In this document: piece after piece, positions 1 to 64,000 of the stretch
Position numbering within the stretch: position 1 is the first letter of the stretch
How the letters are laid out: the number at the start of each line of letters is the position of its first letter
Made by a program: the position numbers and the translations under genes
The notes under the pieces: model-generated
Told to the model about the DNA's origin: nothing
Seen by the model: the letters and a program-made list of their open reading frames with translations, nothing else
Database searches by the model: none
Assembly: GCA_033064195.1 (NCBI GenBank)
Contig: JARBJD010000045.1
Coordinates: 285,083 to 349,082 of the forward strand
Origin: Blattamonas nauphoetae
Lineage: Eukaryota > Preaxostyla > Oxymonadida
Reading direction: 5' to 3'
DNA length: 64,000 nucleotides

Positions 1-162
1 TGACGCAGCATTTTCGAAGAATGTGAGACAACTTGGGAGCGTGAGAATGACTGGCATATTCAAAACAAATTCCATCGTCGGTTGACAATAAAGAGACATT
101 TCGAGGAGTCGAGGAAGAAGCGTCATTAATTCGGTAGATTGCTTACCATCGACGATCGAATA

Positions 163-193
163 CAGTCAGTCGGACTGTTGAGTAATTTGTAAC
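163..193 (+). repeat. Left terminal inverted repeat of the pogo-like element
   Basis: It starts CAGTCAGTCGGACTGTTGAG and pairs with the reverse complement of 1750-1780 over 31 bp with one mismatch. A TA dinucleotide precedes it. Confidence 0.93.
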
Positions 194-239
194 CGGTCAT
201 GTCATTGTCGAAACTGTAGAATTCTTGTTTTCTTCGAAA

Positions 240-1636
240 ATGAAAAAAGTACCAGACCTTAGTCAGTCTCGTGTATCACACTTCCACATCCTGTCAAAAT
301 TGATGGTCAGCTTTCCTAAAAACGATTCATTCACGTATGCTGATCAGATTGTTCGACTGTCGTGGTCATCGAATGCTGACGGGATAAAGAAACTAATCGA
401 ACTGGAAAAAACTTCGATACATGGAACGATCCCAAGACAACTCATCGCAGATATAGTGGGTTGTACACCATCGCAAGTCTCCCAAATTCGACACGGCTCT
501 TACTACGTTCCAGTAGAGGAAAAGAAAAACAGCATACTATCACGAAAGCAGAAAGAAGAACTACTAAATTTGATCAAGGAGGACAGTTTGAGAGGCCAGC
601 CATGGATCCCATCTCAAATATTTGATTGGGTTTCCGAAAAACCAATCGAACGGACATCAACCGAACTTTCCCATATGACTTTGTTCGGTTGAATTCGAAG
701 GAGATCGCTCTTCATTCCACTGCTCCGATGACTTCTTCAAGAACGGCTGTAAGAATTCAAGACATCGACGAATATATGACACACCTCGAATCACTCATCA
801 AAACGGTTCATCCACTTCTGTTCATCAACGCCGATGAGGTCGGCTATCAGCCTAAACAAGACTCGATTGGTCATTGCGTGGTTGGTGCTGTCGAACTTTC
901 TGCGAAACCTCTTCATTTTCCAGTTCCGCAAACTGTCCCCGTTTCTCTGCGATGGCCGCGATCTCCCTTCATGGAAAAGCACTCCCCCTTCACTGTGTGT
1001 TGCGTGCTCCCATGGACGAGAAGGACTTAGAAAAGATGGGAATAATGGATGAGGACCAAATGGTGGTTGAGGAAAATGAGAAAGGAGGATTTACACAGGA
1101 GAAATTTGATAGTTGGTTGGAGAATGTTCTCCTTGACTACGTGACCGAACAGCGAACCATACTACGAAAGCCGAAAGCACCAGCTGTTCTCCTTGTGGAC
1201 AACTCCAGTGTCCATCTTGGAGAAGCGGCTGAGCTGACTCTCTCAAATGCTGGTATCGCCCTCTACACTCCCACCGAATGCCACGCACTATCTACAGCCA
1301 CTAGACTGCGTGACATTCGGTATCATGAAACGACAACTCTCACGTCTCAAATACGACGACAACTCGTCATCAATTGGTCGTTGTCTTCAGCAATTCTTGA
1401 GTGCATTTCAGTCAGCCACCACAGGAGAGAACATCAGAGCAGCTTTTCAGCGAGCGGGTCTGGAGGTCTTCTATGGGAATGATGGAGAACAATGCCGAGT
1501 GTCTCAATCCCGTTTTGAGGTGATTAAGGAAAACGTAAGATCGGACAACAAGGCCTGGGAGAGTCGAGCAAAGGAAGCAAAAGTAACTCTCAAACAAAAG
1601 AAGTTTGGTCTCCAGAACCACGAAGCCCCCTTCTAA
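240..1636 (+). pseudogene. Pogo/Tigger-type DDE transposase, frameshifted
   Basis: The product would bind the terminal repeats and catalyse cut-and-paste transposition. The first frame (ATG at 240) holds a helix-turn-helix around residues 62-86 (IPRQLIADIVGCTPSQVSQI). The DDE_1 catalytic domain is spread over three frames: FINADEVGY near 820-846, LLVDNSSVH near 1189-1215 and LPPNATHYLQPLD near 1268-1306, which supply the three expected aspartates. Frame changes are needed near 650-690, 930-960 and 1265-1285, so the copy cannot make a full protein unless these are sequencing errors. The conserved LPPN.TH..QPLD block is typical of the pogo/Tigger/jerky group rather than of classical Tc1. Confidence 0.85.
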
Positions 1637-1749
1637 TACACTCTTTCCATTCATGAAACTTTCTCACAACTTCACGACTCTTTCAGTTTCTTTGTTTTTG
1701 TAAAACCGAGAAATCATTCAAGAATGAAGAATGGGGCTCGATTACGAGA

Positions 1750-1780
1750 GTTACAAATTACTCAACAGTCCGACCGACTG
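1750..1780 (-). repeat. Right terminal inverted repeat of the pogo-like element
   Basis: Reverse complement of the left repeat apart from one base. TA follows at 1781-1782, and family A sequence resumes directly after it. Confidence 0.93.
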
Positions 1781-2482
1781 TATCGGTTCACGCACAAATG
1801 GCCAATATACATCTCCGATGGGGCGATAGCTTGTCTGGAGATTGTCTCGTGAACAGCTTGTGGTTCATTCTGATTTTGAATTTTGAGTCGATACAGTCCA
1901 TCTGGAGTTGCGAGCCAAAAGGATTTGTTGATGCTTTTCATGAGATATATGTGGATATTGCCTGCTTCTGTAAATGAAAGAGACAGTAGATTGAGATTGT
2001 TGATGAGTTGAGGGATCAGATTAGCGTTAACGAGGGCAAGTCGGACTTTTGGTGAACTGTTCTCGATCAGAATTTTGAGCATCAGCATTGCAGCTGTGGT
2101 AATTGTTGTACTGGAAGAAGAGACGAGCACCACAATCGACTGTACGAAGTTTGTCGAAGATTTGTCAATGGTTCGCCCAAAGTTGCTGATGAAATCATCT
2201 GCCTTTTTTTCATCATCCGGTTGCACTGATTCCAGAAATTTCACTGCTTTCGCATCCAAAGATACATCAAGAACAGGCTTCAACTTCAATGTGGCAACGA
2301 GAGATCGAAAGACAACGGCTGTTTTACGTACAGATTTAAAAGGCTTTTCGGTCCAATTCAGGAACGGTGAGCAATCCATTGAATATCGAAATTGAGAGAA
2401 GGACAAATCAGAGCGTGCTAGACTCGAGGAGTTGGCTGTTTTATTGTCAATCGCGGTCTTTTTGTAGGATTCGGAGTTCAAT

Positions 2483-2500
2483 CACTCGTTATGGGTCAGA
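2483..2500 (-). promoter_or_regulatory. Family A upstream element, copy 1
   Basis: Reads TCTGACCCATAACGAGTG on the minus strand, 22 nt before the position of the lost ATG. Confidence 0.7.
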
Positions 2501-3480
2501 AAACAATCGTGAGAAACAAAGAGTGTGAGATGAACTGCCCATCGTAAATGAAGAAATGAATCATCCAACTTCGATTGAAGGAATCCAGGAAGGAAGAAGA
2601 AGCCCTTTAACGGCAGAAATGAAGATTGGCATCAGTCTGTTGAGAGACGACGAACGAACCAAGTCAACAGTGAAGACCCGGCACAACATCCTTCACAGAT
2701 CGAGCCATTCAATCAGAATCCCCAAAGATCATTCCAAACCTCCAGATATCCCGACAAGGAAGATGAGAAAGTGTTGAACTCACAGCTCGAATAAAACGAC
2801 GCTTTCAATCGAATCGTCGGCTTTCTCAACAGCCTGTCCTGCTGTGCGAGATTCCTCCTTCGGAGAGGCGGCTCATGAATGAAGATGTGCAGGCTTCTGA
2901 TTTGATCCCAGTGATCCCAGTCGGATCTGATGTCACCAAATACCTACAATACCATTTCGTTTCTTTCATTTCAAAAAAGTCTTCTTATATATGATATTTG
3001 AATGGAAAAAAGAGTAAAAAGGAAAATGGTCACTTCATAGATGATGAAAATGCGAACTTTGGGTTCTGATGATTTCGTCAGTTCTTACTCAAAAATCACA
3101 AAAACAAATCGCAAATGCGTTAGTATGCGTAATTTGATGGGATTTACTCACTGATTTTAGTCAATGAAGGGAATACATCGAAAATAGAAATGTTGGTGAA
3201 TTTGATCGTGTGTGTTTTTGGGAAATAAGAGCTAACTGAACGATAGAAGAGTAATATGTGAAAACAAGAAGTGAATTGAACATCATAGATGAAGTGATAA
3301 TGTGAAAATCTCAAAGAAAAAGAGTTGAGATTTGATCTCAGTTAAAATTTGGGGACTGACATCAATTGATGTCAGTTTTACCTGTTTTGATGCCACCACT
3401 CAGATGCCTGAAGATGTGTGTTGGTTTTTGTCGGTTTCGATTCCTGTTCTTGAAGGCTCATGCCCAGCTGGTTGTTTCAT
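2501..3480. other. Intergenic stretch upstream of copy 1
   Basis: The first 430 bp (to about 2930) align with 9880-10330, the 5' flank of copy 3, so the duplicated unit reaches well upstream of the gene. From about 2980 to 3350 the sequence is AT-rich with no credible frame on either strand. Confidence 0.6.
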
Positions 3481-3489
3481 CTGTTCAGA

Positions 3490-3775
3490 AAGACGTGTCG
3501 TCACCGACGAGACAGCTGAAGCGATCAGAAGCGAGTGTCGACCACGCTGGAACTTGACTCGCCACTGTCGTCATCCATCCAAAGTGTACATTGTTCAGTC
3601 CAACCAAGTTCCTCAACACCATCCAGTTCGACACATCTCCTCCTCCCCAATCTCCTTTGCGATCGGTCAGCAGCCCTCCTTCGACAATGTCCACCGAGTC
3701 TTCCATTCTCATCTGTCGAAGAAAGACCTTCACCGACTCGCATTGTTCTCCATCGCTCATGTTCTGTTCTAGCAA
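3490..3775 (-). pseudogene. Diverged family A-like C-terminal fragment
   Basis: The minus-strand translation contains RQMRMEDSVDIVEGGLLTDR followed by KGDWGGGDVSNW and LRNLVGLN. This parallels the family A end block (RMLRMEGIEDVIEEKL, KGDIGGDIV, LNNLQGMN) in the same order and spacing. No N-terminal part or upstream element is present, so it is read as a remnant of an older branch. A sister remnant lies at 38655-38935. Confidence 0.55.
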
Positions 3776-4299
3776 CATCGTGACTGTCAAAACAGAAACT
3801 GGAGTCGACACGTCGGAGTGTGAAGTAGATTCATGGCTCGAGAAAGGAAGGAAGACGGACAGCGCACAAAAGAGGGTGAGAGTCGGTGGGAGGACGGGAT
3901 AGATTCTGGCACGGCGGGGAAGAACAACCCCAAACGAAGAAGATGGGAGATCGCTGAGTGTGCACAATTCAACGGATTGGCTGAGTTCGAGTCTTCGCTG
4001 TTCCTGTTTGATCCAAAATACGTCGTGGAAGGTTCATGCTCAGCGTGAGATTCTGAATGATGGAACAGTTTGTCACTTTCTGTCCATTCCATCCTGTTTC
4101 ACTGTTGAGCTGCCTTGGTTCTGCCACATCATCTGCTATTGGAGGGGTGAGTGTGTTGATCCTTCACTCTCGACAGCCCTCTCATCGTCTGCTCCGGTTC
4201 CTACTTCGTCATCTGGTGCAACTCGACAGGGGCTTCGCTGTCCCCAGCTGTCCTTCCAATCACCACACAGCACCAGTGCATGAACTCAGCGACCGGAAC

Positions 4300-4860
4300 G
4301 ATGTCATGTGCACTCAGCTCGACTCGTGGTCACTGCAGAAACGATATGGCAAGTCGCGATGGCGGTCGTGTCGGTGTTCTGCTACTCTGTCTGTACACCA
4401 GCGTGTTCGCTTGGGCTCCTTCCCCTCAAATCAGCCAACAGTAATCACGTCCTTCCCTCAGGTGCGGTCGGGGTCGAGTCGGGCGAAGAGTGAGGGGACA
4501 GCGTGTGGTCAGTTGCTGTGTTGGCGAGAGGGATGAAAAGCGACTCCGAGCTTCGTCTGCCGCGATGAAGAAAGGTGGAGAGATGTGGGGGAGGACAGTC
4601 GCGCACTTTCTCATCTTCAATCTCTCCCTCACATCCATATCAGGACAACGCGTTCTGTTTGTCCACCATTCGGCCACTTCGAGTTCCTCCGCAGCTCTTC
4701 CTCGTTTCCATCTCACACTTCTCCATTCAACGCATCCTCGCTTGCCTTTCGATTCTTCTTCCTCCATCTCTCTCTTCCAACTCTCGCCCACAAAACTCGA
4801 CTTCTGAGTCCTGATCTTTTTCGTCATCGCTGTGTCGTTTCTCGTCACTTCTTCGTTCTT
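4300..4860 (-). pseudogene. Family B relic (coiled-coil type)
   Basis: On the minus strand this matches the family B segment seen more completely at 18600-19521 and 37330-38090: a charged N-terminal part, then a stretch equivalent to SESLFV.LADDTA and LLLADL. Reading frames are broken by stops and shifts. It directly follows the 3' flank of family A copy 2. Confidence 0.5.
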
Positions 4861-5123
4861 GCTATACATCTCAACTTCACGAGTATGTCCACATTGACGC
4901 ATTGGATTCCACAACGGAGCAGTGCGAGGAGCGCGAGAGTGGCGGCGAAGGAGAAGGAAAGTGTGGTGACCATCGAGCGAGACTGGCGAGAGAGAAGCCA
5001 AATCGGTCAGGCAAACCAAACCATGAGGTGATGCCAGAGCCGACAAAGATCACACACAAAAAGTGTTTGCTGTCCAATAAAGGTCAGAAACAGGTCGAAA
5101 GAGACGCTGGTTCTGGACTGTTT

Positions 5124-6197
5124 CTATTCCTGTTCCGGAACGTTCATGCCTAGAAAGTTGTTCAATTCGATCGATTTGTCAACAATACCACCTCCGATGT
5201 CCCCGTTCTTGTCATTTAGAAGCGTTTCCTCCATCTCATCTTCGATGCCCTCCTTTCTCAACATTCAATGGATTGTTTTCCACATCTTTCGCTCATCTCC
5301 TTTTGTTTTGTTCCATTCCTGCTGGGCATCGATCATTTCCCACAGAAAATAATAGATTGAGTAATCATTTTCGAAGACTGTGAGAAAATTTGGGATCGTG
5401 AAAACGACTGGCATATCAATGATGAAATCCATTGTTGGTTGAGAACACGGACATATTCGGAGGAGGTGGACAATGAGATCCCTAATATAAAAGGATATCT
5501 CACCGTCGACGATCGAAAAGCGGTTGACGCACAAATGGCCAATATACTGCTCTGAATGTTTCATCACTTGCTTCAAAATAGTATCATGAACAACTTGATG
5601 TTCATTCTGATCTGTAATTTTGAGTTGCTCGAGTCCATCCGGAGTTGCGAGCTTGAGAGAAGACCTGGCGATATTCATGAGATGGAGGTGGATATCGACT
5701 GCTTTTGCAAAAGAGAGAGACTGTGGATTGAGATTGATGATGAGTTGAGTGATCAGATCAGCTTGGACGAGGGCAAGGAGGACTTCTGGTGAAATGGTGG
5801 CGAGCAGTCTTTGGAGCATCTCCATTGCTGCAGTTTTGATGACATGACTGGCAGCAGAAACGAACACCACAATGGACTGTACGAAGTCTGGAGAAGAGTT
5901 ACCAGAACTCGATTGAAGGCTGTTGAGAAAAGCACCTGTTAATGATTGAGTTCGTGGATGCACTGATCTGAGAAGTTTCACTGCTTTTGTTTCCAGTGAG
6001 TCATCAAGTTCAGGCTGTAACTTCAATGTCGCAATAAGAGATTGAAAGACAACGGCTCTTTCGTGTTCAGAGCCTAACTTTTGTTCGCTCCAATTCAGGA
6101 AAGCATCACAATCTAGAGAACATGAAAAGCAGTGTGAAGAGATACCAAGGCAAGGAGAATCAGGGGATGGGTTAATCGTCAAGTCAATTGCTGTCAT
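5124..6197 (-). pseudogene. Family A copy 2, one nonsense codon
   Basis: From the conserved ATG (6197-6195) to the conserved TAG (5126-5124) is exactly 1074 nt, the family's usual 357 codons, and the frame is open apart from a TGA at 5267-5265. Other copies have CGA there (His-Arg-Met-Leu-Arg-Met becomes His-stop), a single C-to-T change. The product would lose about 47 C-terminal residues, including the LRMEG block. The N-terminus is of the ISSHCFSCSLD type shared with copies 5 and 8. An in-frame extension above 6197 exists only from a non-ATG codon and would run through the upstream element at 6220-6237, so 6197 is preferred. Confidence 0.85.
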
Positions 6198-6219
6198 TTT
6201 GTCGGATTCGGAATGCAAT

Positions 6220-6237
6220 CGCTCGTTATGGATCAGA
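6220..6237 (-). promoter_or_regulatory. Family A upstream element, copy 2
   Basis: Variant TCTGATCCATAACGAGCG on the minus strand, 22 nt before the ATG. Confidence 0.7.
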
Positions 6238-6619
6238 AAACAATTTTGTTCAATAAAGAGAGTGAGATGAAATACTTGTTGTAAAGGAACAAAAAAATGA
6301 GCCGACAAAGATTGAGATCATCCATGAAGGAAGAGAAAGACAGTTAACAACCAAAACGAAGGTTGGGATCATTTCGACTAATAACAGAATTGTACTGCCC
6401 CCCAACAATCGTGACAACACATGCAAGTATTGCTTTCCAGGAACTTGTAGCGCGAGAGAGGCAGCGAAGGAGAAGGAGAGACTGGCGAGAGAGAATCCCA
6501 ATCGTTCCCGTAAATCAAACCATGAGATGATGCCAGAGCCGACAACGATCACAGATAAACAGTGGTTGTCATATGGAGGTCAGAAATTGGTCGAAATGTT
6601 CGCTGATGCTTGTCTGTTT

Positions 6620-6905
6620 TTACCGAGGTTGTTGGAGGTTCATGCCGAGCTGGTTGTTCCATTCGATTGATTTGGCAACAATATGTCTTCCGTAGTCTCC
6701 GGTTTTGTCGTTTTGCAGCTTCTCCGCCATCACATCTTCGATACCCTCCATTCTCAGCATTTGATGGATTGTTTTCAAAATCTGTCGCTCTTCTCCTTTT
6801 GTTTTGATCCATCCCCGCTGGGAAGTGTTCATTTCAATCAGAAAAATCCAAGTTGTGTCTTCAATTTTGAAGAATGAGAGACAACTTGGGATCGTGAGAA
6901 ATAGG
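6620..6905 (-). pseudogene. Orphan family A C-terminal fragment fused in frame to a minisatellite
   Basis: The minus strand encodes FLTIPSCLSFF through QMLRMEGIEDVMAEKL to the family end, about the last 95 residues of a family A protein, ending at the usual TAG. Upstream the same frame stays open through the 38-bp minisatellite (6957-7418) and a family B segment up to about 7675, giving a 351-codon open stretch. That stretch begins at GTG, and its first in-frame ATG lies close to the A fragment. The junction near 6905 joins the A fragment to a family C relic. Confidence 0.7.
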
Positions 6906-6956
6906 GGCATTGCTTGTGCTTTGTACGAACAACCATCAGCATGCACCACACCGAGT

Positions 6957-7418
6957 GTGATGAGGGGAGTGGGAGGGTGTGGGTGGTGAGGGAGAGGCAG
7001 AGGGGAGTGGGAGGGTGTGGGTGGTGAGGGAGAGGCAGAGGGGAGAGGGAGGGTGTGGGTGGTGAGGGAGAGGCAGAGGGGAGTGGGAGGGTGTGGGTGG
7101 TGAGGGAGAGGCAGAGGGGAGAGGGAGGGTGTGGGTGGTGAGGGAGAGGCAGAGGGGAGTGGGAGGGTGTGGGTGGTGAGAGAGAGGAAGAAGGGAGTGG
7201 GAGGGTGTGGGTGGTGAGGGAGAGGCAGAGGGGAGTGGGAGGGTGTGGGTGGTGAGAGAGAGGAAGAAGGGAGTGGGATGGTGTGGGTGGCGAGGGAGAG
7301 CAAGAGGGGAGTGGGAGGGTGTGGGTGGTGAGAGAGAGGAAGAAGGGAGTGGGAGGGTGTGGGTGGTGAGAGAGAGGAAGAAGGGAGTGGGAGGGAGTGG
7401 GTGGTGAGGGAGAGGCAG
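6957..7418 (+). repeat. 38-bp minisatellite, G-rich strand on top
   Basis: About twelve tandem units of a 38-bp GGGAGTGGGAGGGTGTGGGT-type sequence, with variants that swap AGAGGAAGA for AGGCAGAGG. Because 38 is not a multiple of three, all frames of the complementary strand stay open as a rotating SPPTPSHSPLPLPHHPHP peptide. The same unit occurs in the opposite orientation at 36860-37230. Edge sequence shows that the array grew inside a family C relic. Confidence 0.9.
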
Positions 7419-7424
7419 CAACGT

Positions 7425-7690
7425 CGGATGTGTCGGTGTTTAGTTCGTCTGGCCTTCTGCACGCCGCATTGTTCGCTTGTGTTGCCTCCGCTCAAGTCAG
7501 CCAACAGCAATCTCGTCCTTCCCTCGAGTCCGGTCGGGGTTGGCTTTGGCGAAGTGTGAGGGAACAGCGTGCCATCAGTTGCGGTGTCGTCGGCGAGAGT
7601 AACGAAAAGCGACGTAAAGTTTCGTTTGCAGCGGTGGAGACAGGCAGAGAGATGTGCGGGAGGGGAGTCGTGCACTTTCGTCTCTTTCTC
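7425..7690 (-). pseudogene. Family B relic, central segment
   Basis: The minus-strand frame contains SLFVTLADDTATDGTL, then KPTPTGLEGRTRLLLADLSG, diagnostic of family B. It is truncated by the minisatellite at 7418 and has no ATG. Confidence 0.55.
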
Positions 7691-7880
7691 CTTTTTTCCT
7701 TCCTATATCAACCAATCGTCACAATCGATCTATCGAGCAACACATTGCATTCCACAAACGAGGAGAGTGAGAGTGGTGGCGAAGAAGGTGAGTGTGGCGT
7801 TCATCGAGCGAGACTGGCGAGAGAGAATCCCAATCGTTCCCGCAAACGAAGCCATGATGTCATGCCAGAGCCGACAAAGA

Positions 7881-8490
7881 TCACACAATGACACATGGAG
7901 TGAGCGAAGGCGACGATGTGAGGTGAGTCCTGTCAGAAGTGCGGTCATTGCAGAGACGATGTGAGAAGCCGCAGTGTCGGAGTTCCGTTTGTCTGTCCTT
8001 CTGCACGCCGTCGTGTTCGCTTGTGCTCCTTCCCTTCACGTCAGCCAGCAGCAGTCTCGTCCACCCCTCGAGTGCGTCTGGTGGTGGCTGTAGCGAAGAG
8101 TGAGGTGACATCCAGTCATCAGTTGCGGAGCCGTCGGCGAGTGCAACGAAAAGCGACACAAAGTTTCGTCATCCACTGCGGACACAGGCAGAGAGATGTG
8201 CGGGAGGGGAGTTGTGCCGTTTCTCCGCATTGGCTCGCTTCTTCACCACTCCTCTTTCCTCTCTCCCTCACTTCCATGTCTGGAGGATCTGTCCTGCTTG
8301 TCCACCATCCAACCACTTCGAGTTTCTCCCCGCTCCTTCTCCTTTGATGCGCGCCTTTCTGGTTCATCACATGTTTGTTTGCCTTTCTTCTGTTTTACCT
8401 CGATCTCCGATTTCCACTTTTCCAACTCTTGCCATCAAAATTCGATTGCGGAGTTCTGATCCTTTTCGTCATCGCTGTTTCGTGTCTCGT
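7881..8490 (-). pseudogene. Family B relic, second partial copy
   Basis: On the minus strand SLFVALADGSATDDWMSPHS is followed by LLLADVKGRSTSEHDGVQ and, near 7900, THLTSSPSLTPCV. Together these give the order of the central family B region. The upstream charged part at 8240-8480 is in a different frame. It abuts the 3' flank of copy 3 at about 8490-8760. Confidence 0.55.
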
Positions 8491-8765
8491 CTCTTCTTCG
8501 TTCTTGCTGCACATCTCAACTTCACGAGTATGTCCACATTGACGCATTTGATTCCACAAACGAGCAGTGCGAGAGTGAGAATGGCGGCGGAGGAGAACGA
8601 GAGTGTGGCGATCATCGGGCGAGACTGGCGAGAGAGAATCCCAATCGTTCCCGCAAACGAAGCCATGATGTGATGCCAGAGCCCACAAAGATCACACACA
8701 AACAGTGTTTGATGTCCCAAAGAAGCCAGAAACAGGTCAAAACGATCGCTGGTTCTTGTCTGTTT

Positions 8766-9839
8766 CTATTCCTGTTTTGAAAGGTTCATGCCCAGCATGT
8801 TGTTCAAATCAATCAAATATGCAACAACATCACCTCCGATATCTCCCTTCAGGTCGCTTAGTAGTGTTTCCTCAATCACATCTTCGAAGCCCTCTATTCT
8901 CAAAATTCGAGTCACTGCCTTCCACATCCATTGCACTTCTTCCCTTTGATTGTTCCATTCCTGCTGAAGATCCATCATCAAATACAGAAAAGACCAGATT
9001 GAGAGATCATCTTCGAAGAAGGTGAGACAACTTGGAATCGTGAGAAAGAATGGTATATGAAGAACAAATTCGATTATCGGTTGATAATCGGAACATATTC
9101 CGAGGAGTGTGGCGAGGAGTTCCAGAAAAGACTTGGATTGGCTTCCATCGATGATCGTAAAGCGGTTCATGCATAAATGACAGATATACTTCTCCGAAGG
9201 AATGAGAACTTGCTTCAAGATCGTCTCACGAACAGTTTGTTGTTCATTGAGATCATAACTTATAAAATTCCTGAGACCATTCGGAGTTGCGAGCCAGACA
9301 GTCCAGTTGATGCTCCTCATGATGTAGATGTGGATATCGACTGCTTCGGTGAATGAAAGAGACAGTGGACTGAGAGTGCTGATTAGTTGAGGGAAAAGAT
9401 CAGCTTTGACGAAGGCAAGTCGGACTTTAGCTGAACATGTCCAGATTAGACTTCTGAGCATTTTCATTGCTGCTGTGGTGATTGCTCGATTGGGTGAAGA
9501 AATGAGTACTGCAATGGACTGGATGAGGTTTGTCAAAGATTCATCAGAACTCGAAGCAAAACTCCCGAGAAAAGCATCGGCTGATTCATCATTCTCCGGA
9601 GTTACATGTTTCAGAAATTTTACCGCTTTCGCTTCCAGGGAGGCATCAAGAACAGGCTGGATCTTCACTGTTGCAACGAGAGATCGAAAGATAATGGTTT
9701 TTTCGTCTTCAGATTCAAGATCTTCTTCGCCCCAATTCAGGAACGCTGAGCAATCCATTGAAAATGGAAGCCAAGGAATGGACATAGTAGAGTGCGTAGT
9801 AGATGAGGAGGTGTTGATCTTCGAATATAATCCAGTCAT
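8766..9839 (-). CDS. Family A copy 3, intact 357-residue protein of unknown function
   Basis: I do not recognise this family. What can be seen: a variable first 28 residues; DCSAFLNW (29-36); FRSLVATVK (51-59); a helical middle (about 104-165) with armadillo/HEAT character, ITTAAMKML then VRLAFVKADLFPQLI; VDIH (167-170); HLCMNR (221-226); LTIPSCLTFFE (266-276); and a charged C-terminal block LRIEGFEDVIEE (313-324) ending LNNMLGMN (345-352). No signal peptide or membrane span is evident, so a soluble scaffold-like protein is the best guess. The start is fixed by the ATG 22 nt below the upstream element at 9862-9879. The stop is the TAG shared by nearly all copies. The conserved 3' flank runs to about 8500. 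Confidence 0.85.
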   Translation of the reverse strand: MTGLYSKINTSSSTTHSTMSIPWLPFSMDCSAFLNWGEEDLESEDEKTIIFRSLVATVKIQPVLDASLEAKAVKFLKHVTPENDESADAFLGSFASSSDESLTNLIQSIAVLISSPNRAITTAAMKMLRSLIWTCSAKVRLAFVKADLFPQLISTLSPLSLSFTEAVDIHIYIMRSINWTVWLATPNGLRNFISYDLNEQQTVRETILKQVLIPSEKYICHLCMNRFTIIDGSQSKSFLELLATLLGICSDYQPIIEFVLHIPFFLTIPSCLTFFEDDLSIWSFLYLMMDLQQEWNNQREEVQWMWKAVTRILRIEGFEDVIEETLLSDLKGDIGGDVVAYLIDLNNMLGMNLSKQE

Positions 9840-9861
9840 TCCTTCAGATTCTGAATTCAGT

Positions 9862-9879
9862 CACTCGTTATGGGTTAGA
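9862..9879 (-). promoter_or_regulatory. Family A upstream element, copy 3
   Basis: TCTAACCCATAACGAGTG on the minus strand, 22 nt before the ATG. Confidence 0.7.
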
Positions 9880-10402
9880 AAACAATCGTGAGAAACAAAG
9901 AGTATTAGATGAACGGTCCATCGCAAACGAATAAATAAATCAGCCAACGAAGATACTCGATGAATCAAGAAGGAAGAAAATGATTGTTAACGACAGAAAT
10001 GAAGGTTGACATCGGACAGTTGATAAACAACGAATGAACCAAGTCGACAGTTAATACCCGGTACAGCATCTGCCACTGTTCGAGCCATCCAAGCAGAATC
10101 CACAAAGACCATTCCGAAACCTCTCGATGTCCTGACGTGGAAGACGATCATCTGAAGCTCTCGAATGTGCACACACAGCGCGAATCAAACGTCATTCTCA
10201 ATCGAATCGTTGGCTTTCTCAACAACCATTCCTTCTCAGAGAGACTTCACTTTCGGAGACTCTCAGACCACCTGAAGGTCGAGGTGGTCAGTGGATTTGA
10301 CAATTAGCATAAAGGGTCGGATCTATTCCCTCGAAACATCAATAACGATTCTTCCAGCCAGGGTTCATTGAACTATCTTTCTTGGGTTTTTTCTGCTTTG
10401 AC
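9880..10402. other. Divergent intergenic region between copy 3 and the cyclin gene
   Basis: Bases 9880-10330 repeat 2500-2930. The remaining 70 bp before the cyclin ATG contain no family A element. A minus-strand frame at 9987-10172 has a weak RNA-recognition-like patch (SRGFGMVFVD) but its counterpart upstream of copy 1 is degenerate, so no gene is called. Confidence 0.5.
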
Positions 10403-13400
10403 ATGTATTCCGGGCCTCAATCCGCTTTGTCTCTCTCTGAAAGATTAACGGACAATGTGAAGCCATTCCATCCCACCAATCGTCGGGTGAATCCCTTTCT
10501 AAATCTTGATTCAGCAGAGATTTTTGCGGCCGTGAAGATTTACGTGATTGAGCATGTTTCAGACAATGATTCGAATTTCCAGAACCTCGATGTTTTCTCA
10601 ACCAACATGATCTTCTGTCTCAATCGAACATTACCCTCCTTACCCGATTATCTGGACATGTATCCATTTTTCTTCTATCCTCATATGTTTGTTCATTCTA
10701 GTCTTATTTCACAGATGAATTGCTCTCCACTCTGTTTCATCGTCGCCCTGATCTACATCACTCGTCTGGAACGATCAGGCTCAGTCATTCTAACCTCACA
10801 AAGTGCTCATGCTCTCCTTCTCACATCGTCTGTCAGCTCATATTTCTCTCATTTCCATCGTTTCAATCGTCTTCAATCGATCATCTTTATTCGTCAGGAT
10901 CGTCATCACCGCCAAATATCTCGATGACCTATTCTATTTCAACACATACTACGCCCATATCGGCCGGATTGATTTTCAAGAGCTCAACCAAATGGAACTC
11001 CAGTTTCTATCACTTATGTCTTACTCCCTCGGTGTTTCACCGTCGTCATGTGAGAACTTCTACATCAACATGCAGAATATAATCAATCCTTTGAGTCCAG
11101 ACACTTATAAACTTCAAGAATCTCGAGGTTTTTCGTCCGTTTTCTTAACTCCGGATCAATTATCTCTTTCTAGTCCTCTCCCCCATCACCCAGACCAGTT
11201 GGAAGACCTCTCAACAAATGCCGTCGAAGCGGTTGAATGCGCTCTCAAAGGGCTTTGTTCCTGCACATCGTCGGGAGGAGGAAGAACGGAAACAGAGACA
11301 GACTATGGAACAAAGGGAAAGCTTCCGAATGCGCGCAGAAGACCGAAACGTTCTTGCTTCGGACAAGTTTTACAGTTTTGTGGATTTTCCATCGCTTCGT
11401 CTCTCCTGGGAGTTGGAAAAGACTCATCGAACACAACTCCCTCCCATCTCGCAGCTTAAGCCAAAACAATGCTTCTTTGGCCCAGCATCTGCCCCTCCTG
11501 CCCAATACTGTATCCGAGTTGCCCAGAATCCTAATCTTGTGGAGCTTTTGTCATACGATTCAAGCGACACCAAACAACCCATTTCTGCAATTCAGGTTCA
11601 GCTGGCAACCCCCACTCCATCACTCCCAAATATTAACGTAGATTTGCGTCAACCTGTTCATTTTAATCCTCCCAGACTCGTTGAGGGTCATTCGGTTGAC
11701 CGATCCCAATCGGATCTGGTCTCAACTCAACGAAGGGAACCTCCGCATCTTACAATCTCACCCATTACCTCCATTGGACGGTCCTCACCTCAAATTACAC
11801 TCATCCACTCCTCTCCTCCACCGTCACTGACCATCCCATATTCAGACACCACTCAATCGTCCCATCCTCGACAGATAAGCCTGTATCCCACCCCATCACT
11901 TGTATCCATCCCCACAAATGATATTTCGCGGGAAGGACGTGATTCTAAACGGAACGCCCCGCTCATCGCCAATCCACCTGTCGCTGAAGCTGTTGTCATC
12001 CTCGAAGGGAACTGTGCCCAATCGCTGCTGGAAAAGGATGATGAAACAAAGGACACCAATAAACGACGAACAGAATCGGATAGAATCGAAAACAGACTGA
12101 AGGAAGAAATGCAGCGATTGAGGGAAGAGGAGGAACAAAGAATATCAAGAATTTCCAGCGAGCGGAATGGAAAGAAGACGAACAGCTCACTCCCTGAATG
12201 GCGGGAACAGATGGATACTGTTCTTAAACTCAACCAGGACAGACCCACAGAACCGGCGATCAACGACGAAACTGAGGAAGAAAGAAGATACAGACTCGCC
12301 AAGAAACGAGCCAAGAAACTCAAAATTCGGAAAAAGCTTGAAACATTCCCATATCCTTCCTATCCACCCCAACACTCCATCGTCCCAAAACAAACTCCAC
12401 TACTCCCCTCGCCTCCGGTCTCTCCTTGCCCTCCACTGGTCTCCACTCCATCCACTCCCCAAACAGTCAGCCTCTCACCGATCACTTCACAGCAGCCACA
12501 GAGTCTGCAACACTCACCAAAGACGACCAAAGTATTCATGATTCCCGTCCACGATCCACCACCGATCACTCTTCATCCAGCAAGATATCCTGGAATCTCT
12601 GCTGATTTGAACAAAACCTCTTCATTTCAGGATAAACAAAACGAATCTTCTTCACCGATTTCGATCGAACCACAACCTGTCTCCCTGGAATCCGCCCAAC
12701 CAAATTCTCCCCCAATTCTCTCGCCTACTCATCAAACTGATTTGCGAAAATCAAATTCTGTTTCTCCAAGCGATATAAAGCTTAATTTTGGAGAACGAAG
12801 ATTTGAAGTTCCAACTGAAGGCCGAGCTCGACAAATCGGAAGATATGGAAGAATTCAAATTATATCCACCGAAACCCCCAAAACTCAACATTCTCGCCCA
12901 TCGCCTCCCCACCCCTCATCCGCCACATCTCACGACCGACACCATCACTCTCACACTCATGCAAAGTATGGGAAGCATCTCAACCCAACATCAAACCCCC
13001 ATCCGCTCAAAGGGACTGGCCTTCTGCCGGCGCCGGTGATTCTTCCTCCTTCACTCGACAGTGTTGGTGTGATCAGCCCGAAACACACACTTGCTCAAAG
13101 TAATGCGAGAAGTGTTGCATCAGTTCTGTCAGGAAAGGATCAGACTCGTTCATCTGTTGAAGTTCCTCACCCAAATGACACTGTGGATCGAGCTGTCACA
13201 CTCACACTCACAACAAAACAGAAAAACGAAGAAGTTCATCTCAGTCCCAACCAACCGGACGACCACTCTCCGCTCTCTCGCCCTCCCTCTTCTCATCCCG
13301 TCGACAATCTCGGCCCTCTCCTCCACGCCCCACCGACAGTCAAGTCGATCATTCCACAGTCGTCGGTTGCTGCCAGCGAACCTTTGTGTGCCACTCCAAA

Positions 13401-13491
13401 TGTCGATGCGAGTTTTCGGAAGGGGACGATCGAAAAAGAGAAAAGGGAAAATCAACGTGGAGACTTCAGGTCCATCAGTGTCGGGGATTAA
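10403..13491 (+). CDS. PHO80-type cyclin with a 770-residue disordered tail, four exons
   Basis: Predicted exons are 10403-10659, 10702-10827, 10898-11127 and 11174-13491, totalling 2931 nt (976 residues) in one continuous frame. Residues about 75-190 form a PHO80-like cyclin box. Exon 1 ends ...LPDYLDI, exon 2 reads LISQMNCSPLCFIVALIYIT, exon 3 reads IVITAKYLDDLFYFNTYYAH and then FQELNQMELQFLSLMSYSLG. Known relatives bind and activate a cyclin-dependent kinase. The tail (residue 205 on) is Pro/Ser/Thr-rich with one charged coiled-coil stretch near 490-540 (KEEMQRLREEEEQR), far longer than in ordinary PHO80 cyclins. Splicing is inferred from frame and cyclin homology. A separate gene starting at 11218 is the alternative, but the 46-bp intron joins the frames exactly. 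Confidence 0.78.
10660..10701 (+). other. Cyclin intron 1 (42 bp)
   Basis: Donor GTATCC, acceptor TTCATTCTAG. Removal joins YLD-I to LISQMNCSP in the cyclin box. Confidence 0.75.
10828..10897 (+). other. Cyclin intron 2 (70 bp)
   Basis: Donor GTCTGT, acceptor TTCGTCAG. Removal joins HALLLTS to IVITAKYLDD. Confidence 0.75.
11128..11173 (+). other. Cyclin intron 3 (46 bp)
   Basis: Donor GTTTTT, acceptor CTCTTTCTAG. It links the cyclin frame (open to 11459) to the long tail frame, which stays open to 13491. Confidence 0.65.
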
Positions 13492-13704
13492 CTTGTTGCG
13501 TGGATACTCATTGCATTGTTGAGTGAAATTCTGTTGATTTTACTTTTTAATTCAAACTTTTGGGACCTAAATGAATATTTTCCCTTTGTTGTTCATCTTT
13601 TCACCTAGTTGCGTGTCGTATCCCATTTTGAAACGTTCCGAAACAGTCATCTTCCTTCTCTTGGTGATCTTCTCTACTGGGATTGCTTTTTGTTGAGTGT
13701 TTGT

Positions 13705-13722
13705 TCTGACCCATAACGAGTG
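13705..13722 (+). promoter_or_regulatory. Family A upstream element, copy 4
   Basis: Exact TCTGACCCATAACGAGTG, 23 nt before the ATG. Confidence 0.72.
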
Positions 13723-13745
13723 TGATTTGACCAGTCTCAAAACGA

Positions 13746-14822
13746 ATGACCGAGATTGTCAAGAAACCAAACACTTCCTCATGTAAAGCACACTCTGACT
13801 TGTCCTCCCGTCCATTTCTATTTTCGACGGATTGCTCACCGTTCCTGGATTGGAGGTGGTACAAGCGGCTTGAAACTGCAATTGAAAAGACCGTTGTCTT
13901 TCAGTCTCTCGTTGCCACTGTGAAGTTGCAGCCTGAGCTTGATGCCTCGTTGGAGGAGAAAGCAGTGGAACTTCTGAAATCAGTGAAACCGAAGGATAAA
14001 GAAATCGCAGATGCTTTTCTCGGCAGCCTTGGGCAAACCACTGATCATTCTTCAACAGACTTCGTACAGTCCATGGTGGTACTCATTTCATCGCCCAGTC
14101 AAGCAATCACCACAGCAGCAATGGAGATGCTGAATTTTCTGTTCTTGTTCTGTTCCCCTAAAGACCGACTTGCCCTCGTCCAAGCTGATCTGGTCCCTCA
14201 ACTCATCACCACTCTCAACCCACAGTCTCTTTTCTTTGCAGAAGCACTCGATATTCACATCCACCTCATGCGTATCTTCAAGTCTTCTCTCTGGCTCGCA
14301 GCTCCGGATGGACTCGAGCAACTCGAAATTCAAGATCACTATGAACAACAAGCTGTTCGTGAGACGGTTTTAACGCAAGTCCTGTCACCTTCGGAGAAGT
14401 ATATTTGGCATTTGTGCGTGAACAGATTTTCGATCATCGATAGAAACCAATCCACTACTTTTCTAATGCTACTCACCGGACTCCTCGAAATATCTCCATA
14501 TTATCAGCCCACAATGGATTTTGTCCTTCATATGCCTGTCGTTCTCACAATCCCGAGCTGTCTCACATTTTTCAAAGATGATCACTCAAGCTTCTCTTTT
14601 CTGACTTCGATGAACCACGTTCAGTATGTTTGGAACAAAACAAAAGGAGAAGAGGGACAGATTTTGAAAACAATCCATCAAATGCTGAAAATGGAGGGCT
14701 TCGAAGAAGTGATGGAGGCAAAGCTGCAAAACGACCGAAAGGAACGCTATGGAAGAATGATTGTTCGCAGATCGATTAACTGGAACAACTTGCAGGGCAC
14801 GAACCTTCCAGAACAGGAATAG
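13746..14822 (+). CDS. Family A copy 4, intact (358 residues)
   Basis: The frame is open from the ATG below the upstream element to a TAG. The N-terminus carries SDLSSRPFLFSTDCSPFLDW, so the usual FLNW is FLDW here. The helical middle has FVQSMVVLISSPSQ, ITTAAMEML and DRLALVQADLVPQLI, and the end block is KMEGFEEVMEAKL with NWNNLQGTNLP. This is a well-preserved member, one codon longer than the typical copy. Its 3' flank (14823-15080) holds the conserved hairpin region near 14884-14896 and leads into the 5' flank of copy 5. Confidence 0.85.
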   Translation: MTEIVKKPNTSSCKAHSDLSSRPFLFSTDCSPFLDWRWYKRLETAIEKTVVFQSLVATVKLQPELDASLEEKAVELLKSVKPKDKEIADAFLGSLGQTTDHSSTDFVQSMVVLISSPSQAITTAAMEMLNFLFLFCSPKDRLALVQADLVPQLITTLNPQSLFFAEALDIHIHLMRIFKSSLWLAAPDGLEQLEIQDHYEQQAVRETVLTQVLSPSEKYIWHLCVNRFSIIDRNQSTTFLMLLTGLLEISPYYQPTMDFVLHMPVVLTIPSCLTFFKDDHSSFSFLTSMNHVQYVWNKTKGEEGQILKTIHQMLKMEGFEEVMEAKLQNDRKERYGRMIVRRSINWNNLQGTNLPEQE

Positions 14823-15224
14823 AAACAGACAAGAATCAGCGTCTCTTTCGACCTGTTTCTGACCTCTATTGGACAATAGACACTGTTTGTGTGTGATCGC
14901 TGTCGACTCTGGCATCACCTCATTGTTTGGTTTGCCGAACGACAAAGATTCTCTCTCGTCAGTTTCGCTCGATGGTCGCCACACTCTCCTTCTCTTTCGC
15001 CACTCTGACCCTACTCGCAAGTGAACGGCCGTGCTTGCATGCGTTGTCACGATTGGTGGGGGACATGACAATTCTGTTCTTCGTCGAAATGATACCAACC
15101 ATCGATTTGGTCGTTGACTGTCTTTCTCCTCATTCATGGATGATCTCAATCTTCTTTGGTTGATTTTTTTTGTTCATTTGCGATGGGCCATTCATCTCAC
15201 TCTCTTAATTGCACATGATTGATT

Positions 15225-15242
15225 TCTGATCCATAACGAGCG
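15225..15242 (+). promoter_or_regulatory. Family A upstream element, copy 5
   Basis: TCTGATCCATAACGAGCG, 22 nt before the ATG, the variant shared with copy 2. Confidence 0.7.
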
Positions 15243-15264
15243 ATTGAAATCCGAATCCGACAAA

Positions 15265-16335
15265 ATGACAGCAATTGACATGACGATTAACCCATCCCCT
15301 GATTCTCCTTGCCCAGATATCTCTTCACACTGCTTTTCATGTTCTCTAGATTGTGATGCTTTCCTGAATTGGTAATACAATCGAAATGATACAGAACACG
15401 AAAAAGCCGTTGTCTTTCGGTCTCTTGTTGCGACAGTGAAGTTCCAGCCTGAACTTGATGACTCATTGGAAACGAAAGCAGTGAAATTTCTGGAATATGT
15501 GACTCCTGATCATCAAGATTCAGCAGATGCTTTTCTCTCCAATTTTGCGTCAATTTCTGATGATTCTTCGACAGAATTTATACACTCCATTGTGATGCTT
15601 CTTTCTTCATCCACTCATGTCATCACCACAACAGCAATGAAGATGGCCGAAACTCTGATATGCTTCTGTTCAGCAGAAGTCCGACTTGCCCTCGTCCAAG
15701 CTGATCTTATCCCTCATCTCATCAACTCTCTCAATCTACAGTCTCTTTCATTCTCAGAAACAGTCGATATCCACCTCCATCTCATGAAAATCATCTTGAA
15801 TTCTTTCCGTTTCGCAACTCCGTATGGTCTCGAACAACTCGAAATTGAAGATTACAACACACAACAAGCTGTTCACAAGACGATTTTTCAGCAAGTTGTG
15901 GTACCTTCGGAGCAGTATATTGGTCATTTGTGCGTGAACCGATTTTCGATCGTCGATGGAAGCCAATCCTATTCTTTTCTGGATCTCCTCGCAACCATCC
16001 TCCAAATATCTCCTTCTTATCAACCGACGATGGAATTTGTTCTTCGTATGCCAGTCTTTCTCACAATCCCGAGTTGCCTCACATTCTTCGAATATGATCG
16101 CTCAATCTGGGATTTCCTGTGGGAAATGAAGTATATTCAGCAAAAATGGAACACAGCAAGAAGAGAAGTGCGGCAGATGTGGAAAACAATCCATCGAATG
16201 TTGAGAATGGAGGGCATCGAAGATGCGATTGAGGAAAAGCTGCAAAACGACGAACATAAATACTTCGGAAGAGAGATTGTTCGCGAAGCGATTGAATGGA
16301 ACAATCTGCTGGGCATGAACCTTCTGAAACTTTGA
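15265..16335 (+). pseudogene. Family A copy 5, early nonsense codon
   Basis: The ATG at 15265 starts MTAIDMTINPSPDSPC and reads to FLNW, where a TAA (15373-15375) replaces the usual Asp/Ser codon. The same frame then continues to the normal end with no further lesion (VTPDHQDSADAFLSN, RMLRMEGIEDAIEEKL). The downstream open part begins near 15376, but its first ATG is at 15436, which would omit the FLNW block. N-terminal type and upstream variant group it with copies 2 and 8. TAA reading as Gln was considered and rejected because other genes here end in TAA. Confidence 0.8.
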
Positions 16336-16560
16336 TAGAAACAGACAAGAACCAGCGAACGTTTCGACCTATTTCTGACTCCTTTTGGACAACAAACACT
16401 GTTTGTGTGTGATCGTTGTCGGCGCTGGCATCACCTCATGGCTTCGTTTGCGGGAAAGACTGGTATTTTCCCTCGCCAGTCTCGCTCGATGATCGCCACA
16501 CTCTCCTTCTCCTTCATCTCAACTTTCGCTCTGCTTGTTTGTGGAATGTGGTGAGCGGAT
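16336..16560 (+). other. Conserved 3' flank of copy 5
   Basis: This shows the family-wide sequence after the stop: TAGAAACAGACAAGAACCAG, then TTTTGGACAACAAACACTGT and a GGCATCACCTCATGG block, then a SESV-type antisense-open stretch to about 16510. After it, family B sequence begins. Confidence 0.65.
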
Positions 16561-16579
16561 GGAGGGATCGATTGTGACG

Positions 16580-16685
16580 ATTGGTTGATATAAGACGGAA
16601 GAACGGAGACGAGGAAAATCGACGCAGCGATGACGGAAAAGATCAGGACACGGAAGACAATTTAAGAAAGCGAGAGTCGGAAGAG
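16580..16685 (+). pseudogene. Family B relic, N-terminal piece cut off by an insertion
   Basis: The charged stretch (GACGGAAAAGATCAGGACAC and onward) matches the family B N-terminal coiled-coil region at 37460-37530. The rest of this B copy resumes at about 18475, on the other side of the inverted-arm element. Confidence 0.5.
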
Positions 16686-16701
16686 TGGAAGAGAGGGGGC
16701 C

Positions 16702-16930
16702 GACTATATCTCATCAAGCATTCCATCTATATCTCATCAAGTTTTGATCAAGGGTTTACTCTTTCCCTTAATAGTCTTTTTTCACCGACTGAATCTCCTG
16801 TTTTTCAGACTCAACACATCATTCTTATCTTCATCTCACTGTAATTCTCTCTATTTTCAACATTTTTGGTGGAATAAAACTACTTCTGTTGTTTCAAACA
16901 AACTGTGTTGATCGAACCATTGATTGTTTC
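16702..16930 (+). repeat. Left inverted arm of the 16.7-18.5 kb element
   Basis: Begins GACTATATCTCATCAAGC. It pairs with 18241-18469 in reverse complement. Confidence 0.85.
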
Positions 16931-17032
16931 TTTCCTTCTTCGAGAATCAGGAACTGTGGTCTCATCTTCGTTTTCTCGAAGTTTATGGACTAGTTCTATG
17001 TGCAACATCTCGATACCGATGTGAAATGACGC

Positions 17033-18071
17033 GTGTTTTTACCGTCTACAATAGACGCTGGCGACTTCATGCTTTCAGAGCCTGACTGTCTTGAAGGAGT
17101 GGTTGTCACAAAGCCCAGCGATCGTCGTCCGAAGACACCCACAAGCAGCACTCTCCAGTTGGACACCGTCGCTAAGAACGTCTTCGCCGACCATCCGAAC
17201 ATGAAGCTGTATCGAGTCCTGATCGCTCTCCACACAACCTTTAATCTCCCCCCTGGCGAATATACGCTTGTTTGCCAGCTGCTTGGTTCAATTGTGGCTG
17301 TCCTTTTCCGCGCTGAGTCGATGGAACAGTCGCTGCTGCTGCCAGACTCGGAGGAGACGATCTCGATTGGGAAGATCGACAAACTGCATCTGCACACCAT
17401 GTATGCCGACGAGGCGATGATGAAGGAGTTCTTGACAGAGGCGCAAAGGGTCTGGTCTTTCTTCGTATTCATTTTCTGGTTGTCTATCACTCTCTCCAAA
17501 GACCGTCCGAAGTGTCTGTCTGACAGGCGTTCATCAATTCCGCAACACTCTTTGTCAAGCTCTCCCGACACGTGCCATGCACGACCAGATGGCCGACGTT
17601 CCACTCACCCCCACTCGTCCTCGCACTGTCGCCACAAACGTCAGAGGCACTCCACAATGCAACACACGAGCTGGCTCGTCGATGTCGATTCGATCCAAAA
17701 CAGCGATGAGAAACAAACGAGGAACAAGATCGGCGACGACCCTATCTCGCAACTCAAAATGACAGTTGTCTTCACCCATCCTCGTTCTCGCTCCCACCGA
17801 AGAAGTTGGATGAGGTTCCGATGTGGCACTGCACTTCTGTGCTGATCCCCCATCTCTCGTTCTTCACATGCAAGCCACTGCCCGAAGACTGGATTCTGCT
17901 GCTTCCGCAGAACAAGGCGTCGCAGGACAGAGAATTGCGGATATTTTAACGGACGGGACAAGATTGGACGGAGCGATCGGGGATGTACGACGAGGATGAC
18001 GACACACACACAGATTCAGCCTACATCGAAGTCGAAACAGAGTGGACAGATGAGTTGCTAGGAGGTTTTTG
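17033..18071 (+). pseudogene. Decayed unrecognised gene inside the inverted-arm element
   Basis: A 270-codon open frame (17033-17845, first ATG at 17069) begins with a globular-looking part (DTVAKNVFADHPNMKLYRVL, LPPGEYTLVCQLLGSIVAVL) and then turns into low-quality Ser/His/Arg sequence after about residue 140. Coding-like sequence continues in a second frame (FINSATLFVKLSRHVPCTTR; later MWHCTSVLIPHLSFFTCKPL) with in-frame stops, ending near 18071 with an acidic DEDDDTHTDSAYIEVE tail. I infer a captured host gene fragment with frameshifts. I cannot name the family. Confidence 0.4.
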
Positions 18072-18240
18072 ATCATTTGAAGGAGAAAGACGAGATAGAG
18101 AGGAAAGAGATTGGAGAAGGAGCCTGAAGAGTGTCTTGTTCTATTTGACCAATAATTTTTAACTTTTTTACGAAAATTGTTTCAATCCCGCAAAAACAAC
18201 CGATAGGAGACCAGCTGTCACGATGTCTAATGTTCAGAAT

Positions 18241-18469
18241 GAAACAATCAATGGCTCGATCAACACAGTTTGTAAGAAACAACAGAAGGGGCTATATTCC
18301 ACCAAAAATGTTGAAAATAGAGAGAATTACAGTGAGATGAAGAGAAGAATGATGTGTTGAGTCTGAAAAACAGGAGAGTCAGTCGGTGAAAAAAGACTAT
18401 TAAGGGAAAGAGTAAACCCTTGATCAAACCTTGATGAGATATAGATGGAATGCTTGATGAGATATAGTC
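18241..18469 (-). repeat. Right inverted arm of the 16.7-18.5 kb element
   Basis: Reverse complement of 16702-16930, ending GCTTGATGAGATATAGTC. Confidence 0.85.
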
Positions 18470-18474
18470 GTTCC

Positions 18475-19521
18475 CGGAAGAGAGAGATGGAGGAAGAAGA
18501 ATGGAAAGACAAGCGAGGATGAGTGGAGTGAGAGGAGGAGAAAGAAGGGGAGGATGAGTGGAGGGAGAAGGGTGTCGGAAGGAAAGGAGATGGGAAGGGG
18601 AGCATGTGTTGAACGGAACAGTCGAGAGGAAGACGTGGAAGAGCTGCGAAAACAACTCGAACTGGCCGAATGGGGGATAAACTGAACGCATCCTCCTCAT
18701 TTCGAGCTGAGGGTGAGAAGGAAGAGGAGAAATTGCGCGACTTTCCTCCACCACGTCTCTCCTCCTTTCTTCACCGCGGTTGACGAAACTCAGAGTCGCT
18801 TTTCGTCGCTCTCGCCGACGACACCGCAATTGATGGCACGCTGTCCCATCAGCATTCGCCCAAGCCAACCCCGACCGCACTCGAGGGAAGGACGTGATTG
18901 CTGTTGGCGGACGTGAGGAGAACCAGCACAAGCGAACACAACGGCGTGCAGATGGACCGTCCGACAGAACGCCGACACAGCCGCCATCACGACTTACCAT
19001 CTCGTCTCCTCTGTGACCACGAGTCTGGTCGGACACACATGACATCGTCGCCTTCGTTCACTCGATGCGTCGGCACTGTCTGGTTACTGCAAGGACAGCT
19101 GATATCACTGGAGTCCCTGTCGAATGAACAACAGAACATGAACCAACAGCAGGAGCGGAGGATAATCAGGATATCGATGGTGAAGAGAAGGGAGGTGTTG
19201 ATGAATGAGTTTTGAAGGGAGTGATAGTGGAGAACAAGGGAGTGGTGTTGTCGGTGAAGGAGAGGCAGGCTCAGTCATGTGGAGGGTTGGAGGAGAGGAT
19301 GGGATTGGGGGAGGGGTTGAGAGTGAAGAGTGAAGAGTGGGGAGTTTGGACATTTGGAGATGGTTGTGTCTGAGACTGATGAAATGGAGGACATGGCTCT
19401 CAAGAGAGAAGAAGAGACGAGAGCGAGAGAGGGAGTGTGGATGGAGGAGATGGTGGGTCTTCGATGGAACGAGGATAATTTAAAGACAGAGTCGGAAAAG
19501 CAGAAATTGAGGAAGAGATGA
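18475..19521 (+). pseudogene. Family B relic, main part
   Basis: The plus strand reads in order: a charged region; SESLFVALADDTAIDGTL; LEGRT, then a TGA where other copies have CGA, then LLLADVRRTSTSEHNGVQ; THMTSSPSFTRCVGTVWLLQ; a coiled coil (SLESLSNEQQNMNQQQERR); and a final coiled coil reading EMEDMALKREEETRAREGVW to a stop at 19519-19521. Several frame changes separate these pieces. The order is the same in all B copies, which suggests a former coiled-coil protein of several hundred residues. Family A copy 6 starts 158 bp downstream, an arrangement repeated at 55844/55999. Confidence 0.6.
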
Positions 19522-19638
19522 ATTTGAGTACTGGTTGATCGCAACAAATAGTGGCATCTCCCTCAACGTTGGTTGACTTTTGTTCTTTCTTTTGGACATT
19601 AATTTCATCTCATTATCTTTGTTTCACTGAATCAATCT

Positions 19639-19656
19639 TCTGACCCATAACGAGTG
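19639..19656 (+). promoter_or_regulatory. Family A upstream element, copy 6
   Basis: Exact TCTGACCCATAACGAGTG, 22 nt before the ATG. Confidence 0.72.
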
Positions 19657-19678
19657 TTTATCCACAACTTCCTCCTGA

Positions 19679-20753
19679 ATGACAGAAACTGACCCGAAAA
19701 CAGACACCTTCTCGAATACAGAACGCTCTGACTTGTCCTCCCGTCCATTTAACTTTTCGACGGATTGCTCACCGTTTCTGAATTTGGCAGTTCAATCCAC
19801 ATGAATCTGTACATGAAAAAGCCATTGTCTTTCGATCTCTCGTTGCCACATTGAAGTTCCATCCTGCACTTGATGCCTCGTTGGAAGCGAAAGCAGTGAA
19901 ACTTCTGGAGTCTGTTCGTCCACGAACTCGATCGGCAACAGAAAATTATCTCAGCAACCTTGCATCGCACTCTGATGATTCATTGACAAACTTCGTACAG
20001 TGCGTTGTAGTGCTCACTTCCTCACCCAGTCAGGTCATCACCACTGCTGCAATGAAGATGCTCGAAACTCTAATCTGGACCAGTTCTGCCGAAGTCCGAC
20101 TTGCCCTTGTCAATGCTTATCTGATCCCTCAACTCATCAACACTCTCAATCCACTGTCACTTTCATTCACAAAATCAGTTGATATCCACAATTATCTTCT
20201 GTCATGCAGCAACTGGACAGTCTGGCTCACAACTCCGAGTGGTCTCGAAGATCTTGGAACTGAAGATGGCGAAGAACAGCAAGCTGTTCACGAGACGATC
20301 TTGAAGCAAATTGTCGCACCTTCTGAAGAGTATATTCGCCATTTATGCGTGAATCGCTTCTTGATCGTTGATAGAGACATATCTTATTATTTTCTGGAAC
20401 TCGTTGTCAAAATCCTCCGAATATGTCCATATTATCAACAGACAAGGGATTTCATCATCGATATGCCTGTTTTTCTCACGATCACAAGCAGTCTCACATT
20501 CTTCGAAAATGAACGCTCAATTCGGAGTTTTCTGTGGGACATGAACTATACCCAGCGGGAATGGAACAAACAAAGCTTAGAAGTGCGACAGATGGGGAAG
20601 ACAGTCCTTCGAATGTTGAGAATGGAGGGCATCGAAGATGTGATTGAGGAAAAGCTGCGAAACGACCTGAAGGGAGACATCGGAGGTGATATTGTTGACA
20701 AATCGATCGAATTGAACAACTTGCAGGGCATGAACCTTCCAGGAGGTTGGTAG
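19679..20753 (+). pseudogene. Family A copy 6, one-base frameshift after FLN
   Basis: The ATG at 19679 gives MTETDPKTDTFSNTERSDLS and reaches DCSPFLN. An extra T near 19785 (AATTTGG where copy 13 has AATTGGG) then shifts the frame, which stops shortly after. The remaining family sequence continues one base out of register from about 19805 to the TAG at 20751-20753. Total length is 1075 nt, one more than the family norm, which fits a single insertion. The downstream part alone has an ATG at 19851 but would lack the N-terminal blocks. The N-terminus is nearly the same as that of copy 13. Confidence 0.82.
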
Positions 20754-20855
20754 AAACAGACCGGAACCAGTGATCGTTTCGAACGGTTTCTGGGTTCTTT
20801 TGGACACCAAACACCGTTTATGCGTAAACTTGCCTATGAAGGAAATGGCACTCCT

Positions 20856-22350
20856 CTGCCGATGTCACCCTCTCCCGATGTCTCTCTCTGCCGATGTCAT
20901 CCTCTGCTGATGTCATCCTCTGCCGATGTCACCCTCTGCCGATGTCATCCTCTGCCGATGTCACCCTCTCCCGATGTCTCTCTCTGCCGATGTCATCCTC
21001 TGCCGATGTCATCCTCTGCCGATGTCATCCTCTGCCGATGTCATCCTCTGCCGATGTCATCCTCTGCCGATGTCATCCTCTGCTGATGTCATCCTCTGCC
21101 GATGTCATCATCTGCCGATGTCATCCTCTGCCGATGTCATCCTCTGCCGATGTCATCCTCTGCTGATGTCATCCTTTGCCGATGTCATCATCTGCTGATG
21201 TCATCCTCTGCCGATGTCATCCTCTGCTGAACTCGTCCTCTGCCGATGTCATCCTCTGCTGAACTCGTCCTCTGCCGATATCATCATCTGCCGATATCAT
21301 CATCTGCCGATGTCATCCTTTGCCGATGTCATCATCTGCCGATGTCATCCTCTGCTGATGTCATCCTCTGCTGAACTCGTCCTCTGCCGATATCATCATC
21401 TGCCGATGTCATCCTCTGCCGATGTCACCCTCTGCCGATGTCATCCTCTGCCGATGTCATCCTCTGCCGATGTCATCCTCTGCCGATGTCATCCTCTGCT
21501 GATGTCATCCTCTGCTGAACTCGTCCTCTGCCGATATCATCATCTGCCGATGTCATCCTTTGCCGATATCATCATCTGCCGATGTCATCCTCTGCTGATG
21601 TCATCCTCTGCTGAACTCGTCCTCTGCCGATATCATCATCTGCCGATGTCATCCTCTGCCGATGTCACCCTCTGCCGATGTCATCCTCTGCCGATGTCAT
21701 CCTCTGCCGATGTCATCCTCTGCTGAACTCGTCCTCTGCCGATATCATCATCTGCCGATGTCATCCTCTGCTGATGTCATCCTCTGCTGAACTCGTCCTC
21801 TGCCGATATCATCATCTGCCGATATCATCATCTGCCGATGTCATCCTTTGCCGATGTCATCATCTGCCGATGTCATCCTCTGCTGATGTCATCCTCTGCT
21901 GAACTCGTCCTCTGCCGATGTCATCCTCTGCCGATGTCATCCTCTGCCGATGTCATCCTCTGCCGATGTCATCCTCTGCCGATGTCATCCTCTGCCGATG
22001 TCATCCTCTGCCGATGTCATCCTCTGCTGATGTCATCCTCTGCTGAACTCGTCCTCTGCCGATGTCATCCTTTGCCGATATCATCATCTGCCGATGTCAT
22101 CCTCTGCTGATGTCATCCTCTGCTGAACTCGTCCTCTGCCGATATCATCATCTGCCGATGTCATCCTCTGCCGATGTCACCCTCTGCCGATGTCATCCTC
22201 TGCCGATGTCACCCTCTGCCGATGTCACCCTCTGCCGATGTCACCCTCTTCCGATGTCACTCTCTGCCGATGTCATCCTCTGCCGATGTCACCCTCTGCC
22301 GATGTCACTCTCTGCCGATGTCTCCCTCTGCCGATATCATCCTCGTCCAT
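20856..22350 (+). repeat. 16-bp satellite array
   Basis: About 93 head-to-tail units of CCGATGTCATCCTCTG and a few discrete variants (CTGATGTCATCCTCTG, CTGAACTCGTCCTCTG, CCGATATCATCATCTG, CCGATGTCACCCTCTG). Because 16 is not divisible by three, every forward frame encodes the same 16-residue peptide repeat (MSSSADVILCRCHPLP) in rotation. The long frames through it are therefore an arithmetic consequence and not evidence for a gene. The array begins inside the 3' flank of copy 6, about 100 bp after its stop. Confidence 0.95.
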
Positions 22351-22429
22351 CGTCAACTCTCACTTCGAATAGTTGTTCTCTCTCCTGCTTTTTGCACCGA
22401 CTCATCTGTCCGTCACTGTGTAGACTGAG

Positions 22430-22960
22430 ATTCTCCAAAAGCAATTGTACACACCTAGCCATCTCCCACACATCTTCATCTTTTCACCCGATTTCAACAT
22501 CGTTCTCTCCCATCACTCTGAGCATGCAGATGGCCAATTCATACAGATATATCTTCTTCGATTCCGACTCATCAGAATCAGTCCTTTCCACACCCATCAA
22601 CACTCGCTGTTGTTTGTGCGATGTCCGTCTTCCTCCCTTTCTGGAACTTGATCAAACAGAGATCCCGATTTATTGAATCCTCTTCTTCCCCTGACCGCAA
22701 TCACGTTGATGCAAGAACAGAAGGTGAACAATGGCGAAACCAACGATTCAGTAAAGATCCTTCGTCGAAATGAAAGAATGGTCGAGTCAGAGAACACTCG
22801 ATTATGCTGACCTGCTTGCTTGGAATGAAACCTCGACAGATGAGATGGATGACTCCGATCGACAGCCGTCACAGAACATTGAACACCCGCTTCTGATCGC
22901 TGTTCATGTCTCGTCTGTGTCGCCATGTCTTCATTTCACACCGTCATTGACAGATTCTCT
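22430..22960 (+). pseudogene. Relic related to the 38.3-38.9 kb block
   Basis: Bases 22440-22570 (NCTHLAISHTSSSF on the plus strand) match 38345-38460. Bases 22720-22915 match 38655-38900, the family A-like C-terminal remnant, in the same orientation. Frames are broken. The satellite array ends directly upstream. Confidence 0.45.
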
Positions 22961-23028
22961 CACCACACTTCGACCAACCCAAGCACCCACACATCCACTC
23001 TCGATTTCTCTCGGTGACAGCTGCCGAA

Positions 23029-23412
23029 ATGCCCGTCCTCCAAACAGAACCAATGGGAAGTGATGAACTTTCAGCCGAAGCAGCATTGTTCAGGCATGCC
23101 ACGTGCAGTTGTTGGGAACGTCAACTGGATGGATCAACTGGTCCTCGCCGGTTTTCAAAAATTGCCGCTTTTCGTGTTCAGCCCCCACTCTTCCCGCCAC
23201 ACACTCCATCTGAGAGGGACGAAGGGACACACAAGCGATGCCCGAATGGCCATACCTCACTTTTCGATCCAACCTTCGAAGCCGATTATCTCAGCCATCG
23301 CTCAATCGTCGTCGAATCTTGGCGAGCTGACGTGACACGACTTTTGGGACCGTCCTTCCAACACATCTCGCTGAGTCTGCTCTGGTCGCTCTTCAGCGAC
23401 GATGGCAAGTGA
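23029..23412 (+). CDS. Unrecognised 127-codon open frame
   Basis: The ATG-initiated frame reads MPVLQTEPMGSDELSAEAAL and later SIVVESWRADVTRLLGPSFQ, ending at TGA. It resembles nothing I know and has no family A element. It may be an exon or relic of a host gene, because the sequence downstream to 23570 looks degraded. Confidence 0.22.
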   Translation: MPVLQTEPMGSDELSAEAALFRHATCSCWERQLDGSTGPRRFSKIAAFRVQPPLFPPHTPSERDEGTHKRCPNGHTSLFDPTFEADYLSHRSIVVESWRADVTRLLGPSFQHISLSLLWSLFSDDGK

Positions 23413-23690
23413 TTGCGACACACAGCTCGCATGCATGAATTGGAACGGATCGTGGTGATGGTTCGACCTGTGATCTGCCAGAGACGGGCGAAACAGAGCA
23501 GGTACGAGATGAAGAAAACAATGAAGAACTGCTACACATGACGTCTGAACCTCTTCATCTGCATTCATGATTCTCAATCCATCAACACTCTGTGCTTCGA
23601 CGAGTTGATCTTGTCTTTCTTTTGGTCTCGTTCACAAAGATCATTTTCTTTCATGAATTCATTGATAGTCGCGATTGTTTCGAACGCTTT

Positions 23691-23708
23691 TCTGACCCAT
23701 AAGCTGTG
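23691..23708 (+). promoter_or_regulatory. Family A upstream element, copy 7 (diverged)
   Basis: TCTGACCCATAAGCTGTG, 22 nt before the ATG. The 3' half differs from consensus. Confidence 0.6.
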
Positions 23709-23730
23709 ATTCATCACTGACGCTGAACAA

Positions 23731-24807
23731 ATGAACGCAATCACGAAGAAAACTGAAACCATTTCAAGTTCAGATCGCTCTGAATCGTCGTCCAATGATT
23801 TGACATTATCACTGGATTGCACACCGTTCCTGAATTTGGATGAAGAAGAAGGACTTGACTCTGTGGAAGAATGGGCAATTGTCTTTCGATCTCTTGTTGC
23901 CACTTTGAAGATCCAGCCTGTGCTTGACGACTCCTTGGAGGCTAAGGCAGTTGATATTCTAAAATTTGTAAGTCCAGAGACTGAAGAAGAAGCAGAAGAA
24001 TATCTCGACGGCCTTGGAGAAACTTCTGAAGAATATTCGACAAACTTCGTACAGTGCATTGTGGTGCTCGTTTCCTCACCAAGTCAGATCATTACAGAAG
24101 CATCAATGAGGATGATTGATAATCTGATCGAGTTTTGTTCAGCAGAAGTTCGACTTGCCCTCGTCCAAGCTGAGCTGCTTCCTCAACTCATCACCACTCT
24201 GAATCCACAGTCTCATCCTTTGCAGAAACCGTTGATATCCTCACTCATTTTTCTGTCATGCGTCGCCGCATCGTTGAGGCTTTCATCTCCGGATTGCCTA
24301 GAAGAACTCGAAATTGAAGATGTTGATGAACAACAAGCTGTTCACAAGACAGTTTTGACGAAAGTTCTGGCCCCTTCGGAGCAGTATATCTGCCGTTTGT
24401 GCATGAACCGACATTCGGTCATCGATGGAGACCTCTCTGATGACTTTATGGAACTCCTCGCCCTTCTCCTCCGAATATGTCCATATTATCAACCTACAAT
24501 GGAATTTGTTCTTCATATGCCAGTCTTTTTCACGATCCCAAGTTGTCTTACATTCTTCGAAGATGAAAAGACAATCTGGCGTTTTCTGTATCAAATGACC
24601 ATAAATCAGCAGAAATGGAACGAACAAAGCGGAGAAGTGCAACAGATGGAGAAGGAAGTGCATCGAATGTTGAGAATGGAGGGCATCGAAGATGTGATTG
24701 AAGAAAAGCTGCGGAACGATAAAAACGGATTCTATGGGAGAGAGCTTGTTGCCAACTCGATCATATGGAACAACAGGCAGGGCATGAACCTTTCATATCG
24801 TTTGTAG
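23731..24807 (+). CDS. Family A copy 7, open, with a compensated frameshift
   Basis: A 358-residue frame with the most divergent N-terminus of the intact copies (DCTPFLNLDEEEGLDSVEEW; FLNW is FLNL). Between about 24210 and 24275 the protein reads SHPLQKPLISSLIFLSCVAA, whereas the DNA aligned to other copies reads SFAETVDI in the next frame. One base was lost near 24210 and one gained before SSPDCLEELEIED, so about twenty residues of the helical region were replaced without truncation. The rest is normal: FVQCIVVLVSSPSQ, HLP-type LCMNRHSVIDG, LRMEGIEDVIEEKL. Acidic residues are enriched around 75-95. Confidence 0.8.
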   Translation: MNAITKKTETISSSDRSESSSNDLTLSLDCTPFLNLDEEEGLDSVEEWAIVFRSLVATLKIQPVLDDSLEAKAVDILKFVSPETEEEAEEYLDGLGETSEEYSTNFVQCIVVLVSSPSQIITEASMRMIDNLIEFCSAEVRLALVQAELLPQLITTLNPQSHPLQKPLISSLIFLSCVAASLRLSSPDCLEELEIEDVDEQQAVHKTVLTKVLAPSEQYICRLCMNRHSVIDGDLSDDFMELLALLLRICPYYQPTMEFVLHMPVFFTIPSCLTFFEDEKTIWRFLYQMTINQQKWNEQSGEVQQMEKEVHRMLRMEGIEDVIEEKLRNDKNGFYGRELVANSIIWNNRQGMNLSYRL

Positions 24808-25215
24808 AAATAGACAAGAACCAGCGAACATTTCAAACTGTTTCTGACTCCTTTTGGACCACACACACTGTTTGTGTGATCTTTGTTGGCTCTGTCATCA
24901 CTTCATAGTTTCGTTTGCCTGAACGATTGGGATTCTCTCTCGCCAGTCTCGCTCGATAGTCGCCACACTTTACTTCGCCATCGCTGCTCACGCACTGCTC
25001 CTTTATGAAAGACAATGCGTCGATCACTGGATGGATGGTGACGATTGGTGGGGGACAGGACATTTCTGTTATTTGTCGAAATGATCCCAACCTTCTTTTT
25101 GGTCGTTAACAGTCTTTCTCTTCATTCATGGATGATCTCAATCTTCTTTGGCTGATTTTTTTGTTCATTTGCGATGGGTTGTTCATCTCACTCTCTTTAT
25201 TGCACAAGATTGTTT

Positions 25216-25233
25216 TCTGGTCCATAACGAGCG
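25216..25233 (+). promoter_or_regulatory. Family A upstream element, copy 8
   Basis: TCTGGTCCATAACGAGCG, 22 nt before the ATG. Confidence 0.68.
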
Positions 25234-25255
25234 ATTGCACTCCGAATCCGGCAAA

Positions 25256-26329
25256 ATGACAGGAATTGACGTGAAGATTAACACCTACACTGATTCTCCT
25301 TACTGTGGTATCTCTTCACACTGCTTTTCATGTTCTCTAGATTGTGATGCTTTCCTGAATTGGAGCGAAGAAAAGTTTAGCTCTGAACACGAATGTGCAG
25401 TTGTCTTTCGGTCTCTTGTTGCGACAGTGAAGTTCCAGCCTGAATTAAATGTCTCTCTTGAAGAGAAAGCCGTGAAATTTCTTGAATCTATGATACCAAT
25501 GATTCGACAAGGAACCGATCCTTTTCTCCGAAGCCTTGGGCGGACAGCCGATGAGTCTTCGACCAACTTCGTGGAATCCGTTGTAGTGCTCCTTTCCTCA
25601 GCCAATCAGGCAATCACCACAGCAGCAATGAAGATGCTCGGAACTCTGATCAGGACATGTTCAGCTGAAGTCCTTCTTGCCCTCGTTCAAGCGGATCTGA
25701 TATCTCGACTCATCAATACTCTCAATCCACAGTCTCTTGCTTTTGCGGAGGCAGTCGATATTCACATCTCACTCATGAGGATCATCACCGAATCTGTCTG
25801 GCTCGCAATTCCGTATGGTCTTGCACAACTCGGAATTGAAGATGAGAATGAACAACAAGCAGTTTACGAGACGGTTTTTCTGCAAGTAATCACCCCTTCG
25901 GAGACATATCTTTGCCATTTGTGCGTCAACCGGTATTCGATCGTCAATGGCGAACTATTCGTGAATTTTCTGATACTCCTCACCAGACTCCTCCAGATAT
26001 GTCCACACAATCAACCAGCAATGAATTTTATTCTTCACGGGCCAGTCTTCCTCACGATCCCAAGTAGTCTGACATTCTTCGAAGATGATCGCTCAATCTC
26101 GGATTTTCTGTATCAAATGATCCGTATCCAGCAAGAATGGAGCAAAATAAGGGAAGAATCTCGACAGATGTGGAAGGCAGTGGATCGAATGTTGAGAATG
26201 GAGGGCATCGAAGATGTGATTGAAGAAAAGCTGCAAACCGACAAAAATGAATACTTTGGACGACGGATTGTTTCCGACTCGATAGAATGGAACAATTTGC
26301 AGGGCATGAACCTTCCAAAACATCGATAG
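25256..26329 (+). CDS. Family A copy 8, intact (357 residues)
   Basis: Starts MTGIDVKINTYTDSPYCGIS with the ISSHCFSCSLDCDAFLNW block characteristic of copies 2 and 5. The frame is open upstream to 25148, but only from a TTG and through the upstream element, so the ATG at 25256 is taken, which gives exactly 1074 nt. The middle has FVESVVVLLSSANQ and EVLLALVQADLISRLI, and the end is LRMEGIEDVIEEKL with IEWNNLQGMNLP. Copy 8 is the only intact representative of its N-terminal subtype in this window. Confidence 0.86.
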   Translation: MTGIDVKINTYTDSPYCGISSHCFSCSLDCDAFLNWSEEKFSSEHECAVVFRSLVATVKFQPELNVSLEEKAVKFLESMIPMIRQGTDPFLRSLGRTADESSTNFVESVVVLLSSANQAITTAAMKMLGTLIRTCSAEVLLALVQADLISRLINTLNPQSLAFAEAVDIHISLMRIITESVWLAIPYGLAQLGIEDENEQQAVYETVFLQVITPSETYLCHLCVNRYSIVNGELFVNFLILLTRLLQICPHNQPAMNFILHGPVFLTIPSSLTFFEDDRSISDFLYQMIRIQQEWSKIREESRQMWKAVDRMLRMEGIEDVIEEKLQTDKNEYFGRRIVSDSIEWNNLQGMNLPKHR

Positions 26330-26454
26330 AAACAGACGAGAACCAGCGAACCCTTCGATCTGTTTCTGGCTTCTTTTGGACAACAAACACTGTTTGTGTA
26401 TAATCTCTGTCGACTCTGACATCCCCTCCCTCACCCAGATCGGTCTGAAGACTA

Positions 26455-26868
26455 TGATGTCTCGCAAAGCGGACGTCAGCGACAGCACAGACATCGCTGA
26501 CAGAGACGGATTACGAAGAGAACAAACGAGAAGCGAACGAAGACGGTTCGGAAACACTCGAACTTGGACTTGTGGAGGACGAGAAGCTGGTGCGTGCGGA
26601 CCAGTCGAACCAGCCGTCGGTCGAGCAGCAGTCAGACATCTCAACGAACATGGTGTCACAGACGGGACACGAATCGGCGAACAGGGAATCGCCGACTCCT
26701 TCCGTGGCTGAGTCTTGGTCGGTTCCGCTGTCGCCTCATCTTCCACACAAAACATCGCAAATTGGAGAGAGCTATGCGTTGCCTCTGAACGAGATGGAGT
26801 CGACTCGGCGTGCGGAGGAAGAGAGGATGAAGAAGGATCGGGAGGAGGTGCAGGTCAGATCGAGCTAA
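26455..26868 (+). pseudogene. Ser/Glu-rich C-terminal gene fragment without ATG
   Basis: An open frame (LTETDYEENKREANEDGSET, then LVRADQSNQPSVEQQSDIST, then a charged helix EMESTRRAEEERMKKDREEV) ends at TAA 26866-26868. No in-frame ATG precedes its first third and no family A element is present. It could be the last exon or remnant of a coiled-coil protein. It replaces the usual 3' flank downstream of about 26420. Confidence 0.3.
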
Positions 26869-26941
26869 ATGATGGGAAAGAGTGTAACGTGTTGTGTCTT
26901 GTTTTGAGATGTCATCTTACCGTTTTTGATTGTTTCTCTCA

Positions 26942-26960
26942 ACTGACCCAAAACGAAGTG
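26942..26960 (+). promoter_or_regulatory. Family A upstream element, copy 9 (diverged)
   Basis: ACTGACCCAAAACGAAGTG, 21 nt before the ATG. TA-to-AA change in the core. Confidence 0.55.
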
Positions 26961-26981
26961 TTTTTCCCTGAATCAGACTGA

Positions 26982-28055
26982 ATGGGCCAAATAATCAATA
27001 AACCTAACAACTTCTCAGGCTCACCTCGATCTTATGTTTCCTCCCCTCAATTGTCACTCTCAAAGGATTGTTCTCGTTTTCTGAATTGGGATGAAAGGCG
27101 ACGTGAATCCGATCGCGAAAGAGCCGTTCTCTTTCGATCTCTCGTTGCCACTGTGAAGTTACAACCTGCACTCGATGACTCTCTGGAAGCGAAAGCCGTG
27201 AAATTCCTGGAATCAGTGGTTCCGTCTTCACGAGAATCAGCTGATGCTTTTCTCAGAAGATTTGCATCCACGTCTCGTGGTTCTCTAGCAAGCTTCACAC
27301 AATCCATTGTAGGATTAATTTCATCGACCAGTCAGGTCATCAAAACAACAACGATGAGGTTGCTCAACAATCTGTTCTTCACTTGTACCCCTACAATCCG
27401 ACTTGCCCTCGTCACAGCTGATCTGATCTCTCTTCTCATCCCATCTCTCAATCCACAATCTCTTTGCTTTGCAGAAACAGCAGATATCCACACCTGTCTC
27501 ATTCAAATCATCGCCCAATCTCTCTTGCTCGCAACTCCGTTTGGTCTCAAACATCTCGGATTTGAAGATGATAATAAACACCAAGCTGTTCATGAGACGG
27601 TTTTGCAGCAAGTTCTGATCCCTTCGGAGATGTTTATTGGGCATTTGTGCATGAACCGATTTTCGAACGTCGATGGAAACCAATCCTGGAATTTTATGGA
27701 ACTCCTGGCCCAACTGCTCCGAATATCTCCATCTTACCAACCGACAATGGAACTCGTTCTTCATATGCCAGTCATTCTCACGATCCCCAGTTGTCTCACA
27801 TTCTACGAAAATGATCGCTCAATCTCGTATTTTCTGAGTTTATTGTTCTATGCCTGCAAAGAATGGAACGAAAGAATGGGAACAAATCGACAGATGTGGA
27901 AAACAGTTTCTCGAATGATGAGAATAGAGGGCATCGAAGATGTGATTGAGGAAAAGCTGCGAAACGACAAAAACGAAGACATCGGAAGATGGATTGTTGC
28001 ATATTCGATAGAATGGAGCAACCTGCAGGGTATGAACATTCCAGAACAGGACTAG
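26982..28055 (+). CDS. Family A copy 9, intact (357 residues)
   Basis: Starts MGQIINKPNNFSGSPRSYVS, an N-terminus shared in type with copy 10 (MGQIINTTNN). Motifs: DCSRFLNWDERR, FRSLVATVKLQPALDDSLEA, IRLALVTADLISLLI, HLCMNRFSNVDG, MRIEGIEDVIEEKL, EWSNLQGMNIP. ITTAAMKML of other copies is IKTTTMRLL here. The conserved 3' flank breaks off about 30 bp after the stop and is replaced by unrelated sequence, so the duplicated unit is shorter on this side. Confidence 0.85.
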   Translation: MGQIINKPNNFSGSPRSYVSSPQLSLSKDCSRFLNWDERRRESDRERAVLFRSLVATVKLQPALDDSLEAKAVKFLESVVPSSRESADAFLRRFASTSRGSLASFTQSIVGLISSTSQVIKTTTMRLLNNLFFTCTPTIRLALVTADLISLLIPSLNPQSLCFAETADIHTCLIQIIAQSLLLATPFGLKHLGFEDDNKHQAVHETVLQQVLIPSEMFIGHLCMNRFSNVDGNQSWNFMELLAQLLRISPSYQPTMELVLHMPVILTIPSCLTFYENDRSISYFLSLLFYACKEWNERMGTNRQMWKTVSRMMRIEGIEDVIEEKLRNDKNEDIGRWIVAYSIEWSNLQGMNIPEQD

Positions 28056-28169
28056 ATACAGACAAGAACTAGCGAAGAGTCGTACCGAACAACACCCCTC
28101 GCTCTCCACACTCAACCATCTATCGCACCTCTTCGTGATTCACACACACTTTCCACATTCTTCCCCGTC

Positions 28170-28421
28170 ATGATTGATCGTCGACTTGAACAAACAGTGA
28201 AAGACGACCACCGACAGAAACAAGAGAACAAACAGTTGAAATCGAAAAAAGAAAGCTCTGAACAGAATCCCTCAAACCCAATCGCCAACCAAAATGGGAT
28301 GGCGGCGATGGACACTGCGACACTGGGCTGGCTGGGCATGAAGACAGGAGCGTCACTTCTGTTTGACCATGAAGTGGGGGACGAGTCTGAAGTGCCACCT
28401 GTTGAGAGCGCGAATGGCTGA
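28170..28421 (+). CDS. Unrecognised 83-codon open frame
   Basis: The ATG-initiated frame is basic at first (MIDRRLEQTVKDDHRQKQEN) and then hydrophobic/acidic (MDTATLGWLGMKTGASLLFD). It overlaps the 3' end of the minus-strand MSP/ASH-like gene. It may be a relic or chance frame. Confidence 0.22.
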   Translation: MIDRRLEQTVKDDHRQKQENKQLKSKKESSEQNPSNPIANQNGMAAMDTATLGWLGMKTGASLLFDHEVGDESEVPPVESANG

Positions 28422-30107
28422 ATATGGTCGGAACAGCTGAGGGCTTGTTCTGAAAGAGAAAGCGAGATGGGAGAAGGGCGGTGGATGGGTTTGGTTTGGG
28501 TGTGACCTCCACGAAATGGCGTCTGGAATGAGGAGCGTGGGAGGAAGACTGGCAACGTCCCTTCGCGTGTGCATTGTTGTGGCGCCAAACGCGTTGAAAA
28601 TGAGTCGGATTCGATTTGATGGTTGGGAATACGGAAAATACACGCCCAACCGATGTCTGGCCTGGAATGGGGGAACCCCGCGTGCTTTAGGCAGTACTTG
28701 CGGAGACGGGAGCGGCCGAGGGATTGTTGGAGCAATGGGTCGAAGTGAGCGATGAGATCTAGCGATGAAGGAGGCTGGGGGTCGTCGGAGTGGTCTGGGT
28801 GGGATGACGAGGGGCAGGAGGGGGATATAACTGCCCAAATAATGTCTTCGAATATATTCTACACTTTCTTTTTGTCGTAATGATGGGAGTGAAGGTAGAA
28901 TTCTTTGGAGTTCTTGAATTTTCGCGATCAGATGTTGTTGAGACTTCATCTCCTCCTCTCGCAAGAATTTCTGCATGTCCTCAACTGAACATGTTGATTC
29001 AGTATCAAGCACATCTTGTTGCATCATTGAATCCAAATTTACGGAAGGGTGTTGAGATCTGTTCTTGTCGAGTGGAACGGGCGTCAGTTCTGGAAGAATT
29101 GGACGCTTCACATTCTGATTGGGATGAATCCGCTTCCGATGCTGCGATGAGTGTGACGACTTGGCGCTCGACCTCTGATTCCTCTTCGAGAGAAGTTTAT
29201 CCGAGATTCCTTTCAATGACGAGATATGTTTCTCGTTCGGACGTTCTTCTTGAAGCTCCCCAATGGGAATGCATTCACAGACACACACAAGTGTCCGTAT
29301 ATACTTCCCTTGAATGAAGAATCGGCCTAGGTTCTTGGGGAGGGAATCCGATGGTGCGTTGAGTGTCACATCGATTGTTAAGCCTTTAGCTGTTACTGTC
29401 CCACTTTGTGGAATAACCTTCACAGATTGATGAAGATTCGATGAGTTTATTGTGAACTGATAGCTGTAGGTTCGTTGGGAGGCGAAACGGAACTGGAGTG
29501 ATTTTCTGGGCGAAATAGAGTGAAAAAGAATAAATATCACAAAAAAATCAAATTAAAAGGAAAACGAGAGGCAGATCTATGAGTAAACGAATGTTTTGAA
29601 AGGGAAAGAATGACTATTGATGATGCGTGCTGTGAAATCTTCCAAAAATACAAACATTTCAGAGGTATTCACTTCACCAAAAGAGATAACAGGAGGAGGA
29701 GCAAGTCCGGAAAAGATCGGAATGGCTTGGCAGGGTACCGTGACATTCTGAGACATAATGAATCGATTCTGCTGGCAAACCTGTTCTTGAGACGAAAAGG
29801 TCATAATCCCCGCAACAGAGGTCAATCGCTCTGATTGAAACATAATGTATATCGTATGTTCCTGTTTCGGTTGGAGAAGTAGCTGAAATACGTAAAATAG
29901 GAAGAAATGAAATCAAACATGAAGATCATTGAGAAGACGGAAACAAGTTAGCGGAGGGAGAGAAATGTCCACCATAATATGGTCAGAGCTCAGATTTCTA
30001 ATGACAACCGGATGAGTAACGGAGTCTCCAACAGAATTGAAGAGAAAGGTGAGTGAGTCTTCAGACACAGAGAAAATCATGTCATCAGTGTGTGGATCGG
30101 AACTCAT
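28353..30107 (-). CDS. MSP/ASH-like beta-sandwich protein with Pro-rich tail, three exons
   Basis: Predicted exons run 30107-29919, 29882-29589 and 29492-28353 (541 codons with stop). Residues about 8-215 look like an immunoglobulin-like fold of the major sperm protein/ASPM-SPD2-Hydin group: FSVSEDSLTFLFNSVGDSVT, HPVVIRNLSSDHIMVDISLP, LLLQPKQEHTIYIMFQSERL, SYQFTINSSNLHQSVKVIPQ. Relatives act in ciliary/centrosomal or membrane-contact roles. That is family knowledge, not shown here. A short coiled coil follows (VEDMQKFLREEEMKSQQHL), then a Pro/Arg/His-rich tail that might contain a further intron or be mis-framed. The first splice is well supported by frame; the second needs a less obvious acceptor (CTCCAG). 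The start is the first ATG. Confidence 0.65.
29493..29588 (-). other. Intron 2 of the MSP/ASH-like gene (96 bp, tentative)
   Basis: Donor GTTTAC, acceptor CACTCCAG. Chosen because it keeps FPFKTF in frame with FRFASQRTY. A nearer AG at about 29516 would shift the frame. Confidence 0.5.
29883..29918 (-). other. Intron 1 of the MSP/ASH-like gene (36 bp)
   Basis: Donor GTTTGA, acceptor CGTATTTCAG. Removal joins RLLNDLH to LLLQPKQEHT. At 36 bp it is the shortest intron seen in the window. Confidence 0.72.
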
Positions 30108-30314
30108 GCCTCAAAAGAAGTGGATAGAAACTATTTAATGATCGGAAAATCGTTTTGAAGCGAGTCGCGACGAAGAAAACAAAAGAGAAGGGGAGATCTA
30201 TTTTCCGACGATTCAGTTCAGCTTTGAACAATTGTAATAATCAAATTGAGCAGAAAATGAACACCTGAAATGATCCAACATAAATACAAGAATAGATAAT
30301 GAAAGAACTGTCGC
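30108..30314. other. Short intergenic gap
   Basis: AT-rich spacer between the minus-strand acidic gene (stop at 30315) and the MSP/ASH-like gene (start at 30107). It should hold the terminator of the former and the promoter of the latter. No element like that of family A is present. Confidence 0.5.
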
Positions 30315-33300
30315 TTATTCCCATCTCTCTCTTCTTCTCTCCCTCCTCCCATCCCTCTCCCTCCCCATCCCCTTTTCATCCTGACCCACCCATCCCCCAA
30401 CCCCGGACATCTCATCCACCATTTTTTTGACCTGCCAGATCTTCTCGTTCACCACAGCACAGTCGTCGCGTCCCTCCATCACCAAACAGCCAGTTGTCCA
30501 TTCTGTCATCGAAATGAACTCGTGAAGACTCTGAAGACAGACTGTTCCTTGTGCCATCACGCGAGCAACCACCACACCCACACCAGCACTCAACCAATCC
30601 TGAGTTCTGCCTGAGCTTCTGCCTTCGCGAGCAAGCATTTCTCGTTCAGTCATGATTTCATCAGCAATTCCAGCCAATAATCCAGTGCACTCTTCAAACA
30701 GCGCCAACTCCATCAGAACACTGCTTCTTTTCACTTCAACTTCTCTCAGCTCTTCTGCATAGCTCACCAAACGGCCATAATTCAAGAGGGATGGTGTGAA
30801 TGGTAGATCTGTTTTACAGTTGACGCGACCCTGCGAACGTCGCGAATCCTCGAAATCGTCGTCATTTCCAAACACGAAGGGAACAGCGGCTCTTCGGTTC
30901 ATTTGGGGGACACGGAGGATTCGCCACAATTCTTTCACTTTCACGAGAAGTTTGCGAGTGTTCTCTTCGAGGCACTGCTGAGCTTCGTTCATCTCATCGT
31001 CTTCGTCTTCCGCGTCGATCGTTTGGTTGGCGTGATTGGTGTTGGGATGATGGATGGTGTCTGCTTCGTGTTGGGATGATTGTTTCCCGCTCTTCTTCGC
31101 ATCTTCAGCGGAAACGAGTTCCTTCCCTCCATCCAACGCCTGTATCTCCTCTCTGAGTTCTGATTCTGTCTTCAATTTGTTCTTTTCGTGTTCTTTTCTT
31201 TGAATTTCCACTCTTTTTTCCTTCATTCGTGTCGCTCTCTCGATTGACTCGACACACACACTCCATCGTCCGTCAGCCTTCTTTCTCGAAGAGCTGCTTG
31301 TGGTTGATGTTGCTGTGACAGGTCGTGACTTGGTTTGCTTCTCCTCGCCTTCATTCCCTCTTTTCACCTTTCTTTTATCGTCTTCTGTGCGTCCTCCATA
31401 CGAACGAGTGACAACACGATCCTCATTGTCATCGAAATCAGCTTCGAGATCCTCCAACTCCGAATACACCTTCTCCCGTCTTCTTCTTTCCTCTCTGCGC
31501 TGCTCTCTCTGCCTCTCTCCCTCCTCCTCATCGTAACTCGACCGATGTCGCCTCTCTTCGCTCATTCGGCCATAACTGTACTCTTCCTCGTCCACAGCTC
31601 GTCGTCTCTTCCTCTCCTCCCTTTCCTGCTGTCCTTCCCGTCTCTCTCGTCTCTCATATCCATCTTCTCTTCCATCATCTTCGTATCGACGTCGGTGGGC
31701 TGGTCTGTCTTGTCGTTCGTTGCGTTCGTTCCATTCATCGTCTCTTTCCCTCTCTCTGCGTAACGAACCTCGAGGTCTGCTGTTTCCCCGTTCTTCCCCT
31801 CTTCGATTCCCTCCCTGGCCACTTCTTCCACTCCACATTCTCCCTCCTCTCCTTCCACCCTGACTCCCTCCCGTTCGACTGCTCGCTGCTGTTCGCGGTC
31901 TTCCCCTCGAACCGCCCATTCCTCCCCTCCTTCCCCTCCCTCTCGACCCACTCAGCCCAAACTCCCTCGCCAGCGACTCGTTCTCTCTTCTCACAACCTG
32001 TTCTCGAATCTCCAACACTTCCATCTCCTCCCTCGTCAGTTCTGCTGCCATGTTCTGTTTGATGTTCTTTCTGAACATGGCTGTGTCGATGATTGGACAT
32101 TGCTTGTCTTTGATGGCTGAATACGGACGAAGCGGTTTTTCAAAAATTGGTGTCACTTTGTTGTCCCATTTCGCTTCTCTTTTTTTGTTCTGTTTTTCCA
32201 ACTTCTCCTGTTCTTTCTCTTTTTTCGTTTTGGGTCGGTCGGAAAGACGATATGCTCGTTCGCGTGCTTCCCTCTCCTTCGCTTTCTTCTCGTCTTGCTT
32301 CGCTCGCCACTGTTGTCGTTCTGCTTCACGTTGTTCCTCTTCCTTCCTCTTCTTCTCCATTTTCGCTTCATGTCGCTCCTTCTTTCGTCTCCGTGCTGCT
32401 TCCTGCTCTTCTCGGATCAGTTCTTCTTGTTCTCTTTCCTGTCGTCGGAGTTCGGCCAGTTTTGCTTCCATCTCTCGTCGACGCACTCGCTCTTCTTCTT
32501 CCTGTCTCTTCTGATCTTCCTCCGCTTGAAGTCGCTCCTCTTCTTGCCGAAGTCGTTCTTCCTCCTTTTCCCTTTCTTCTTCCTCTCTCTGGCGCTCCTC
32601 CTCTTCCAATCTCGCCCTCTCCTCTTCTTCTTCCTGAAGGCGTTTGAAATCTCTCTCCTTGATCGCCTCTTCCTCTTCAGCCTTCTCCCTCGCCAATCTC
32701 TCTTCTTCCTCCTTTCGCTCCCTTTCTTCCTCTTCAAGTCTCGCTCTTTCTGCTTCTTCTTCTTCTCGTTGTCTTTCCTCCTCTCTTCTCTGTTCCTCTG
32801 CTTCTCTCTCCCTCTCTTCCTCTTCCCTCCTCGCTTTCTCTTCTTCCTCCCTCCTCTCCTCTTCCTTCTTTTGTCGTTTAGCTTCCTTCTTCTTTTTCTT
32901 CTTCTCTTTCTTCTTCTTTCTCTTCGAATTATCGCTCGACGACGAACTCGACGACGAGCTTGACGAATCAGACGAACTTGAACTCGAATCTGAATCGTCT
33001 TTGCTGGTCTTCTTTTGGTCCTCTTCCTCGTTTTCCACTTCCTTCTCTTCTTCTGCTTCTGCCTCCTGTCCTGGCTCTTCCTGTTCTCCTTCTGACTGAG
33101 CCTTTTCACTTTCTTCTTCATCCTTCTCGCTTTGTTCCTTTTCTTCTTCCTGTTTCTCGCTCTCTTCCTCACCTTCCGCCTCATTCTCACCAAATTCCCG
33201 CTCCTTCACTTCCTCTTCTCCATCCTCTTCCTTCTCATCTTCTTCCCCTTCTTCCTTCTCATCTTCTTCTCCTTCCTCCTTTTCGTCCGCTCCTTCTTCC

Positions 33301-35327
33301 TCCTTTTCGTCTCCTCCTTCTTCCGATTCGTGATAGGAATGTTCCGATCCGAACATGTCTTCATCTTCGTATCCAAATTGCTGATTCGGTGTCGCTTCCC
33401 CTTCTTCCACTTTTTCCTCATCATCTTCTTCAACCACAACTTCTTTGTCGTTTTCTTGCTCGTTTTCGTCTTTTTCGCCTGATTCTTCCTTTTCAGCGTC
33501 AGAATTGGATTCGAAATCTGTCCCTCGCACCGATCCTTCTTCTCCACCTCCTGTCTCCCCAAAAGCTCGTGTTTTCACGATTTCGTCCTCATTTTCGTTT
33601 GTTTCCGACTGATGCTCCGATTCTTTGTCCGACTGAGGTTCGAAGCTGTCCCCTTTCTCCTCTTCATATTCCTGTTGATCTTCAAACTCTTCCTCCTGTC
33701 CATCTTGTTCTTCTGGTTTTTCTTCTTCTAATACTTCCTCTTTTTCTTCCGAAGAGTGTGATTTTCGAGATTCGGAACGTGATCGTTTTGACGACCGATT
33801 TGACTTGGAACTGCGCGATGATTTGTCTGATTTTAAACTCTCCCGTGACTTAACTGAGTGTTTGCTGTCTTCTTCTAATACTTCCTCTTTTTCTTCCGAA
33901 GAGTGTGATTTTCGAGATTCGGAGCGTGATCGTTTCGACGACCGATTTGACTTCGAACTGCGCGACGATTTTTCCGATTTTAAACTCTCCCGTGATTTGA
34001 CTGAATGCTTGCTGTCTTCTTCTTTTTCTGCTTCTAATTCGGTCCCTTCCGCTTGTTCATCGTCTTCAAATTGTTCGTCGGCTTCTGCTTGTTCATCCGC
34101 TGCTTCTGCAAACTCCTCGTCATCTTCATAATTTTGCTCATTTTCTTGCATCTCGTTTTCTTCATCGTTTGATTCTTCTTTTTGGGCTGGCGCACCAAAT
34201 GAGCGCGTTTTGACTTCGCCTTCAATTTCTTCGTCTTCAACTTGGTCTTCTTCGAAATCCTCCGCTTCTTCAGCTTTTCCATCATCTTCCTCCTGCAAAT
34301 CTTCATGTTCGGATTCAGCTTGCTCATTTTCAGGAGCGGTAGCGTCAGGATCTTCATCGTCCAGATGCTCGCTTTCGACAGCTTCATCATTCTCGTTTTC
34401 TTTCTCATCTGCATTTTGTTCAGATCCGGCATCTTCGTCCATTTCTTCATACTGTTCCTCAACATCTCGATCTTCGCGTTCTGATTGCTCAATTTCTTGT
34501 TGGTTGTCATCGGCATCTCCATCTTCTTGTTCACCCTCATCTTGAATTGCCTCTTCCTGTTCGTCTCCAGCATTATCGTTTTCTTCATCTTCTTCCATTT
34601 CACCAGTTTGTTCAGGTTCGTTTTCTTCAACTTCTTCATTCTCTCCCACGCTTCGTGTTCCGTCCTCCTCGTTTTCTGCTTGTTCATATTCTCCTTCGAT
34701 GTCCTCATCTACCTCAACTTGTTCGTCTTCATCCCCTTCAGTTCTTCCTGCTCCTTCTTCAATTTCAGGCTCTTCTTCTTGTTCATCTATTCCTCCATCC
34801 TCATCGCCAGCGACATTTTCGTCTTCCACTTCATGTTCAACATCCTGTTCATCAATATTGTCCTCAAAATCTTCTTCCTGCTGATCCTGATCATCCGCTT
34901 GTTCTTCGTATTCTATAATCTCCTCACCTTCTCCTTCTTCACCTTGATCTCCATCAATCTGTTCTTCATCGGCATATTCCGCTGCTTCATCTTCGTTTTC
35001 ATCAACATTATTCTCTTCTTCTACTTCTGCCTGATCATCTTGTTCTGGCTGGTCCTCAACGACTTCTTCTTCAAATACACCCGTCTCGTTTCCTCCATTT
35101 TCATATTCTGGATCTTCTACATCATTTCCGTCCCTTTCAAATGAGGAATCTTCACCATGTTCAACTGGTTCATCATTTTCTTCGGCTTGATCGGATGGTT
35201 CCATTTCTTGCTGGTCCTCATCGTTATTCTCGTCGAATGGATTTGATTCTTCATTGTCATACTCAATCTCTTCGCTTTCTCCTTCTGACATTCGAAATCG
35301 AAGCGACGGTTCGAGGTTATGACCCAT
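30315..35327 (-). CDS. 1670-residue acidic, coiled-coil, RG-rich protein
   Basis: A single intron-free frame. Residues 1-430 are almost entirely Glu/Asp/Gln/Asn. Residues about 437-534 are two tandem 49-residue copies of a Ser/Arg/Lys unit (SKHSVKSRESLKS...). Acidic sequence continues to about 775, then a run of serines and a lysine block (KRKKKKEKKKKKKEAKRQ). A long charged helix, typically REEEERE and RLEEEERQREEEE, spans about 815-1090. An RG-rich segment follows (about 1115-1190), an Arg/Glu region, and a more globular C-terminus (about 1440-1640). A short motif, V-K-T-R-[SA]-F-G or a variant, recurs near residues 371, 582, 706 and 1303. Composition suggests a cytoskeletal or RNA/chromatin-associated scaffold; I cannot name a family. 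The in-frame ATG at 35291 (MSEGESEE) is an alternative start. Confidence 0.82.
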   Translation of the reverse strand: MGHNLEPSLRFRMSEGESEEIEYDNEESNPFDENNDEDQQEMEPSDQAEENDEPVEHGEDSSFERDGNDVEDPEYENGGNETGVFEEEVVEDQPEQDDQAEVEEENNVDENEDEAAEYADEEQIDGDQGEEGEGEEIIEYEEQADDQDQQEEDFEDNIDEQDVEHEVEDENVAGDEDGGIDEQEEEPEIEEGAGRTEGDEDEQVEVDEDIEGEYEQAENEEDGTRSVGENEEVEENEPEQTGEMEEDEENDNAGDEQEEAIQDEGEQEDGDADDNQQEIEQSEREDRDVEEQYEEMDEDAGSEQNADEKENENDEAVESEHLDDEDPDATAPENEQAESEHEDLQEEDDGKAEEAEDFEEDQVEDEEIEGEVKTRSFGAPAQKEESNDEENEMQENEQNYEDDEEFAEAADEQAEADEQFEDDEQAEGTELEAEKEEDSKHSVKSRESLKSEKSSRSSKSNRSSKRSRSESRKSHSSEEKEEVLEEDSKHSVKSRESLKSDKSSRSSKSNRSSKRSRSESRKSHSSEEKEEVLEEEKPEEQDGQEEEFEDQQEYEEEKGDSFEPQSDKESEHQSETNENEDEIVKTRAFGETGGGEEGSVRGTDFESNSDAEKEESGEKDENEQENDKEVVVEEDDEEKVEEGEATPNQQFGYEDEDMFGSEHSYHESEEGGDEKEEEGADEKEEGEEDEKEEGEEDEKEEDGEEEVKEREFGENEAEGEEESEKQEEEKEQSEKDEEESEKAQSEGEQEEPGQEAEAEEEKEVENEEEDQKKTSKDDSDSSSSSSDSSSSSSSSSSSDNSKRKKKKEKKKKKKEAKRQKKEEERREEEEKARREEEEREREAEEQRREEERQREEEEAERARLEEEERERKEEEERLAREKAEEEEAIKERDFKRLQEEEEERARLEEEERQREEEEREKEEERLRQEEERLQAEEDQKRQEEEERVRRREMEAKLAELRRQEREQEELIREEQEAARRRKKERHEAKMEKKRKEEEQREAERQQWRAKQDEKKAKEREARERAYRLSDRPKTKKEKEQEKLEKQNKKREAKWDNKVTPIFEKPLRPYSAIKDKQCPIIDTAMFRKNIKQNMAAELTREEMEVLEIREQVVRRENESLAREFGLSGSRGRGRRGGMGGSRGRPRTAASSRTGGSQGGRRGGRMWSGRSGQGGNRRGEERGNSRPRGSLRRERERDDEWNERNERQDRPAHRRRYEDDGREDGYERRERREGQQEREERKRRRAVDEEEYSYGRMSEERRHRSSYDEEEGERQREQRREERRRREKVYSELEDLEADFDDNEDRVVTRSYGGRTEDDKRKVKRGNEGEEKQTKSRPVTATSTTSSSSRKKADGRWSVCVESIERATRMKEKRVEIQRKEHEKNKLKTESELREEIQALDGGKELVSAEDAKKSGKQSSQHEADTIHHPNTNHANQTIDAEDEDDEMNEAQQCLEENTRKLLVKVKELWRILRVPQMNRRAAVPFVFGNDDDFEDSRRSQGRVNCKTDLPFTPSLLNYGRLVSYAEELREVEVKRSSVLMELALFEECTGLLAGIADEIMTEREMLAREGRSSGRTQDWLSAGVGVVVARVMAQGTVCLQSLHEFISMTEWTTGCLVMEGRDDCAVVNEKIWQVKKMVDEMSGVGGWVGQDEKGMGRERDGRRERRRERWE
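33724..34017 (-). repeat. Tandem 147-bp duplication inside the acidic gene
   Basis: Two adjacent copies (33724-33870 and 33871-34017), differing at a few bases, encode 49 residues each beginning near SKHSVKSRESLKS. The unit length is a multiple of three, so the frame is kept. Confidence 0.88.
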
Positions 35328-35477
35328 ATTTCTTTGAGATTCTGTTGAAAAACGACCAATCCACCAACGATAAATTCACGGATCGACCTCTTTATTTTGG
35401 ACGAGTATTTCTTCTAAAGTTGATCCTGTCACACTGACTTGACCCATACCGACACTTATTCGATTGATTCGGACGGA
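35328..35477. promoter_or_regulatory. Divergent intergenic region, acidic gene and family A copy 10
   Basis: 150 bp separate the two start codons. The family A element sits on the plus-strand side at 35438-35454. No equivalent is found on the minus-strand side, which indicates that the element belongs to the family and not to promoters in general. Confidence 0.55.
35438..35454 (+). promoter_or_regulatory. Family A upstream element, copy 10 (diverged)
   Basis: CTTGACCCATACCGACA, 23 nt before the ATG. The 5' GACCCATA core is kept. Confidence 0.58.
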
Positions 35478-36551
35478 ATGGGCCAGATAATCAATACAAC
35501 AAACAACTCCCCAAATACAGAGCGCTCTCATTTGTCCTCCCACCAACCTCATTTTTCCATGGATTGTACTCCATTCCTGAATTGGGATGAAAACGAAATT
35601 GAATCTGAAAACGAACAAGCAGTTGTCTTTCGATCCCTCGTTATCACTATGAAGTTACAGCCTTCACTTGATGTGTCTCTGGAAGAGAAAGCTGTGAAAC
35701 TTCTGGAATCTGTGGATCCACCGAATAGAGAATCAACAGATGCTTTTCTCCTCAGCCTTGGGCGAACCACTGCTGATTCTTCATCAGACTTCGTACAGTG
35801 CATTGGGGTGCTCATTTCTTCAGCCAGTCAGGTTATCACCACAGCAGCAATGAAGATGCTCGGAAATCTGATCATGTGGTGTTCAGCGAAAGTCCGACTT
35901 ACCCTCGTTAGCGCTGATCTGATCCCTCAACTCATCACCACTCTCAATCCACTGTCTCTTTCCTTCACCGAAGCAGTCGATATCCACACCTGTCTCATGA
36001 GAATCATCATGTTCTGTCTCAGGCTCGCAACTCCGTTTGGTCTTCCACAACTCGCATGTGCAGGTCTCGATGAACAACTCGCTGTTCCCGAGACGATTTT
36101 TCAACAAGTTCTCATTCCTTCAGAGAAGTATATCTACCATTTGTGCGTCAACCGCTTCTCGATCATCGACGGTGACCAATTTGGGTCTTTTCTGTCACTT
36201 TTCGCTCACCTCCTCGAAATATGTCCATATCATCAACCCACAATGTATTTTGTTCTTCGTATGCCAGTCGTTTTCACAATCCCGAGCTGTCTCGCAAGCT
36301 TCGAAAATGAAATGCCAATCATTTATTTTTTGCACGACATGAACAACGCCCAGCTGGAATGGAACAAAAGAAGGGGAGTTGTGCGACAGATGTGGAAGAA
36401 AGTGCTTAGGATGTTGAGAATGGAGGGCTTCGAAAATACGATTGAGGAAAAGTTGCAAAGCGACAAAAATGGAGACAGCGGGGGATGGATTGTTGACAGA
36501 TCGATTGGATGGAGCAACCAACAGGGCATGAACGTTCCGGAACAGGAATAG
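35478..36551 (+). CDS. Family A copy 10, intact (357 residues)
   Basis: The ATG at 35478 (MGQIINTTNNSPNTERSHLS) gives exactly 1074 nt. The frame is open further upstream only from a TTG. Blocks: DCTPFLNWDENEIESENEQA, FRSLVITMKLQPSLDVSLEE, ITTAAMKMLGNLI, VRLTLVSADLIPQLITTLNP, HLCVNRFSIIDG, LRMEGFENTIEEKL, WSNQQGMNVP. Its central part (TLVSADLIPQL, PSEKYIYHLCVNRFSIIDG) is closest to copy 15, while the N-terminus is closest to copy 9. Confidence 0.86.
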   Translation: MGQIINTTNNSPNTERSHLSSHQPHFSMDCTPFLNWDENEIESENEQAVVFRSLVITMKLQPSLDVSLEEKAVKLLESVDPPNRESTDAFLLSLGRTTADSSSDFVQCIGVLISSASQVITTAAMKMLGNLIMWCSAKVRLTLVSADLIPQLITTLNPLSLSFTEAVDIHTCLMRIIMFCLRLATPFGLPQLACAGLDEQLAVPETIFQQVLIPSEKYIYHLCVNRFSIIDGDQFGSFLSLFAHLLEICPYHQPTMYFVLRMPVVFTIPSCLASFENEMPIIYFLHDMNNAQLEWNKRRGVVRQMWKKVLRMLRMEGFENTIEEKLQSDKNGDSGGWIVDRSIGWSNQQGMNVPEQE

Positions 36552-36735
36552 AATCAGTCCAGAATCAGCGAACGCTTCGAACTGTTTCTGACTTCATTTG
36601 GACAACAAACACTGTATGTGTGTGATCTTTGTCTGCTCCGGCATCACCTCATGGTTTGATTTGCGGGAACGATTGGGATTCTCTCTCGCCAGTCTCGCTC
36701 GATGGTCACCACACGCTCCTTCTTCGTAATCTCTC
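36552..36735 (+). other. Conserved 3' flank of copy 10
   Basis: Family-wide post-stop sequence with the ACAAACACTGTATGTGTGTG hairpin region near 36606, then the GGCATCACCTCATGG block. It runs into a family C relic and the second 38-bp array. Confidence 0.6.
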
Positions 36736-36859
36736 TCGCCATGTCCATTTTCATCGTCGTCCTCGACCATCTGAAGATGCTTCCAAGCCATTCGCTTTCG
36801 TCATCCCGAGACACCTCAGCTCGTGCCAAATCACGGCTGTTCTCGATCCCAGCTACCTC

Positions 36860-37230
36860 ACCACCCACCCCCTCCCACTCTCCTCTGCCTCTCCCTCACC
36901 ACCCACACCCTCCCACTCCCCTCTGCCTCTCCCTCACCACCCACACCCTCCCACTCCCCTCTGCCTCTCCCTCACCACCCACACCCTCCCACTCCCCTCT
37001 CCCTCTCCCTCACCACCCTCACCCTCCCACTCCCCTCTCCCTCTCCCTCACCACCCACACCCTCCCACTCCCCTCTGCCTCTCCCTCACCACCCACACCC
37101 TCCCACTCCCTCTGCCTCTCCCTCACCACCCACACCTCCCACTCCCCTCTCCCTCTCCCTCACCACCCACACCCTCCCACTCCTCTCTGCCTCTCCCTCA
37201 CCACCCACACCCTCCCGCTCCACTCTGCCT
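36860..37230 (-). repeat. 38-bp minisatellite, second array in inverted orientation
   Basis: About ten units of CCCTCCCACTCCCCTCTGCC... (38 bp), the complement of the 6957-7418 array. The entry sequence TCGATCCCAGCTACCTCACC (36843-36862) resembles TCGATCCCTGCTCTGTCGCA of the family C relic at 46750, so this array also grew within a C copy. Confidence 0.9.
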
Positions 37231-37329
37231 CAACATTTCTCCCTCTCTTTCTTTGATAACGTCACGTTCATCGCCATCGGCTCCTCTCTTCGTCTACTGT
37301 CCAAGATTCCGCTTACAACAAGGTAGCTC

Positions 37330-38090
37330 GTGAAGAAAGGATGGGGAACGTGAACGAGAAGGGCCGAAGGAGAGCAGAAAGAACAATAAGGAATGAGGTC
37401 GGAAACAAGATGAGGAAAGAAGAAGGAAGACTGGGGAAGAGAAGAAATGACATTTCATTGGCGAGAAAGAGCAGGACACGGAAGACAACTTTAGAGAACG
37501 AAAATCGGAAGAATGGAACGGTGAGAGGAACGGAGAAGGGGTGGATGAGACGAACGGAGATGGGGACGAAGTCGAGGACGAGTGTCGAAAGAACTCGAAG
37601 TGATTGGATGTTGGACGAACAGAATACACACTCCAGACTTGGATGCGAGAGAGAGAAGGAAGAGGAGAAAGACACAATGGAGACACACAGAAGTGGAGGA
37701 AGTGCAAGACTTTCGTCCACCACATCTCTCCGACTCTCTCAGATCAGACTGACAAAGCTCGACCTCACTTCCAGTTGATCTCTTCGATGACACCGCAACT
37801 GATGACAGGCTGTCCCCTGACTCTTCGCCCGACTCAACCCCGACCGGACTCGAGGGAAGGACGAGATTGCTTCTGGCCGACTTGAGCGGAAGGAGCACAA
37901 GCGAACACCGCGACATGCAGACAGAGTCGCAGAACACCGACCCAGCGGACCAGGCGACTTGCCACATCGTCTTCGCAGTGATCGCGATACTGGCCAGACA
38001 CACATGACATCGTCGCCTTCTCTCGCTCCATGCACTGGTGCTGTGTGGTTACTGCAAGGACAGCTGGCGAACGCTGGAGTTCCTGTCGAC
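37330..38090 (+). pseudogene. Family B relic with its N-terminal coiled-coil part
   Basis: The plus strand reads a basic/acidic N-terminal helix region (NEKGRRRAERTIRNEVGNKM; later RTRKTTLENENRKNGT), then in other frames the LADDTA-equivalent region near 37780, TGLEGRTRLLLADLSGRSTS near 37840-37890, and WLLQGQLANAGVPVD-type sequence near 38045-38090. It is the longest uninterrupted B copy by extent, but frames change at several points. Its 3' half is also part of the 1.4-kb inverted duplication. Confidence 0.55.
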
Positions 38091-38940
38091 TAAACAGAAG
38101 AAGAAAAATCAGCAGCGGGAGCAGACGATGAGAGGGCTGTCGAGAGTGAAGGATCAACACACTCACCCCTCCAATAGCAGATGCTGTGGCAGAACAAAGG
38201 CAGCTCAACAGTGAAACAGGAAGAAATGGACAGAATGTGACAAACTGTTCCATCATTCAGAATCTCACGCTGAGCATGACCCTTCCACGACGTATTTTGG
38301 ATCAGACAGGAACAGCGAAGACTCGAACTCAGCCAATCCGTTGAATTGTGCATACTTAGCCATCTCCCACACATCTTCTTCGTTTCAGTCACTTTCAACA
38401 CCACTCTCACTTCACATTGGCCATCCTGATATCCAAGTCGAACAGATTTGGCTTCTTCTTTCCGACACCTCTTCGAAGCGTTTGGGGTTGTTCTTCCCCG
38501 CCGTGGCAGAATCTATCCCCTCCCCCCACCGACTCTCACCCTCATTTGTGCCATGTCCGTCTTCCTCCCTTTCTCGAGCCATGAATCTACTTCACACTCC
38601 GACGTGTCGACTCCAGTTTCTGTTTTGACACAGTCACGATGTTGACAGAACAGAACATGAGCGATCGCGAACAATGCGAGTCGATGAAGATCCTTGTTCG
38701 ACAGATGAGAATGGAAGACTTGGCGGACACTGTCGAAGGAAGGCTGCTGAGCAATCGCAAATGAGATTGGGGAGGAGGAGTTGTGTCGAACTGGATGGTG
38801 TTGAGGAACTTGGTTGGACTGACCGTTGGACAGTTTTGATGGATGACGACAGTGGCGAGTCAAGTTCCAGCGTGGTCGACACCCGCTTCTGATCGCTTCC
38901 CCTTTCTCGTTGGTGACGTCATGTCATTATCGGCACCCGA
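37400..38940 (-). repeat. Right copy of the inverted duplication
   Basis: Reverse-complement counterpart of about 3490-4860, 34 kb away. See the left copy for contents. Confidence 0.68.
38655..38935 (+). pseudogene. Diverged family A-like C-terminal fragment, second copy
   Basis: Reads REQCESMKILVRQMRMEDLA, DTVEGRLLSNRK, a stop, DWGGGVVSNWMVLRNLVGLT, then a further stop. This is the sister of 3490-3775 with extra lesions. Confidence 0.5.
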
Positions 38941-39135
38941 CTTCATTGATTCTATAAACATACGCCTCTCAACACATTGCCTCATCTGCAGTGTGATGGA
39001 TCGAAGACGACTAAACGGGACATAGCCATCGCAGGGAGCATCGGGTTGGCTTCTCGGAAGGAGGAGAAGGGACGAGAACCTGCGAACGCTGACAGATGAC
39101 CACACGTTCGTCTTGCAATGGATTCGCGTGTCTCT

Positions 39136-39221
39136 TACAGGCTCCAGCTGAAGCGATGAGCCTGTTATCCACACAGGGCTCTCGCTCAGCATGAGAGAGT
39201 GTTGACGTGTTAAGGGTCGGT
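39136..39221 (+). repeat. Left inverted terminal repeat of the DIRS element
   Basis: Outer extension TACAGGCTCCAGCTGAAGCG... followed by the 43-bp core shared with the right end. Confidence 0.9.
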
Positions 39222-39237
39222 AGATCAAACACCTCGA

Positions 39238-40242
39238 ATGAATCACGAATTCACAAACAAATCATTGCAACAAACCGGAAACGACAGCCGGACAACCCCC
39301 GCTGAGGACCCACCAGCCTGGGTTGGCCCCGCCGTCGAACATTTTGCAGCCACATTTGCAACAGTTTTGCACAGTATTGTTGGAGAAAATAAGGAAAAGA
39401 CTGAACCCAGGCATCAAAACAGAAGGAATGAACGAGAAAGGCTCATCGATTCCGACTCCAACTCCGATAGCTCAGATGAGAAGACATCACAACTTCTGTT
39501 GGAGAAACGAAAGCGTCTCCCTCCGAAGCCCACACAGATTCAAAAGAAAGTAAAACACAAAAGAAAGGCCGATGGATCAACACAGATCGATTACAACAGT
39601 GACTTTTCGGAGTCGGACACTCGCTTGCAGCTTGTCCCATCTCAACCACATCAGAATCTACGCAGCTTCGCCTTAACGTCGCAGAAATTGATTCAGATGT
39701 ACATCCCAAAGTTTTCTCTCGATTGGCTATCATCGACACTCCCAGCAGAAGTCCTAGATGAAGTCAGAGGATCAACTGAGTATCTCCGCCCGGCATTCAA
39801 AATCGCCAGCAAGACAAAAGACGCCCTTCGCCCCAACGACATGCCTGGAAAGATTGACACTATTGCTAAGTCGGCAGTAGACAGCCTTCTCGTCGCCCTC
39901 TCAGCCTTGTCTGAATTGCTCGTTAGCATGAAAAGAATAGAAGTACCTGATGAACTACTACGACAATGGACGCAAGTCACGTGCTGTGTCGCAGATGCTG
40001 CTACAAAAGTTCAGGCTCAGCGATATCTGCGGAATAAGAACTGGACGGATGTTGCCCAAGCACTTGAGATCCAAACCGAAGTTGGAGAGCCGCAAGTACT
40101 CACGAGTGTGCGCCACGACACTGACTTTTTTCGAGGGGAGGGGATGGAAGACAACCAAGCCAACTTCCATCCCCGGCCCAACCGAAGCTACAGATCATAT
40201 CGTCCCCTCAACAAGCCACCTGGGAGTCGCAAACCACAGTAG
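39238..40242 (+). CDS. DIRS ORF1, gag-like protein (334 residues)
   Basis: The first frame after the left repeat, ATG 16 bp inside it. The N-terminus is polar, with a Ser/Asp stretch (DSDSNSDSSDEKTSQLLLEK) and a Lys-rich patch. A helical central region (SFALTSQKLIQMYIPKFSLD, SALSELLVSMKRIEVPDELL) resembles DIRS ORF1/gag proteins in position and composition rather than by a diagnostic motif. The C-terminus is Arg/Asn/Pro-rich (NFHPRPNRSYRSYRPLNKPP), plausible for nucleic acid binding. No zinc knuckle is visible. The frame is intact. Confidence 0.75.
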   Translation: MNHEFTNKSLQQTGNDSRTTPAEDPPAWVGPAVEHFAATFATVLHSIVGENKEKTEPRHQNRRNERERLIDSDSNSDSSDEKTSQLLLEKRKRLPPKPTQIQKKVKHKRKADGSTQIDYNSDFSESDTRLQLVPSQPHQNLRSFALTSQKLIQMYIPKFSLDWLSSTLPAEVLDEVRGSTEYLRPAFKIASKTKDALRPNDMPGKIDTIAKSAVDSLLVALSALSELLVSMKRIEVPDELLRQWTQVTCCVADAATKVQAQRYLRNKNWTDVAQALEIQTEVGEPQVLTSVRHDTDFFRGEGMEDNQANFHPRPNRSYRSYRPLNKPPGSRKPQ

Positions 40243-40265
40243 TCGTTCCAACCCAACGCCTTCCA

Positions 40266-42225
40266 ATGATGAAACACAGACTGAAGACACAGTTGGAACG
40301 ATGGCGAGCAATCGGTGGCGACAAGAGAGTTACAAAAGGAATGTTTGGGGAGTGGAAGACGCCGAACAGCGAGACGAGGCTCATCGGGACAGCTTCACCT
40401 CATCCATTCTCAGCGTCATCCCGTCTAGAACATCTGTTCAGCCAAGAATTGAAGAAGGAGATGCAGACAGCCGTTGTCAGGGAAGCCACCACCGGAGAAG
40501 TTCTGTGGTGGAACAAGACGTTTATGATACCGAAGAAGGACGGAACGTACCGCAAAATTCTCGATTGTTCGCAACTAAACGAGGAAATCAAAGATCGGAG
40601 TTTTCGCTTCGAGGACTTCTCAACGCTGAGACAGATGATACAAGCAAACGACTTTGCCACTGTGATCGACATCAAACAAGCCTTTCATCACGTGGATGTT
40701 CAGCCGGAATTTCAACGCTTCCTGGGTTTCAGATTTCAGAACAGAGATTATCTCTATCAGACGATGCCTTTTGGAGTCAAGCATGCCCCGCGCGTGTTCA
40801 CCAAAATCCTCCGTCCAGCAATAGTCCACATCCGTCAACAGTGGAACCTGCGAGTTTTGGCATACATGGACGACATCATCCTTCTCCACCAGAACCCCAC
40901 ACACCTCAGTGCTGTCACGTTGGAAGTGTTGCAGTTCTTGAAAGACTTGGGTTGGTTGGTGGCAGAGGACAAGTTGATTCTGAAACCAACCCAACAGCTA
41001 GACTACCTGGGATGGAGTCTCGACTTGAAGGAGAGCACCTTCAGAACACCACCAGCAAAACAATCAGCGTATATCAAAGCTACTTCAAAGACTGTGTCCC
41101 TCGCACTCGGACGGAAGAAGGTGACAAACCGATCGCTCGCCAAACTAATCGGGAAACTGAATTCACTTCACCCACAACACAATCAGTCCTCTCTGTATCT
41201 GGGGGCATTACATCGAACACTTCAGAGAGGACTAAGACTGACGGGATGGAACGGATCCTGTCGTCTGAACCCGTCAGTCTTGGGAGATCTTTCATTCTGG
41301 ACCACAGCACTCAAGCGGAACAGACCACAGCTAATAGTACCACCATCACATCAAGCCTGCCTGACAACAGATGCCTCAGAGAAGGGGTGGGGGCAGTGCT
41401 CGAGTGGAAGAATCACTCGGTTCCGATGTTCGGTCAATGGTCAACCAAGACACTCCCACACTCAATCAACGTAAAGGAGACAATGGCGGTGGAGCGAGCG
41501 GTCAAGATGTCAAGACACATTCTGAAGAGAGAGAACATATCCAATCTGAAAGTGCGAACAGACAATACAACAACAAAGTTCAACTTGCAGAAGTGGAAGG
41601 CAGGAAGGAACCTCCTCTCGCCGACAACAGCAGTTTGGTCGCGTTGCGCGAAGACAGGAATATCGATAGTGGAGGTGGAACACGTAAAGGAGTGAACAAC
41701 GTCGTGGCAGACTCTCTCAGTCGCCTCCACCCGTTGGGAGAGTACCAGATCCTCCCAGCGATCTTCCATCAGCTAGTCTCCGAGCTGGAATGGAGACCAG
41801 AAGTGGACGCATTTGCGTCCCGAGAGACCCGCCTTCTCGAAGTGTACTGGTCGCTCAACAGCGAGCCAGAAGCGACAGCGACAGACGCACTGGTTCAGGA
41901 CTGGGAGGGAAAGAAACTGTGGATCCACCCTCCCATCCGACTCATCGGCAAGGTCCTCCGGAAGCTGCAACACTCATCATGCCAAGCGGTGCTCGTTGTT
42001 CCCAGTTGGGAAGGCCAGTCCTGGACACACCTGTTCCACCAGCTGTGCCCGACTCGACGAACGCTCGGATCGTACGAGACGATAATGAGGATGACAGGTC
42101 AGAACTCGACTCCAGAAGACTCAGAGGAAGGAAGACAAAGACTCCCACCAGGACTGGTGGGAGTCGGTTTCCATCAGATCAGAACGAAGCCGGAGAACAC
42201 TTCTTTTGTCAACTCAGAGTTGTAG
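40266..42225 (+). pseudogene. DIRS RT/RNase H and connection region, two -1 frameshifts
   Basis: The first frame (ATG 40266) carries reverse transcriptase: MIPKKDGTYRKILDCSQLNE, FATVIDIKQAFHHVDVQPEF, QTMPFGVKHAPRVFTKIL, AYMDDIILLHQ (YMDD codons 40863-40874, residues 200-203) and LDYLGW. RNase H starts at LTTDASEKGWG and then needs a -1 shift in GGGGTGGGGGC near 41390 to continue AVLEWKNHSVPMFGQWSTKT. A second -1 shift at GTAAAGGAG near 41688 restores VEHVKGVNNVVADSLSR. The last part (EVDAFASRETRLLEVYWSLN; HPPIRLIGKVLRKL; VVPSWEGQSW) is the conserved post-RNase H region of DIRS polyproteins. Both shifts are at homopolymer-like runs, so sequencing error or programmed slippage cannot be excluded. 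Confidence 0.88.
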
Positions 42226-43316
42226 CCAAGATAGACGAGAAGGCAGCAGACAGATTCCTTCCACAATCCCGCGACGCTCGAAGGAAGTGGAGGAGAGCGT
42301 TCACGTTGTTAGACGAGTTTGCGGACGAACGGGGAATCTCTGACGAGGAGTTCGTTCACGGCGAAGGAGTCGAAGCTCACATGTTAAACTTCACGAACTG
42401 GTTGTTCGATCAGTTCGGAGAGAAGAAGTCCACAATGGACATCGCTACAACTGTTCGCTCCACTTTGTGTCTCCTCAACCCAAAGACTATTCGCGAAGAC
42501 TCTCCCACATGGAAGAAATGTCAGAAGGAAATCAACAAGAGGACCACAGCTCCACCAAAAAGGAAATATGACATCATGTGGGACGTCGAATTACTGTTCA
42601 AATGGGCTGGTGAGAGCAGATGGCAATCTGAGGTGGATTTTGTTCAACAGCAGAGGAGAACTCTTGCCTTGGTCATGGCATTCACTTGCTTACGACAGGC
42701 TGAGCTGCAGAGACTCACGTGGGGAGCAGTGACGTGGAAGCTGGATGTGGAGCCACCAAGAGCTGAACTCCTCGTCTCAGTGAAACAAAATATCCAGATG
42801 AAAGTCCACCGAACCGTGACATCCATTCGTCAGACATCGATCTCGCCGTTCCATGCACTCCAAGAGCATCAACAACGGGTCCTCTCCATTTTCAATTCAA
42901 AAGCGAACTGCCAGCATGACTCACTCCCGCCAACAATGCCAGTCTGGGTTGAGGCAGCGACTCTTCAAGGGCTTTCCATTCAGCGAATTCGAGAAGAGAC
43001 AAAATCAATCCTGCAAGAGTTGGGACTCCCAGCGATCTATGGAGGCTATACTATCAAACACGCAATGATTTCATATCTCAGATCCGTTCAGGAGATGGAC
43101 TGGGCCGACATCAACGCTTTGGTTGGGTGGAATATCAACTCAACCGCCGCACAGACGTGGTACAACATCCGAGTCGCGGACAGAGCGAACATACAGACTC
43201 GGATAGCTGACCAACTGAAGCTGCCGAACCCGGACGACACGGTAGGCCCTGGCAAGCAAGACAAGCAATTCCCGACTTGTGATCCTCATGCTGAGGCGAG
43301 AGCCCTGTGTGGATAA
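41790..43316 (+). CDS. DIRS tyrosine recombinase
   Basis: The frame overlaps the end of the RT region and becomes protein-like from about residue 120 (HFFCQLRVVAKIDEKAADRF), with a helical N-terminal DNA-binding domain. Catalytic part: box I arginine R302 in FTCLRQAELQRLTW; W447 in NALVGWN at the His/Trp position; nucleophile Y458 in AQTWYNI. The H-x-x-R of box II is replaced by Y420-T-I-K423, followed by His424. It would integrate the circular cDNA. The stop lies inside the internal complementary region, an overlap common in DIRS elements. The first 120 codons are probably not translated as such. Confidence 0.82.
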   Translation: METRSGRICVPRDPPSRSVLVAQQRARSDSDRRTGSGLGGKETVDPPSHPTHRQGPPEAATLIMPSGARCSQLGRPVLDTPVPPAVPDSTNARIVRDDNEDDRSELDSRRLRGRKTKTPTRTGGSRFPSDQNEAGEHFFCQLRVVAKIDEKAADRFLPQSRDARRKWRRAFTLLDEFADERGISDEEFVHGEGVEAHMLNFTNWLFDQFGEKKSTMDIATTVRSTLCLLNPKTIREDSPTWKKCQKEINKRTTAPPKRKYDIMWDVELLFKWAGESRWQSEVDFVQQQRRTLALVMAFTCLRQAELQRLTWGAVTWKLDVEPPRAELLVSVKQNIQMKVHRTVTSIRQTSISPFHALQEHQQRVLSIFNSKANCQHDSLPPTMPVWVEAATLQGLSIQRIREETKSILQELGLPAIYGGYTIKHAMISYLRSVQEMDWADINALVGWNINSTAAQTWYNIRVADRANIQTRIADQLKLPNPDDTVGPGKQDKQFPTCDPHAEARALCG

Positions 43317-43369
43317 CAGGCTCATCGCTTCAGCTGGAGCCTGTATTACCACACAGTGCTCTCGCTCAG
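43285..43369 (+). repeat. Internal complementary region of the DIRS element
   Basis: 43285-43345 is the complement of the left end (39136 onward, one 1-nt indel). 43342-43369 is the complement of the right end (43812-43839). The two overlap by TGTA. Confidence 0.9.
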
Positions 43370-43779
43370 AGTAGCCATCAGCTTCTCTGGCGTCGGGTCG
43401 ACTCCACCCAAAAACCAGCTCATCGTCGACTGTCTTCTTGTCTTCTCACATCCCATCTTTCTCTTTCTTTAAACAACCAACCAGTTTCAGTCTTCATTTC
43501 TTCTGATTCCTTGAACCGTTCGATTTCTCTTTAATTCTCGCTCTAGCCAGGCAATGCCTCCTCCAGTCTGGTATCCTCGGATCCACTGGAGCTGCCTTGA
43601 ATTTCCTCCGCGAGAGCACTCAGTGTTGTCTCCTTCAAGAGAGAACATCCTTGGAGCAGAGAACATCAGTGCTAAGCCTAGGAGTCAACGCACTGATCTG
43701 ATGAGACCATCTCCTGAACGAGGGAGACTCTCATAACATAATTTGATTCATTCGATTGCTTCTTTCTCGGTGTCAATCC
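43370..43779 (+). other. Non-coding spacer of the DIRS element
   Basis: 410 bp between the internal complementary region and the right repeat. No frame of note. Confidence 0.55.
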
Positions 43780-43839
43780 ACCGACCCTTAACACGTCAAC
43801 ACTCTCTCATGCTGAGCGAGAGCACTGTGTGGTAATACA
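43780..43839 (-). repeat. Right inverted terminal repeat of the DIRS element
   Basis: 43-bp core plus the 17-bp outer end CACTGTGTGGTAATACA. Confidence 0.9.
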
Positions 43840-44119
43840 CAGTCACACTGGTTCCAAGTTGTGGATTGAACGAATCTACGAGAATGGAAGAAAGATCCGT
43901 GTGAAACCTCTCCCTTCGACACACCCATCTCTTCTTCTGCATTCATCCTTCGTCTTGTTCTTGCATTTGTCGTTCATTGACCATCTGTGACAATCTTTCT
44001 TCTCCCTCGTTCCCTGGCCATGTCTTCATTTCTAGATCGTCGCAATCTTCATTGATTGCCTCTTGCTATTATTTCTTTATGACATCTCTTTCATCTGACG
44101 CTGATTGTCTTGGTTTTAA

Positions 44120-44137
44120 TCTGACCCATAACGAGTG
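44120..44137 (+). promoter_or_regulatory. Family A upstream element, copy 11
   Basis: Exact TCTGACCCATAACGAGTG, 22 nt before the ATG. Confidence 0.72.
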
Positions 44138-44159
44138 CTCTCACTCAGAATCAATCCGA

Positions 44160-46365
44160 ATGATAACGATTATCAAGAAGGCAGATGCCTCCTCAAGTGC
44201 AACGTGCGCTCATATGTCCTCCCCTCAGTCACCTTTTTCAAGGGATTGCTCACCGTTTCTGAATTGGAATGAGAATCAACGTGACTCTATTCAGGAAGAG
44301 GCCGTTGTCTTTCGTTCTCTCGTTGCGACGGTGAAGTTAAAGCCTGCTCTTAATGACTCTCTGGAGGCGAAAGCAGTGAAACTTCTCGAATATGTGTCTA
44401 ATAGTGCTACATCATAGTCCTGCAGATAACCCGAAGTTGGAGGACAACCCGGAAGTTGCCACTGACTGATTGATGTTTAAATTCTTCATCTCATTGATGA
44501 TAATTGTTGCTCTATTTTCTGTACTAGTCGAAGATCTATTGAAGAAAGGGTCTGATTCAAATACCAATCTCTCCACTACAACTCATGTTGACTATCGATG
44601 AAGATCAAGCTTGCTGTGACTTCTCAAAGTTGGTATTTTCCCTGTGAAAGTCTTCAAAAGCCATCCTCTCATGGAGGACATCACACTCGCTGGCACAGAT
44701 TTGGCCTTCTCGGTATGGACAGACGGGATCCGGACTCTCCTCTTGACCACCTTTCATGGTTCATCTCACATCATCACTATCCGTTGAAGTCCAACTCGTT
44801 TATTTCTCACCTTCATGTCGCGCTCGGATGGAAATCTCGACGGTTGGAGTTTAGTCAAGTAGGCCAACAACCCTGTTCTTATCCATTCTCTTGATTCACT
44901 CTGACTCTTATCTATCTTCTTTTCATCCCCATTCCAGGCACAGACGACAAAAGGGGCAGTACATGGCCGTTGGGACACACATGGTCGAATCACTTTGATG
45001 GAGTTGCCAAGATCGTAGCATATTCCAGCTAATAACCTCAAACGCATCAGCAAAGCAAATGGAAGAGATATCGCAGAGAGAAGGATACTGTGAAAGGATG
45101 CGATGCCATTGCAGAATGTGGATCAACGCAGGATGATGAACTCTTCTGGCAAGTATTTGGCACGATCAATGCTCAGGTAGGCCCGTCTCCAATGAAAACC
45201 CGTGTGAAGAAGATTTCTCACAATCGGAATAAAAGCTGTGATTGAAGGAGATTGAGGACGCACAATGAAAGGCTATTCATTTGCATGTCACATTTCTTTC
45301 ATCGTATTTTGGATTGATTCGGCTGTATTTCACCAAACGGATGTAAATCAAGATTTGATTAATCATTCAATGAAACCGATCAAACCTCAATTGAAAATCT
45401 GAAGAGACCACTCTTACTAGAAAACAAGTGTATGCAGTTTTTATCCTAAGTATCTCTTGTCTTATCCCATTTCGGTTCATTTTCTTCTTTCTTTCGGGTT
45501 AAGGACCAACTTCGGGTTGTATTGGGGACTATCATCATTTGCAGATGCTTTTCTCAGGAACCTTGCATCGTCCTCTGACAATTCTCCGAATGACTTCGTA
45601 CAGTCCATTGTGGTTCTCATTTCCTCACCCAATCTGTTAATCACAACTGCAACAATGGAGATGCTCGGAAACCTGATTACGCGGTGTTCCCCTAAATTCC
45701 AACTTGCCTTCGTCAAAGCTGATCTGATCCCTCGACTCATCCCATCTCTCAATCCCCTGTCTTTTTCATTCACCGAAACAGTCGATATTCACACGTATCT
45801 CATGACAATCATCACCTGTTCTCTCTGGCTCGTAACTCCGAGTGGTCGCGCCAGTCTCGAAATACTCGGAAGTAGCGATGGGAATAAACAACAAGCTGTT
45901 CATGAGACGGTTCTGACGAAAGTTCTTTTCCCTTCGGAGAAGTATATCTGCCATTTGTGCATGAACCGATTTTCGATCGTCGACGGAGACCAATCCTATT
46001 CTTTTCTGGCACTCCTCGCCCAGCTCCTCGAAATATGTCCATACCATCAACGGATATTGGATATTGTGCTTCATATACCTGTCTTTCTCACGATAGCGAG
46101 CTGTCACACATTCTTCGAATATGACGACTCAATCTCTTGGTTTCTGTCTTCCATGGTCCTTCTCCTGTGGGAATGGAATGAGCAAAGGGGAAAAGTGCGA
46201 AAGAAGGGGAAGAAAGTGCTTCGAATGTTGAGAATGGAGGGTATCGAAGATGTGATGGAGGAAAACCAGCAAAATGACAAAAGCACATCCTCTGGAAGAG
46301 AGATTGTTACCCGCTCGATTAAATGGAACAACTTTCTGGACATGAACGTACCAAATCTCTGGTAG
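44160..46365 (+). pseudogene. Family A copy 11, split by a 1.1-kb insertion
   Basis: The 5' part (44160-44415) starts MITIIKKADASSSATCAHMS, reaches DCSPFLNWNENQRDSIQEEA and LEYVSNSATS, then stops inside the inserted element. The 3' part (45536-46365) resumes ADAFLRNLASSSDNSPNDFV and runs to the family end (VLRMLRMEGIEDVMEENQQN, NFLDMNVP). Removing the element and one ATCAT restores an uninterrupted 361-codon frame, so the insertion is the only lesion. The 3' flank with its hairpin region follows. Confidence 0.88.
44416..45530 (+). mobile_element. 1115-bp TIR element, unclassified
   Basis: Ends are AGTCC...GGACT, flanked by ATCAT on both sides (44411-44415 and 45531-45535). The end regions are imperfect inverted repeats built around AACCCGAAGTTGG, present at 44429-44441 and as its complement at 45507-45519, with a further AACCCG...AAG inside each. 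Because of ambiguous bases the duplication could also be read as CATC with termini ATAGTCC. Interior frames are short; EDITLAGTDLAFSVWTDGIR with stops (about 44670-44730) looks like decayed coding sequence, but no transposase motif is clear. Probably non-autonomous. Confidence 0.78.
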
Positions 46366-46570
46366 AAACAGACAAGAACCAGCGAACACTTCGAACTGTT
46401 CTGACTTCTCTTGGACATCAAATACTGTTTGTGTGTGATCTTTGTGGGCTCTGGCATCACCTCATTATTTGGTTTGCGGGAACGATTGGGATTCTCTCTC
46501 GCCAGTCTCGCGAGATGGTCGCCACACTCTCCATCTCCTCCACCACTTCTCTCGCACTGTTTTGTGGATG
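46366..46570 (+). other. Conserved 3' flank of copy 11
   Basis: Family-wide sequence with ATCAAATACTGTTTGTGTGT at the hairpin position, then the GGCATCACCTCA block. Confidence 0.6.
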
Positions 46571-46689
46571 GCAATGACTTGATCGATGGATCGGTTGTGA
46601 TACCTTCGGACTATTTGTGCATCTCACTTTCCTCCCACCATTTCCTCCTCTCTCCCTCCGCATTCTGGATCTCCCTTGCTCATCATCTG

Positions 46690-46890
46690 GTCATTCCGAA
46701 GACGATTCGGAAAGATTAGAGGATTTCGTCGCCCAATTAATGGTCGTTCTCGATCCCTGCTCTGTCGCAACTCACACCGTCCCACTCCTCTCAGCCTCTC
46801 CCCTCTCCACACCAAGAGTGGCGCGTGCTGGTGACTGTTCATTCGATGCACAAGCAATGCTCGCTTCGACTGTCTTCCCCATTCGCCTTC
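46690..46890 (+). pseudogene. Family C relic
   Basis: Reads SEDDSERLEDFVAQLMVVLD, PCSVATHTVPLLSASPLSTP, RVARAGDCSFDAQAMLAS. The same order occurs at 49320-49510 and 61560-61870, and the SASPLSTP part corresponds to the 38-bp minisatellite unit. Function unknown. Confidence 0.5.
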
Positions 46891-46969
46891 TTTGACCCGT
46901 GGTCGTGTCCTTCACCCTTCCCTCCTCTCTTCCTTCGTCACCCCAGATTCCACTCCTAATTCGACGGGA

Positions 46970-47750
46970 AGTGAAGGCTGGACGAGGGAAGGGGACGAGA
47001 GGGCGAAGAGTCGAGTAGAAAGTCGAAAACAGGAAGTGAAGAGAAGTCTCGATGATGTTCGGACGGAACAGGACGCCGACGACGAATGAAGAGAGGGATT
47101 GTAGGAAGAGTGGAAGTGTGCAGTCGAAGAAGAGGAGAAGAAGGGCAGGCGAGCATTGGACGAAGGAAGGATGCGAGATGAAGACGATGACGAGCGAAGA
47201 AACTCGAAGTGGCTGGATGGTGAACAAAACAGACACATCTTCGAGACATGGATGTGAGTGAGAGACGGAAGATGAGCATAAATGAAAGGAATGAGGTGAA
47301 GACGAGAGGTGGAAGAAGTACCCAACTGTCCTCTCATGCACATCTTTCCGCCTGTCTCGACCACGCCAGACGAAGCTCGGAGTCGCTTTTCGTCACTCTC
47401 GCCGACGACACCGCAACTAATGACTGGCTGTCCCCTCACTCTATGTCAAAGCCAACACCAACGACACTCGAGGAACGGACGAGATTGATCTTGGCTGACT
47501 TGAGGAGAAGGAGCACAAGCGAACACGCTGGAGTACAGACAGAATCGCAGAACACAGACACAGCTGCCATCGCGACTTGCCACGTTGTCTCCGATCTGAC
47601 AGCGATTCGGGCCAGACACACATGACATCGTTGCCTTTGCTGACTCCATGCATCGGCACTGTCTGGTGACAGCAAGGACAGCTGGCGACAGCGGAGTCAC
47701 TGTCGAGTATGTCGCGGAACAAGAAGCAGGAGCAGACCCAAACGATGAGA
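46970..47750 (+). pseudogene. Family B relic
   Basis: Charged N-terminal region (46970-47330), then RRSSESLFVTLADDTATNDW, LEERTRLILADLRRRSTSEH, then TSLPLLTPCIGTVW-equivalent sequence with stops near 47640-47680. The C-terminal coiled coil seen in other copies is missing. Instead the sequence passes into the 5' flank of family A copy 12. Confidence 0.55.
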
Positions 47751-48034
47751 GGTGTTGATGAGTGCGTTTTGAAGTGAATCTTCGTCAATCTGACGGGAGT
47801 CTTCTTGTTGTGTTCATCAACGTCGCGAAACAATGACATGTACACGAGTGAAGCCAGAACCACTCTGTCACGCCTTTGTGTCGTCGTTTGAAACGATATC
47901 TTCTCAACGACTCCCCCTTCTCCCTCCAAACTTTATCTTCTTTCTTCGATAATCTCAGTCCTCATGATTTGATTATTTTTTCTTCCTTCTGGACGATTCT
48001 TTCATCTCATTATCTTTGTTTCACTGATTCTTTC

Positions 48035-48052
48035 TCCAACCCATAACGAGTG
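48035..48052 (+). promoter_or_regulatory. Family A upstream element, copy 12
   Basis: TCCAACCCATAACGAGTG, 22 nt before the ATG. Confidence 0.68.
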
Positions 48053-48074
48053 TTTAACATACGGGTCTGTCAGA

Positions 48075-49148
48075 ATGACCGAGATTGACACGAAAATTGA
48101 TGCGTCCACAGATTATCAATGCCCTGGTATCTCTTCTCACTACTTTTCATGTTCTGCAGACTATTCAGCTTTCCTGAATTGGGATTACAAACGATTTGAT
48201 TCAGAACACGAGAGAACCGTTGTTTTTCAGTCTCTCGTTGCCACTGTAAAGATGCAGGCTGCACTTGATGACTCTCTGGAAGTGAAAGCGGAGATACTTC
48301 TGAAATCTGTGGTTCCGTCGACTCATGAAGCAGCAGATGGTTTTCTCAGCAACTTTGGACAGACCACTGATGAATCGTTGACAAACTTCGTACCGTGCAT
48401 TGTGGTGCTCATTTCGTCACCCAGTAAAGCAATTTCCGCTGCAGCAATGAAGATACTCCACTCTCTCATTTGGACCCGTTCGGAGAATGTCCGACTTGAC
48501 CTCTTCAAAGCTGATCTACTCCCTCAACTCATCAACACTCTCAATCCACTGTCACTTTCATTCTCAGAAGCAGTCGATATCCACACCTGTCTCATGACAA
48601 GCGTCCGCGACACAATCTGGCTCGCAACTCCCGAGAGTCTCGCCCGTCTCGAAATTGAAGATGAGAATGAACAACAAGCTGTTCACAAGACAGTTTATCA
48701 GCAAGTTCTGGCCCCTTCGGAGATGTATCTATGGCATTTGTGCGTGAATAGGAATTCGCTCACCAATGCTGACCTATCAGTGAATTTTCTGATAATCCTC
48801 GGGCTTATCCTCCGCATCTCTCCTTTTCATCAACCGACAATGGATTTTATTCTTCATATGCCAATCATTCTCACGATTCCAAGTTGTCTCACCTTCTTCG
48901 AGCGTGATCACTCGATAATGATTTTTGTGCATCACATGAACAATGCCCAGCGGGAATGGAACGATCAAAGCGGAAAAGTGCAAAAGATGGGGATGATAAT
49001 ACTTCGAATGCTGAGAATGGAGGGCATGGAAGATGTGATTGAGGAAAGACTGCGAAACGACCGAAACGGACACTCTGGCAGTTATACTGTTTCTTATTCG
49101 AAAGAATGGAGCAACTCTCTGGGCATGAATCTTCCAAAACAGGAATAG
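48075..49148 (+). CDS. Family A copy 12, intact (357 residues)
   Basis: Starts MTEIDTKIDASTDYQCPGIS, then ISSHYFSCSADYSAFLNWDY KRFDSE, almost the same first 45 residues as copy 15. The middle diverges from copy 15 (MQAALDDSLEVKAEILLKSV; SENVRLDLFKADLLPQLI), but the two agree again at TPESLARLEIEDENEQ and LILGLILRISPFHQPTMD, a patchwork suggesting gene conversion. The C-terminal block is LRMEGMEDVIEERL. HLCVNR is kept but followed by NSLTNADLS instead of FSIVDG. The 5' flank back to about 47770 is shared with copy 14. Confidence 0.86.
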   Translation: MTEIDTKIDASTDYQCPGISSHYFSCSADYSAFLNWDYKRFDSEHERTVVFQSLVATVKMQAALDDSLEVKAEILLKSVVPSTHEAADGFLSNFGQTTDESLTNFVPCIVVLISSPSKAISAAAMKILHSLIWTRSENVRLDLFKADLLPQLINTLNPLSLSFSEAVDIHTCLMTSVRDTIWLATPESLARLEIEDENEQQAVHKTVYQQVLAPSEMYLWHLCVNRNSLTNADLSVNFLIILGLILRISPFHQPTMDFILHMPIILTIPSCLTFFERDHSIMIFVHHMNNAQREWNDQSGKVQKMGMIILRMLRMEGMEDVIEERLRNDRNGHSGSYTVSYSKEWSNSLGMNLPKQE

Positions 49149-49270
49149 AAACAGACGAGAACCAGCGACCTTCTCGAACTGTTTCTGACTTCTTTTGGAC
49201 AACCAACACTGTTTGTTTGTGATCGTTGTCGACTCTGGCGTCACCTCATTGTTTCGTTTGCCCGACAGCA
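49149..49270 (+). other. Conserved 3' flank of copy 12
   Basis: TAGAAACAGACGAGAACCAG, hairpin position reads CCAACACTGTTTGTTTGTGA (weakened stem), then the GGCGTCACCTCATTG block. It ends in a family C relic. Confidence 0.55.
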
Positions 49271-49309
49271 TTTTCTGCCGAACAGGGAATCATCCCACCA
49301 TCGATGGTC

Positions 49310-49930
49310 CCCTTCCTTCATCAGCTGATTCTTCAGAAGACGATTCGGAAGGATCGGAAGATATCGTCGCCCAATTGATGACCGTTCTCGATCGCTGCTC
49401 AGTCGCCACCAACACCCCCCCTCTCCCCTCTGCCTCTTCCTCACTACACCCAGTGTAGCGCGTGCTATTTGCGGTTCGTTCGAAGCACACGCTATGCTCG
49501 CCTCAACTGTCTTCCTCCTTCGCTTTCTTCAACTCGTCGTCGACTTCTTCACTGTTCCCTCCTCTCTACATGTCGCAATTCACTCCTTTCTTCCGAAGTA
49601 CACAGACGAACTCCACGACTGAACACCAAGATTGAAGATATTCTCAAAGCCTCGTCGCCCTGATTGCTGGACACACTCACGCTGGCTCGACAATTCACAG
49701 ATGACTCCGAAACGGACACCCGTGTCGAGTTGTGGTCGACATCTGTGCGAGTCGGTATTTGATTGTGGACCACCGCCGATCTTCTGACTTCCTCCTTTTC
49801 TTTGCAGAAATCCTCACAATCTGCCCTGCTCACGAAACGACGATGTATTTCGATGCAACCACCATTCTTTCTCACAGTTCTCAGTAAGATGGCGTTTTCG
49901 GATCTGCCCATCCACCAAACGGGTCAGCAA
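49310..49930 (+). pseudogene. Family C relic, longer copy
   Basis: SADSSEDDSEGSEDIVAQLM, TVLDRCSVATNTPPLPSASS, a stop, then RVLFAVRSKHTLCS and later pieces (SLVALIAGHTHAGSTIHR; EILTICPAHETTMYFDATTI). The last two parallel family A segments (LLRICPYYQPTMEFVLHMP), so family C may be a distant, decayed relative of family A. Confidence 0.45.
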
Positions 49931-49934
49931 GTGA

Positions 49935-50308
49935 AGGATGGATGAGGAACGTGGACGAGAAGGGTGAGCGGAGAGCAAAACAAAAAAAGAGGAAGATGAG
50001 AGAAATGGCACGGCGATGTCCAGAAACAATGGGACACCGACGACGAATGAGAGAGTGAGAATCGGAGGAGTGGAAAGGCGGAATGTCGGAAGAAGAGAAA
50101 AGAGGGAAGGATGAGAGGAAGGGGGAATGGTGGAGGAAGGAAAAAAGAAAGGAAGGCGAGCATGCGTTGAACAGAGCAGGCGAGAGGATGACGAGAAAGA
50201 GAGGCGGACATGCTCTAAATGGCCGAACGGTGGCCCTGTAGGAACCAACCAACGGACATGGAAGTGAGGGAGAGAAGGAAAAAGGAGAGAAAGACGAAAG
50301 TGCACGAA
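49935..50308 (+). pseudogene. Family B relic, N-terminal part before the 50.3-55.1 kb element
   Basis: Charged coding-like stretch matching 46970-47330 and 37330-37700. Its continuation is found at 55075, beyond the inserted element. Confidence 0.5.
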
Positions 50309-50368
50309 TCCTCCAAGACAAACGAGTGCTCCTCAACACAGCGAGTACCTCGAAGTGGGCTGGCCGAT
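50309..50368 (+). repeat. Terminal repeat of the 4.8-kb element, left
   Basis: TCCTCCAAGACAAACGAGT then the 41-bp core GCTCCTCAACACAGCGAGTA... ending GGCCGAT. Confidence 0.85.
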
Positions 50369-50602
50369 AAAAAGATTCAAAGAAACAAAATAAAAGGTTT
50401 TATCTGTTTCCGAATTACCCAACGGGGAACTAAAAGTTCACAGGTTGGTTTTGCCCTCCGAAGAGGGCTGTTGAGGAAAACAAAAAAAAAGGTTATGTGG
50501 GCAAGAAATCCCTAACAGGGAACAAAAACTTGCCAAATGGTCTAATGAGACGAGGTGAAGTGAAAAAGCCAGAACTTGCCAGGTTGTGTGGCAGAGTTGC
50601 AG

Positions 50603-50682
50603 GTTGAGGAGCACTCGTTTGTCTTGGAGGAGTTCCCCTTGGTCACTCCAAGCCCAAACGAGGGCTCCTCAACACAGCGAGT
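50603..50682 (+). repeat. Internal complementary region of the 4.8-kb element
   Basis: 50603-50631 is the exact complement of 50309-50337. 50627-50682 is the exact complement of 55019-55074. Confidence 0.85.
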
Positions 50683-51374
50683 GTTGAAAGGAAAGCTAAA
50701 AGAGAGAGAAGTAAAAAAGGAGTAAGCCTTTTCGCTCTTCCTTCCAAGAAATGAGAGACTAGGCCGTGACCCCCATCGGGACTGGCACCTCCTGGAGAAC
50801 AAGTTCTGGTTAAAGATGAAGACAAGAAACAGAGGAGGAGGGCTTGGCGATCAATCACCCGCACCACTGTCTCCTCGACCAGCCCTCCCCCACTTTGGTC
50901 CTCATTGTGCTCACCTCTCGTCCCTTCATCCTCATCTCACTTTCAAATCGAGAGAGGGCAAACCTTGACGAGAGTTTCCTTCCGATCCTCCCATGTTGAT
51001 TGACATTCAAATCAACATTGTTCTATTGATCCACTCGATCGCAATCGCGATATCTATTCACCCGTCTCCTTGTTCGCATTTCAAATCGATTCCTTCTCAA
51101 CCAAGGCGAGAGACCCATTGGTGGCGCCGTGCACTTGCTCCTCTTCCACAAACCCCACTCTTTCAATCCAGAGAACAACATACCGAGACTGTGCATCTCC
51201 ACACTTCACTCCCTCTGTCAACCCCATCTATCACCCTCAAACAAACTCTCTCCTTCAGACTCTGCACAGTCATCCCTGTGGAGATATTCTCACCCATATC
51301 ATCCACACATCCAGTTCACTTGCTCCCCATCACTTCGCCAATGGTGATCTTTTCTTTCCACGACTATCCTCCAA

Positions 51375-52720
51375 ATTGAGAACAAGTGTGGTGATGCGCT
51401 GCTCACGTTGGCCACCGACATCTTCTTCACAGTTTCTCACACGTATAAGGAGGGACGCGGGAAGTACGATGGGCCGAATGCGATCTGGTTATGACAGTTT
51501 GTCCTGTGGCATATTCACACTCCCATCGCTGACACCTCCATTTCAGATATCCATCTCCCTCATGTCCATTGATTGATGATCCCCTTCATCGAGACTCCTT
51601 TCCAAAGAATGTGTCAGCGCATGTTTGAGAAGAGTGACGAACGTTGTTTGTTGTCAGACATCCACCCTCTGCATTTCGGAGTTCCTCGCCGACACAGCCT
51701 CGATCAACAGTGTCCGTATCCGTCGTTGGACATTGGCATGGGTTAAACAGCAGAGCATTCTGCCCCTTTTTCATCACATCACTCGAAGCTAGCACCTTGG
51801 AGAAAAGAAAAGGTCCACAATCTTCCGGGTGTCTATCTCAAGATGACCAAGAGAACGATGTGGGCAGTTCTACGATTCTCATTCGCAGTCCGAATCCTTC
51901 TGATTCCAGAGAATATCTGATTGATTTCAACAGTGTTCTTGAAACGAAGAAGCAGCCCCTCCTGAACTCGTATTAACTTCGTTTCTGATCCACCCTCCAT
52001 CGATGTCTTTAATTGAGCTCCAATACTACTTCACTCCCATCTCTACTCAATAGGACAGTTCGCTTGTTCACAATCCCTGTTCCAAAGGGATCTTTGGAGA
52101 GTTGCTCATTGTCGCAACATCGTGATGGGGTGTAGTGAATCTGGTCGTGTTCTCGTCTGGTCAGTCGAACATGTATTTCGATCCCACCAGCGAGCGGAGT
52201 TGACAGAAAATGTACCAGATATCGATTGAGAAAACACTTCAAACTTCTGTTGAGCGAATGCTGAGTGAGGCGACTGCGATGGAATATCGATCAAAGACGT
52301 TTTGATATGGTGGTGTCACGGACCGTCAAATCAGAGATGAAGATGGAAATCTGGTTCCACTTCTCTTCTCCCAATTCAATCTTCCACGACACCAAACGAT
52401 CCTTGTGTCGTTGAGGCAATCGAAGATCGGCCTATTACATCTGTCACGGCTGCCAATCAATTTAGCTTCTGGATCATCTTCCTTATCGATAACGGATCCT
52501 CATTTCCTCCTGGGAGAAGTCGCCTCAGAGATTGACACAGAAGACCTATTCCGTTGATGTCTTCCGCCCTGTCCACACACTGTCCAACTCGACAGGCTTC
52601 CTTCTCCTCACTTCGGCATCGCATTTTACTCGCCACGAGCACCTCGTGTTTCATTTTGTTGATGCTGTACATGAAGCGAACAGGAAAGGGAGTATGGATT
52701 GATCGGTTATTCTGCCACTG
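51375..52720 (+). pseudogene. Decayed unrecognised coding sequence inside the 4.8-kb element
   Basis: Plus-strand stretches read like protein between stops: CGDALLTLATDIFFTVSHTY, KSDERCLLSDIHPLHFGVPR, RQIRDEDGNLVPLLFSQFNL, LHLSRLPINLASGSSSLSIT, CPHTVQLDRLPSPHFGIAFY. The last three are in one frame interrupted only by TGA codons. The minus strand also has coding-like stretches (for example GGIEIHVRLTRREHDQIHYT near 52130-52190), so strand is uncertain. I cannot assign a family. Confidence 0.3.
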
Positions 52721-54996
52721 GCACCATTGGAGAGGGTAGTTGAGAGATTAGATTGAAGACTTGATTTCGACTTGGCCTGATATCACAGTTTCTGAACATT
52801 TCACACTTCTATGACCTCCATTCAATTCCTCTTGATAGAGACCGTCCGAGAGAGGCCTCCCCCTTTTGGTGTGAGGGAGATTGGCACGATTGTGGATGAG
52901 AGGACGTCAGTGAGCAGACAGGAGTCGGCGATGTTGGTTGTACTCATCCTCTCCAAATGTGTCTGTTGTGTAGTTAATGTCGTATCCCGCGAATGTCGCA
53001 GACTCGGTGAGTCGGATTCGCTCCTCGTTATCGCTGTCAGGTGCTATCTTCCCTTTCTGAAGAATGGTCTCATAAGCAGCAAGTTTTCTGAATATACTTC
53101 TTGACCACTTCAGGCTTGACTTCTATATTCACTGGTTTTAGAGCCGCTTCAGAGTGTCGTTCCCAAAGTTCGAGTGAAAGCTCCTCTGTACACCTTCGCA
53201 AAGTATTGTTCAAAGTTCGTTCCCGTTGTTCATTGATTGTCCAAGAGTAGTAAGTTTCTCCTGGGAAAAGTGTTATTTTTCTCGTGCTTCTTGTGTCGAA
53301 TCTGTTGTGCGTATTTTAAATCCGCTTGAAATTTCTGCTTCACTTCCCGCAATTCATTCTTCCGACCGTGCCGAGGGGATTGCAGATCGCAGTGTGTCCT
53401 CTCAAGCTCTTTGTGGCTTGAATTTTTAAGTACCACAGGAATGTGGATAGAATCGGAACTATCTGCCTTCCTCACGACAGCGATGGTGAGATTCCTGTCT
53501 CGGATTCGAGGCATCAATGATGGATATGTTCCAGATTAGGTTGTCGTGAAATTTCTCACGGTAATCAGGAAGAACATGATTCGATGGAAAATATTGACAT
53601 GAGGACGGTCCTGGATTGTCTGCATTCCAGTGAGACAGTCCATAACAACAGCGTCTGGCTAGCCTGATGATAATCATACATCTTGGTTACGCAGTTTGTG
53701 CGAGATAACCATGTGATATCCCTTGCCGTCCCTCCAAATTTCTGGATTTGGAGGCCACGAGTTGCAGATAACGAATGGGATGCAATTCTTCCCATGAGAT
53801 CAACTGTCCTCCCAGTATCATCGTTCATAGTTGAAGAAAACTCGAAGTTGAACCCAGAAACTGAATTGGGACGTCTTAAGTGTCGATCTGGCGTAAAATT
53901 TCTCCAGGCGATCGAAATGTTCCATCTGTCGGTCCGCACCCGTTAAAACCCAACATAAACGATCGTGGTCGATTTATGAAGTCTGATGGACGTCCAGACT
54001 CAGCTTGTGTTCGATCGGATCGTCGGACATGATCCACTGGTATAGCCTCTTGTATACGAACGTCAATCATCTCTAGAGCTTGTGTTGTGACGCCATGATG
54101 TGTATGATTCTTGGGGATGGTGATATGTGCCATCATTCTGATTTATCTCCTCACTGGGTGGCGATGTTAATGAGCTGCATTTCCCGAATGAGATTCTCCA
54201 GCGTGAGAGAAATTTGGGCGTTGTCCGCATTGTAATGTGTTTCGAAGATGAGTCTCGTATTATTATTAACCTTTGAGTTCGTGGGCGCAACTTAACGCAT
54301 CAACTTGGGTGGGCAACTAGTTCAGTCCTTTGGCATAAACATGAGTCCTCGATACGACTCGGAATTGGCGTTTTGTACGACCTCCCCAGCGATCGGAATG
54401 ATCAATGTCTTCATTTGTCCAGAGCAGATGTCCGATCCCACGGCGTTCGACACGTACGAAATATCGTGTGTCACTGCAAATCGCCTCAAGTGAATGATAT
54501 TTGATTGTGAGTATCACTCGCATTTGTGTGAAAGGACGCTAAACGCCTTGAATCAGTCCTTTCATGTCGAACGGTGTTTGAACTAGAAACATGGGCTATT
54601 CGACAAAATTTTGACTTCTGTGAAAGAAGCTGATATAGGTTCCAATGATGTCCGAGATAAGTGACACCCTGGTCCACCTCCTCGTCTTCCTTGTTCGCTG
54701 CGCTTGTCGTTTCCCGTCGGTGAATTTTAGTCACCTGGACTGTCCCTGCATCTTATTTCGGGTTGTTTCGCCTAAGTGAACCTCGTCGCAATCAACTCCA
54801 GTGATTATGAGGTGTAGTTTGTGAATGAACTTCTTCGCTTGAGACAGAAATGACTGCATGGTATTGGAATGACGGAACTGCTAGTTCGTCGTTATGTCCA
54901 TTCTTGACAAGGAATTGAGAAAAATATTGTGACTCACAGCAATATAGTTTTGTAAAAAGACGAGGAGGTCAATATATTTTGTTTTTAGAATCTCAG

Positions 54997-55074
54997 ATCG
55001 GCCAGCCCACTTCGAGGTACTCGCTGTGTTGAGGAGCCCTCGTTTGGGCTTGGAGTGACCAAGGGGAACTCCTC
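54997..55074 (-). repeat. Terminal repeat of the 4.8-kb element, right
   Basis: The complement reads GAGGAGTTCCCCTTGGTCAC... through the shared 41-bp core. Confidence 0.85.
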
Positions 55075-55844
55075 TCCACCACATCTCTCCGCCAGTCTGT
55101 CGCAGAAGATGAAGCTCGGAGTCGCTTTTAGTCGCTCTCGCTGACGACACCGCAACTTGTGACTGGCTGTCCCCTCACTCTTCGCCAAAGTCAACCCCAA
55201 CCGGACTCGAGGGGAAAACGAAATTACTGTTGACTGACTTGAGCGGACGGAACACGCACGGACAGGGCGGTGTGAAGACAGACCGACGGAACACTGACAC
55301 CGCCAACCTGGCGGCTTGCCAAATCGTCTCCGCAGTGACCACACTTCTAGCCAGATACGCATCACATCATCACCATCACTGACTCTATGTGTCGGTACTG
55401 TGTCGTGACTGCAAGGAAAGCTGGCGACACTGGAGTCCCTGCCGAATGAACAGCTAAACATGAAGCAAGAGCAGAAGCAGACGATGGAAGGGTTGTCTAG
55501 AGTGAAGGAGAGGGAAGGTGCTGATGAGTTAGTTTCGAAGGGAGTGATGGTGGAGAACAAGGGAGTGGTGTTGTCGGTGAAGGGGAGGCAGGCTCAGTCA
55601 TGTGGAGGGTTGGAGGAGAGGATGGGATTGGGGGAGGGGTTGAGAGTGAAGAGTGCGGAGTTTGGAGATTTGGAAGAAGGAGATGGTTGTGTCTGAGGCT
55701 GATGAAATGGAGGACATGGCTCTCATGAGAGAAGAAGAGACGAGAGTGAGAGAGGGAGCGTGGATGGAGGAGATGGAGGATCTTCAGTGGAACGAGGATA
55801 AATTGAAGACCGAGTTGGAAGAGCAGAAGTTGAGGAGGAGATGA
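55075..55844 (+). pseudogene. Family B relic, C-terminal part
   Basis: Resumes TCCACCACATCTCTCCGCC, the B sequence expected after 50308. Pieces: LEGKTKLLLTDLSGRNTHGQ, TLCVGTVS, then a long open stretch KLATLESLPNEQLNMKQEQK, SKGVMVENKGVVLSVKGRQA, AEFGDLEEGDGCV, and a final coiled coil EADEMEDMALMREEETRVRE to EEQKLRRR and a stop. The last two frames differ by one shift. This is the best-preserved B C-terminus. Family A copy 13 starts 155 bp after it. Confidence 0.58.
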
Positions 55845-55958
55845 ATTTGAATACTCGTTGATCGCAAACAAATAATAGCGTCTCTGTCGTTGTTGGTTGA
55901 TTTTTGTTCTTCCTTTTGGACGTTCATCTCATCTCATTATCTTTCTTCAACTGTTTGT

Positions 55959-55976
55959 TCTGACCCATAACGAATG
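55959..55976 (+). promoter_or_regulatory. Family A upstream element, copy 13
   Basis: TCTGACCCATAACGAATG, 22 nt before the ATG. Confidence 0.7.
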
Positions 55977-55998
55977 ATTTTATACAAAATCTTTCTGA

Positions 55999-57072
55999 AT
56001 GACCGAAATGAACAGGAAAACAGACACCTTCTCGAATACAGAACGCTCTGACTTGTCCTCCCGTCCCTTTCACTTTTCGACGGATTGCTCACCGTTTCTG
56101 AATTGGGATGAGAAACAACATGAATCTGTACATGAAAAAGCCATTGTCTTTCGATCTCTTGTCGCTACAGTGAAGTTCCAGCCTGCACTTGATGACGCAC
56201 TGGAAACGAAAGCAGTGAAATTTCTAGAATCTGTGACTCCAGAGAATCGAGATTCAGCAGATGCTTTTCAGAACAAGTTGACATCGAACTCTGATGATTC
56301 TTCAACAGATTTTATCCAGTCCATTGTGGTTCTTCTTTCATCCACAAGTCAGGTCCTCACAGCCTCAACAGTGAAAATGCTCTATTCTCTGATTGAATGG
56401 ATTTCGCCTACTGTCCAGTTTACCCTCGTTCAAGCTGGTCTGATCCCTCAACTCATCACCACTCTCAATCCACTGACTCTTTCTTTTACCGAAGCAGTCG
56501 ACATCCACGCTGGTCTCATGTCAACCATAACCTGATTGGTCTGGATCACAACTCCGTTTGGACTCGAATATCTCGAAATTGTCGATCATTTTAAACCACA
56601 AACTGTTCCCGAGACGGTTTTTCAACAAGTTCTCTTCCCTTCGGAGCAGTATATTTGTCATTTATGCGTAAACCGCTATTCGATCATCAACGGGAAGCAA
56701 TCCAAATATTTTCTGGACCTCCTTGCCCAAATCCTCCACATATCTCCATATCATCAACCGACAATGGATTTCGTCGATACTATGCCAGTCGTTCTCTCGA
56801 TCCCAAGTTATCTCACATTCTTCGAGGATGACAACTCAATCTGGTATTTTCTGTATACAATGAACAATACTCAGCGGAAATGGAACAACGAAAGCGGAGA
56901 AGTGCGACAGATGGGGAAGACAGTCCATCGAACGTTGAGAATGGAGGGCATCGAAGATGTGAATGAGGAGAAGCTGCGAAACGAGAAAAACACATCCTAT
57001 GGAAGAGTTATTGTTTTCTACTCGATTGAATGGAACAACCTGTTCGGCATGAACGTTCCGGAACAGGAATAG
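55999..57072 (+). pseudogene. Family A copy 13, one central nonsense codon
   Basis: 1074 nt from ATG to TAG, open except for TGA at 56533-56535, where other copies have TGT or another sense codon (ITCSLWL becomes IT-stop-LVWI). The 5' part gives 178 residues including FLNWDEKQHESVHEKAIVFR and the helical middle. The 3' part begins with an in-frame ATG-like restart only at a TTG/GTC context, so reinitiation is unlikely. The N-terminus matches copy 6. The end block reads LRMEGIEDVNEEKL. Confidence 0.85.
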
Positions 57073-57640
57073 AAACAGACAGGAACCAACGAAGACTCGA
57101 ACTGTTTCTGCCTTGTTTTGGACGACACACGCTGTTTGCGTGTGATTGTTGTCGGCTATGGCATCACCTCATGGTTTCGATTGCCGACAGACTGCACTGC
57201 AAACTGCATTTCGAGAAGCCTTTTATCTTCCGAAGTGCGAAGTGAAGGACCACTTGGACTTCACCCTCACTCGACACAACATCGTTCCCATTCTCTTTCT
57301 TCGGTCTCTCTGATTGTCGTTGTCTGCCGCTCTCCTCAACCACGATGGTGTCCGTTGACTCCTGCCCCTCTTTCCAACAATCACATTTCGTCTCTCGTCT
57401 TTTTTGGACGCGTGGAGGATTGTGGATGTGGTGGAGGAATGATGGATGCTCGGACGAAACATCAAAACGGGAGGAATGTGGTTGGCGAATGGAAGATGGC
57501 TCGTGGGTAGCTGAGAGTGAAGAGGAGACTCGCATTTCCCAACCTCTTCGCCAGAATGCTGCCACAACTCACTTGTCTTCCTCCCTCTCCTCGTCCTTTG
57601 TCAGTGATGGTGTTGTGTTTGGAACGAGTTGACCGAAGTT
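57073..57640. other. Copy 13 3' flank followed by unassigned sequence
   Basis: The conserved flank runs to about 57180 and holds the best stem, CACACGC-TGTTT-GCGTGTG, at 57124-57142. From 57240 to 57640 the sequence has stretches of open frame on both strands but nothing recognisable. It is absent from the flanks of the other copies. Confidence 0.5.
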
Positions 57641-57934
57641 GATGGACATGTCATCGTGTGTGTCGAAAAAGAGGCGCTTCTTCGTCAGTCTGACAGGAGT
57701 CTTCTTGTTGTGTCCGTCCACAGAACGACACAATGACATGCACACAATCGATGCTAGAACCCCTCTGTCACGTCTTTGTGTCGTTGTTTGAAACGACTTG
57801 TTCTCATCAAGTGCTCCTTCTCCATCCAAACTTCATCTTCATTCGTCGATTATCTTCCTTATCGTGATTTGATTATTTATTCTTCCTTCTGGACGATTAT
57901 TTCATCTCAAACTCTTTATTTCTCACGAATACTG
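57640..57934 (+). repeat. Extended 5' flank shared by copies 12 and 14
   Basis: Aligns with 47765-48034 (GAGTCTTCTTGTTGTGT, CTCTGTCACG, TTTGTGTCGT, then the CTTCCTTCTGGACGATT block). The last 150 bp are also found upstream of copy 15 (60065-60205). Confidence 0.6.
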
Positions 57935-57951
57935 TTGGACCCATAAAGACA
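57935..57951 (+). promoter_or_regulatory. Family A upstream element, copy 14 (diverged)
   Basis: TTGGACCCATAAAGACA, 23 nt before the ATG. Confidence 0.58.
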
Positions 57952-57974
57952 ATTGTTTGATTCAATCCGAAAGA

Positions 57975-59048
57975 ATGACCGAGATTGACAAGACAACAGA
58001 CACATCCTCAAACATAAGACCTTCTGATTTGTTCTCCCCACATTTGCCGTTTTCTGCAGATTGCTCTCCGTTCCTAAATTGGAAAGAAGAAGACCTTGAA
58101 TCGGAACAGGAAACAGTCCGTATCTTTCAGTCTCTCGTTGCCACTGTGAAGTTGCAGCCTGCACTTGATGTCTCTCTCGAAGCGAAAGCGGTGAATTTTC
58201 TGAAATCTTTGGATCCGAAGGTTCAAAAATCAGCCGAAGTTTTTCTCAACAGCCATGGGCGAACCACTGACGAATCATTAACCAACTTCATCCAGTCCAT
58301 TGGGGTGCTCATTTCTTCTACCAGTCAGGGTATCACCATCGCAGCAGTGAAGATACTCAGACTTCTGATCAGCCTCTGTTCGCCTAAAGTCCTACTTGCC
58401 CTCGTCAAAGCTGATCTGATCCCTCAACTCATCGCATCTCTCAATCCATTGATTCTTCCTTTTGCAGAAGCAGTTGATATCCACTTATATCTCATGAAAA
58501 GCATCAACAAATCCTCGTGGCTCGCAACTCCATATGGACTGTATGGACTCAAAATTCAAAATCAGGATGAACCACAAGCTGTTCACGAGACGATCTTGAA
58601 GCAAGTTGTGGCCCCATCAGAGAAGTATCTCTACTATTTGTGCGTGAACCGATTTTCGATCGTCGATGGTGAGCAATCTACCGAGTTAATGACTCTTATT
58701 CCTCGACTCCTCGAAATGTCTCTTTATTATCAACCGACAATGGAAATTGTTCTTCATATGCCAGTCATTCTCACGATCCCAAGTTGCCTCACATTCTTCG
58801 AGAATGAACGCTCAATCTGGTTTTTTCTGTCTTCAGTAGTCGAAGCCCAGCGGAGATGGAACATGATAAGGAGAGAATATCGACAAATGGGGAAGACAGT
58901 GCTTTGCATGTTGAGAATGGAGGGCTTCGAAGATGTGAGCGAAGAAAGGCTGCTAAACGACCAAGACGGATCGTATGCAAGATCTATTGTTACCAGATCG
59001 ATTGATTGGAGCAACCTGCATGGCATGAACCTTCTAAGGCGTGCATAG
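57975..59048 (+). CDS. Family A copy 14, intact (357 residues)
   Basis: Starts MTEIDKTTDTSSNIRPSDLF. Frame is open upstream only from a TTG at 57957. DCSPFLNWKEEDLESEQETV, FQSLVATVKLQPALDVSLEA, ITIAAVKILRLLISLCSPKV, LLALVKADLIPQLIASLNPL. Its SINKSSWLATPYGLYGLKIQ and NQDEPQAVHETI stretches make it the nearest relative of the disrupted copy 1. The end block is LRMEGFEDVSEERL, ending DWSNLHGMNLL. The usual tyrosine-rich HLCVNR is YLCVNR. Confidence 0.86.
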   Translation: MTEIDKTTDTSSNIRPSDLFSPHLPFSADCSPFLNWKEEDLESEQETVRIFQSLVATVKLQPALDVSLEAKAVNFLKSLDPKVQKSAEVFLNSHGRTTDESLTNFIQSIGVLISSTSQGITIAAVKILRLLISLCSPKVLLALVKADLIPQLIASLNPLILPFAEAVDIHLYLMKSINKSSWLATPYGLYGLKIQNQDEPQAVHETILKQVVAPSEKYLYYLCVNRFSIVDGEQSTELMTLIPRLLEMSLYYQPTMEIVLHMPVILTIPSCLTFFENERSIWFFLSSVVEAQRRWNMIRREYRQMGKTVLCMLRMEGFEDVSEERLLNDQDGSYARSIVTRSIDWSNLHGMNLLRRA

Positions 59049-59780
59049 AAACAGATAGGAACAGGCGAACCGTTCGAACTGTTTCTGACTTCTTTTGAAC
59101 AATAGACGCTGTTTGTGTGTGATCTTTGTCGACTAAAACGTCGCTTTATGGTTCGGCTTTCCAGAAGGATTGGATCTTACGCTTTATTCCATGCGACCAT
59201 CCTCCACATCATTTCCCAAGCCGACAACACTCACGAGATCGTCAAACAACAAGCTTTATGAAGGCATTCGAAAACGAAAAATCAACCCAAAATTACTCCA
59301 TCTCCCTGACTCCCGCTTCGTGCCACCCGATCGCTTGACAGATGCGACACCAATTCTCGCCACCACTTCAGTTTTGTTGAGAATTCGCGTCCACACTCGC
59401 CCTCCTCGTCCTTGGAAGGCAATGCGTCGGTCGAATTTCCTGAAACAGGAATCTCCGAAGTGTCTTCACACATGATCAGGACTGCTGGAGTTTTTTTCCT
59501 GTTCGTCGAGGTGAATGGACGGAGCTGGTCAGGAGGCGAAGATGAGCGTGTTTTCTTGCTCAGCTCACACCATCCTTCCCTTTGTGGACTCGAACTGAGA
59601 GGGAAAACGAAGGATGCTCAAGGAATGTCCGACGAACCATTCCACACCTTTCCATGAAACAGTTGAAGGATGTTCTTCTCGTCGATTGTCTGCTGTGGAT
59701 GGGAAGACGTGTGAAGAACGGAAAGGCTGAGTCTGTGAGCCAATTGGACTGGCTGGACGATGGGACAGCCCACTCTCCAT
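59049..59780. other. Copy 14 3' flank and unassigned relic sequence
   Basis: The conserved flank extends to about 59165 (hairpin position GACGCTGTTTGTGTGTG). Beyond it are short frames (for example EFPETGISEVSSHMIRTAGV) that I cannot assign, possibly a decayed gene leading into the family A fragment at 59793. Confidence 0.4.
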
Positions 59781-59792
59781 CGGGGCGAGTGT

Positions 59793-60066
59793 GATGTGCA
59801 CGCCTGCGTTGGAGATGCTGAGAACTGTGATGCTGCTCTGTTCACTCGTCGCAGCTGATCTGATGCCTCGACTCGTCATCATCCTCGATCGGCTGTCTCT
59901 TTCTTTTGAAGAAGCCGAAGACATACGCCGTTTTCTCATTCCCATCATTGTCGATTCGTTGTGTGTCCCAACTCCAACTGGTCTCGCAGGCAACACAATT
60001 GAAGATGAGAATGAAGGACTGCTGTTTGCGAGACATTCTTGAGACGAGTTCTCGCCACATCGGAGA
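59793..60066 (+). pseudogene. Fragment of a diverged family A member
   Basis: ALEMLRTVMLLCSLVAADLM, PRLVIILDRLSLSFEEAEDI, TPTGLAGNTIEDENEGLL, then in the next frame VRDILETSSRHIGEV. These match the family order ITTAAMKML, VRLALVxADLIPQLI, LSLSFTEAVDI, TPxGLxxLEIEDENEQQAV, RETIL, PSE. Identity is much lower than among the fifteen copies. Only this central part remains. Confidence 0.6.
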
Positions 60067-60207
60067 AGTCTCTTCTCATCAAATCCTCGTTCTCCATCCA
60101 AACTTCATCTTCTTTCATCGATAATCTCAGTCTTCATCATTTGATTGTTTTTTCTTCCTTCTGTACAATTCTTTCATCTCGTTATCTTTGTATCACTGAT
60201 TCTTACT

Positions 60208-60224
60208 TCTGACCCATAACGTGT
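60208..60224 (+). promoter_or_regulatory. Family A upstream element, copy 15
   Basis: TCTGACCCATAACGTGT, 23 nt before the conserved ATG at 60248 and only 2 nt before an extra ATG at 60227. Confidence 0.65.
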
Positions 60225-60247
60225 AAATGAACTCAGAATCACAAACA

Positions 60248-61315
60248 ATGACGGTGATTGACACGAAGATTGATGCATCCACAGATTATCAGTGCCCTGG
60301 TATCTCTTCTCACTACTTTTCATGTTCTGTAGACTGTTCAGCTTTCCTGAATTGGGATTACAAACGATTTGATTCTGAACTCAAGAGAGCTGTTGTTTTT
60401 CAGTCTCTCGTTGCCACTGTAAAGATCCACCCTGTCCTTGATGACTCTTTGGAACGTAAAGCCGTGAGATTTCTCGAACATGTGCATCCTGACAGGATTG
60501 AATCAACCGATGCTTTTCTCAACAGATTTACATCCCTCTTGGACAATTCTTGGCCAGAATTCGTACAGTCCATTGTGGTGCTCATTTCGTCACCCAGTAA
60601 AGCAATTGCCGCTGCAGCAATGAAGATCCTCGACACTCTCTTTTGGAACAGTTCAGCGAATAACCGACTTACCCTCGTTAGCGCTGATCTGATCCCTCAA
60701 CTCGTCATCAATCTCAATCCACTGTCTCTTTCATTCTCCGACGCGTTCGATATCCACACCTGTCTCATGACAAGCATCCTTCGTTCTCTCTGGCTCGCAA
60801 CTCCCGAGAGTCTCGCCCGTCTCGAAATTGAAGATGAGAATGAACAACTAGCTGTTCGTGAGACGGTTTTTCAACAAGTTCTCATTCCTTCGGAGAGGTA
60901 TACTTGCCATTTGTGCATGAACCGTTTTTCGATCATCGATGGGGAGTTATCTCGGTATTTTCTGTTAATCCTCGGGCTTATCCTCCGCATCTCTCCTTTT
61001 CATCAACCGACAATGGATGTTGTTCTTCAGATGCCAGTCGTTCTCACAAGCCCAAGTTGTCTCGCATTCTTCGAAGATGAAGTCTCAATCTGGAATTTTC
61101 TGCGTGAGATATACAATGCCCAGTGGGAATGGAACAAAAGAAAGGGAGGAAAGCGACAGATATGGAATAATGTGCATCGAATGTTGAGAATGGAGGGCAT
61201 CGAGGATGTGATTGAAGAAAAGCTGCAAAACCACAAAAACGAATACGGAAGAGCGATTGTTGAGAAATCGATCAGATGGAACAACTTTCTCGGCATGGAC
61301 CTTCCATGGCGTTGA
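60248..61315 (+). CDS. Family A copy 15, intact (355 residues)
   Basis: The conserved ATG (MTVIDTKIDASTDYQCPGIS) is at the family spacing. An additional in-frame ATG at 60227 would add seven residues (MNSESQT) and directly abuts the upstream element, so it would be used only if transcription starts within or before that element. N-terminus as in copy 12. The central part RLTLVSADLIPQL and FQQVLIPSERY resembles copy 10, and LILGLILRISPFHQPTMD again resembles copy 12. The end block is LRMEGIEDVIEEKL. It stops at TGA directly followed by the family TAG. Two codons are missing near NHKNEYGRAI. Confidence 0.85.
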   Translation: MTVIDTKIDASTDYQCPGISSHYFSCSVDCSAFLNWDYKRFDSELKRAVVFQSLVATVKIHPVLDDSLERKAVRFLEHVHPDRIESTDAFLNRFTSLLDNSWPEFVQSIVVLISSPSKAIAAAAMKILDTLFWNSSANNRLTLVSADLIPQLVINLNPLSLSFSDAFDIHTCLMTSILRSLWLATPESLARLEIEDENEQLAVRETVFQQVLIPSERYTCHLCMNRFSIIDGELSRYFLLILGLILRISPFHQPTMDVVLQMPVVLTSPSCLAFFEDEVSIWNFLREIYNAQWEWNKRKGGKRQIWNNVHRMLRMEGIEDVIEEKLQNHKNEYGRAIVEKSIRWNNFLGMDLPWR

Positions 61316-61499
61316 TAGAAACTGACATAAACCAGCGAACGTACACTTTGTTTCTGGCTTCTTTTGGACAGCAAACACTGTCTGTGTGCTCTTTGTCGGC
61401 TCTGACATCACCTCATGGTTTCGCCGACCGCTTCGGATTCTCTCTCGCCATTCACCTGGATCACATGAATTCCATCACTTGTTCGGTGTGTCTCTGAAC

Positions 61500-62290
61500 C
61501 ACAGATTCAGCCGTAGAGATGTGGATTGAAGATGAGTGTGACGAACAGACGGTTCATGATACGATGCTTTCTTCACCGCTTCGCCAACTAAACCCATCAT
61601 CAACACCAACCTCGTCCTCAACCCCAACCACAGGACGATCCTGTCCTGTCAAACGAGCTGGAAGTCTCGCTGTTCTGAAAAATTCTTCTAACCCTCGCAA
61701 CAACATCTCACACACTCTTACAACTCCACACTCCTCCACGCACTCTCCCCACCTCTCTTTCGTCTCTCCAATTGGGGCGTGCCTCTTCTGTGATCGTTTC
61801 ATCATCCAGATTCTAACTTGTCACTGTCGTTCGAACCACTAACAATGCTCGCCTCGACTGTCTTCACCTTCTATCTATTTGATTCCTCGTCCAATTTTTA
61901 ACTGTTCCCTCCTCTCTTCCTTCCTCACCGAACCAAATTGTGTGAAGGATAAACGAATTGGACGTGAATTGGGTGCATCTGCCTCCTCTCAACGCTCTCC
62001 TCCACATGCACACCGACACACACACCTCTCTTCATCTTGTCTGCTTCTGTCCATGTTTCTGAATTTCATGCGGACTCCTCGGAGTATCTTGGACGAGACA
62101 AGAAGAGTTTAACAGTTTGGATGGTTGTGTGGCAGTTCTCTCCTTTCAGACGAAGAATACAGAAGAACTCCACGACTGAACACGAAGATTCAAGATCTTT
62201 TCAAAGCCTCGTCGCTCTTGATTGCTGAACTCACTCTCTCTGGCTCGGCACTTCGCAGATGACTCCGAAAGGGACACTCGTGTGTCGAGT
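61500..62290 (+). pseudogene. Family C relic
   Basis: WIEDECDEQTVHDTML near 61520 parallels the family A segment LEIEDENEQQAVHETVL. Then follow Ser/Pro/Thr-rich sequence, HLSFVSPIGACLFCDRFIIQ, and from about 61850 to 62290 sequence matching 49500-49730 (EDTEELHD-equivalent, then SDDSERDTRVSSCEG). Frames are broken. Confidence 0.42.
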
Positions 62291-62299
62291 TGTGAGGGG

Positions 62300-62850
62300 A
62301 AGAATCGAAGGGATCCCCAAAACAACAACACAGACCCACTCCCATTTTATGATGTTAAGTTGTCCTGTCCTCCTCACTTTCTGTCCGTCCTCCTCTTTTT
62401 CTTGTCCGATTCTGAAATTGAAAGAAAATTGAAAATTTTGGATATTTCCAGTGATAAAAGTGCATTTTAGGATCGAATTTGGCTTGATTTTGCAAAAAAC
62501 GTGAAAATCAACGAAGTCGATCCAACAAATCACATTGAGGGTTGATCACGGATCGAATCTTCTCGAATACTTTTGTTACCGATGAAATGTTGCGAAATAC
62601 AGAATACGAAAGAAGTTAGAAGGAAGTGGACGGAGTAGTGATGAAACAAGCACTCTTCTTCGCCTTCACACAACTACCTCAGGTTGGGTCGGAACAAATG
62701 GAAGAAAATGAGTGAAGATACTGCGGAATTCATCCGGTTAGCGTAGAAAACCCGAGGGAACAGCTTGACGTTGGCGAAATTTGATTTGAAATGAAGTGAG
62801 AGATGAAGCAATCGATATATTTAGAATTGAGTGTGTGAATGGGAGTGAAC
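62300..62850. other. Intergenic stretch before the terminal array
   Basis: AT-rich, no credible gene, no family A element. It contains GATCGAATC-like fragments but no tRNA-like fold that I can support. Confidence 0.4.
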
Positions 62851-62852
62851 GC

Positions 62853-64000
62853 GCGATCGTGGAGAGGAGGGAATGTGCGATCGTGGAGAGCAGTGACGCG
62901 CGATCGTGTAGAGGAGGGAGTGTGAGATCGTGGAGAGGAGGGACGCGCGATCGTGGAGAGGAGGGAGTGTGCGATCGTGGAGAGCAGGGAGTGTGCGATC
63001 GTGGAGAGAAGGGAGTGCGCGATCGTGGAGAGGAGGGAGTGTGAGATCGTGAAGAGGAGGGACGGGCGATCGTGGAGAGGAGGGAGTGTGCGATCGTGGA
63101 GAGGAGGGACGGAAGATCGTGAAGAGGAGGGAGTGTGCGTTCGAGTAGAGCAGGGAGTGCGCGATCGTGGAGAGGAGGGAGTGTGAGATCGTGAAGAGGA
63201 GGGACGCGCGATCGTGGAGAGGAGTGTGCGATCGTGGAGAGGAGGGAATGCGCGATCGTGGAGAGGAGGGAATGCGCGATCGTGGAGAGGAGAGTGTGCG
63301 ATCGTGGAGAGCAGGAGTGCGCGATCGTGGAGAGGAGAATGCGCGATCGTGGAGAGCAGAAGTGTGCGATCGTGGAGAGGAGGAATGCGCGATCGTGGAG
63401 AGCGAGTGTGCGATCGTGGAGAGGAGGGAATGCGCGATCGTGGAGAGCAGGGAGTGTGCGATCGTGGAGAGGAGGGAATGCGCGATCGTGGAGAGCAGGG
63501 AGTGTGCGATCGTGGAGAGGAGGGAATGCGCGATCGTGGAGAGCAGGGAGTGTGCGATCGTGGAGAGGAGGGAGTGTGCGATCGTGGAGAGAGGAGTGTG
63601 CGATCGTGGAGAGGAGGGAGTGTGCGATCGTGGAGAGGAGGGAGTGTGCGATCGTGGAGAGGAGTGTGCGATCGTGGAGAGGGAGTGCGCGATCGTGGAG
63701 AGCAGGGAGTGTGCGATCGTGGAGAGGAGGAGTGTGCGATCGTGGAGAGCAGGGAGTGTGCGATCGTGGAGAGGAGAGTGTGCGATCGTGGAGAGGAGAA
63801 GTGTGCGATCGTGGAGAGCAGGGGAGTGTGCGATCGTGGAGAGGAGGGAGTGTGCGATCGTGGAGAGCAGGGAGTGCGCGATCGTGGAGAGGAGGGAGGT
63901 GCGATCGTGGAGAGGAGGGAGTGTGCGATCGGAGAGCAGGGAGTGCGATCGTGGAGAGGAGGGAGTGTGCGATCGTGGAGAGGAGGGAGGCGCGATCGTG
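62853..64000 (+). repeat. 24-bp CGATCG minisatellite reaching the window end
   Basis: Head-to-tail GTGCGATCGTGGAGAGGAGG-type units, 24 bp in the best-kept left part and 18-25 bp further right, with GAGAGCAG/GAGAGGAG and GTGCG/GCGCG alternation. At least 45 units are present and the array continues past base 64000. Frames through the left part are repeats of RECAIVERR and have no other support. Confidence 0.93.

Follow-up and report, generated by a model that had tools for sequence, protein, structure and literature searches.

What is the role of a short sequence that stands at almost the same distance ahead of the start codon in most copies of a gene family? The question is raised by a locus of Blattamonas nauphoetae in which an 18-letter element (13705..13722, plus strand, exact consensus) lies 23 nt ahead of the ATG of an ORF of 358 aa (13746..14822, plus strand), one copy of a family termed here family A. 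The window, i.e. the whole 64-kb stretch of DNA (64,000 nucleotides) that was analysed, contains 15 such copies, and the element TCTGACCCATAACGAGTG or a variant of it precedes all 15. Between the end of the element and the conserved ATG there are 22 nt in 13 of them and 23 nt in the copy at 13705, and in the remaining one (2483-2500) the conserved ATG is replaced by AAG. As will be seen, the element is real and strongly conserved, and it keeps a set distance to the start codon. As to its function, that of an initiator-like core promoter appears to us the most likely, with a moderate degree of confidence, judging from the sequence.

Three of the copies are read from the minus strand: the exact consensus is found at 2483..2500 (start codon position 2458-2460, AAG), TCTGATCCATAACGAGCG at 6220..6237 and TCTAACCCATAACGAGTG at 9862..9879, the latter two 22 nt ahead of the ATGs of ORFs 5265-6197 and 8766-9839, respectively. 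On the plus strand, besides the copy at 13705, the element is always 22 nt ahead of the ATG: TCTGATCCATAACGAGCG at 15225..15242 (a copy with an internal stop), the exact consensus at 19639..19656, TCTGACCCATAAGCTGTG at 23691..23708 (ORF 23731-24807), TCTGGTCCATAACGAGCG at 25216..25233 (ORF 25256-26329), ACTGACCCAAAACGAAGT at 26942..26959 (ORF 26982-28055), CTTGACCCATACCGACAC at 35438..35455 (ORF 35478-36551; the lowest matrix score of the 15), the exact consensus at 44120..44137 (ATG at 44160, short ORF 44079-44417), TCCAACCCATAACGAGTG at 48035..48052 (ORF 48075-49148), TCTGACCCATAACGAATG at 55959..55976 (ORF 55999-56535, shortened), TTGGACCCATAAAGACAA at 57935..57952 (ORF 57975-59048) and TCTGACCCATAACGTGTA at 60208..60225 (conserved ATG at 60248, with another in-frame ATG at 60227). 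A weight matrix trained without the window copies recovered all 15 elements at a threshold of at least 8 bits, and the 15 positions listed in a preliminary description of this DNA are all correct. At the same threshold the matrix gave two further sites in the window, 32222 and 11675 (both minus), neither of which is followed by an ATG at 21-23 nt; two controls gave 2 and 0 sites. A search with the 18-mer at up to 3 mismatches returned 12 matches in the window, all of them among the listed family A copies, as against 0.03 expected. The GC content of the window is 44-51% in 4-kb blocks, and Rfam and tRNA scans of the window gave no matches.

In order to obtain a sample that does not depend on the element, the genome (88,311,006 bases, 837 contigs; the window is G000:C390:285083-349082) was searched with one family A protein, and N-terminal regions were chosen by protein similarity. 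The search scored 114 matches out of 3125 first-look candidates, so family A may number more than 114 copies. The sample consists of 121 copies, i.e. 80 stretches, 29 of the 30 loci L009-L038 and 12 further window copies. The stretches were taken from about 83 protein-search rows without a locus, and two rows that were left out lie in the window. L011 is absent (same place in L003), as is the window copy at 26942 (same place in L009), and the copies at 15225 and 25216, likewise in the window, are counted as L010 and L009, respectively. A related set of 87 N-terminal regions, 75 once identical ones were removed, left out matches that start after residue 35 and those too close to the end of the locus.

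In 114 of the 121 protein-chosen copies the -120..-11 stretch contains a match to the element at 12 or more of its 18 positions, and in 107 of the 121 the element is 21-23 nt ahead of an ATG. The gaps among the 114 matches are 22 nt (92 copies), 23 nt (11), 21 nt (4), 26 nt (3), 28 nt (1) and 18 nt (1), and two matches have no ATG in range; L098 (18 nt) and L017 (26 nt) reach 12 of 18 only by a doubtful match. Farther upstream, between -160 and about -53, only one copy attains 12 of 18 with its best match. The spacing is thus tighter than the range of 21-23 nt given in the preliminary description implies, 22 nt being the rule (92/121) and 21 or 23 nt the exceptions (15/121). An upstream extension of the coding region was considered and rejected, as gaps other than 22 nt are mostly 21 or 23 nt and do not differ from it by a multiple of three. 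In 7 of the 121 copies a recognisable element is missing (fewer than 12 of 18); judged by eye, two of these (L120 and L137) seem to have decayed elements. A third, L125, has an element on the opposite strand, directly before the ATG, that seems to belong to a divergent copy, and both at L125 and at L032 (C157:282485, 282638) there appear to be divergent family A copies in a head-to-head arrangement.

The reverse approach, starting from the element, leads to the same family. The exact 15-mer GACCCATAACGAGTG occurs at 157 places in the genome and its reversed pattern at none; when an ATG was required 18-28 nt on, there were 154 matches, among which one place or more is counted twice, and again 0 for the reversed pattern. 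Each of the first 30 of the 157 places is followed downstream by a match to family A, which is weak in one case (L065, 48 bits); an ATG stands at 21-23 nt in 28 of these 30 loci, and ATT in the other two. The core GACCCATAAC is found at the right distance from an ATG 366 times in the genome, vs 22 times at a shifted distance and once for the reversed pattern. At up to 3 mismatches the 18-mer has 677 places genome-wide as opposed to 40 for the reversed control, which amounts to an excess of roughly 600 places, part of which were examined.

Tubulin genes served for comparison. In 16 stretches upstream of tubulin genes the family A element was never found 21-23 nt before the start, and the best matches anywhere in these stretches cover 9-13 of the 18 positions on the coding strand and at most 12 on the other. 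The family A element is therefore not in use at these tubulin genes. Taken with the 30 of 30 pattern-chosen loci that proved to be family A, this upholds the family specificity claimed earlier within the part examined: the element is family-restricted as far as examined. Ten of the 16 tubulins (L069, L070, L072-L079) agree in 10 or more of 14 positions with another sequence, TTAAGCGCTTCGAA, 32-42 nt before the start. The exact 14-mer occurs at four places in the genome, three of them at tubulins; at the fourth, C312:241291, there is no obvious tubulin start.

How does the element compare with its surroundings? Among the 92 gap-22 copies the mean pairwise identity is 0.79 in the element, 0.89 in its core GACCCATAAC and 0.52 in the spacer between element and ATG, chance being 0.27. 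Upstream of the element the identity is 0.39 at -60..-41 and 0.32 at -120..-61. The preliminary description staked its reading on a spacer less conserved than the element, and the alignment agrees; its statement that the spacer differs strongly between copies goes too far in so far as the spacer (52% vs 79% for the element) is not random, chance being 27%, and has a weak consensus, aTT.a.cTC.GAaTC.gacaGA. The mean identity at fourfold-degenerate sites of 32 intact family A copies (8 broken ones left out) is 0.66; it is 0.58-0.60 over codons 1-50 and 0.80 where the ORF ends. The element stands out from both sides because the upstream region, the spacer and the early fourfold sites are all less identical. 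The gradient along the ORFs, from about 0.59 to 0.80 in the 5' to 3' direction, looks as if exchange between copies were commoner toward the 3' end.

These figures bear on the simplest alternative, namely that the element was conserved through joint duplication or homogenisation alone and is the functionless 5' edge of a shared unit. The whole unit is indeed shared, as the fourfold identity of up to 0.80 at its 3' end suggests; about 150 nt past the stop are also conserved, and copies with an internal stop retain the element. However, a passive edge would not skip the spacer, and the spacer, which lies between element and ORF, is far less alike than the element; we therefore consider this alternative very improbable. 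The same contrast is seen in 20 close pairs of copies in which both flanks are at least 80% alike, where the spacer averages 0.76 and the element 0.92. In three of these 20 pairs the identity of the spacer is 0.55 or lower. A side observation concerns 48035-48074 and 60208-60247, which are alike upstream (0.89) and at the start of the ORF (0.91), yet have almost unrelated spacers (0.36). The length of the spacer differs in 42 of 453 close pairs by a rough count whose upstream gap rate is inflated, so that, roughly, spacer length is more stable than spacer sequence. Copies with an internal stop have a mean element score of 15.83 (n=18) vs 15.45 for those without (n=91); since stop-bearing copies keep the element equally well, loss of the element does not track gene decay.

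The position of the start of transcription can be approached through the ATGs. A scanning ribosome selects against ATGs that are out of frame with the true start, and it does so only inside the mRNA. We counted such ATGs in 117 gap-22 copies and took the expected numbers from column-permuted copies (1000 permutations). In the spacer none was observed vs 14.6 expected, and none of the 1000 permutations was as low; a separate run with 114 gap-22 copies gave 0 vs 13.2, and among 131 copies one with a gap of 23 nt has an out-of-frame ATG in the spacer. The element itself contains 5 (10.8 expected), four at -25 and one at -29. Upstream, there are 13 at -60..-41 (14.4 expected) and 107 at -140..-61 (83.8 expected), the bins being uneven, with an excess at -140..-121 (45 vs 22.7). 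In-frame ATGs number 8 in the spacer (5.6 expected) and are depleted at -60..-41 (2 vs 7.2). As the spacer is devoid of out-of-frame ATGs and there is no clear depletion upstream, the spacer is probably mRNA leader; from this lack across the gap-22 copies, the same would hold for the spacer at 13723..13745 (plus strand). If translation proceeds by scanning, transcription probably starts in or beside the element.

The ATG counts also have a bearing on two other views of the element. It might work in the mRNA, as a motif of the 5' leader that serves translation or stability, in which case transcription would start slightly upstream. The fixed distance to the start codon, the leader-like spacer and the shortage of in-frame ATGs at -60..-41 would be in line with such a role, but out-of-frame ATGs just upstream of the element are not depleted, and therefore little leader can lie upstream of it. 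Moreover, the folding energy of the leader (-7.48 vs -7.83 for simple shuffles, n=82) gives no sign of structure, and we think this role distinctly improbable. Alternatively, the element might be a proximal transcription factor site that remains untranscribed, the start being a few bases downstream in the spacer. The loss of out-of-frame ATGs, complete in the spacer and partial in the element, where four copies tolerate one at -25, would suit a site of this kind; in addition, TAACGA resembles the Myb site [C/T]AACG[G/T] as described in PMC4450334, and the genome encodes Myb repeats (23 matches). But the Myb consensus is missed at the last position, and in our judgement a factor site would hardly seem to need so rigid a spacing to the ATG, so that we see this as unlikely, albeit worth keeping in mind.

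We rather favour the view that the element is an initiator-like core promoter sequence belonging to one large gene family. A fixed short distance to the ATG and a leader-like sequence downstream, as for an initiator-like core promoter, are both present (107/121 copies; 0 vs 14.6 out-of-frame ATGs). CA is the dinucleotide at which initiators usually start, and it is found at positions 8-9 of the element in 80 of 82 gap-22 copies outside the window. The initiator-like or leader element envisaged in the preliminary description is in keeping with the fixed spacing, with the island-like conservation and with the absence of out-of-frame ATGs from the spacer. According to the mechanism that we propose, the transcription machinery or a family-specific factor would recognise TCTGACCCATAACGAGTG. 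The start of transcription would be set within or directly beside the element, the resulting mRNA would have a very short leader of about 22-35 nt, and the ribosome would scan this leader to the conserved ATG. The annotated 5' leaders of Monocercomonoides, a related oxymonad, average 62 bp (PMC8767320) and thus exceed the one that we propose. Several of the results given above likewise tell against our view, namely the seven copies in which no element is recognisable, the good preservation of the element in copies with an internal stop, the out-of-frame ATGs inside the element of five gap-22 copies and in the spacer of one gap-23 copy, the uneven upstream bins and the weak consensus of the spacer.

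Still another possibility is that the element, which ends in GAG with TG beyond the boundary, serves in splicing, either as the 3' splice site of an intron in the 5' leader or as an acceptor for trans-splicing. The element contains AG, introns appear to exist in this genome (fragmentary Ras matches), and 552 introns are annotated in the 5' leaders of Monocercomonoides (PMC8767320). Within 400 nt upstream of 72 copies, however, GTATG/GTAAG is less frequent in the sense (10) than in the antisense direction (23); a conserved upstream donor was not found there, GTATG/GTAAG being present in 9 of the 72 copies, and we give this possibility hardly any credence.

It is instructive to compare the putative initiator with known promoter systems. 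The upstream types of Plasmodium var genes are family-specific promoter elements that are longer and located further upstream. They resemble the present case in that one promoter type is common to a large multigene family, but here we see a single 18-mer, usually at 22 nt, in a family with a predicted fold that is weakly ARM-like. The Inr of Trichomonas vaginalis lies close to the ATG. Its consensus is T-C-A+1-Py-(T/A), it is bound by IBP39 and occurs in about 75% of genes (PMC4450334), and the likeness lies in an element at the transcription start of TATA-less genes (PMC4450334, PMC7946386). There are differences, too. Firstly, the element described here is longer and tied to one family as far as examined. 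Secondly, the Inr serves most genes, which does not hold here, given 0 of 16 tubulin stretches and 30 of 30 pattern loci that are family A. Thirdly, the best fit to the Inr consensus is CCATA, 4 of 5 positions, the T at the first base being missing. A search of the genome for PF10416, the IBP39-type binding domain, gave 0 matches, and control genomes gave none either. Some Trichomonas genes have alternative core elements, the Myb-like M3 and the initiator-like M5 (PMC4450334, PMC7946386); TAACGA fails the M3/Myb pattern [C/T]AACG[G/T] at its last base, M3 and M5 being compared by description only.

It is tempting to speculate, though we hold this only tentatively and would not count on it, that a family several hundred strong has an initiator of its own, with a dedicated factor, and could be switched as a unit. 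If so, start-proximal elements would be gene-class codes, one for family A and another (TTAAGCGCTTCGAA) for tubulins. Our literature search, partly judged by title, found no paper on an oxymonad promoter, and in a term search of the main text of two oxymonad genome papers the word promoter was absent. Since the candidate start element comes in hundreds of natural replicates, it would allow direct tests of the core promoter in a lineage that lacks mitochondria, and the 22-nt rule could aid the annotation of true start codons across a very large family.

The proteins themselves offer few clues. Pfam gave no match over a cut-off for six window proteins, three of them of family A. A structural model of family A is helical with a mean pLDDT of 70, and most of the solved structures that fit it best are armadillo domains of importin alpha, at E values of 0.01 or worse, so the model points weakly, at most, to an ARM-like fold. 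On the 3' side, coding past the stop codon was rejected: codon periodicity in the flank is unclear (0.68, 0.67, 0.65), a weak test with a similar ORF control (0.52, 0.51, 0.47), and by eye the copies also differ by frame breaks there. Finally, the near-palindrome ACAAACACTGTTTGTGTG has 13 matches in the window vs 0.04 expected. Eight of the 13, e.g. those at 14876-14893, 24861-24878, 36605-36622 and 8695-8712 (minus), are situated 54-56 nt past the stop of full-length family A ORFs and fall within the conserved 3' flank of about 150 nt; this sequence is possibly a 3' end signal with a fixed spacing of its own.
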